The notes beneath the pieces were generated by a model. That model did not search any database, had not been told where the DNA came from, and worked only from the letters and a program-made list of their open reading frames with translations. From Rickettsiales bacterium (GTDB lineage: Bacteria; Pseudomonadota; Alphaproteobacteria; Rickettsiales; JALZUV01): 34,585 nt of DNA. A program made the translations under genes and the position numbers. The DNA lies in the NCBI GenBank assembly GCA_029252805.1, contig JAQXAR010000051.1:1-34585 (forward strand). The letters run 5' to 3'. This document shows positions 1-34,585 of the stretch, one piece after another. Positions within the stretch are counted from its first letter, which is position 1. Each line of letters opens with the position of its first letter.

Positions 1-25
1 GGTTCAAATCCTACCCCCGCAACCA
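1..25 (+). tRNA. 3' end of a tRNA, probably initiator tRNA-fMet (partial)
   Basis: The window opens inside a tRNA. A T-loop TTCAAAT is followed by a T-stem strand CCTAC, the acceptor strand CCCCGCA, discriminator A and an encoded CCA. The ending CCCCGCAACCA is that of bacterial initiator tRNAs, where A72 faces C1 unpaired. The anticodon lies outside the window, so the isotype is an inference. The tRNA is followed at once by non-coding sequence and a broken recombinase, so its 3' end is a plausible integration site. Confidence 0.7.
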
Positions 26-186
26 ATTTCCCTTATATATCATATACTTATTTACCCCTCTGCTTTAGCCATTACTTACTCCCTGTTAGAAGTAGGCATG
101 ACGTAGGCAGTAGAAATTCTATATGACTGTAGCCTCCTCTGTATTTTATACCAGTCTATTAAGTAGCAATGTTACCCTTTCAATTC

Positions 187-510
187 TCACTTAGGGTCAT
201 CAATGGTGAAGTTGGCCATCTTATATTGCGGGTCGATAGCGCACCTGAATGCACGAAACTGCCGCTTCTTATCCGTTGAGATGATAGCCTTACCAAATGC
301 CTGTTGGTTGCCGTTATAAGGAATGACAGTGTTATAATCCTTACTTTTCTTACCGGACTCTACTTCTACCACTTCACTGATAAGAAAATCATTCTCCGCG
401 AGATACTGCCTAACGGTCTCCTGCTGCGCTTCTAACCCTAGTTTGGATGTGCCCTGCCTATCGGTAGATACTCGGTAGTAGGCGATAAAACTCCGTGACT
501 TCTGCTGCAT
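187..510 (-). pseudogene. Serine recombinase, N-terminal fragment
   Basis: The first ~60 residues match the catalytic N-terminus of the resolvase/large serine recombinase family. FIAYYRVSTDRQG holds the nucleophilic Ser (about residue 15) with the neighbouring Arg, followed by GLEAQQETVRQYL and a VESGKK segment. After that the protein stops resembling the family: the remaining ~45 residues have no recombinase motifs, and the zinc-ribbon and C-terminal domains are absent, so at ~107 residues it is a remnant. I prefer the ATG at 510 over an upstream TTG at 543 because homology begins just after it. It lies beside the tRNA 3' end, as expected for a decayed island integration gene. Confidence 0.7.
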
Positions 511-637
511 ACGAAAGCGTATGAGAACACTAGGGGCAGTCAATTATAATTACGAATCGGTGCAATTAATTGCACGAATAGGACAAGCTATTGGAAGGTG
601 ATTATGATTGATTGCCTAAGTCATTAAAAACGGTATC

Positions 638-1855
638 GTGTTCAAATCTATGCTTAATAAGATTGAACAAACTACAGAAAGTGTTTCCATTCCTCACGAT
701 TTTAGTGAGATTCTGGAGACATCAGATTCACCACCTGCTGTGTTTTTTTGTGGCTCAGGCTTGTCCTGCAAGCTAGTTGATTCTGTTGGGAGCTTAGTAG
801 AAAAATGTGAAGACGCTGCTAGAAGCCTGAACTGCGGTATACTTGAAAGAACGCCTGAGAATAAAGACCAGTACCTTTATTTATGGGCGGAAGATATTGA
901 AGGGCAGCTAAAAAATGCAAACGAACCCTTTCCAAAGCTACGAATTGCGGAATCTCTCGGCTTACTAGATGATGAAAAGTGGTTGGGGAACACAGCGACT
1001 CGAATTCCTTTAAGCAAACACTCCGCCAGACATCGCATTATCGCCCGTTTTGCAAGAGAGAAGATTTGGAAAAACCTATGGACGCTCAACTGGGATTGTT
1101 TTTTAGAGAAAGCTCTCCAATGTACTGGCTTTGTGAATAGCACGGAGAACGGAATAGAGAGGCTAGTCCCATGGCCTGTTCACTACAAAACCCGTATAAC
1201 CTTGGATGATGCTAAAAATTTAAACGATGAAATTGTTATTTTTAAGCCTAATGGATGCGCAAATGCACTGCACAATGCAACAAATGAGATTGTGCTTAGT
1301 AATGAAGCGAAAGCCCAACACTATATAGACCGCTTCTTAGTAACGCAAAGCGAACTTACTGCTAGGGACAAAAGCTTACCGCTAAATCAATCTTTCTGGT
1401 CAAATTTATATGTCGATCTTGAGAACAAGCGATTGGTTGTCGTTGGCTGGAGTATGTCAGAGTGGCTCATGAGTTATAATAGCCTTCATGAAGGAGCTTT
1501 AAAACTTGCAGCACAAGGATTAAAAGTCCACCCGCTCAAAGCAAAGGAAAAAGTGCCTAATAGTAACAATGGATTTAAGGATGCGTCTAGTGATCCTGAA
1601 CAATTAGCTGCTTGGTTTGGAGGAACTGATTGTAATATAGGAGTTCGCACAGGTAATGGCCTTGTGGTTATTGACTTTGACCCTCGTAACGGTGGACTTG
1701 AAAGCCATGAGGAAATCAAAGGTGATTTACCTGAAACTCTGCGAGTCAATACAAGTGGTGGTGGCTTTCATCTATACTTTCAATCCGATGAACCTATTAA
1801 GTCAGGTACCAATGTCCTAGGTAATGGCATTGATGTGAAGGCAGAGGGCGGCTAG
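638..1855 (+). CDS. SIR2-like domain fused in frame to a truncated PrimPol-type primase
   Basis: This frame of 405 codons joins two unrelated domains. Residues ~30-275 resemble a SIR2-like NAD-binding fold: GSGLS near 39-43, TLNWD near 149-153, and the late strand RLVVVGWSMSEW. From Met278 the sequence is the N-terminal half of a bifunctional primase/polymerase (prim-pol): AAQGLKVHPLK, the metal-binding DFD (346-348) in VVIDFDPRNGG, SGGGFHLYF with the conserved His378, and GIDVKAEGG. It then stops at TAG, cutting the primase domain short. Met278 could itself have been the start of a separate primase gene, so this may be a deletion fusion rather than a designed two-domain protein. SIR2-like domains often serve as NAD-depleting defence effectors and PrimPols as replication proteins of satellites and plasmids. 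The start is GTG 638 or ATG 650; neither has a clear ribosome-binding site. Confidence 0.7.
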   Translation: MFKSMLNKIEQTTESVSIPHDFSEILETSDSPPAVFFCGSGLSCKLVDSVGSLVEKCEDAARSLNCGILERTPENKDQYLYLWAEDIEGQLKNANEPFPKLRIAESLGLLDDEKWLGNTATRIPLSKHSARHRIIARFAREKIWKNLWTLNWDCFLEKALQCTGFVNSTENGIERLVPWPVHYKTRITLDDAKNLNDEIVIFKPNGCANALHNATNEIVLSNEAKAQHYIDRFLVTQSELTARDKSLPLNQSFWSNLYVDLENKRLVVVGWSMSEWLMSYNSLHEGALKLAAQGLKVHPLKAKEKVPNSNNGFKDASSDPEQLAAWFGGTDCNIGVRTGNGLVVIDFDPRNGGLESHEEIKGDLPETLRVNTSGGGFHLYFQSDEPIKSGTNVLGNGIDVKAEGG

Positions 1856-2892
1856 AGGCACTCAAAGTTCTGCCTGTTGGTGGATACCACCAGCAAAGTT
1901 GGGTTATTCATTTCCTTCTGTTGCAGCAACATACCCGCATAGCAGCACATCGAAATACTCTTGCCCGAGCCTTGCGTATGCCAAACCACTCCTGCTTTTT
2001 TGCTGTTGGGCTTAATATCGCTTCGTAGGTCTTTATGCGCTCCAACAGATGCTACAACGGTTGCATTTACGGCTTCACGAACGGCGTGAAACTGATGATA
2101 ACCAGCAATTTTCTTGATAATGGCCGCGTCGTCATTTTCAAAAAGAACAAAGAAGCGGATATAATCGAGCAGCATCGCAGGATCAAAAAAGCCCCGAACC
2201 ATGGTTTCGAGTTCCCACTCCACCACCGGTTTATCATCTTCATCTTTAATGGTGCGCCATGGCATAAATCGCTCTCGGGCAGCGGTGAGTGATCCAACTC
2301 TCGCCGTGTAACCATCGCTAATCACCAACGCCTCATTACAAATAAACAAATCGCTGATTTCATCTTTGTATGTTTGGATTTGGTGGTATGCATCCCAGAT
2401 ATCGGCATTCTCGTCAGCCGGGCTTTTTAGTTCCAGCACGGCAATAGGAAGGCCGTTAATGAAACAAATGATGTCAGGACGGCGCGGCTGGCGAGTGCCC
2501 GTGATGGTAAATTGATTCACTGCATAGAAGCTATTGTTGCTTTGCGTGTCAAAATCCATCAGCAACGCGTGGTCATGCTTAATTTCATCATCAATTTTAT
2601 ATTGCACTGGCACACCCTCAAGCAGCATCCGGTGGAACGCACGATTACTGGCAACAAGGTCCGGGCTTTCTGGCTTGCTTACTGCCACCAAAACCTGTTC
2701 CAAGCATTCTAATGGCAAATGTGGATTGATGCGTGCAAATGCAGTTTGTACATGCGATTCTAACACCACCTGCGCATAATCACGACGTAGTGGCGATCTG
2801 CTATCCGGCGCAATATCGGGGCCATGCGCCACATCCCACCCGCACTCGCGGAACCAATCAAGGCATAGATTTTCTAATTCAGTTTCGTTCAT
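1852..2892 (-). pseudogene. hsdR: Type I restriction subunit HsdR, N-terminal third
   Basis: HsdR is the ATP-driven translocase and nuclease of type I restriction complexes. This piece keeps the N-terminal nuclease domain (PD at 139-140 in RRPDIICFINGLP, ELK at 154-156) and the first helicase motif (Walker A QGSGKS around 307-312). It ends after 346 residues, where family members have about 1000, so the DEAD box, the rest of the motor and the HsdM-contacting C-terminus are missing. The start is firm: its ATG overlaps the stop of the upstream DUF3644 gene as ATGA. The truncation meets the PrimPol fragment end to end, and both stop codons share the palindrome CTAG at 1852-1855. Restriction by this locus is therefore almost certainly lost. 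Confidence 0.88.
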
Positions 2893-3863
2893 GCGACAGC
2901 CCCTGTGTTCTTGGTGTAATGCTTGTCTAATTCTTTATAAATGTTGGAGCTATAGTAGCGTTTCTTCATGCCAGTTTTCTTTGTGTGGTCTAAATAACGT
3001 TCTCCAGACAGTTTATCATCTTTTTCGAGTATCTTTTTTAAATCCCAAAAAGTTTTATTGAATTTGAAATCCTCATAACGTGAAGGTAGCGCACTTTTTA
3101 GATCATCATAAGGTAGCGGATATTTGTTTCTAAACGATTCTTCAGAATCAATAATAATAGGTGCACCATCTTTATCAAATTTTACAGACATGCCTTTACC
3201 ACTACGTGTAAACTTGACGTCTATAACAAGTGCAATATCGTGCTTACACTCTTCGGTGTTTTTAGCTTTTTGTATTCTCAGATAATCTAGAAGCTTTTTA
3301 TGCCCATCAGGCGAGTTTTTCAGGTTTTCTATATCAAATGTATCTGGAGAGCTAAAGGTAAGGGGAATTAAAGAGAGGTTAAACTCAGAAAGGGATTTAT
3401 TGAACCATTCCACTGCCATTATCTCATAACTTTTAAGCGATGCGGTGGCAATTTCGAGGAAGTCTTTTTCAAACAGCTTTGTTGAATTCATGAAATGAAC
3501 AGCATTGTCTCTAATTTGAATAAGAGTCTCAATTTGAATCTTTAGATTCTGATCACCTATTTCTTTTTTCAATAGCTCTACAATGCCGAATGTTTCAAAA
3601 TTACCTGTACGGTTTGTTTTGTATTTCAATCGCTTTCTCGGTGTGCCATCTTTCTTATTATCAGACTCAATCCTGTATAATGATTTTAAGTTACCGTTAT
3701 TATCCTTTAGTCGTTTAGCTTTTAAGAGAAGCTCCCAAGCATTAATCATGAGAATTGAAAAGCTTTCTTCTCGGTATGAGAAGTTAGGCTTGTTGTATAA
3801 TTCGATTGCAGATAGAGCCGCCTGAAGAGACTTGTCTAATAAAGCATTATGCCTGGACTTCAC
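2889..3863 (-). CDS. DUF3644-type protein with a HEPN-like RNase motif
   Basis: The 324-residue product begins SLQAALSAIELYNKPNFSYR and continues with FSILMINAWELLLKAK, the pattern I recognise as DUF3644. Around residues 118-123 it carries RDNAVH, fitting the R-x4-H motif of HEPN ribonucleases found in toxin-antitoxin and abortive-infection systems. The C-terminal half is Lys-rich and unassigned. The start is GTG at 3863. It overlaps the ancestral HsdS stop as GTGA, and its own stop overlaps the hsdR start as ATGA, so it is wired into the RM operon. An RNase back-up to restriction is a reasonable inference; the activity itself is not shown by the sequence. Confidence 0.75.
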   Translation of the reverse strand: MKSRHNALLDKSLQAALSAIELYNKPNFSYREESFSILMINAWELLLKAKRLKDNNGNLKSLYRIESDNKKDGTPRKRLKYKTNRTGNFETFGIVELLKKEIGDQNLKIQIETLIQIRDNAVHFMNSTKLFEKDFLEIATASLKSYEIMAVEWFNKSLSEFNLSLIPLTFSSPDTFDIENLKNSPDGHKKLLDYLRIQKAKNTEECKHDIALVIDVKFTRSGKGMSVKFDKDGAPIIIDSEESFRNKYPLPYDDLKSALPSRYEDFKFNKTFWDLKKILEKDDKLSGERYLDHTKKTGMKKRYYSSNIYKELDKHYTKNTGAVA

Positions 3864-4775
3864 GCCGCCTCCTCATTTTTAGTTAGATCATCAACGGAGA
3901 CTTCACCTGAAAGCAATTTTGGCAACATCGCCAATCCTTCCCGCCTCCCAACCCTCTGGTATCTCGCCTAGTTCGCTTTCCACCAAGCGGGAGGGGAAGA
4001 GGGTGGCGGTGGTTTGGAGGTTGGCGTAGGCTTCGGGGTTGGTGGTTTTTAAGGTGGCTAGCTCGGCGGGGGATTTGCCGCTGATGGTGGTCATGGCGGC
4101 GAGCGTTGCGTCTTGCTCTGTGCCGCCAGCTTTCAGCGCGGTTATTTTCGCGCGGGTGGGTTCAAAATCCACAAACCAACTCTTAAACACCGCCTGCGCC
4201 ATCGCCTCCAGCGTCTGGTTGATCTGCTGGTTAATGGCGATTTTTTCATCAAATTCTCGCAGTACCTTAGATATAAAAATACTGCTCTGATAATCAATTT
4301 TAGGGCATGGTAACGATTCTATGGTTTTACCATTTATATTTGCCTGATTAGCGCTGCCTGATGAGTTGGAAACGAGATACTCTTGGCTAGAAGAGAGAGA
4401 AAGAAGGTAAAAAAGAATGTCAGGATGAATCGACTCTTTTTGTTTCATTGTGAGTCGACCAACGCGTTGGTTTATCCACGCATCAGGGTCATTTTTCCAA
4501 ACTCGCGCCGCTCTGCCAACCAAGGAATTTGGAGCATTTGGACCAGAGCCTGTCATTGATATTAGAATGTCTCCTTCTTTTGTTTTCCAGTTGCTTGTGC
4601 TCTCTGCTAAAGATTCATGAATAAAAGCTGTTTCTTGATAATCGACATATCCAAAGCGCACATTCTTGATTTTTAACACAGGACATTTTCCATCTTCCTG
4701 GAAATCCGAGCTCTTGTATGCGTATCCACCTTGTACCTTTGCGTACTCGCCTAGTGTAGTAATATCGTATTTCAT
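3860..4775 (-). pseudogene. hsdS: Type I specificity subunit HsdS, frameshifted and missing TRD2
   Basis: HsdS picks the methylation and restriction sequence. Residues 1-~170 form the first target-recognition domain and ~170-210 the conserved helical spacer (VLREFDEKIAINQQINQTLE, then KSWFVDFEPTRAK). The protein reaches ELGEIPEGWEAGRIGDVAKI, the usual opening of the second recognition domain, and then ends at 3903 after about 290 residues. In the next frame the same DNA reads LPKLLSGEVSVDDLTKNEEA and stops at 3860-3862, which is a typical HsdS C-terminus. An out-of-frame deletion has therefore removed TRD2 near 3915-3930. The start ATG at 4775 is preceded by a good GGAGGTGG site and overlaps the upstream stop (TGATG). 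The half-subunit might still dimerise and methylate a palindromic site, as some half-HsdS proteins do, but that is speculative. Confidence 0.88.
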
Positions 4776-5365
4776 CACGCCACCTCCACACATATAGAGG
4801 TTTTATCAATAGTGGTGTGTTGTTCGATTTGATCGGCAAACCAGCAGATGAGGTTGATTTGAATCAGCGCGGCCTGAGGAGGCATTTCTTGGTTTGAATG
4901 TGCAGGAATGCGTCGGCAGAATTTTGCGATAAACCTTAGGCCATCCACTAGCCCAGAACCGATATTTTTTATATGCGGCTCGGTCACACCCTCAAACTGT
5001 AAAGGGCCATCCTTACCAAAGGCTTTGTCAATCAGATGCGTCGCATCCGCATCATGCACACCGCTGCGACTACGGATAAGATCAAACAGGCATTTAGCAG
5101 CCTTAAACACCGCTTCACTGCATTGATTGACGGCGAATAACGTTGCCACTTCTTTTTTGATGGAAGGTGCGTATTGAATGTCATCAAAACTTTGTGGCTG
5201 TAATTCTGGAAGGCGCGAAAATGTCTGAGCTTCGCTCGGCAGCTGAAGATTCTGGTCTTTGTATAGCTCACGAATCAACCACAGTGCACCTAGCACTACC
5301 GCGCCACCGACAATCCATTTTACGGCGTTATCTGAGAGCTGAATATTGACGGTGGTCGTGGTCAT
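4775..5365 (-). CDS. Ymh-like (TIGR02391-type) protein with one N-terminal membrane segment
   Basis: The 196-residue product has a single hydrophobic segment at about 14-30 (WIVGGAVVLGALWLI). A conserved block follows: the SEAVFKAAKCLFDLIRSRSG region, then HLIDKAFGKDGPLQF. It resembles the Ymh family (TIGR02391) often found beside type I RM genes; no biochemical role is established that I can cite. It lies between rhuM (ATGA overlap at 5362-5365) and hsdS (TGATG), so all three are translationally coupled. The membrane segment is unusual for this family as I know it and may place the protein at the inner membrane. Confidence 0.6.
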   Translation of the reverse strand: MTTTTVNIQLSDNAVKWIVGGAVVLGALWLIRELYKDQNLQLPSEAQTFSRLPELQPQSFDDIQYAPSIKKEVATLFAVNQCSEAVFKAAKCLFDLIRSRSGVHDADATHLIDKAFGKDGPLQFEGVTEPHIKNIGSGLVDGLRFIAKFCRRIPAHSNQEMPPQAALIQINLICWFADQIEQHTTIDKTSICVEVA

Positions 5366-6393
5366 TCCTTCTTCCCCTTTGATTTTTCCACCAGCGCGTC
5401 AAAATCTGAGCGAATCTTCTGGGTTTTGTTGAAGTGCTTATATTCCTCCAATGCCTTTTTCTTGGCTTGCGGGGCGCTGATATTACCTTTGCCTTGCAGC
5501 ACATCATATTCATTGAAAGTCAGGAATTTATCGACGCTCTCGGCCAGATCGGCCATGGTCATCGCCACGCGGTTTTCGATGATGTTTTCAATATAATCGA
5601 AGAAGCTGGAAATAGTACGTTCCAGCTTCTTGATGTGTTTCTCATCCAGATAATTCTTCGCCACCGTCACATCGGATGCCAACACGCGCCCTTTGGGCGC
5701 ATTCTTCCATGTCATCAATCCGGCATAAGGGGCATTGCGGTCTGATTTGCTGTCGATGATTTCCGCTGCCGTCTGCCCGGTAATGGCATAGTGGAACTTG
5801 TTCTGTATCATGGCATAGAAATTCTGCGTGATATCCGCTTTTGGGTCATAATCGGTGCTGATTTCAGCGAATATATCGGTGATCTTCTGATAAATGCGGC
5901 GCTCGCTGGTGCGGATGGAGCGGACGCGCTCCAGTAATTCTTCAAAATAATCTTCACCGAAGGTGGTTTCACCCTGTTTCAGGCGCTCATCGTCCATCAC
6001 GAAGCCTTTTTTGATGAACTCCTTGAGCACCTGCGTTGCCCAGATGCGGAACTGCGTCGCTTTTTTGGAATTAACGCGGTAGCCCACCGCGATGATAGCG
6101 TCGAGATTATAGAACTTCAGATTGCGTTTAACGCTGCGCCCACCCTCATTTTGAACTACCGAGAATTCCTCGGAAGTTGCGTTTTCTTCCAATTCCTCAT
6201 CCGCATAGATGTTTTTAAGATGCAGGCTGATATTATCGGCTGAGGTATCAAATAGCTCCGCTATTCCCTTTTGAGGAAGCCAGATCGTTTCATTTTGCAG
6301 TAGTACCCGAACCTTGATTTGCTCGCTATCATTGCCATACAGAATGAACGGCGTTTGAGTGTCCGTGAGTGTTAAGTCTTTTTTAGAGCTCAT
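5362..6393 (-). CDS. rhuM: RhuM family protein
   Basis: The 343-residue product matches the RhuM ('virulence protein') family: ILYGNDSEQIKVRVLLQNET, IWLPQKGIAELFDTSADNIS with a helix-turn-helix-like segment, LKFYNLDAIIAVGYRVNS and FRIWATQVLKEFIKKGF. The second half (DYDPKADITQNFYAMIQNKF and on) is also family-typical, so the length is complete. RhuM proteins are recurrent passengers of type I RM operons and Salmonella islands; the molecular function is unknown. The start codon overlaps the end of hsdM by 11 bases and the end overlaps the Ymh-like gene by 4, indicating one transcript. Confidence 0.88.
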   Translation of the reverse strand: MSSKKDLTLTDTQTPFILYGNDSEQIKVRVLLQNETIWLPQKGIAELFDTSADNISLHLKNIYADEELEENATSEEFSVVQNEGGRSVKRNLKFYNLDAIIAVGYRVNSKKATQFRIWATQVLKEFIKKGFVMDDERLKQGETTFGEDYFEELLERVRSIRTSERRIYQKITDIFAEISTDYDPKADITQNFYAMIQNKFHYAITGQTAAEIIDSKSDRNAPYAGLMTWKNAPKGRVLASDVTVAKNYLDEKHIKKLERTISSFFDYIENIIENRVAMTMADLAESVDKFLTFNEYDVLQGKGNISAPQAKKKALEEYKHFNKTQKIRSDFDALVEKSKGKKE

Positions 6394-8104
6394 ATCCCAA
6401 CCCCGCTAGATTCTTTTTGATTTCCCCTTCCAAGCGGTCGCTCTCTGTGAATTGGGTTTTGAGCTGCGCTGTGAGACGAGCCATTTTCTCGGCGAAGGGC
6501 TCTAAGTCTTCCTCCTGATCTGCTGCACCGACATAACGTCCTGGGGTGAGCACAAAATCATGCTTTTTCATATCCTCTTGGGTGGCAGACATACAGAAGC
6601 CTGCTTCATTCTCGTAGCCATCGCCCATCTGCCATGCGTGTAGCGTGTTGGCGATTTTGTTGATTTCATCTTGTGTGAAGTCACGCAACACACGGTCTTT
6701 CATAAAGCCCATGTTGCGGGCATCGATGAATAGGGTCTCGCCTTGGCGGTTGCGCTTCTTAGCATCGAGGCGCAAGCCATTAGCCTTGTCTTTCGTGAGA
6801 AACCAAATGCAGGCAGGAATTTGCGTATTGGTGAAAAGCTGCCCGGGTAGCGCAACCATACATTCGACCAAGTCTTTTTCGATTAAGTGGCCGCGAATTT
6901 CGCCTTCATTATTGGTGTTGGAGCTCATGGAGCCATTAGCGAGTAGCAGCGCCATCGAACCTTTTGGTGAAAGATGATAGAGCATGTGCTGTAGCCACGC
7001 GAAGTTGGCGTTACCTTGCGGTGGCTGGCCCGCAATATTCCAACGCGCATCGCCTTCTAGCTTGGGGTGCCACCAGTCTTTGATGTTGAATGGTGGATTA
7101 GCCATCACATAATCAGCGCGAAGGTCTGGGTGCTGATTATCGAGGAAGGTGTCGGCGTTCTTTTTGCCGAAGTTAAAATCAATGCCGCGAATCACCATAT
7201 TCATGGCGGCGAGCTTCCATGTGGTGGGGTTGGCTTCTTGGCCGTAAACAGAGATTTTCTTTTTTTGCTCCGACACTTTGTAGTGCTTTTCCTGTGAGTG
7301 TGACTCAATAAAACGATCTGTAGACACGAAGAAACCACCGGAACCCATAGCGGGATCATAGACGCGCCCATCGTAAGGCTCCAACATCTCAACAATCAGA
7401 GTTACGATGCTTTTGGGAGTGTAATATTGCCCGCCTTGTTTGCCTTCTGCTAATGCGAACTGACCGAGAAAATATTCATACACATGGCCAAGAATGTCTT
7501 TGCTATGCAGGTTGAGCTTTTGGCCCTTATATTCGGGATTGCTAAAATCCGTTTTTGAGAACACATCGCTGATAAGCCCGTATAGCGTATCGTTTTCTAG
7601 CTGGTATTGACTGATGCGGTTTAGAATGCCTTTAAGTTTTGGGTTGGTTTTTTCAATTTCATCAAGCGCATTGTCGACCAACCAAGAAACGGAGCGCAGT
7701 TTCAAATCAGAACCCGACGCGTCTTGCCATAATGTAGTGCCAATGGGCAGTGCCGCAGTTTCGCTAATGTATTTCCATCGGGCATGAGGGGGAACCCACA
7801 CCACGTTTTTCTCTTTATAATAATCGGTCAGTTCTAATTCTTCGTTGATAGCCGCTTGATATTCATCTTCGCTGTCGTAATCGTCGCGTGGTAGATGGTA
7901 GATGTTATCATCGCGGTCATCTTTGAACAATGCCACGAGGTCCCGTTGACGTTCTTCAAACGCGTCAGAGACATATTTAAGGAAAATAAGGCCGAGAACC
8001 ACATGCTTATAATTTGCCGCATCCATGCTAGAGCGCAATTTATCCGCTGATTTCCAGAGCTTGCTATCTAACTCGTTTAGGAATTCTTGTTCGAGATTAT
8101 TCAT
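6383..8104 (-). CDS. hsdM: Type I DNA methyltransferase subunit HsdM
   Basis: HsdM transfers a methyl group from S-adenosylmethionine to adenine N6, guided by HsdS. The 573-residue protein has the HsdM N-terminal helical domain (KLWKSADKLRSSMDAANYK), GQYYTP near 225-230, the AdoMet-binding DPAMGSGGFF (about 250-259) and the catalytic NPPF (336-339). The frame is open for a further 42 codons upstream, but ATG 8104 is chosen because family homology starts there and it overlaps the stop of the upstream HTH gene (ATGAATAA). This looks like the healthiest enzyme of the operon, so the locus could survive as an orphan methylase if HsdS retains any activity. Confidence 0.95.
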   Translation of the reverse strand: MNNLEQEFLNELDSKLWKSADKLRSSMDAANYKHVVLGLIFLKYVSDAFEERQRDLVALFKDDRDDNIYHLPRDDYDSEDEYQAAINEELELTDYYKEKNVVWVPPHARWKYISETAALPIGTTLWQDASGSDLKLRSVSWLVDNALDEIEKTNPKLKGILNRISQYQLENDTLYGLISDVFSKTDFSNPEYKGQKLNLHSKDILGHVYEYFLGQFALAEGKQGGQYYTPKSIVTLIVEMLEPYDGRVYDPAMGSGGFFVSTDRFIESHSQEKHYKVSEQKKKISVYGQEANPTTWKLAAMNMVIRGIDFNFGKKNADTFLDNQHPDLRADYVMANPPFNIKDWWHPKLEGDARWNIAGQPPQGNANFAWLQHMLYHLSPKGSMALLLANGSMSSNTNNEGEIRGHLIEKDLVECMVALPGQLFTNTQIPACIWFLTKDKANGLRLDAKKRNRQGETLFIDARNMGFMKDRVLRDFTQDEINKIANTLHAWQMGDGYENEAGFCMSATQEDMKKHDFVLTPGRYVGAADQEEDLEPFAEKMARLTAQLKTQFTESDRLEGEIKKNLAGLGYEL

Positions 8105-8282
8105 CCGCGCCGCCTTTTTTACTTTTTTCAATCCATTGTTGGATATCATTTTTATCAAACCGCCAGCTTCCACCGACTTTGAATCCAGGGATTTCGCCAT
8201 GCAAAGCAAGCCTATAAGCCGTCTTTTCATTAAGCTTAAGATAGGCTGCCACTTCTTTAATGGTTAGTATCTCGCCGGTCAT
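8097..8282 (-). CDS. Small excisionase/MerR-type HTH DNA-binding protein
   Basis: The 61-residue protein reads LTIKEVAAYLKLNEKTAYRL, a helix-turn-helix of the excisionase (helix_turn_helix_17) type, followed by the wing-like FKVGGSWRFDKNDIQQWI. It is the first gene of the RM operon; its stop overlaps the hsdM start by 8 bases. ATG 8282 is preceded by AGAGGGG. Such proteins commonly sit in front of type I RM operons, probably as regulators, and an inverted repeat lies just upstream. Confidence 0.85.
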   Translation of the reverse strand: MTGEILTIKEVAAYLKLNEKTAYRLALHGEIPGFKVGGSWRFDKNDIQQWIEKSKKGGADE

Positions 8283-8298
8283 CTGCCCCTCTTTTGCA

Positions 8299-8325
8299 AT
8301 TATCATTTGAGAAAATAGTGATAAT
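8299..8325. promoter_or_regulatory. Inverted repeat between the divergent RM operon and alkB
   Basis: ATTATCA (8299-8305) is mirrored by TGATAAT (8319-8325), perfect 7-bp arms 13 bp apart, 17 bp upstream of the HTH/hsdM operon start and in front of alkB. A related TGATTATCA follows near 8340. This is a plausible operator for the HTH protein. No clear -35/-10 pair could be assigned. Confidence 0.4.
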
Positions 8326-8377
8326 ATTAGAAAATGTCGATGATTATCAGATATTTTTTGGTCGAAGAAAGTTAACA

Positions 8378-8989
8378 GTGCACACACAACAGACTCAACC
8401 CAGCTTATTTGAAGAGGATGCTCAGAAAGTGCTGCCTGATGGATTGCGCTATATCCCCAACTTCATCACCCCAGCTGAAGAATCCACCCTTCTCAATAAC
8501 ATCGACCAGCAGCCATGGCTCAATGATCTGAAACGGCGCGTGCAGCATTATGGTTGGAAGTATGATTATACCGCTCGGCGTGTGGACAGCACGATGCGGC
8601 TGGGGCTGTTACCGAATTGGCTGATGGATTATTGCCGCCGATTATACGATGAAGAGCATTTCCCCAAATTACCCGATCAGGTGATTATCAATGAATATGA
8701 GCCTGGTCAGGGCATTGCGTCACATATCGACTGCGTGCTGTGCTTTGAAGAAACCATTGCTGCACTGAGCCTGGGTTCGTCCTGTGTAATGGAATTCACC
8801 AACCCAGATACTAGTGAGAAAGTTGCCCATATGTTGGAACCGCGCAGTCTGCTTATCTCCTCAGGCAATGCCCGTTATCAATGGAAGCACGGGATTACAG
8901 CTCGTAAGACAGATAAACATGAAGGCCAAACTATCCAGCGCAGCAGACGTATTTCTCTGACGTTTCGGAATGTGATTATCAATTCATAA
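8378..8989 (+). CDS. alkB: AlkB-type 2-oxoglutarate/Fe(II) oxygenase (alkylated nucleic acid repair)
   Basis: AlkB-family enzymes oxidatively remove methyl lesions from DNA or RNA bases using Fe(II) and 2-oxoglutarate. From the GTG start, the iron ligands are H116 and D118 (SHIDCV) and H171 (WKHGI), and the 2-oxoglutarate clamp is R191/R197 (RRISLTFR). The substrate-side loop NEYEPGQGI is present and the family length (~200 residues) is complete. The frame is open from ATG 8294, but the 28 extra residues have no family character and would cover the promoter region, so GTG 8378 (upstream GAAGAAAG) is favoured. It is divergent from the RM operon and probably island cargo. Confidence 0.88.
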   Translation: MHTQQTQPSLFEEDAQKVLPDGLRYIPNFITPAEESTLLNNIDQQPWLNDLKRRVQHYGWKYDYTARRVDSTMRLGLLPNWLMDYCRRLYDEEHFPKLPDQVIINEYEPGQGIASHIDCVLCFEETIAALSLGSSCVMEFTNPDTSEKVAHMLEPRSLLISSGNARYQWKHGITARKTDKHEGQTIQRSRRISLTFRNVIINS

Positions 8990-8998
8990 TCAATATCC

Positions 8999-9153
8999 GT
9001 CACATCGTGTCACGCTTCGTCACTTCGCGTCACATCATGTAACAGCGCGAAATATTTTGTAACGCGATGTAACAGGATGTAACGGCAAGTAACGCGATGA
9101 AACATTTTGCAACGGCATGCAACGCCGTGCAACAGATTGCAACACGATGCAGC
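8999..9153. repeat. 16-unit pentamer array in exact 10-bp phase
   Basis: A 5-base core recurs every 10 bp with variable 5-base spacers. From 8999 the cores are GTCAC four times, GTAAC, GAAAT, GTAAC four times, GAAAC, GCAAC four times and GCAGC. Variants are grouped, as if produced by local expansion. There is no coding explanation: several frames are interrupted. The spacing puts every core on one face of the helix, as expected for cooperative protein binding (iteron-like) or for bending. It is not a CRISPR, since units and spacers are far too short. Confidence 0.85.
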
Positions 9154-9175
9154 GTTTTTGTGCATACACCTTTCC

Positions 9176-9343
9176 AAACGAAATGCCCCCACATATCCCC
9201 ATTTCGTTTTCTCAAGCCCTAACTCTTTGATTTATCAATAACTTGATACCAAGAAAACGAAACGAAATGGTTTTTCTGGAAATGTGCCTAGTAAAACCCC
9301 GCGCCCTCGGCGTACCCGTAGGGGGGGGCCACGGGAGTACCTT
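9176..9343. repeat. Inverted and direct copies of AAACGAAATG plus a GC-rich imperfect palindrome
   Basis: AAACGAAATG (9176-9185) faces its reverse complement CATTTCGTTT (9200-9209) across a C-rich 14-base loop, and a third copy in direct orientation lies at 9260-9269. Further on (about 9310-9343) GTACCCGT and ACGGGAGTAC flank an eight-G run, forming an imperfect inverted repeat. No gene was found between alkB and the arsenite exporter, so this 370-base gap is purely repeat or regulatory sequence. Confidence 0.55.
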
Positions 9344-9361
9344 GCATGTTGGTCGCTGATA

Positions 9362-10400
9362 TTAGGCAGGGAATTTGTGTCTCGTTCTATTAGCAAACGC
9401 CACCAGCGAGAGCATCACCGGCACTTCGACTAGAACGCCGACCACCGTGGCGAGCGCTGCGCCGGAATGTAATCCAAATAAACTGATAGCAACTGCCACG
9501 GCCAGCTCGAAGAAGTTGGACGTACCGATCAGTGCAGCAGGTGCAGCGGTGGAAAATTGTACGCGCCAGAGATATGCCCATGCGTAAGCGATAAAGAATA
9601 TGCCGTAACTTTGAATGAGTAACGGCACCGCTATCAGGCAAATCACCAGCGGTTTATCGATGATGGTCTGTGCTTGGAAGCCAAATAGCAGCACAACAGT
9701 TGCCAGCAATCCCATGATCGAGAATGGCTTTACTTTGGCGGTGAAGCGTTCAATGCGCTCATGGCTGCTGTTCCTGTCCAGTCTGCGGCGTGTGGCGTAT
9801 CCGGCAGCCAGCGGGATCACGACATAGAGGATAACGGAAAGCAGCAGGGTTTCCCATGGCACGACGATATCGGTCACGCCGAGCAGGAAGGCAGCCAACG
9901 GCGCGAAGGCAAAGATCATAATGATGTCGTTAATCGATACCTGTACCAGCGTGTAGTTGGCATCGCCGCGCACCAGCTGGCTCCAGACGAATACCATCGC
10001 GGTGCAGGGTGCAACGCCGAGCAGAATCATCCCTGCGATATATTCCTTGGCAGTTTCGGGCGCGATCAACCCAGCAAACACATGCTCGAAAAAGAGTACA
10101 CCGAGTGCCGCCATCGTAAAGGGCTTCACGAGCCAGTTCACCACCAGCGTAATGCACAGTCCTTTGGGTTTGCGGCCAACGTCCTTGATACTGGCAAAAT
10201 CAACATTGACCATCATAGGGTAAATCATCACCCAGATAAACACCGCCACAACAAGATTCACCTTGGCATATTCCAGTTCGGCGATCATCTGGAAAATAGA
10301 AGGCACCGCAATGCCCAGCCCAACACCTGCGCCGATGCTTAGCCCCACCCAGAGGGATAAATAACGTTCAAAAAAAACCGAGTGGTGAGTGTTCTTTCAT
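9362..10400 (-). CDS. acr3: ACR3-type arsenite efflux permease, frameshifted near its start
   Basis: ACR3 (also called arsB/arsB3) permeases export As(III) across the inner membrane. About ten hydrophobic segments are visible, with family blocks [31 protein letters not shown] (the conserved thiol-binding Cys) and [18 protein letters not shown]. The uninterrupted frame runs 9362-10348. The family N-terminus (GFF, then [11 protein letters not shown]) is encoded just upstream starting at ATG 10400, but a run of eight T (10370-10377 on the complement) shifts the frame; seven would restore it. A GTG at 10348 could give a protein missing only ~18 residues. No arsR or arsC is present in the window. 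Confidence 0.88.
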
Positions 10401-10496
10401 CGCCTTCACTTCTGAATAGGTTAGCTGTGTTTCTATTGCTTGTTCTAGCTAGCATAGCAGCTGGATTTGGTCGCTGATAGCGCTTAAATGGGCGAG

Positions 10497-10565
10497 TTAT
10501 CCACAGTTTTAGCTCTCTCTATTAAAGAGTAGTTCTAGTTTTAGTTATGGGTCTAGTTCTAGCTG
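10497..10565. promoter_or_regulatory. Consensus DnaA box and hexamer repeats (possible replication origin)
   Basis: TTATCCACA at 10497-10505 is a perfect consensus DnaA box. From 10530 to 10565 hexamers run in register: TAGTTC, TAGTTT, TAGTTA, TGGGTC, TAGTTC, TAGCTG, overlapping the 3' end of the DUF1376 gene. A second TTATCCACA lies inside that gene at 10889-10897. Next to a replication-type gene this could be the origin of an integrated plasmid or satellite; a single non-coding box is weak evidence by itself. Confidence 0.4.
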
Positions 10566-11003
10566 GTCGAGTACGTCGCTTATATGTCGCCCTGAGCCGT
10601 TGGTGCGCCGCCTTGCTCCACCGACAGCGCCATCTTTCGCTACAGCGTTCGCTTGAGTGCTTTTCCAGTTTTCTGCCGTTTTACGTCCACCTTTGCCGCC
10701 ATTTTGTGCGTTGATTGCGCTCTTTTTAATCGCACTTTGATAGTCTTTTTGTAGTCGTTTTTGTGTGATAACGCCTTCATAAATGAGCAAGTAGTCACTC
10801 AATCGAACCTTGATTTTCTGCCATTTTTTCACCGGAATACGCAGCAATCGTGCAACGTCTTTATCGTTGTCCGGCAGGTGACCACCTTTTATCCACAGGT
10901 GATCCATCAGCAGGCGATACGCCCCTTGCTCCTCCAGCGTCAGCGTGCCGGTGTCGGAAATATGCGCATCAAGATACCATTGCTGCATCGGAATTTTGCC
11001 CAT
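10545..11003 (-). CDS. DUF1376-type (YdaU-like) phage/plasmid replication-associated protein
   Basis: The 152-residue product begins MQQWYLDAHISDTGTLTLEE and continues with GAYRLLMDHLWIKGGHLPDN, DVARLLRIPVKKWQKIK and GVITQKRLQKDY, the DUF1376 domain of prophage replication modules. That domain is thought to resemble winged-helix initiators. The Gly/Lys/Arg-rich C-terminus (KNGG-like, residues ~100-140) looks disordered and could bind DNA. Its ATG lies 2 bases after the stop of the upstream HTH gene, so the two form an operon. Confidence 0.8.
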   Translation of the reverse strand: MGKIPMQQWYLDAHISDTGTLTLEEQGAYRLLMDHLWIKGGHLPDNDKDVARLLRIPVKKWQKIKVRLSDYLLIYEGVITQKRLQKDYQSAIKKSAINAQNGGKGGRKTAENWKSTQANAVAKDGAVGGARRRTNGSGRHISDVLDQLELDP

Positions 11004-11005
11004 GG

Positions 11006-11230
11006 CTACACCCCATCTGGCAGTTCGATATTCTCGGTACGCGCATCGACAAACGCCAGCAGATCCGAATAGCGGTATTTCACCAGCCGCCCGACTTTTA
11101 CATATGGCAAGGTATAGCGCTTATTGCACGCCCACACCGCTAGCGTGTGCTCCTTCACGCCTAAAAACTCTGCCGCCTGTTTACGGGTGAGCAGGCATTC
11201 CTTCAATAAATCTTCTTTGGTTAATTGCAT
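11006..11230 (-). CDS. Excisionase-like HTH DNA-binding protein
   Basis: The 74-residue protein contains LLTRKQAAEFLGVKEHTLAV followed by LPYVKVGRLVKYRYSDLLAF, the excisionase/MerR-type helix-turn-helix and wing found in recombination directionality factors and element regulators. It precedes the DUF1376 gene by 2 bases and follows three iteron-like repeats, so it may regulate or license excision or replication of this module. Confidence 0.85.
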   Translation of the reverse strand: MQLTKEDLLKECLLTRKQAAEFLGVKEHTLAVWACNKRYTLPYVKVGRLVKYRYSDLLAFVDARTENIELPDGV

Positions 11231-11289
11231 GATTTTCTCCGTGGTTGGTTGTTGATACGCCCAACGTTACGGAGCTTTATGCAGTTGCG

Positions 11290-11352
11290 GTAGATGCGTG
11301 GCGGGCAGACTTAAATGCGTGCGCGGCAGACTATGGTGTGTGCTGGGCAGGC
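11290..11352. repeat. Three 21-bp direct repeats (iteron-like)
   Basis: Units at 11290-11310, 11311-11331 and 11332-11352 each end in GGCAGAC or GGCAGGC at exactly 21-bp intervals, two helical turns. Units 1 and 2 agree at 16 of 21 positions, units 2 and 3 at 13. They lie between the unknown gene's stop and the HTH/DUF1376 pair, where plasmid iterons or repressor sites would be expected. Confidence 0.55.
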
Positions 11353-11353
11353 T

Positions 11354-12091
11354 CTATACTGAAGATCGATTCATCACCCGCACCCAGCGATAAATCGTAT
11401 CATAGGGGTTGGAAAGTGGTTCGTCTCCTGTCATCGGGTTATGCTCCAGCTCATCGGCAAGTTTGAGCGCGATTTGGCTCATGCTTAAGTTGGAGCCTTT
11501 GGCGCGAATTTCTTTGAATCGCTGCTCTGCGTAGGCCTTGGTTTTGCCGTAGAGTTTCTCGGCGCGGGCTTTACCACCATTTTTTGCCTGACGGATTTGC
11601 TGAGTGGTGTGATGCCGGATCATTGCCGCGCAGCTATTAGCGGCAACGGCATGTTCCACCGCTTGTTGCAGCTTTAGAAGCTGTGAGGCGGAAAGTACCG
11701 CAACGCCATTTTTCTGCAATTCTGGCAAGGCTTGGTTAAGCAACATCAGCGCATTGATGAGATAAAGCGAGGGGGCCTGCTCGCAGAATGTTTTGTCAGG
11801 ATCGGCGATGCCGTATTCTATTGCGGGTGGATCAAGAAAAATGCCCAGATCATCCAGCCCTTCCACCGCCGTTAAAAATCCATCTATCGAATCAATATCG
11901 AAACTGTTCTCATACAGTGCCAGCAATTCCTTCAGCAGATTTTCAAAGGCGGCGGGCACTGGTTCGGAAATATCAAAACCATCAGTATAACTAACCGCAT
12001 CGCTTTGCTTACAGCGAAACCAGCCGAGCAGGAAACCATCCAGCTTATGCAGCAAGACATGTTCGGTGGAAATGGCGGCGGCCAGCATCAT
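11354..12091 (-). CDS. Unrecognised integrase-linked protein
   Basis: The 245-residue product has no family I can name. The N-terminal two thirds are acidic and helical (FENLLKELLALYENSFDIDS). The last ~90 residues are basic (QIRQAKNGGKARAEKLYGKT, then AYAEQRFKEIRA) and end with a helix-rich segment that could be a DNA-binding domain. Its ATG overlaps the ancestral integrase stop (TGA at 12088-12090), so it was translated from the integrase transcript. Position suggests a maintenance or replication helper of the same element; this is inference. Confidence 0.6.
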   Translation of the reverse strand: MMLAAAISTEHVLLHKLDGFLLGWFRCKQSDAVSYTDGFDISEPVPAAFENLLKELLALYENSFDIDSIDGFLTAVEGLDDLGIFLDPPAIEYGIADPDKTFCEQAPSLYLINALMLLNQALPELQKNGVAVLSASQLLKLQQAVEHAVAANSCAAMIRHHTTQQIRQAKNGGKARAEKLYGKTKAYAEQRFKEIRAKGSNLSMSQIALKLADELEHNPMTGDEPLSNPYDTIYRWVRVMNRSSV

Positions 12092-13275
12092 GCATGCTCC
12101 GCTTCGTTCTTTTTGGCGGCGAGGAAGAGTGCTTCGGTGGCGCTTTGCACTGATTGGCGGACGGGTTCCAGCGTGAGTCGCTCATAGATGGCGGTGGATT
12201 ACTGGCTTTTATGGCCGAGCGATTTGCCGATAATCGCGGTGCTAGTGCCCTGTAATGCCTGCCAGCTACCGAGTGTACGGCGCAGATCATGGATGCGTAG
12301 GTTTTCAATCTCTGCCACTTCGAGCAGGCGATACCATGCTTTCTTCGGGTCGGCCAAATGCCCATCCACACCATCGCCAGGGAAAACATAATGTGATTCT
12401 TGTTCCGTCAGCTCCTGCACCTTTTTGCGTTTTTGCAGCATCTCCATCGCCTGTGGCGAGAGCGGTACGTTGTGCGGATCGCCATTTTTGGTATCAGGAA
12501 TGCGCCAGATTTTATGCTCCATATTGATGTCCTTCCAGCGCATGGCCAGCACATTGCCCTTGCGGGCACCGGTGAGCAGCGCCATCAGGATGAAATCACG
12601 CGCGGTGATATTTTCCTCTTTTGCTAGCGCATCAAAAAAACGAGCGACTTCTTCCGGCAGCAGAAAACGGTCACGCGATTGCTCACGGAACTTCTTCACG
12701 CCGAGGGCGGGGTTACGTCCATCCCAGCCCCATTCAATGGCTTTGTTGTAGATCGCTCGCACGCGCTCTAAAATTCGGTTCGCCTGATAACGTCCGCTGG
12801 TTTCGCCCAAGTCAGTGTGTAGCTTGTGCACATCTTCATTGGTGATGCGCGAAATTTTGCGATTAAACCAATGTGATAAATGCTTGTTCACCTCGCGTTC
12901 GTCGTATTTCCAGGAGCGTTTGTATTTTTTGCTGTAGCGCTCCATGTAGAGCTCGAACAATTTGGCGAAGGTCATCTCGTCGCGGATGGCGCGTTTCTCT
13001 GCCTGCGGGTTTTTGCCCATGGCGATGCTGCCTTTGGTTTTTGCGGCCAGCTTTCGGGCATTCTCAATGCTGAGGTCAGGATAGCGCCCTAGCGTGATGC
13101 GCTCATCTGCGCCGTCAATACGTTTGCGCACGAAGAAGGTTTTGCTTCCGGCCCGCGTGACGGAAACTGATAGCCCTGTTTCCTTAGTATCACGGTAATA
13201 GGCCCGCACCGATTTGGTGGGCGCAGGCAACGCCTCAATGTTCTTTTTCGTGAAGTTGATTTCTTTGCCTGCCAT
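12088..13275 (-). pseudogene. int: Tyrosine integrase with a nonsense codon before the catalytic Tyr
   Basis: This is a phage/satellite-type integrase with the N-terminal DUF4102-like domain (KNIEALPAPTKSVRAYYRDT, then GLSVSVTRAGSKTFFVRK), a SAM-like core-binding domain (TFAKLFELYMERYSKKYK) and a catalytic domain with TGARKGNVLAMRW (first Arg), HDLRRTLGSW (His, Arg) and GKSLGHKS (His). At 12199-12201 a TAA replaces what should be a Gln codon after GHKSQ. Past it, the same frame continues STAIYERLTLEPVRQSVQSA to a stop at 12088, including the expected nucleophile Tyr in AIYERL. Without readthrough the enzyme lacks its nucleophile. ATG 13275 is preferred over the GTG/ATG choices upstream because MAGKEINFTKKN starts the family homology. 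Confidence 0.88.
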
Positions 13276-13588
13276 TTTCTTGATAAATACCCGTGTAATT
13301 TGGTGTAATGTCATACACATGAAGCAATAGAAAAAGGCAGAAGTAAACTTCTAAAGTGTTCGAACATTCAATGGGTTGAAATGGCTGGGAATTATGGAAA
13401 CCTTCTGTGGGGCATAGGAAAAAATAATACTAATCCTATCAAAAATGATCCTTAATCCTATCGCGGATAATAGAATTAGATGCTTAGCGTGGAAGGATTC
13501 ACGCTTCACTCAACTCTTGCACCAATGGTTATTATAATATACAATAGAGCTATATATGATTATAATAATAACCATTAAGCCTTATTAA
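13276..13588. promoter_or_regulatory. Divergent int/hipBA control region with a large palindrome
   Basis: This 313-base gap has no gene. TAATCCTATC occurs twice (13431-13440, 13453-13462). AATGGTTATTATAAT (13524-13538) is mirrored by ATTATAATAATAACCATT (13559-13576), an A/T-rich palindrome ending 12 bp before hipB. HipB-type antitoxins autoregulate through such operators, so this is the likely hipBA operator. Confidence 0.6.
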
Positions 13589-13909
13589 ATGATGAGAAAA
13601 ACTGTAACATTATCACCAGCGTTAGCTGATGTTTTGAGCGCAATGGGTGAAAATATCAAATTAGCCCGTTTGCGTAGAAAGATTACAACTACCATGCTGG
13701 CCGAGCGTGCGGGCATTAGCCGCGTGACGCTGCGTAAAGTGGAGAATGGTGAAAGCGGCGTTAGCATAGGGATCGTTGCCAATGTGCTTTTTTGCCTCGG
13801 CCTTGAGAAAGATTTACTGCTGCTCGCAGGTGATGATCCGTTAGGGCGGCGTTTGCAGGATGCTGAGCTGACCCATACCAAAGAGCGCGTACCCAAGAGG
13901 AAAGGCTGA
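13589..13909 (+). CDS. hipB: HipB-like XRE antitoxin/repressor
   Basis: The 106-residue XRE protein has its helix-turn-helix at about 20-75: GENIKLARLRRKITTTMLAE followed by RAGISRVTLRKVENGESGVS. The acidic/basic tail follows family pattern. HipB neutralises the HipA kinase and represses the operon. Its stop overlaps the hipA start as TGATG. The start is ATG 13589 or the adjacent ATG 13592; no Shine-Dalgarno is evident, and the palindrome ends only 12 bp upstream. Confidence 0.9.
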   Translation: MMRKTVTLSPALADVLSAMGENIKLARLRRKITTTMLAERAGISRVTLRKVENGESGVSIGIVANVLFCLGLEKDLLLLAGDDPLGRRLQDAELTHTKERVPKRKG

Positions 13910-15192
13910 TGGCGGCGAAACAACATACACAAAAAGCAATTCAAGTATGCGCGCATTGGCAGGGTATGGATGATCCAATCTTAATGGGAACGCTATATGC
14001 TACACCGTCCAGAGGAAAAGAGGTATTCTCTTTTGAGTATGAAAAGTCCTGGCTGCAATCAGACTATGCACAGAATCTTGACCCCGATTTAGGTTTGTTT
14101 TCCGGGCCGCAATATGCGCGTGATGGGCATGATAATTTCGGCCTATTTCTGGACTCTTCCCCCGACCGTTGGGGACGCGTACTCATGCAGCGTCGTGAGG
14201 CACAACAGGCGCTAGCAGAAAAACGGGATGTGCGCTCACTGTTGGAATCAGATTATTTGCTGGGTGTTTTTGATGCCCACCGCATGGGGGCATTGAGGTT
14301 TCGCTTATCAGAAGATATGCCGTTTTTAGATAATCAGATGGATATGGCTGCGCCTCCATGGACGAAGCTGCGTGAACTGGAATATGCCAGCTTGCAGTTA
14401 GAGCGCGACAATGCCGAAAGTGATAAAGACTACCTCACATGGCTGAAAATGCTGATTGCCCCAGGTGGATCGCTCGGTGGTGCTCGCCCCAAAGCCAGCG
14501 TGCTTGATGATAGTGGCCATCCATGGATTGCCAAATTCCCCAGCCGCCGCGATGAAATAAATATCGGAAAATGGGAACATTTGATTTCACAGTTGGCACA
14601 GAAGACAGGCGTTGAAACCGCACAATCTGAAATCCGTCATTTCTCCGGAGAATATGACACATTCCTCACCAAGCGGTTTGATCGCACAGACAATGGCGAG
14701 CGTCTGCATTTTGCCTCAGCAATGACGTTGCTTGGCAAAAAAGACGGCGATGGTGGCGACACAGGTGTGAGCTATCTGGATTTAGCAGACTTTCTGGTGC
14801 GTCATGGAGCGCAGGTGAGCAAAGACCTGGAGCAGCTTTGGCGGCGTATTGTGTTTTATGTGTGTGTGTCCAACACCGATGACCATCTGCGTAATCATGG
14901 CTTTATGCTGACTCCTCAAGGCTGGGTGCTTTCACCAGCTTATGACATTAATCCTGTGGCCACCGCAGGCGGTTTGTCGCTCAATATTTCTAAGGATGAC
15001 AACAGTCAGAACCTTGAGCTTGTGCGCAGTGTCGCTCCGCATTTCCGCGTAAGTGAGAAGCGGGTGGATGAGATTATTCAGGAGGTCATAGCAGTGGTTC
15101 AGTCTTGGTCAGAGCTGGCAAAGAAACTGAATATCCCATCCCGTGAAATGAGCCTGATGAAGGGCGCGTTTCGAGTGACGGATAGCGATTAA
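13909..15192 (+). CDS. hipA: HipA-like serine/threonine kinase toxin
   Basis: HipA toxins phosphorylate translation factors (GltX in E. coli) and induce dormancy. The 427-residue protein is full length. It has a HipA N-terminal domain ending near 140, the Gly/Ser-rich loop APGGSLGGARPK (184-195), the nucleotide-anchoring Lys in WIAKF (about 209), catalytic SNTDDHLRNHGF (321-332) and the metal-binding SPAYDIN (342-348). All expected catalytic residues are present, so it looks active. HipB is coupled immediately upstream. Other HipA substrates are known in the family, so the target cannot be read from sequence. Confidence 0.92.
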   Translation: MAAKQHTQKAIQVCAHWQGMDDPILMGTLYATPSRGKEVFSFEYEKSWLQSDYAQNLDPDLGLFSGPQYARDGHDNFGLFLDSSPDRWGRVLMQRREAQQALAEKRDVRSLLESDYLLGVFDAHRMGALRFRLSEDMPFLDNQMDMAAPPWTKLRELEYASLQLERDNAESDKDYLTWLKMLIAPGGSLGGARPKASVLDDSGHPWIAKFPSRRDEINIGKWEHLISQLAQKTGVETAQSEIRHFSGEYDTFLTKRFDRTDNGERLHFASAMTLLGKKDGDGGDTGVSYLDLADFLVRHGAQVSKDLEQLWRRIVFYVCVSNTDDHLRNHGFMLTPQGWVLSPAYDINPVATAGGLSLNISKDDNSQNLELVRSVAPHFRVSEKRVDEIIQEVIAVVQSWSELAKKLNIPSREMSLMKGAFRVTDSD

Positions 15193-15578
15193 TTTCCCAA
15201 TTCCGGTGCCGCATTTGCCGAAATCTGGTGCCGCACTGGTGCCGCATTCGGGGTGAAAAAGGGTGTATTTTCACTTGTTTGGAAAATCTCAAAGTAATGC
15301 CCGATAGATTATTTGCTCTGCCCCTGAAGCTCTAACTTATTGGTGTAAGTATATCGTTGAACGGCTTTGGCCTGTTCGGTTGATAACTTCTGGTAAGCGT
15401 ATAATTCTTTTTTGCATTGTCTGACCTTGTGTGTTGTTGAACAAGGTCATTCGAGCACGTTGCTAGTGCTTCGAGTGGGATATCCTGAAAGTTAATCGGA
15501 TTTCCGATTACTCACTTATGTATTCATCTTCTAATTCTATCGCTGCTTTTCTAAGGCAATCCTTCACGGTGCCTGGGT
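15193..15578. repeat. Gene-free gap: GGTGCCGCA triplicate and hairpins downstream of hipA
   Basis: GGTGCCGCA occurs at 15205-15213, 15227-15235 and 15238-15246. GTGAAAA (15253-15259) pairs with TTTTCAC (15268-15274), a weak terminator candidate for hipBA. GACCTTGT (15423-15430) pairs perfectly with ACAAGGTC (15441-15448), followed by a second, imperfect stem (GAGCAC/GTGCTT). The repeats may mark an old element boundary. No convincing gene is seen on either strand. Confidence 0.5.
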
Positions 15579-16073
15579 CTATTTTGATGCCATATAGATG
15601 GCAACAGCCGTTAAGTGAGTCTTTAAGGTGGGAGTTGCAGAATCATATAATGTCACGTCATCCACCACGTGAAGTGAGTTTCGTATTTCAGATATGTTAT
15701 CCAACGAATACGATTTATTCATTTTAGTTTGGCAGTCACGACACAAAGCACGCGCTAAAACTCGTTTCCCTTTTTGCTCTAATTGAATTTGATTTTTCAA
15801 AAACGGTTTTGCTTCTTTGCAGCTCATGCAAAACATCTCATTTAGCTTGGTTTTGCATTTATTTTTCTCATTCATTTTACCAAGAAATACACGCAAATCC
15901 TCTCCATAAATAAGAAATGCCCTCTGCTTATCAATCACAGGCAAGCCATCTTTAACCCAGCCGCGCACCGTTTGCTGGTGGAGCCGTTGTGATTGATACA
16001 ATGCACAAACCTCATCAATGTCATACGAGTACCAATATTTAATGCTTTTCAGCGGGTAATTTCTCTTTCCCAT
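15579..16073 (-). CDS. HTH plus zinc-ribbon island protein
   Basis: The 164-residue product has an N-terminal helix-turn-helix-like segment (DEVCALYQSQRLHQQTVRGW, then VKDGLPVID and LIYGEDLRVFL). A C-x2-C pair (FCMSCKEAKPF) and a second C-x2-C pair (ALCRDCQTKMNKSYS) together make a four-Cys zinc ribbon. I recognise this architecture from alphaproteobacterial integrative elements, where it accompanies AlpA and recombinase genes; the function is unknown. It lies 18 bases downstream of alpA on the same strand. Confidence 0.65.
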   Translation of the reverse strand: MGKRNYPLKSIKYWYSYDIDEVCALYQSQRLHQQTVRGWVKDGLPVIDKQRAFLIYGEDLRVFLGKMNEKNKCKTKLNEMFCMSCKEAKPFLKNQIQLEQKGKRVLARALCRDCQTKMNKSYSLDNISEIRNSLHVVDDVTLYDSATPTLKTHLTAVAIYMASK

Positions 16074-16091
16074 AAATCAATACCAGCACAA

Positions 16092-16304
16092 CTATTGCTG
16101 TGGCACGGATGCTTTTATAGGGCGGCTATTTGAGATGCGCGACTCAATCCAGTCATTGACCTCGCTCTCAATCCATCCCACCGCATGACTGGTAATTTTA
16201 ATGGGGGCAGGGAAAGTATTCATCTTGATGCCATCGTAGATGCTAGAACGACTTAGCCCTGTTTTTGACTTCACTTCTGAAAGTCGGATAATTCTTTTAG
16301 TCAT
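16092..16304 (-). CDS. alpA: AlpA-family phage/element regulator
   Basis: The 70-residue protein reads IIRLSEVKSKTGLSRSSIYD followed by GIKMNTFPAPIKI and VGWIESEVNDWIESR, the AlpA winged-helix pattern. AlpA proteins activate integrase/excision genes of P4-like satellites. ATG 16304 has a GAGGAC site upstream, inside the inverted repeat at 16309-16340. It is divergent from the SpoVG-like gene. Confidence 0.9.
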   Translation of the reverse strand: MTKRIIRLSEVKSKTGLSRSSIYDGIKMNTFPAPIKITSHAVGWIESEVNDWIESRISNSRPIKASVPQQ

Positions 16305-16308
16305 TTTT

Positions 16309-16397
16309 TGTCCTCATTAGTTCGTTATCAAACGAGGACATCTACGCAGGTATTGAAAAATATTGTCCGAAGTCGGGTTGGGCTTATCCGACTTCGG
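16309..16397. promoter_or_regulatory. Two inverted repeats in the alpA/spoVG-like divergent region
   Basis: TGTCCTC (16309-16315) is mirrored by GAGGACA (16334-16340). CCGAAGTCGG (16367-16376) is mirrored perfectly by CCGACTTCGG (16388-16397) with an 11-base loop. The first overlaps the alpA translation signal and could be an AlpA or repressor site. The second is a strong 10-bp stem suited to an operator, nicking site or origin hairpin. Confidence 0.55.
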
Positions 16398-16459
16398 GAA
16401 GTTTAGGCTTTCTCTGACTCCTGAACAGGTCGTTCAAACCAAGACAAATAGGGAATATA

Positions 16460-16759
16460 ATGAAAATCAGTGAAGTAAATATCATCCCTGTTAAACCACA
16501 TAACGGTCTTATCGCCTTCGCCTCCCTCGTCATCAATGATGATATTTTTATCGGTAGCATCGCGATTCACGAAAAATTAAGCGGTGGGTTTCGCCTTACC
16601 TACCCGACTAAACAGTCAGGTTTGCACAAAACTAATGTTTTCCATCCGATTAATAGGCAAGCAGGTGCAGAGATTGAGAAAGCAGTAATGAACAAATTGA
16701 ATGATGTAATGAAGAAAGTAAACAACCATGTTGGATACAATAGCCCTATCGATTGCTGA
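16460..16759 (+). CDS. SpoVG-like nucleic-acid-binding protein
   Basis: The 99-residue protein begins MKISEVNIIPVKPHNGLIAF and has SLVINDDIFIGSIAIHEKL, then FRLTYPTK and FHPINRQAGAEIEKAV, matching the beta-rich SpoVG fold (MKITEVRI-type start, an FAS and a YP block). SpoVG proteins bind DNA/RNA. Copies are common on mobile elements, where they sit beside small replication genes, as here. Its 3' end overlaps the truncated Rep-like ORF by 32 bases. Confidence 0.75.
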   Translation: MKISEVNIIPVKPHNGLIAFASLVINDDIFIGSIAIHEKLSGGFRLTYPTKQSGLHKTNVFHPINRQAGAEIEKAVMNKLNDVMKKVNNHVGYNSPIDC

Positions 16760-16895
16760 TAAAGCATTTCATATTACCAAACCCGAATGTTTTAGCCCCC
16801 ATGCCAATACAATTCGCAACCCATTATACAGCAACAACGGCGGCTTTTTTAAGGCAACCTACAACCCAAGCAATGCTGATAAGAGGCTGGGCTAG
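16728..16895 (+). pseudogene. Truncated Rep-like (element replication) protein, N-terminal piece
   Basis: A 55-codon frame starts at an ATG inside the SpoVG-like 3' end and reads MLDTIALSIADKAFHITKPE, then FSPHANTIRNPLY and ATYNPSNADKR. I recognise this opening from putative replication proteins of integrative elements, which are several hundred residues long. It stops as it runs into the recombinase remnant, so a deletion removed the rest of this gene together with the recombinase N-terminus. Confidence 0.55.
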
Positions 16896-17173
16896 AGATT
16901 AATGAGCAATTAGAACGCCATCACACTGGTAATGAACAGTTCAAAATTGCGCTCAGTAGCTTGCTGGGCTTAGCTTCTAACATAGTCGAGCTATTTGACC
17001 GTTCGAAAACGGATGAAAAGAGGCAGCTTATTGGGTATATGTTTTCGAACTTGGAATTGGAAGGCTCAAAGCTGCGCTATATCTTGCAGAAACCGTTTAA
17101 CCTATTTGCTGATTTAGCATCTTGTAAGGAATGGCTCCCCGGGCCGGACTCGAACCAGCGACAAGGTGATTAA
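16883..17173 (+). pseudogene. Serine recombinase, C-terminal fragment
   Basis: The open frame, which has no usable start, reads NEQLERHHTGNEQFKIALSS, then LLGLASNIVELFDRSKTDEK and RQLIGYMFSNLELEGSKLRY, the C-terminal coiled-coil end of large serine recombinases, finishing CKEWLPGPDSNQRQGD. The last residues are encoded by the antisense strand of tRNA-Asn, so the recombinase gene ends inside the tRNA. This is a common arrangement when the attachment site lies at the end of the integrase gene. The catalytic half is gone. Confidence 0.8.
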
Positions 17174-17206
17174 CAGTCACCTGCTCTACCACTGAGCTAC
17201 CGGGGA
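17132..17206 (-). tRNA. tRNA-Asn (GTT)
   Basis: On the complement the gene folds as a standard tRNA: acceptor TCCCCGG paired with CCGGGGA, a D-arm starting GCTCAGTGGTAGAGC, an anticodon loop CTGTTAA with GTT, the T-loop TTCGAGT, discriminator G and an encoded CCA. It forms the right border of the island. The 3' half overlaps the antisense recombinase C-terminus. Confidence 0.96.
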
Positions 17207-17568
17207 ACACCGAAAGCTTCGAAAAGCTCACTGGAAGACCGTATAACAACAGGCATCATCAATGCCAAGAGTTTTTTTAGGTAATAGTGAATTTAACATC
17301 AGGTTGAAGCTTTTGCGCCCATACCTGAGAAACCATAACATAGTATACTTTCTGCTTTCAGAGCTTTGTTTTCTTCGTAAGTCTAGCCAGAGGCACAAAG
17401 AAGTTTCGAGAAATCCGCCGTGACTGCTTTCTACTCCGAAAGTCTTTTTTGGAGGTTGGCAATCGAAAAGAAGTAAAAAACTCTTTACGGGCAAGCTTTA
17501 TACCCGGTGTGAAGTATAGAGGCACTAAGTATTATAAGTCGACATGCAGCAGTTATACTTACCGATGA
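17207..17568. other. Gene-free scar between tRNA-Asn and the integrase fragment
   Basis: An 88-codon open frame on the minus strand (17228-17494) has no recognisable content and no ribosome-binding site. CAGGT and ACCTG form a short inverted pair near 17310-17333. I see no convincing gene or RNA; this is probably remnant mobile DNA upstream of the P4-type integrase piece. Confidence 0.4.
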
Positions 17569-17892
17569 CAAGATGTATTTCCCATAATTGGCAAGCTTCC
17601 CATAAAGGAGGTAACTGCACCAGTATTGGTAAAAATGTTGCAAGGCATTGAAGCTAGAGGTGTATATGAACTAACTCGTCGCGCTAATCAGTATTGCAGT
17701 CAAATTTTACGATATGCGGTTATGCATGGAAAAGCCGAACGTGATTTTACTCTCGACATACGCGGTGCATTAAAAACGAAGTCAGTTAAGCACCATGCGG
17801 CTATTGATTCCCGTGAATTGCCCGAATTCATCAAGGCTCTCAATAATAACGATGCTCGCATGTACAAGCCTACAAGGTTACCCATGAATTAA
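17569..17892 (+). pseudogene. P4-type tyrosine integrase, internal fragment
   Basis: The frame begins after a TGA and reads DVFPIIGKLPIKEVTAPVLV, KMLQGIEARGVYELTRRANQ, YCSQILRYAVMHGKAERDFT and LDIRGALKTKSVKHHAAI. This is the SAM-like core-binding region of P4/CP4-type integrases. The N-terminal domain and the entire catalytic domain are missing. A trailing out-of-frame piece reads KVTHELIKELSN. Such integrases insert at tRNA genes, so this is the scar of another element at tRNA-Asn. Confidence 0.75.
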
Positions 17893-17982
17893 TCAAAGAA
17901 CTTTCAAATTAAGAAGAAAATCATGCCTGATAAGAACAATAAGGCTATTTCTATGCTTAACCTAATTCCGTATTCGACTTGG

Positions 17983-19014
17983 TCAATTTTCTAAATTTTC
18001 TTCGAAGGCCTCGACAACGCGCCCCACAACTTCTTGAGAGTCTTCAAAAGTGGCAATGTGGAAAAGCGCGTCCCCATTATTCACCAAAGGTAATATAGCC
18101 ATACCAATCACAATGCCGGTTCTTTTGGCGCGAACCTCAACTTTTTCATCACCAAACGAGTTGGATAACACACCAAGCAGTTCGCCTTTTTTCACGCGAC
18201 TTCCCAGCTTTTTGTTAGCGCGAAGGCTGCCGCTATGAGGCGCACGAATCCAATGGCTCGATTTGGCAATGAAAACTTGCTTCTTACGTTGCTTCAAGCT
18301 GACCTTCCCCTCCCCTTCAATCATGCCAATCGAGCGCATGACCGATAGAATGCCTTGGACACCAGACTTAATCACCTTTTCTTCATAGCGCAATGCTTTG
18401 CCCCCTTCAAACAGCAACATAGGTATTCCCATATCAGCCGCAGCCTGGCGCAAAGAGCCATCACGAATATCAGAATCAATGACGACTGGAACGCCAAAAT
18501 TGAGGGCCAACTTCTCCGTCTCTTCATGATGCAAACAGGCGCGTATTTGAGGCAAGTTACTGCGGTGAATTGCCGCGGTATGTAGATCAATACCATGCGT
18601 AGATTTACTCACAATTTCACGCATAAAAATATGAGCGATTTGGCCGGCAAGAGATCCGGTCTCTGACCCCGGGAAACAGCGATTTAAGTCTCGCCTATCG
18701 GGCAGGTAGCGAATATTTCGATTGAAACCAAAAGCATTCACAATCGGCACGGCAATCAGTGTTCCTTTGATTTTCGAAAGAGCTTTCTTACGCGACAGAA
18801 TCCGCTTGATGATTTCAACACCATTTATCTCATCGCCATGAATTGCGGCTGAAATGAATAATACTGGCCCCTCTTCTGTGCCCCGCACCACTTCAACCGG
18901 AATCTTCATTTCAGTGTAATCAAACAGTTTTGCTATGGGAATTTCAATTTGCTTGCGCTGCCCCGAAGGGACAGATACGCCACCAATTATCATATCCTGA
19001 GTATGCACTGTCAT
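17983..19014 (-). CDS. M14-family succinylglutamate desuccinylase/aspartoacylase-like zinc hydrolase
   Basis: The 343-residue enzyme belongs to the AstE/AspA branch of the M14 carboxypeptidase fold, which hydrolyses N-acyl amino acids. Zinc ligands are visible: H59 and E62 in HGDEING, and H145 in GIDLHTA. The substrate-binding block RDLNRCFPG (108-116) is present. The C-terminal ~100 residues form the beta-barrel typical of this branch (APHSGSLRANKKLGSRVKKG). Exact substrate is not determinable. The gene stands alone, with 235 bases of unremarkable sequence before the next gene on the same strand. Confidence 0.88.
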   Translation of the reverse strand: MTVHTQDMIIGGVSVPSGQRKQIEIPIAKLFDYTEMKIPVEVVRGTEEGPVLFISAAIHGDEINGVEIIKRILSRKKALSKIKGTLIAVPIVNAFGFNRNIRYLPDRRDLNRCFPGSETGSLAGQIAHIFMREIVSKSTHGIDLHTAAIHRSNLPQIRACLHHEETEKLALNFGVPVVIDSDIRDGSLRQAAADMGIPMLLFEGGKALRYEEKVIKSGVQGILSVMRSIGMIEGEGKVSLKQRKKQVFIAKSSHWIRAPHSGSLRANKKLGSRVKKGELLGVLSNSFGDEKVEVRAKRTGIVIGMAILPLVNNGDALFHIATFEDSQEVVGRVVEAFEENLEN

Positions 19015-19249
19015 ATCTAACCTTTGCTTGCCCTATTGTTCGGCTCTTTGACAGAATATTAGCGGGTTTTATGGAAATAAGAAAGCGGCTCGTATGATTT
19101 GAAAAAATAAATTCAAGGCACCACCTAGCCTAGAAAGCAGGTTCCCAAGCACTTCATTTTTCCTTCTTATTGGTTACGAATATTTATAACGCTAATATCT
19201 GCAGATGTCGCAGCTGTTTGAACTGCAACCGCCTAGCGTTAGGCATCAA

Positions 19250-19789
19250 CTAATGATTACAATTAGTTCCATGTACATGTGGCGGATGATGCTTAAGGTG
19301 CTTTTTCATTTTCTTTAGCAGCATATCACGTTTCAGTTTCGACAAATGGTCGAGAAAAGTAATGCCATCTAAATAATCGACCTCATGTTGAATAACGCTC
19401 GCGAAAAACCCAGTAGCTTCTAATGCTTGGCTCTGCCCCTCATAATCAAGATAGCGCAATTTGATGGTTGCGGGGCGCTTCACTTTGGCAGCAATTCCAA
19501 GAAAGCAAATGGAAGCTTCTTCATGTTCCTGTTGCTCATCCGAATACCAGAAAATTTCAGGGTTAATGAAAGCATAAGGCTTTGAGATACCACCTTCCTG
19601 CAAATCAACGACCGCGAGGCGCTTCAGCACCCCCACCATATTCGCGCCAATACCGACGGCTTTTTCATGCTCCACCGTTTCAAACATATCGTCGATTATG
19701 CGGCGAGTTTCATCGGTTACTGCATCAACTCTCTCGGCTGTTTGCTTGAAAATAGGGTCCGGTGCGTAGATTAATGACAATAAAGCCAT
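19250..19789 (-). CDS. Peptide deformylase paralogue lacking catalytic residues (pseudo-PDF)
   Basis: The 179-residue protein aligns end to end with peptide deformylase but each active-site motif is altered. Motif 1 (GxGLAAxQ) reads GIGANM with the oxyanion Gln replaced by Met51. Motif 2 (EGCLS) reads EASIC with the metal Cys replaced by Ser93. Motif 3 (HExxH) reads HEVDY with the second His replaced by Tyr139. H135 and E136 remain. The fold residues (KRLAVVDLQ, LRYLDYEG, GITFLDHLSKLKRD) are conserved and a His-rich tail follows. A good GAGGA site precedes ATG 19789. The genuine deformylase is at 25403-25972, so this copy probably has a non-deformylase role. Confidence 0.88.
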   Translation of the reverse strand: MALLSLIYAPDPIFKQTAERVDAVTDETRRIIDDMFETVEHEKAVGIGANMVGVLKRLAVVDLQEGGISKPYAFINPEIFWYSDEQQEHEEASICFLGIAAKVKRPATIKLRYLDYEGQSQALEATGFFASVIQHEVDYLDGITFLDHLSKLKRDMLLKKMKKHLKHHPPHVHGTNCNH

Positions 19790-19968
19790 GGTTTAGTCCT
19801 CACTTTTTATCATTCAACTCGCGAATATTCATTCACTATACCTTACAGAGTCGTTGAAATATTGTATAATTATGTCGATATCTAACGACAGTTACTGTGC
19901 AAACAATAAAGTTTCAGCCTAAAGACAGTACCCACTCTGCAGCTTATGTAAAAGTGTTGCGCTGGCGC

Positions 19969-20505
19969 TTAACGGGTTCGTTCAGCTTGCGCACGCGATC
20001 GATCGATCATGTCACGATGCTGATAGGACTCTTCTTCTTTTTCCTTCTCTTGCACTATTTCTCTCTCATGAGAATCTAATTCGAGCGTTTGCCTCTCTGC
20101 GGCTGTTTTCTTGGGCATTTCTTTCTCGGCCTTTTCTGCGGCCTCAAGCACTGCCTCATCACTCACTTGCACCCCGTCGCGAGTATGACCTCTTCGGCCT
20201 GGCTTATTGTAATTATTTTGCGCATCATGATAGCCTTTGCTCGCGCCCTGAATCCCTTTAAAAGCAGCCGTGAGGCCAACACACATTATCACCCCTGCCC
20301 CAACAGAGGCAAATGGCAAGAATGCGACAGCAGGAATGGCGATCAGCGCACCCCAGAAGACACCGTTAAGCACTCCCATTACACCGCTAGCAAGCGCAGA
20401 TACGCCTTTCTTAGCCTCACCCGAAAACGTGCGGACATTATCTCGCTTATCACTCTTGTGATAATCGTCGCTTGGCTCACGCACCTTGTTGGCAGATTTT
20501 TCCAT
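19969..20505 (-). CDS. Unrecognised membrane protein with charged C-terminal coiled coil
   Basis: The product has an N-terminal hydrophilic segment, then about 60 hydrophobic, Gly/Ala-rich residues suggesting two membrane segments (SALASGVMGVLNGVFWGALI and on to VGAGVIMCVGLTAAFKG). A highly charged helical tail follows (KEMPKKTAAERQTLELDSHE and on), likely coiled coil. No family is recognised. ATG 20505 is used, with AGGAG very close (1 base); a GTG at 20556 would add 17 residues. It is divergent from the MATE gene. Confidence 0.6.
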   Translation of the reverse strand: MEKSANKVREPSDDYHKSDKRDNVRTFSGEAKKGVSALASGVMGVLNGVFWGALIAIPAVAFLPFASVGAGVIMCVGLTAAFKGIQGASKGYHDAQNNYNKPGRRGHTRDGVQVSDEAVLEAAEKAEKEMPKKTAAERQTLELDSHEREIVQEKEKEEESYQHRDMIDRSRAQAERTR

Positions 20506-20591
20506 GCTCCTAGTGTACTCAATAAGGGTTACAGTATGATGACGAAAACTCACCACTAGGCATTTACCTCTATATGGTTTAAATCCAACCT

Positions 20592-21896
20592 ATGACTCCC
20601 GCTCTTCGCCCCACTCAACGTGAATTTTTTAAACTTGCGATCCCTAATATTTTAGCCGCGATGGCGGTGCCAGTCACCGAGTTGGTTGATATTGGTTATT
20701 TAGGGCATTTAGAGAGCGTCACTCCCCTTTCAGGCGTTGTCTTGGCAACTGTTGTCTTTAGTTATATTTATTGGTGTTTTGGATTTTTACGTATCGGTAC
20801 CACAGGACTCACGGCGCAGGCGGCAGGACGCGAAGATCAAGACGAACAAGAAGCGCTCCTGTGGCGCGGCGTATTGATGGGAGCTGTCATTGGTCTCTTA
20901 CTCACGCTGTTCCAGCACCCTATCGGAAATTTAAGCTTCAGTATTCTTTCTGGAAGCGGTGAAGTCGAGGCCGCCGGACGCGATTATTACAACGCGCATA
21001 TTTGGGGCGCTTTCCCTGTGATGATTGGCTTTGCACTGGTTGGCTGGTTATTGGGTATTGGACGAACAGGTTATGTCTTTATCAGCTACACGATTTGGCA
21101 GGTCAGCAATATTATTCTAAACTATTTCTTCATTGTTAAATTTGGTTGGGGCTCGTGGGGCGCAGGCCTAGGCAGTGCGCTCGCTGAATGGATATCCAGT
21201 ATCCTTACCGTCGGTTTAGTATGGAAATGTTTGGGACGCTTCCCTAAATTTGATGTCGAAAGAATCTTCCATTGGTCTGAACTCAAGAGACTATTGACCC
21301 TTAACAGCGCTATTATGGGACGTACCTTTTTGCTGATGAGCGTGTTGGCAGCCTTTACCAATATCTCGGCTACTTTTGGAGTGGTGGCTTTAGCGGCCAA
21401 TGCATTGATGATGCAACTATTCGTCTTCTTCGCTTACGTGACAGATGGTTATGCCATTGCACTCGAAATTCTAGCAGGGAAATCTCTCGGTCGAAATAGC
21501 AAAACGGAGTTACGCCGCTCCTTCAATCTTGCTATGCGTTGGACGTTGATTTCAGGAGCGGTTTTTGCGCTCGTCTATGCTTTTGGCACCGGGTTTATTC
21601 TCTCCCTTCTCACCGAGCATCAAGAAGTGGTTGATGCAGCAACGCCTTATGCTTACTGGATGTGCGCGACGATCCTTATTGGCGGCGTCGCCTTCGTTTA
21701 TGATGGGTTCTTTTATGGCCTAGCTAAACCCAAACTTCTCTTTAACTCCATGTTCTTTTCATCCCTCAGCTTTGTGCCCCTCGCCTATTACGCCTGGCAG
21801 CAGCAAAGCACAACATGGCTTTGGATTGCGTTTTTGACTTTCACAATTATCAGAACCTTAGCGCTCATCAATCCTGTGCGGAAAGCCTTGCAGTAA
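20592..21896 (+). CDS. MATE-family (DinF-like) cation-coupled efflux transporter
   Basis: The 434-residue protein has about twelve hydrophobic helices in two six-helix halves. It opens LAIPNILAAMAVPVTELVDI followed by GYLGHL, the DinF-branch MATE signature with the Asp in helix 1, and has LTAQAAGRED after helix 2. MATE pumps exchange Na+ or H+ for cationic drugs or metabolites; the substrate is not predictable. The 3' end overlaps the convergent comEC by 29 bases. Confidence 0.9.
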   Translation: MTPALRPTQREFFKLAIPNILAAMAVPVTELVDIGYLGHLESVTPLSGVVLATVVFSYIYWCFGFLRIGTTGLTAQAAGREDQDEQEALLWRGVLMGAVIGLLLTLFQHPIGNLSFSILSGSGEVEAAGRDYYNAHIWGAFPVMIGFALVGWLLGIGRTGYVFISYTIWQVSNIILNYFFIVKFGWGSWGAGLGSALAEWISSILTVGLVWKCLGRFPKFDVERIFHWSELKRLLTLNSAIMGRTFLLMSVLAAFTNISATFGVVALAANALMMQLFVFFAYVTDGYAIALEILAGKSLGRNSKTELRRSFNLAMRWTLISGAVFALVYAFGTGFILSLLTEHQEVVDAATPYAYWMCATILIGGVAFVYDGFFYGLAKPKLLFNSMFFSSLSFVPLAYYAWQQQSTTWLWIAFLTFTIIRTLALINPVRKALQ

Positions 21897-23919
21897 AGGC
21901 CCTTGCCTGGCGCAGCGTAATCTCCCTATCTATCGTGAGTGAGGTCGCTTGTTTTGGGCGCTCAACAACTACGGCTGACTCGCAATCCACATAGAAGCTC
22001 GTGATCATAGCATCCGCTGATTCACAATCCTCAATGGCGGCGATCCGGCGCTTCGGAAAGGCGATCTGCTTGCCCTTATAGTCGAGGATACAACCGAAAC
22101 CATCGCAACGATAGCTCTCCTTAAATGTATCCGCCTTTGCGAATTCCTCAATGCCTAAAGCCTCTTGCCACAGCCCTGCTTTGAAGTTTCGCACACTCCC
22201 ACGCAGCATGGCATACCCGCCCGATTCCAACTTCACCGCTACTTGTTCCGCTTTTTCGCTGATCAGAATATCAGGCAAACGCACCGTAAAGAATGGCACG
22301 AGGCCGATGAGGATAACCAACCATCCTAAATGCCTAATACGCTGCTGCCAAAGGCATAACCAGCAAGCTCCCAATGACACAACAACAAGTGCCCATAAAG
22401 GAGGCGTTGGTACATGTATCATCGCATCAGGCAGTGCCGCAATTGCTGTGGCAATGGCCGCTACCCACTCAACCCCTTGCCCCATCAACCACAGGAACGG
22501 CGCCTCCCAGCCAAACGGCATGGTCAACATTCCTCCCACGGCAGCAGGCATGACGATAAAACTAAAAATCGGCGATGCCGCCATATTCGCAAGTAAGTGA
22601 TAATTGGTAAATTGATTAAAATGATAGACTGCATAAGGCGAAGTAATCGCACTCGCTACAAAGGTCGTCGCGAGTACTCCGCCCAGATAGATCATCAGCT
22701 TTTGGCTCCAGCCATAATGCCCGCCTTTTATTTCTCGTTCTGCTCGTTTACGCCGCCATACTTCATAAAGTGCAATGATAGACATCGTCGCGCTGAACGA
22801 GAGCTGGAAACTCGGCCCCATAAGTGACGAAGGCGCAATGAACAATACCAGTATCGCCGCCAGTGCCAAAGACCGCATCGGCAGCACTTGGCGCTCCAGC
22901 ATAATCGCAATGAAAACGAGCGCGACCATCGCATAAGCACGCTGTGCAGAAACCGGAAAACCCGCAATAGTGAGATAGGCGAACCCACCTAACACGCACC
23001 CTAATGCCGCCCATTTTTTCACGGGGAAGCGCAATGCCGCCCCCGGAATTAACACGAAAATGTAGCGTAGTAATATAAAGAACACCCCGCACACCAAACC
23101 AAGATGAAGGCCAGAGATCGCCAGCATATGCGCCAAACCAGCAGCGCGCATGGCCTCTTTCGTTTCTTCAGGAATGCCAGCACGCTCGCCTGTAATCAGT
23201 GCCGTTGAAATTGCGACGGTCGCTTGGCTAAAGTGAGGGCGCATCACAGCCGCAATTTTCTTGCCCAGCTGGACTCTAAAATTCGCAAGATCTATCTGCC
23301 AGTTTTGTTCATTCTCGGTCGATAGAATTTCAACTGGATTCAACCCAAAACCAACGGCGCCAATGCCTTTAAAATAGAAATGCCGAGTAAAATCGAAACC
23401 ACCGGGCAAAGCAGGCGGTGGCAGCGGAAACAACCCTCCGCGTAACTTTACGCGTTGCCCGGCTAACAAATGAGCATTGATTTTCTTCAGACTCAGACGG
23501 ATCGTATTGGGCAGTGGATAGCGCGACCCACCTTCCACCTCCACATCGCCCAAGACCAGTTTTTGTTTTCCAGATTCATCATTAATCACTTCCTGTATCG
23601 TGCCAAATAGCGGCAAGACAGCACTCGGGCGGCTAATCAAGGATTGCTGGAAGCGCTGCATCTGCCATTGCGTCGCAACGAAGCCTACTCCCGCAAAAAA
23701 GAACACCAGTAAAAGCCCGCGCACCCAAGGCATACGCTTCCAAAACACCCAAGTCGGTGCACCGGCGGCGATCAACGCAGCTCCCAAATAATCTGGCGGA
23801 GGGCCAACCCACGCAAAATACGTGATGATCCCGCAAGCCATGGCAATAGGCACCCAAAGCAACCAACGAGATTGCTCTTCTAACAGCCATATTTCAAGAT
23901 TTTGCTTCCAATCTCGCAT
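21868..23919 (-). CDS. comEC: ComEC/Rec2-family DNA uptake channel, without a functional beta-lactamase domain
   Basis: ComEC forms the inner-membrane channel through which single-stranded DNA enters during transformation. The 683-residue product has an N-terminal DUF4131-like region (residues ~20-200) and the Competence domain with GLAHMLAISGLHLGLVCG and roughly ten membrane helices. The C-terminal ~130 residues are soluble but have no HxHxDH motif, so the nuclease-like domain of Bacillus ComEC is degenerate, as in many alphaproteobacteria. ATG 23919 (upstream TAGGGTG) is chosen over an upstream in-frame start at 24006 that would overlap gltX. It is divergent from gltX with a 52-base gap. 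Confidence 0.9.
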   Translation of the reverse strand: MRDWKQNLEIWLLEEQSRWLLWVPIAMACGIITYFAWVGPPPDYLGAALIAAGAPTWVFWKRMPWVRGLLLVFFFAGVGFVATQWQMQRFQQSLISRPSAVLPLFGTIQEVINDESGKQKLVLGDVEVEGGSRYPLPNTIRLSLKKINAHLLAGQRVKLRGGLFPLPPPALPGGFDFTRHFYFKGIGAVGFGLNPVEILSTENEQNWQIDLANFRVQLGKKIAAVMRPHFSQATVAISTALITGERAGIPEETKEAMRAAGLAHMLAISGLHLGLVCGVFFILLRYIFVLIPGAALRFPVKKWAALGCVLGGFAYLTIAGFPVSAQRAYAMVALVFIAIMLERQVLPMRSLALAAILVLFIAPSSLMGPSFQLSFSATMSIIALYEVWRRKRAEREIKGGHYGWSQKLMIYLGGVLATTFVASAITSPYAVYHFNQFTNYHLLANMAASPIFSFIVMPAAVGGMLTMPFGWEAPFLWLMGQGVEWVAAIATAIAALPDAMIHVPTPPLWALVVVSLGACWLCLWQQRIRHLGWLVILIGLVPFFTVRLPDILISEKAEQVAVKLESGGYAMLRGSVRNFKAGLWQEALGIEEFAKADTFKESYRCDGFGCILDYKGKQIAFPKRRIAAIEDCESADAMITSFYVDCESAVVVERPKQATSLTIDREITLRQARAFTARLSAQD

Positions 23920-23971
23920 AAGTTGCACCCTACTGCTTGACGCAGCAAAAGCGACAGTGAATAACACTGCC

Positions 23972-25384
23972 ATGACAGTTATTACGCGATTCGCCCCGTC
24001 CCCCACTGGTTTCCTTCATATTGGCGGAGCCCGCACAGCTCTATTTAACTGGCTCTTTGCCCGCCATCACGATGGCAAGTTCCTACTTCGCATTGAAGAT
24101 ACCGATAAAGCACGCTCAACAACGGAAGCGATTGCCGCCATCCATGAAGGGCTTACCTGGCTGGGCCTCGATGCAGATGACACAATCATCTATCAATCAA
24201 AAAACGTAACACGCCATACCGAAGTCGCCGAGGCGATGCTTGCTAACGGTAAAGCCTATAAATGCTTCACTCGTCCTGAAGAACTCGCCGAATTACGCGA
24301 AGCAGCACAAGCCAAACGCAATGTATTTCGCTTCCAAAGCCCGTGGCGTGATACGCCAACAAGCGATCACCCAACCGACACACCTTATGTAATCCGCCTA
24401 AAAGCGCCCAATGAAGGCGTCATCATCATCAAAGATGAAGTGCAAGGCGATGTAAATATCGGTGCTGGCGAAGTAGAGGATGTGATTTTATTGCGTTCAG
24501 ATGGCACGCCGACTTACATGCTGGCCGTAGTTACCGACGATCATGACATGGCAGTAACTCACATTATTCGGGGTGATGACCACCTGACTAATTCGGCAAA
24601 ACAACAGCTTATTTACGAAGCTATGGGCTGGGATGCCCCCGTTTTTGCGCATATTCCACTGATTCACGGCCCGGATGGTGCAAAACTTTCCAAACGCCAC
24701 GGCGCACTTGGAGTCGATGCCTATCGTGATATGGGGTACCTGCCAGAAGCGATGCGTAATTACCTGCTGCGACTCGGTTGGGCCTTTGGTGATGAAGAAA
24801 TTTTCACCCGCGCTGAAATGATCGAAAAATTCTCGCTCAAAGGGGTAGGAAAATCTCCTTCTCGTTTTGACTTTGCGAAGCTCGAAAATTTAAACGGAAT
24901 GTATATTCGCCAAGCTGAGAATGACCGCCTCATTGAATTAATTATTCCCTTTATAAACAAATCACTAAACATCGAAGTTAATGCATCACAAAAAGAGACT
25001 CTAAACAATGGAATTACCGGTTTAAAAGAACGCGCTAAAACATTGCAAGAATTAGCAGATTCGACGCTATTCTACCTACGCCACTGCGCCCCACAGGATG
25101 AAAAAGCCCAAAACCAGCTCGATGAAGGAAAAACACTCCTCGCCGCCTTTATTCCTGAACTCGAAAAGCAGACAGAGTGGGACCATGCAACCCTCTTCCC
25201 CTTCGCAAAAGAGTTTGCAGAACAGCATGATACGAAAGTTGGAAAGCTGATGGCACCCATTCGCGTCGCCATTACGGGCAGCACCGCAAGTCCCAGCATG
25301 TTTGAAGTAATGGAGATTATCGGCAAGGAAGAAAGCCTTAAACGGTTACGCAATGCATCAGAAGGGCTTGTTTCTGCAGCGTAA
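23972..25384 (+). CDS. gltX: Glutamyl-tRNA synthetase
   Basis: A class I synthetase charging tRNA-Glu. The 470-residue protein carries RFAPSPTGFLHIGGARTALF at residues 6-25 (HIGH-type motif HIGG) and KLSKR at 238-242 (KMSKS-type). The catalytic IEDTD and RSDGTPTYMLAVVTDDHDM blocks are intact. ATG 23972 is the family start; the open frame extends upstream but lacks homology. In many alphaproteobacteria gltX sits beside comEC as here; E. coli HipA phosphorylates GltX, which links loosely to the island hipA. Confidence 0.97.
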   Translation: MTVITRFAPSPTGFLHIGGARTALFNWLFARHHDGKFLLRIEDTDKARSTTEAIAAIHEGLTWLGLDADDTIIYQSKNVTRHTEVAEAMLANGKAYKCFTRPEELAELREAAQAKRNVFRFQSPWRDTPTSDHPTDTPYVIRLKAPNEGVIIIKDEVQGDVNIGAGEVEDVILLRSDGTPTYMLAVVTDDHDMAVTHIIRGDDHLTNSAKQQLIYEAMGWDAPVFAHIPLIHGPDGAKLSKRHGALGVDAYRDMGYLPEAMRNYLLRLGWAFGDEEIFTRAEMIEKFSLKGVGKSPSRFDFAKLENLNGMYIRQAENDRLIELIIPFINKSLNIEVNASQKETLNNGITGLKERAKTLQELADSTLFYLRHCAPQDEKAQNQLDEGKTLLAAFIPELEKQTEWDHATLFPFAKEFAEQHDTKVGKLMAPIRVAITGSTASPSMFEVMEIIGKEESLKRLRNASEGLVSAA

Positions 25385-25402
25385 TCGCACTATTTAAGCA
25401 AT

Positions 25403-25972
25403 ATGACAATTTTACCTTTAATAATCGGCCCCGATCCGTTCTTAAATGAAGTCTCACAGCCCGTTAAAGACGTGAATGATGAGATTCGCACCCTGCTCGA
25501 TGATATGCTCGAAACTATGTATGACGCTAAAGGCATTGGCCTCGCAGCCGCACAAGTGGGGCATCATAAGCGCGTAATCGTCATAGATGTTGAGTGGAAA
25601 GAGAGCGATTTCGCCTCGCGAGCGCCGCTCAAGCTCATCAATGCTGAACTGGTGGAAGAATCTGAGCAGGATGCTAGCTATAATGAAGGCTGCCTCTCCT
25701 TTCCGGAACAATATTCCGAAGTAATTCGCCCTGAGAGCGTCACAGTGAAATATCTAGATGAAAATGGAAAACCGCAAACCCTCAAAGCCGAAGGAATGCT
25801 AGCTACCTGTGTTCAGCATGAAATTGACCACACCAACGGCATTACCTTTGTGCAGCATATCTCTCGCTTAAAACGCGATCGCATCGTCAAGAAGTTGCAG
25901 AAGATGAAAAAAGCAGGCGCTTTCGATTATGTCGATTGCGGCGATCCTAGTTGCGGGCATGACCATCACTAA
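25403..25972 (+). CDS. def: Peptide deformylase
   Basis: Removes the formyl group from nascent proteins. All three motifs are canonical: GIGLAAAQ (44-51), EGCLS (95-99, metal Cys97) and HEIDH (139-143). The 189-residue length is normal, with a Cys/His-rich tail (CGDPSCGHDHH) that could bind metal. It starts 18 bases after gltX and overlaps fmt by 14 bases, so gltX-def-fmt-truA is probably one transcript. Confidence 0.97.
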   Translation: MTILPLIIGPDPFLNEVSQPVKDVNDEIRTLLDDMLETMYDAKGIGLAAAQVGHHKRVIVIDVEWKESDFASRAPLKLINAELVEESEQDASYNEGCLSFPEQYSEVIRPESVTVKYLDENGKPQTLKAEGMLATCVQHEIDHTNGITFVQHISRLKRDRIVKKLQKMKKAGAFDYVDCGDPSCGHDHH

Positions 25973-26897
25973 CCCCGCTGTCACTAAGCCGTTACGCCTT
26001 ATCTTCATGGGCTCACCGGAGTTTGCAGTACCTTGCTTGCAAAGCCTCATTGACTCCGAACATGAAGTCGTTGCCGTTTACTGTCAGCCCCCTCGCCCCG
26101 CAGGTCGCGGCCATAAATTGCGCAACACTCCGGTGCATGAAGTGGCCCTACAACACGATATTGCAGTGCATCACCCAGCCAGCCTGAAATCAAACGAAGA
26201 ACAACAACGATTCGCCACCTATGAAGCAGATGCCGCGATTGTTGCCGCTTATGGATTACTTCTGCCGCAAGCAATATTGGATGCTCCGAAACACGGTTGC
26301 ATTAATGTGCATCCTTCCAAGCTTCCACGCTGGCGCGGCGCGGCACCACTACAACGCACGATCATGGCGGGCGATAGCGAAACCTCGCTCTGCATCATGC
26401 AAATGGAGCTTGGGTTAGATACCGGCCCTATCCTACTAGAACAGCCCATGAGTATTACGGATGGCATGACTACAGGCGAGTTGCATGATGTGATGGCTGC
26501 AAAAGCCGGCGCCGCTATCTTGCTAGTTTTAGCCGACGAACCTGTCGCCACCGTACAATCTGAAACGGGCGTCACTTACGCCAGTAAAATTGATAAAGCC
26601 GAAGCGCGTATCGACTGGAAAAAGCCGGCTAAAGAAGTCCTACAGCAGATTTTAGGCTTATCGCCCTTCCCCGGCGCGTTCACAGAATTGAATGGCGAAA
26701 AGCTGAAAATCCTCAATGCGAGCCTAGCTGAGGGCACAGGCAATGCGGGTGAATTACTCGATGATAGCCTAACGGTGAGCTGTGCCAGCGACGCGATCAA
26801 ACTCACTAAAGTTCAGCGCGCCGGCAAAAAGCCGATGGATGCTGACGAACTTTTACGCGGTTTCAGTATCCCCAAAGGCAGCACGTTCGATGCCTAG
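25959..26897 (+). CDS. fmt: Methionyl-tRNA formyltransferase
   Basis: Formylates initiator Met-tRNA using 10-formyl-tetrahydrofolate. The 312-residue protein has IFMGSPEFAVP at its start, the catalytic Asn116 and His118 in CINVHPSKLPRWRGAAP and Asp154 in LGLDTGPI, plus the C-terminal beta-barrel (KVQRAGKKPM). ATG 25959 lies inside the def 3' end; an ATG at 25929 is also in frame but adds residues not seen in the family. Confidence 0.95.
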   Translation: MTITNPAVTKPLRLIFMGSPEFAVPCLQSLIDSEHEVVAVYCQPPRPAGRGHKLRNTPVHEVALQHDIAVHHPASLKSNEEQQRFATYEADAAIVAAYGLLLPQAILDAPKHGCINVHPSKLPRWRGAAPLQRTIMAGDSETSLCIMQMELGLDTGPILLEQPMSITDGMTTGELHDVMAAKAGAAILLVLADEPVATVQSETGVTYASKIDKAEARIDWKKPAKEVLQQILGLSPFPGAFTELNGEKLKILNASLAEGTGNAGELLDDSLTVSCASDAIKLTKVQRAGKKPMDADELLRGFSIPKGSTFDA

Positions 26898-27633
26898 ATA
26901 TAAACTCACCATTGAGTATAATGGAACTGGCCTCGCTGGCTGGCAGAGACAAAAAACCCAAGCCACCGTCCAACAACATATCGAAGAAGCGGTTAGTAAA
27001 TTTTTCAATACCGACGAACGTTTTGTCGTGCAATGCTCTGGCCGTACCGATGCTGGGGTGCATGCTTACGGTCAGATTGCACATGTCGATTTACCGCAAG
27101 AGCGAGAGGCCCACGCAATTGCTCAAGGCGTCAGCTATCATATTGCCACGTCACAAATCGCCATCACAAAAGCCGAAAAAGTCGCGGATAATTTCAATGC
27201 CCGATTTGATGCTAAAAAACGTTACTATAAATATCGAATTATAAATCGGCGCACCCCCTTAGTCATCGATCGTAATTTAGCGTGGCAGATGCCGGAACCA
27301 CTCGATGCTCAGGCCATGCATGATGCGGCGCAGGTCTTGGTTGGTACCCATAATTTCCAAAGCTTCCGCGATAGCGATTGCCAAGCAAAATCCCCTGTAA
27401 AAACAATCCTATCAATCAACATAAGCAGGCAGAATGACGAAATAACCACCGAGCTTGAAGCCTATAGCTTTCTGCACCATCAAGTACGGATAATCATGGG
27501 ATGCTTACGCAAAATTGGCAACGGCCAATGGGATAAAGCCAAGTTACAGGAAGTATTGGACGCCCAAAACCGCAAAGTTTCAGGCCCAACCGCCCCCGCT
27601 TGTGGCCTCTACTTCATGCAAGTCGATTTTTAA
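26890..27633 (+). CDS. truA: tRNA pseudouridine synthase A (positions 38-40)
   Basis: Converts uridines 38-40 of the tRNA anticodon arm. The 247-residue protein has the catalytic Asp54 in SGRTDAGVHA, the opening KLTIEYNGTGLAGWQRQ and the late block FLHHQVRIIMGCLRKIG. Its ATG overlaps the fmt stop by 8 bases (ATGCCTAG). It ends by overlapping the convergent djlA-like gene. Confidence 0.97.
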   Translation: MPRYKLTIEYNGTGLAGWQRQKTQATVQQHIEEAVSKFFNTDERFVVQCSGRTDAGVHAYGQIAHVDLPQEREAHAIAQGVSYHIATSQIAITKAEKVADNFNARFDAKKRYYKYRIINRRTPLVIDRNLAWQMPEPLDAQAMHDAAQVLVGTHNFQSFRDSDCQAKSPVKTILSINISRQNDEITTELEAYSFLHHQVRIIMGCLRKIGNGQWDKAKLQEVLDAQNRKVSGPTAPACGLYFMQVDF

Positions 27634-28313
27634 ACAGCAAGCTCACGCAGCGCACTATAAGCTTGATTAATCTCGACTAGTTTCTGATTAAATGCCTGCG
27701 CCTCTGACGTCGAATAGCCTGCTGCCCCCACCGTGTCAGGATGATATTCACGCACTAAACGATGGTATTTCGTTTTAATCTCTTTCTTACTGGATAAACG
27801 ATTTACCCCGAGAACTATATACGGATTATCACTCGGAATTTCGATTTCATAACGCCCACAAAGCCTTATAAAATGCTGCTGCGAGACCGATAGAGCCTCT
27901 GCCATTGAACGTAAGAAGTAATATTCATCACGTGCGATAAAAGAGCGTGAGGCGGCAGCAATACGAATCAATCGCTCTAAAACTTCATCTCGCTCGCCTA
28001 ATTGCTCGGCATAAAGCTTGGCAATTTGTTTCGCATGATATTCCGCTGGCAACGGATCGCGCAACGCCGAAACATAAACGGAAAGCAGCTTTTTGCGCAC
28101 CCCAGGCGCCAGGTGAAACACTTTACATAATGCCTTAAACTCAATCGTGGCATCGCTGCCACGCATGTTCACCAGCTTGGCAACGAGCGCAACCATGTGC
28201 GACGTAAAACTACCCGGCTTGGGGTTGGATAAGGGCGCTTGCTCCGCTTTCTTCCAAAACTGTAATTTGGAAAATGAATGCGCGCGATTAATAAGTGTTG
28301 ATGTAGGTGGCAC
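27630..28313 (-). CDS. djlA: DjlA-like protein: TerB-like region plus C-terminal J domain
   Basis: The 227-residue protein has a helical TerB-like central region (~38-150) and a C-terminal J domain (NPYIVLGVNRLSSKKEIKTK) with HPD at 191-193 for DnaK stimulation. Unlike E. coli DjlA there is no N-terminal membrane helix, so this is probably a soluble relative. GTG 28313 is preceded by a good GAGGAA site. Confidence 0.85.
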   Translation of the reverse strand: MPPTSTLINRAHSFSKLQFWKKAEQAPLSNPKPGSFTSHMVALVAKLVNMRGSDATIEFKALCKVFHLAPGVRKKLLSVYVSALRDPLPAEYHAKQIAKLYAEQLGERDEVLERLIRIAAASRSFIARDEYYFLRSMAEALSVSQQHFIRLCGRYEIEIPSDNPYIVLGVNRLSSKKEIKTKYHRLVREYHPDTVGAAGYSTSEAQAFNQKLVEINQAYSALRELAV

Positions 28314-28432
28314 GCGCTTTCCTCACAAAACTAATAATTGTTACTCTCACGCTCAACCTAGAGTTAACACTTCAAAACCACAACTAGGGGGTCACTTCTC
28401 GCCCATTAAAACATCGTTAACTTTTGTACTGT

Positions 28433-28798
28433 ATGATGAAAGCATCAGATCAAACAATGAGTATGGATATGTCAGATGCAGAACAAAAACAACTTTCCGT
28501 CGAAGCATTGGGAGATGCATTACTATTGCAAAAGATGGCAATAGAGAGATTAGACGATAAAGAAGGTCAACCACATACTCAAACAACAAACCCTGAAGCG
28601 AGGGACCGGATTAATGCAGTAATCAAAGAACTAGAAAAATCTATTCTTAAAGCTGCTGAACAAGAGGCCACTGCAAGACTCGTTGAAAAACGCAAAGCAC
28701 AAGCACAGAAACCTGCGGTTGGACTCCATACAAAAAACCTTATCAAACTGCCCTTGGCACCAAAGCAAAGCCGCCTCCCGTTTCCCAATTCGAAGTAA
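28433..28798 (+). CDS. Small charged helical protein, unrecognised
   Basis: The ~121-residue product is mainly charged helix (LSVEALGDALLLQKMAIERL, then INAVIKELEKSILKAAEQEA), probably coiled coil, with a basic Pro-rich tail. No family is recognised. Several Met codons could be the start and no Shine-Dalgarno is clear, so a real gene is likely but not certain. The 230 bases that follow hold nothing obvious. Confidence 0.45.
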   Translation: MMKASDQTMSMDMSDAEQKQLSVEALGDALLLQKMAIERLDDKEGQPHTQTTNPEARDRINAVIKELEKSILKAAEQEATARLVEKRKAQAQKPAVGLHTKNLIKLPLAPKQSRLPFPNSK

Positions 28799-29028
28799 GC
28801 ACAGGGAAATAAACATCGCAATTCAGTACAACAAAGGCGGGAGGCAATGACTCTCAAATTACAAAGCGAGCAGTACAGAGTCTTATATATTTGATCGAAA
28901 TGCCTATTTTAGGTAAGCTAGTGCCTACCCAGCTCACTGTATTTAAAAAAAGAAAAGTTTTTTCAGTGTCACTGAAGATAGAATGAAGGATGTTGAAGAA
29001 TGTGGATATTTGAGGTTTTGCCAGACTA

Positions 29029-29703
29029 ATGTTGTTATATAGATCAGATCCCGCACATCTTTCCTGTAATTTAGAAACCCCATCTCGATTACGGGATTGG
29101 ATGAATCCCCATGCATATCGATGCCTGCCACTGGCAGTGGCCAATGAGCTGGGTCTGGATATTATTTGCCCCATGGATGTAACATATGAATGGGATGGGA
29201 AAGAAGATAAGGCGGCTGTACAGGTCTCAGAGGGCGCAGAAATTGCCGCAAGCCATTTTGGTTCTGGATCAATCACTTTTACATTAGGATATATCTGGAA
29301 GTTGCCCAAACAAGTAAAAAAACAGCTTTTATTCATTCCTGTGCCTAATGATTTTGATCCACGCTTCACCGCCATGTCTGCACTCATAGAACCTGCTGCT
29401 CTAACCTATCCCATTTTCCTCACATTGAAACTTACAAAGCAAGGTACGCAGACAATTGAGAAGGGAACACGGCTGGGAAGAGTGATGGTTATCGATGTGG
29501 AGGATACCTATAAATTCCCTGTAAAAATTATAGATAAAGCACCCAAACATATCGCAACTGATCATAAAAAAAGCAAACAAATTAGACTCGAACATATTGA
29601 AGAACATAGAGAAGATAAAAACCCTGATAAGAGGCTATGGACGCGATTCTATTTTGACAAAGCAAAATACAAGAAATTGAAAATAAAAATAATAGGTGGA
29701 TAG
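29029..29703 (+). CDS. DUF6065-type protein
   Basis: The 224-residue product shows the DUF6065 pattern: RLRDWMNPHAYRCLPLAVAN, LDIICPMDVTYEWDG, SHFGSGSITFTLGYIWKLP and IEPAALTYPIFLTLKLT. The role of this family is unknown; members occur near biosynthetic and accessory genes. The C-terminal third is Lys-rich and unlike the core. A weak stem TGAAGG/CCTTCA (29777-29792) lies downstream. Confidence 0.7.
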   Translation: MLLYRSDPAHLSCNLETPSRLRDWMNPHAYRCLPLAVANELGLDIICPMDVTYEWDGKEDKAAVQVSEGAEIAASHFGSGSITFTLGYIWKLPKQVKKQLLFIPVPNDFDPRFTAMSALIEPAALTYPIFLTLKLTKQGTQTIEKGTRLGRVMVIDVEDTYKFPVKIIDKAPKHIATDHKKSKQIRLEHIEEHREDKNPDKRLWTRFYFDKAKYKKLKIKIIGG

Positions 29704-29928
29704 CTACGGTGGAAGGTTTGAGGTGAGCTTATGAACTTATTGAAGAGTCTTTTAAAGTTAACGCAATGGGGTAGTCTGAAGGCTTACCTTCATTTCATCT
29801 AAACTGAGCCAAATTTCTGCTTCAATTGCTCAACAACGCTTTGTGGCGGCTATTCTCCCCTGGGGCCTTTTTTATGACCGCAAAAGCACTAGAGGCTGGC
29901 GTATGAACTTAAACACAACCAAAAACAC

Positions 29929-29945
29929 TATAACACACTGTTATA
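29929..29945. repeat. Perfect short palindrome TATAACA-CAC-TGTTATA
   Basis: Seven-base arms separated by three bases lie about 57 bases before the integrase fragment. It could be an operator or an element-end remnant. The rest of the 29704-30001 gap shows no gene. Confidence 0.4.
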
Positions 29946-30001
29946 AAATAATTCATGTCCATAGTTGTATTTACTTCCCCCTATGAATAAAGCTTGCTTG
30001 T

Positions 30002-30253
30002 ATGGCGGGCTCTATTTCCCCAGCCATCGGATTTCATATTCTGCGACATACTTACGCCTCAATGCTGGCAATGAGAGGTACGACTTTGCAGGTAATTGCC
30101 AAACAACTAGGGCATTCTGATACACGCACCTGCGAAAGGCATTACGCTCACCTCTGCCCTTCCTATGTGGCCGATATTGTGCGGCAAAACCTGCCTGAGT
30201 TTGGCGTTAATGATGATCGAATGGTGACGCTTCATGAGTATCCTCAGGCATAG
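30002..30253 (+). pseudogene. Tyrosine recombinase, C-terminal fragment
   Basis: The frame keeps the last catalytic motifs of a phage integrase: HILRHTYASMLA (H-x-x-R), LGHSDTRTC (His) and the nucleophile Tyr in CERHYAHL. The first catalytic Arg, the core-binding domain and any start signal are absent. It overlaps the convergent fic gene by 47 bases. This is a remnant of an old element in the chromosome-side accessory region. Confidence 0.8.
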
Positions 30254-31352
30254 GCATATTTAAACGGTAGCGGGTTCCTTTGAGCTCTCCCTCACGCCTT
30301 AACGCACCCAGCTCAACCATACCCTGTAAGTCACGCGTCGCCGTAGCACGAGAAGTGCCCGTAATGCGGATATAGTTCTCGGCGCTCAAGTCCCCTTCGA
30401 AGCCTTCTGGCCCCGCACGGAACAGTCGCTCAAGCACCCTTGCCTGCCGTTCATTCAACTTATCACGCAAGCGATCATAAAGTTTGGTCTTTTCGATCAA
30501 GAAATCGATCATGGTTTGGGTGTCCTGTTGCGCTTCCAATATCGTTTGCGCGAAATAAACCAGCCAATCCGTAATATCTAAATGCTTATTATTCGCCTCA
30601 AGCTGCTCGTAATAGCGCTTACGCCCTCGCTGGATGGCCTGCGATAAGGCGATCAACGTTGGTTGCCCGAATGACTGCGACAACACCTTTTGCGCTACCG
30701 CACGGCCAATACGACCATTACCATCTTCGAACGGGTGGATACAGACGAAGTATAGATGCGCCACCCCTGCCCGTATCAGCGACGAGAGCGGTGCTTTGCC
30801 ATTGGGTGCTGTCTTGTTAAACCAATCTACAAAAGCCGACATCTCCGACAGTATGAGGCCAGAAGACGGTGCCTCGAAATGCACCTTTGGTTTATGCAGC
30901 GGCCCAGACACCACTTGCATCGGATCATCATGAGTACGATAGCACCCAATATCCGTTATATCATCACGCCCATTCATCAGCAGCTTATGCCAATGCATCA
31001 ATGCCTCATGCGAGAGCGGCTCATCAAACTGACGGTAAATGTCAACCATCACTTCGGAAATACCCTGCTCAGCCAGTGGCACCCGGCGATTATCACTTTC
31101 CAACCCAAATTGACGGCGGATGGAGGATTGCACGCTATCACGATTAAGATGTTCCCCTTCAATTTCAGAGCTCTTAACCGCCTCACCCACCATCATCTCA
31201 ACCGTTAGGCGCTCTCGATCCGTTTCACCAATATGCTTCGCAGCCCCAATTAAAATGCCCGAGTGACGCTGAAACGTCGCCTCAAACTCGCTTAAAACGG
31301 CACTATCCCAGCTAAAATCAGGCCAATTATTTTGCTGCCAATTCCATATCAT
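30207..31352 (-). CDS. fic: Fic-domain AMP-transferase with N-terminal inhibitory motif and C-terminal wHTH
   Basis: Fic enzymes transfer AMP (or related groups) to target hydroxyls. The 381-residue protein has a DUF4172-like N-terminus (IWNWQQNNWPDFSWDSAVL), the inhibitory S-x3-EG motif (SSEIEG, 61-66), the catalytic loop HPFEDGNGRIGR (206-217) and a C-terminal winged helix (about 290-370: LERLFRAGPEG, ITGTSRATATRDLQGMVELG). This is a class II, self-inhibited layout. No partner antitoxin gene is adjacent. The target is unknown. Confidence 0.92.
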   Translation of the reverse strand: MIWNWQQNNWPDFSWDSAVLSEFEATFQRHSGILIGAAKHIGETDRERLTVEMMVGEAVKSSEIEGEHLNRDSVQSSIRRQFGLESDNRRVPLAEQGISEVMVDIYRQFDEPLSHEALMHWHKLLMNGRDDITDIGCYRTHDDPMQVVSGPLHKPKVHFEAPSSGLILSEMSAFVDWFNKTAPNGKAPLSSLIRAGVAHLYFVCIHPFEDGNGRIGRAVAQKVLSQSFGQPTLIALSQAIQRGRKRYYEQLEANNKHLDITDWLVYFAQTILEAQQDTQTMIDFLIEKTKLYDRLRDKLNERQARVLERLFRAGPEGFEGDLSAENYIRITGTSRATATRDLQGMVELGALRREGELKGTRYRLNMPMPEDTHEASPFDHH

Positions 31353-31593
31353 GAGCTATAAACCCCCTACTTATACCTCATATTTATACCACTTATTGAG
31401 CTATAACGCGAGAACTTATCACTCGCGAGCTTTTGAGATGCGCAACAAAGAAGCCTGAGCGCCGTGAACAAGCCGGCCATATGTCAGCAGTCATTATAAT
31501 ACAGTCAGATATGACCAAAATTCATCAGAACTGTCATAATCCTGTAACAGAATATGGGTATAATTGGCTTAATGAAATAATTTTTGGACCACC

Positions 31594-33180
31594 ATGTCTG
31601 ACGAACGACCTATTACAGCAGGTATCAGCCCCCATACGGGGTGGCCGATTGTGCATAGTATGGGCGCAGGACAGCCGATGGGTGACCGACGATTTCCCCA
31701 TTTAGGTAGAGTTGTAACCCTTGATGATAATAACACCCCTCATTTAACGATAACACTCCCTCCCGTCGTAAATGAAGAAGTTGAGGCTGCCACAGGCCTC
31801 CTCCCTACCGAAATTAATCGAAAATATATGGAGGCATTAGCCGAACGAATCGCCGTGGCTTATGATGCAAAAGCAACCATTAGTATCGACAAAACTAATG
31901 GAAGTGTAGGAGTAACCGTACCACTTGATTATGATTTATCAGAAAATCGCGAAGCATTACTATACGAAGAAAAAAGTTTAATGGAGGTATCATCTGAGAG
32001 TGATATCGCCGAAGAAGTCCGTATGGAGACAGTAAAAAGAGAGCTCAGCGATGCCTTTACCTTCGCTAAATATGATTTGGTTAACGCAATACCAGCTCAA
32101 GACCTGCAAAATACTGCACAGACCGCATTAGACGTCTTAATGTCGAAGAAGGAGCAAACTCAAAAATCCGCGATTGAGACAGCTGAGGATCTTCCTGACC
32201 TATTGAAAAAACTATCTGATAGTCCCGAAGTCGTTAACGAAATCGTCTCTGGCATACTACCCGAAGGAGTTAAAATCCCAGAAGGAGGCGTAAAATTCAG
32301 TTTAGCAGGTACCGGACGCAGCGGCATCTTCTTAAAAACGGATATACCTGAGCATGGCGAGGTTGTAGTAGGCTTGAGGACCGGTCGGACCGCCAAAGCC
32401 ATGAGTGCCACTCAATTACAAGCTTTGAAACAGTTTAAAGCGGGTGACTTTTGGATCGAGATTTCTCCTGCACTGGATACAAAGAAGACAACGCCAGATC
32501 ACCTAGAAGAATTAAAATCTGGCACACGTGCTTATACCAGCCCAGAGGGACAAAAATACTATATCAATGATCCCAAAGTACGAAACATTGGCCTTACCGA
32601 AAGCGGGCGGCCCTATTATTTGGATGGAGACGGCATATCCCATGAGGGTACAGCAGATCCTGAGGCATATCAGGGGTCGGTACAAACCCAATGGGTGCGT
32701 GAAGATGGCACATGGGAGCAGTACCACGATTTTCAAGCAATGCACCAAGCCTATGACTCCCCTCTACATCAACAGGGTGGAAAACGTTCACCTACTAAGG
32801 CAGAAGTAAACGTCAACGAAAATCCAGCTCTCTCTACCGCCACGTTAACCACTGTCGCTGCCCCTATTCGGGACTATCAAGAGGCATATCAACAGCTATC
32901 CTTCGCCAATCTCGTCCTCAGGTCCGCAGATGCAATCTCTTGCTTAGATGCGAAGACAATTCGTTCATCATTTTTCATTGATGGCGAGCAATTACGGTTA
33001 AGAGATCAAAAGAATCTACGTGATAGAGCGGCGAATAAGGTTGCGCCAGATGACATGGTGTTTTGGATTGATTATTCTGGCATGACCCGTGAGGTTAGGA
33101 ACGCCGATAGTCAGGGAATAGCAATCCAGCTTCGTTCTTTTTACAGCTTTTCACATAATCAAGAAACCCACACTGAATGA
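31594..33180 (+). CDS. Unrecognised 528-residue soluble protein
   Basis: I recognise no family. There is no signal peptide or membrane helix. The first 60 residues are Pro/Gly-rich (GISPHTGWPIVHSMGAGQPM), residues ~60-200 helical and acidic, and a middle part has Gly-turn-rich repeats suggestive of beta structure (GVKFSLAGTGRSGIFLKT, TSPEGQKYYINDPKVRNIGL, PYYLDGDGISHEG). The C-terminal ~120 residues are mixed. Start ATG 31594 follows a short A/T-rich leader; no strong Shine-Dalgarno. It stands alone between fic and the pilin gene; a secreted or effector-like role is conceivable but unsupported. Confidence 0.8.
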   Translation: MSDERPITAGISPHTGWPIVHSMGAGQPMGDRRFPHLGRVVTLDDNNTPHLTITLPPVVNEEVEAATGLLPTEINRKYMEALAERIAVAYDAKATISIDKTNGSVGVTVPLDYDLSENREALLYEEKSLMEVSSESDIAEEVRMETVKRELSDAFTFAKYDLVNAIPAQDLQNTAQTALDVLMSKKEQTQKSAIETAEDLPDLLKKLSDSPEVVNEIVSGILPEGVKIPEGGVKFSLAGTGRSGIFLKTDIPEHGEVVVGLRTGRTAKAMSATQLQALKQFKAGDFWIEISPALDTKKTTPDHLEELKSGTRAYTSPEGQKYYINDPKVRNIGLTESGRPYYLDGDGISHEGTADPEAYQGSVQTQWVREDGTWEQYHDFQAMHQAYDSPLHQQGGKRSPTKAEVNVNENPALSTATLTTVAAPIRDYQEAYQQLSFANLVLRSADAISCLDAKTIRSSFFIDGEQLRLRDQKNLRDRAANKVAPDDMVFWIDYSGMTREVRNADSQGIAIQLRSFYSFSHNQETHTE

Positions 33181-33574
33181 GCTTCGGATGTATAGGTACA
33201 TCTTCGCGCCTCATTTGATTATCTTTGCTATTGCTCAGCAGGTCATTAAGTGGGTTTGATTCGGCATAACTGTAGCACTCTCCTGTAGCAGTGAGGACTC
33301 AGCCATATAATAATTTAAGAATTTTCTATGCTTCTCAATAAGTAAGAGAATAAATGGTGATCCCTACGGAATCCACATTGAATATGCAAGCTATTGATAA
33401 ATATAGCTACATATAGATGTCGTTCCAAAAGTTGCTGCTATTTTTGCTGTCGAATTATCCGGTTGCACGCGGTCACTAGCGGTTAGAGGTGGAAGAAAAA
33501 CATATCGTTGGACGAGATTCTCATTCAATTTTATAGAATCACTGTCCTTCATTTTCAACCAAACGTAGCTTTCT
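33181..33574. other. 394-base gap; short open frame on the minus strand, otherwise nothing certain
   Basis: GATGTA/TACATC forms a short stem around 33187-33202 just after the 528-residue gene and might help end transcription. On the minus strand, 33391-33591 stays open in a frame different from the pilin gene, with an internal ATG at 33552 (MKDSDSIKLNENLVQRYVFL and on, 53 residues). It could be a frameshifted pilin extension, a small gene, or chance. Confidence 0.4.
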
Positions 33575-34393
33575 CTATTGTAAGCGGAAAGCTAACATGC
33601 AAATGCTACCAGTTAAAGAGAGAGCGTATTCTGATGTCGCGCTTGAATTTGTGGTAGTACACGTTCCAGCGTAATTAGACCCTAAGGGCGTGGAGTTTAC
33701 TCTCCCGCTTGCAGGATTTCCATCGTCTATTTTTGTATCGATATTAGCAGCCTCAGTCGAGGTCAAAACACCTCCAGACAAACTCCCTACAATTCCTTCT
33801 GAGCCGAGAGTAATAACATTGTTACTTCTAAATTCTGTAAAGTATCCTGTGTCGGTGGAGTTAATATATAACATTGTGTATCCTCCCCCACTAATTTTAG
33901 ATTCAGGAACATTGATTCCTTTATCTGAATCGTAGATGCCAACACTTCCTGCTACTCCAGTAAAGTTTCCGGATATAATTCCCCCATTGGCTAGATGTTG
34001 CCATGCGCGCCATCGCTCTGATGCGTTCGTGCCGCCATCTGCTGTGCTAATTATTCCATCAGCATCTCCATCGCATGTTTCTGTGCCAGTAGAAGCGGTG
34101 GTATAACAAGTTGCGGGAGTCGCGTGGGCTGCTCCCCAATAGGCGGTGGCATTATCCATATCACCGGGAAGAGCATTATACTTAAGCTTAAAAGTGTTAA
34201 CAGCAGTTTTATATTTATTCACATCATTAATCACAGAGTTTAGTTCTGCACTTCTTATGAGGTCCTGTCCAACGGTGATACCACCGATGATCAAACCGAT
34301 AATTACTAGCACAATAGAAAGTTCCAGTAGAGTGAAGCCTTGATGGCGCGAGGTTGCCACGTAAGGGTTTCTTTTGATCATTTGCTGCCCCAT
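33575..34393 (-). CDS. Type IV pilin-like protein (prepilin-peptidase substrate)
   Basis: The 272-residue product has a class III prepilin N-terminus: a short basic leader, cleavage between G19 and F20 (HQG|FTLLELSIVLVIIG), and Glu at mature position 5. The hydrophobic helix is followed by a globular domain with YNALPGDMDNATAYWG, a segment seen in many pilin-like proteins, and Cys pairs that could form disulfides. It may be a minor pilin or pseudopilin for pili, secretion or DNA uptake (compare comEC). ATG 34393 or 34381 can serve as start; AAAGGAA precedes the first. Confidence 0.85.
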   Translation of the reverse strand: MGQQMIKRNPYVATSRHQGFTLLELSIVLVIIGLIIGGITVGQDLIRSAELNSVINDVNKYKTAVNTFKLKYNALPGDMDNATAYWGAAHATPATCYTTASTGTETCDGDADGIISTADGGTNASERWRAWQHLANGGIISGNFTGVAGSVGIYDSDKGINVPESKISGGGYTMLYINSTDTGYFTEFRSNNVITLGSEGIVGSLSGGVLTSTEAANIDTKIDDGNPASGRVNSTPLGSNYAGTCTTTNSSATSEYALSLTGSICMLAFRLQ

Positions 34394-34482
34394 TTCCTTT
34401 TTTGCCTAATCCATTGTAATATTAATATTCTAATATTCAGTTAACTTTCAAGGTGTGTGTCAAAACATTTAGGGGCTGACAC

Positions 34483-34501
34483 CTAACATTTAAATTGTTA
34501 G
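34483..34501. repeat. Inverted repeat CTAACA/TGTTAG upstream of the pilin gene
   Basis: CTAACA (34483-34488) and TGTTAG (34496-34501) are separated by seven A/T-rich bases. Just before it, AGGTGT and ACACCT (near 34451-34482) also mirror each other. These could be operators for the pilin promoter. The rest of the region to the window end shows no gene. Confidence 0.35.
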
Positions 34502-34585
34502 GAGTTATTGATGTATATAAAGCATTGTAAGTTATCGAGAAATAAGCAGTTAGAGTTGATAAAATATTTCATTGCGGGTTCTACG

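Follow-up and report, generated by a model that had tools for sequence, protein, structure and literature searches.

The O gene of phage lambda holds its own iterons mid-gene, followed by an A-rich tract, and the N-terminal domain of its product binds those iterons (PMC5043065, PMC7466680); the sites are four 19-bp inverted-repeat iterons bound by dimers. Extra phage origin sites away from the phage genome have been described as ectopic origins and as PER (PMC4488673, PMC6356513), and they are the origin of a single phage carried on laboratory plasmids or prophage pieces. The PICI, PLE, and PICMI elements combine an integrase, an HTH regulator, and a replication gene with a 3' origin (PMC6092414, PMC8263062, PMC10803314) and are described as using their own origin and their own initiator; in PLE, RepA and the origin are reported to covary under phage pressure (PMC8263062). 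Iteron plasmid origins hold helically phased direct repeats with DnaA boxes nearby (PMC5043065).

The array analysed here lies in a 34,585-nucleotide stretch of a Rickettsiales genome (contig JAQXAR010000051.1; hereafter the window). As in lambda, the phage initiator genes of this order carry repeats mid-gene with an A-rich tract after them, but the units are 10-bp direct repeats, and the window array stands outside any initiator gene and mixes types. As with the ectopic lambda origins and PER, these would be extra phage origin sites away from a phage genome, but in a natural composite of three specificities. The island that carries the array, the ends of which island were not found here, has an integrase, an HTH regulator, and a likely replication gene, as do PICI, PLE, and PICMI. 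Phased repeats near DnaA boxes are shared with iteron plasmids, but each island unit measures only 10 bp, less than in those plasmids, and the blocks differ in type. An earlier note, made from the letters of the window alone, held that no known feature type explains the array; it does match the iterons of lambda-O-like phage initiators. We propose that the non-coding array probably consists of iterons for lambda-O-like initiators of three specificities, by which the island would capture phage initiators. A search of the open-licence literature, with subscription papers outside its scope, turned up neither composite phage-iteron arrays on islands nor the relation between initiator residue and pentamer reported below.

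Composition of the window array

By direct reading, the array comprises 16 units with starts at 8999, 9009, and so on to 9149, spaced exactly 10 bp apart and spanning 8999-9158. Thirteen of the 16 are exact pentamers, namely GTCAC (4), GTAAC (5), and GCAAC (4), and the others are in-register near-variants: GAAAT at 9049, GAAAC at 9099, and GCAGC at 9149. The earlier count of sixteen pentamers thus stands for units in register, with three of them being near-matches. On the forward strand, the blocks run from four GTCAC units (8999-9038), the type of initiators with ER-A or ER-K (motif below), through seven GTAAC-like units that include GAAAT and GAAAC (9039-9108; ER-V type), to five GCAAC-like units of which the last is GCAGC (9109-9158; ER-S type), with variable spacers throughout. 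The pattern GHMAC-N5 repeated four times has eight matches in the window, all within the array, and none in each of 100 dinucleotide shuffles. The strict 10-bp register, variant-grouped blocks, and varied spacers first noticed in the earlier reading are confirmed. Three or fewer runs arise under shuffling of the unit order with p of about 5e-5. Tandem Repeats Finder picks up the array in parts only.

An AlkB-like gene (8294-8989; Pfam 2OG-FeII_Oxy_2) precedes the array, which begins 10 bp past its stop codon. All six reading frames are interrupted by one or more stops within the array, and none is open through it. In phage relatives the repeats lie within the initiator gene, as in lambda O, and in the window they do not. 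The A+T content beside the array is 61% against 54% across the window, and the A-rich tract typical 3' of phage arrays was not seen there. A BLAST search of the array against plasmid and phage collections returned no match. A short match on contig C37 of the window's own genome, considered as a second copy, proved to be a chromosomal place with DnaA boxes and no array; short matches in G013 (C4) and G035 (C28) are coding sequence and not arrays, and two further short matches fell in G081 and G117. No O-like gene was found in the window's own genome, where the only match is DnaA-like.

The island carrying the array

The gene content of the window's left 13.4 kb is that of an integrative island: an integrase, two HTH_17 proteins, DUF1376, type I restriction genes, the AlkB-like gene, and an ACR3-type transporter. 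The tyrosine integrase (12199-13320, minus strand) has Phage_integrase and Arm-DNA-bind_3 domains. The DUF1376 or primosomal-type protein of 152 amino acids (10545-11003, minus strand) is the likely island replication protein; one DnaA box, TTATCCACA, lies 3' of its gene (10497-10505, plus strand) and a second, TTATCCACA, within it (10889-10897, plus strand). CATTTCG/CGAAATG boxes, common to related islands, occur at 9179, 9200, and 9263 (9179-9269, no strand assigned), and the ACR3/SBF-family transporter gene (9362-10348, minus strand) stands between the array and the DUF1376/DnaA-box side.

As in PICI-like elements, an integrase and an HTH_17 regulator are present and a full phage structural set is absent; no capsid or terminase family was found among the 30 window proteins scanned with Pfam. 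No convincing att repeats were found for the island, the left end of which lies beyond the contig. The HTH proteins encoded at 8097 and 11006, which the earlier note had named as candidates to test for binding, are of the excisionase-like HTH_17 type; nothing was found that links them to the array, and they are not the best candidates. At the island edge, the protein at 638-1855 has a C-terminal Prim-Pol match with a weak SIR2_2 match ahead of it.

Arrays within O-like initiator genes

The earlier note had proposed looking for such arrays in other genomes, and they were found in O-like initiator genes and in five related islands. A DNA query spanning the window array matched eight of 55 relatives, the window's genome counted in; the match in L006 is to the AlkB-like gene only, and the six other matched relatives carry arrays. 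In L011, L012, and L015, the array lies within a gene matching the PHROG family 'replication initiation O-like' (E 2e-17, 4e-13, and 4e-18). All three initiators have a C-terminal DnaA_N domain, and Phage_rep_org_N scores above cut-off in L015 only. In L014, the array is within a DUF3489 gene. When a five-row initiator alignment was searched against the 343 genomes of the order, 22 of them yielded a total of 27 matches below E 1e-100, with the remaining matches mostly to the C-terminal, DnaA-like part of the initiator. Across the phylum, phrog_3729 matched C-terminal parts alone, and these matches were left out of the analysis; searches for related loci with A1 and L085 gave few, and a Tritos initiator search gave 80 near-identical loci, one of which was taken into the fold alignment. 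Many of the genomes searched are incomplete.

Two sets of genes were compiled. In the first (n = 28), 26 initiator genes were picked regardless of array; from outside the order search, L033 (viral contig) and L152 (genome contig) were found by array pattern and L319 came from a class search. In all 28, the array lies in the linker that follows the winged helix. For the second set, taken from viral contigs, the sole criterion was the protein motif W[ED]KRQPxRED, which yielded 92 stretches; 80 of these were analysed and 71 distinct genes kept, and most of these motif-chosen genes also have the array. When synonymous codons were permuted, counting each gene's own observed pentamers (which somewhat favours the observed value), the units in register fell from 6.21 to 1.50 in the first set, with p of 0.05 or less in 28 of 28 genes. 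In the second set they fell from 3.67 to 1.14 among the 61 of 71 genes with at least three units, 59 of them at p of 0.05 or less. Because synonymous permutation lowers the number of units in register, the 10-bp register is held at the level of the DNA.

An A-rich CAGATA tract follows the phage arrays on the 3' side. In the predicted fold of the L290 initiator, the winged helix is confident (block means 79-93), the linker encoded by the array is disordered, and a helix over the ER-X stretch is predicted with low confidence (about 55). The C-terminal domain of L290 is similar to DnaA domain I (best Foldseek E 1.8e-3), and the DnaA_N (DnaA domain I) module at the end of the order's O-like initiators, the C-terminal ~65 residues in L011, L012, and L015, is likely a captured helicase-recruiting domain. 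We take the in-gene phage arrays to be probable initiator-binding iterons and putative origins.

One initiator residue tracks the pentamer

Directly before the array, the initiators carry the motif [ST]xER-X-xx-y-R, and a map from residue to pentamer fits 94 of 99 genes, with the classes drawn after seeing the data and related genes not being independent. Valine at X goes with GTAAC/GAAAC (19 of 20), and serine, where y is not tryptophan, with GCAAC (13/13). Alanine goes with GTCAC where y is tyrosine or alanine (3/3) and with CGAAC where y is tryptophan (20/20); CGAAC is also the pentamer for glycine (4/4). Lysine pairs with GTCAC where y is glutamine (15/16) and with GGAAC where y is tryptophan (4/4), and GTGAC accompanies threonine (7/7) and methionine (six of eight). 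Single cases are glutamine (GTCAC), leucine (GTAAC), serine with tryptophan (CGAAC), and lysine with tyrosine (none). Mutual information between residue class and pentamer is 2.38 bits, and the maximum over 2000 permutations was 0.74.

Initiators with winged-helix domains 97% and 95% identical differ in both residue and pentamer, and among the 38 first-set pairs with winged helices at least 75% identical, 16 agree in class and type, 20 differ in both, none share a class with different types, and two differ in class label alone (A/Y vs A/A). The DNA of L289 and L291 is 91-100% identical before the anchor, 67-78% over the ER-X stretch and array, and mostly 93-100% after, a pattern of cassette exchange of the ER-X stretch together with the array. 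On the winged-helix tree, X changes at least nine times; tree-based independent pairs all point in the expected direction, at one to four per type, which is too few for significance. The earlier suggestion that selection for protein contacts on one DNA face, and not slippage, maintains the register is supported by the synonymous-codon permutation and by the pentamer's tracking of a protein residue.

In the frame where GTAAC would yield a TAA stop, GAAAC stands in for it. As a result of this replacement, V-type phage arrays have at most two consecutive GTAAC units (5/5 arrays; two or fewer in the 71 viral genes).

Arrays on related islands

None of the six island arrays (the window, L009, L010, L263, L264, and L265) is part of an initiator gene, and the blocks of a single array represent as many as three phage types. 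The arrays of L009 and L010 lie outside recognisable genes; that of L010 begins where an AbiEii gene ends, at its stop codon, and in L009 a short frame, open for about 70 codons, runs across the array. Scored by pentamer against the phage types (A, GTCAC; V, GTAAC; S, GCAAC), the window reads AAAA VVVVVVV SSSSS, L263 reads SSVS VVVV AAAAA, L264 reads SSSSVS MVVV AAAAA, L265 reads SSSVS AAAA, L010 reads VVVVV SSSSSSS, and L009 reads VSSVSSSSSS, where a lone V or M within a block of S or V stands for GAAAC or GTAGC. The longest GTAAC runs are four in the window and L263 and three in L264 and L010, against at most two in phage arrays; with runs of three to four, these four arrays are not verbatim pieces of a gene.

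Separate pieces of these arrays do match phage genes. A query with the L264 region matched 15 of 60 genomes at E 0.01, its different pieces matching different prophage initiator genes: 72-123 matched G244 (ER-S, 88%, E 1.5e-12) and G006 (ER-S), 109-161 matched G045 and G254 (ER-S), and 166-212 matched G320 (ER-A, E 2.4e-4). In five of the six islands, L009 being the exception, four-unit matches between island and phage arrays exceed those of every one of 20 spacer shuffles. For the three islands with a typable initiator gene in the same genome, types agree in G045 (S and A in both prophage and island) and G047 (prophage S, island mainly S) and disagree in G341 (prophage M, or GTGAC; island S, V, and A without GTGAC).

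Position relative to the presumed island origin

CATTTCG/CGAAATG boxes accompany all six island arrays, and DUF1376 and DnaA boxes lie near four (the window and L263-L265); DnaA boxes were not found in the L009 and L010 stretches. Among the order's 343 genomes, 26 encode window-like DUF1376 proteins, and an array was near DUF1376 in three of the 20 places fetched (34 other places were listed), namely L263, L264, and L265. In these three, the array lies within about 110 bp 3' of DUF1376, on the same strand, directly after a DnaA box and before the CATTTCG boxes. In the window, the ACR3-type gene, at a point where L263-L265 have no gene, separates the DnaA box from the CATTTCG boxes, and the array has the opposite orientation. 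Set against the PICI-like order of replication gene and then iteron origin, DUF1376 is followed by a DnaA box, with the array direct in L263-L265 and separated by the transporter gene in the window. In L262, whose DUF1376 is 64% identical to the window's, the flanks are those of array-bearing islands with the array absent between them, and it is absent at the matching place in L261 (68% identical); no array was found near either DUF1376 within the fetched 12 kb.

Proposed capture of phage initiators and alternative explanations

The 10-bp spacing would set the sites on one face of the DNA, where several initiator molecules could assemble side by side, and the array lies within the presumed origin region of the island (the DUF1376 gene, DnaA boxes, and CATTTCG boxes). 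When a phage of a matching type infects or is induced, the island would capture its initiator, and the captured protein may then fire or boost replication of the island, the most likely outcome in our estimation, if not one that we would call probable outright. Weighing against capture are the lack of an O-like gene in the searched genome of the window itself, the array-free state of L261 and L262, two of the nearest sister islands, the type mismatch in G341, and the A-rich tract not seen beside the window array. We suggest more tentatively that islands collect origin sites of the circulating phage initiator types block by block, such that several phages would replicate the island or lose initiator to it, while phages may swap a cassette of recognition helix and iterons. 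If so, one could read from the array the course of an arms race fought over replication origins, and a one-residue code would predict which phages an island can exploit. It would also be a natural case of origin capture from multiple phages, where laboratory work showed a single cloned origin only. The link from residue to DNA could be used for finding phage origins and for pairing islands with phages.

The alternative that survives best, though we consider it unlikely, is that the array merely titrates phage initiators as a decoy, weakening phage replication as a defence beside the restriction genes. Ectopic origins on a multicopy plasmid stopped lambda by competition for O (PMC4488673), and PER is a noncoding phage origin (PMC6356513); a decoy would also suit the type I restriction genes on the island and the coverage of several phage types. 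The published effect came from a multicopy plasmid, however, and a lone chromosomal copy should be weak unless the island amplifies; nor would a decoy need the presumed origin region in which the array sits. For these two reasons, hijack of the initiator for island replication is tentatively preferred over a pure decoy.

A further reading, more doubtful still, makes the array part of the replication system of the island itself, bound by DUF1376 or another island protein. The placement directly behind DUF1376 and a DnaA box in L263, L264, and L265 is what such a system would show, and the PICI origin is laid out as a rep gene and then iterons (PMC6092414). However, the DUF1376 relatives of L261 and L262 do without an array, the 20 fetched DUF1376 places yielded so few, and the array's orientation relative to DUF1376 differs between the window and L263-L265. 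Further, blocks of three specificities would be odd for one protein.

Capture of phage initiators is also far more probable than descent from a prophage initiator gene that has decayed, or than plain slippage, either of which we consider very improbable. The earlier note had allowed for a decayed coding repeat, and relatives do carry the array in coding sequence, but the window copy is a composite of three types with stops in all frames and GTAAC runs of three to four that are impossible in a gene, and no initiator remnant adjoins it; decay of one gene therefore fails as an explanation. Many perfect 10-bp tandem repeats of these pentamers occur elsewhere, and many array matches were set aside as such, but slippage is ruled out for the window array by its varied spacers and blocks. 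A packaging site (pac or cos) read by terminase is just as improbable, since the residue-pentamer relation concerns replication initiators and no terminase gene was among the window genes scanned, even with similar arrays in DUF3489-type genes near terminase genes and beside the terminase genes of E. coli satellite-like elements.

Arrays in other phages and elements

In E. coli, a family of non-coding five-unit GTCAC arrays with 10-bp spacing, read in L614 and L580, adjoins a ~94-codon gene, and the array and gene adjoin terminase genes at one end of satellite-like elements. An array at L653:14001-14901 was inferred from 99.6% identity to the L614 query, and L654:3001-3368 matched via the array region. 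These arrays may be packaging sites or may serve in initiator capture. The yifB element has the gene order of capsid-forming PICIs.

GTAAC-type arrays also occur within DUF3489-type phage genes (L113:6315-6842, L014:7834-8337, L220:5310-5867, L044, L053, L068, and L069), the Pfam-based assignment being for L014 only. Other phage open frames hold at least 44 non-tandem GTMAC arrays (e.g., L571, L583, L597, L603, L622, and L651), several of which follow a basic stretch such as SDxxRQxESRDRR, and in-gene arrays seem to be a wider habit of phage early proteins. In L018, L059, L066, L093, and their relatives, a non-coding GTAAC array of 10-bp units lies just upstream of a small CxxC...FCSxKC zinc-finger-like protein and is perhaps an operator or an origin of another kind; such arrays adjoining a small zinc-finger gene in Bacteroidetes-type phages look like a different system. 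As L113 shares its contig with the ER-V initiator gene of L152, one element carries two arrays of one type. That contig, JAJFHF010000245.1, is labelled Hyphomicrobiaceae, yet its initiator shares 89% identity with the one from a Rickettsiales bin, which may reflect a mislabelled bin or phage transfer.
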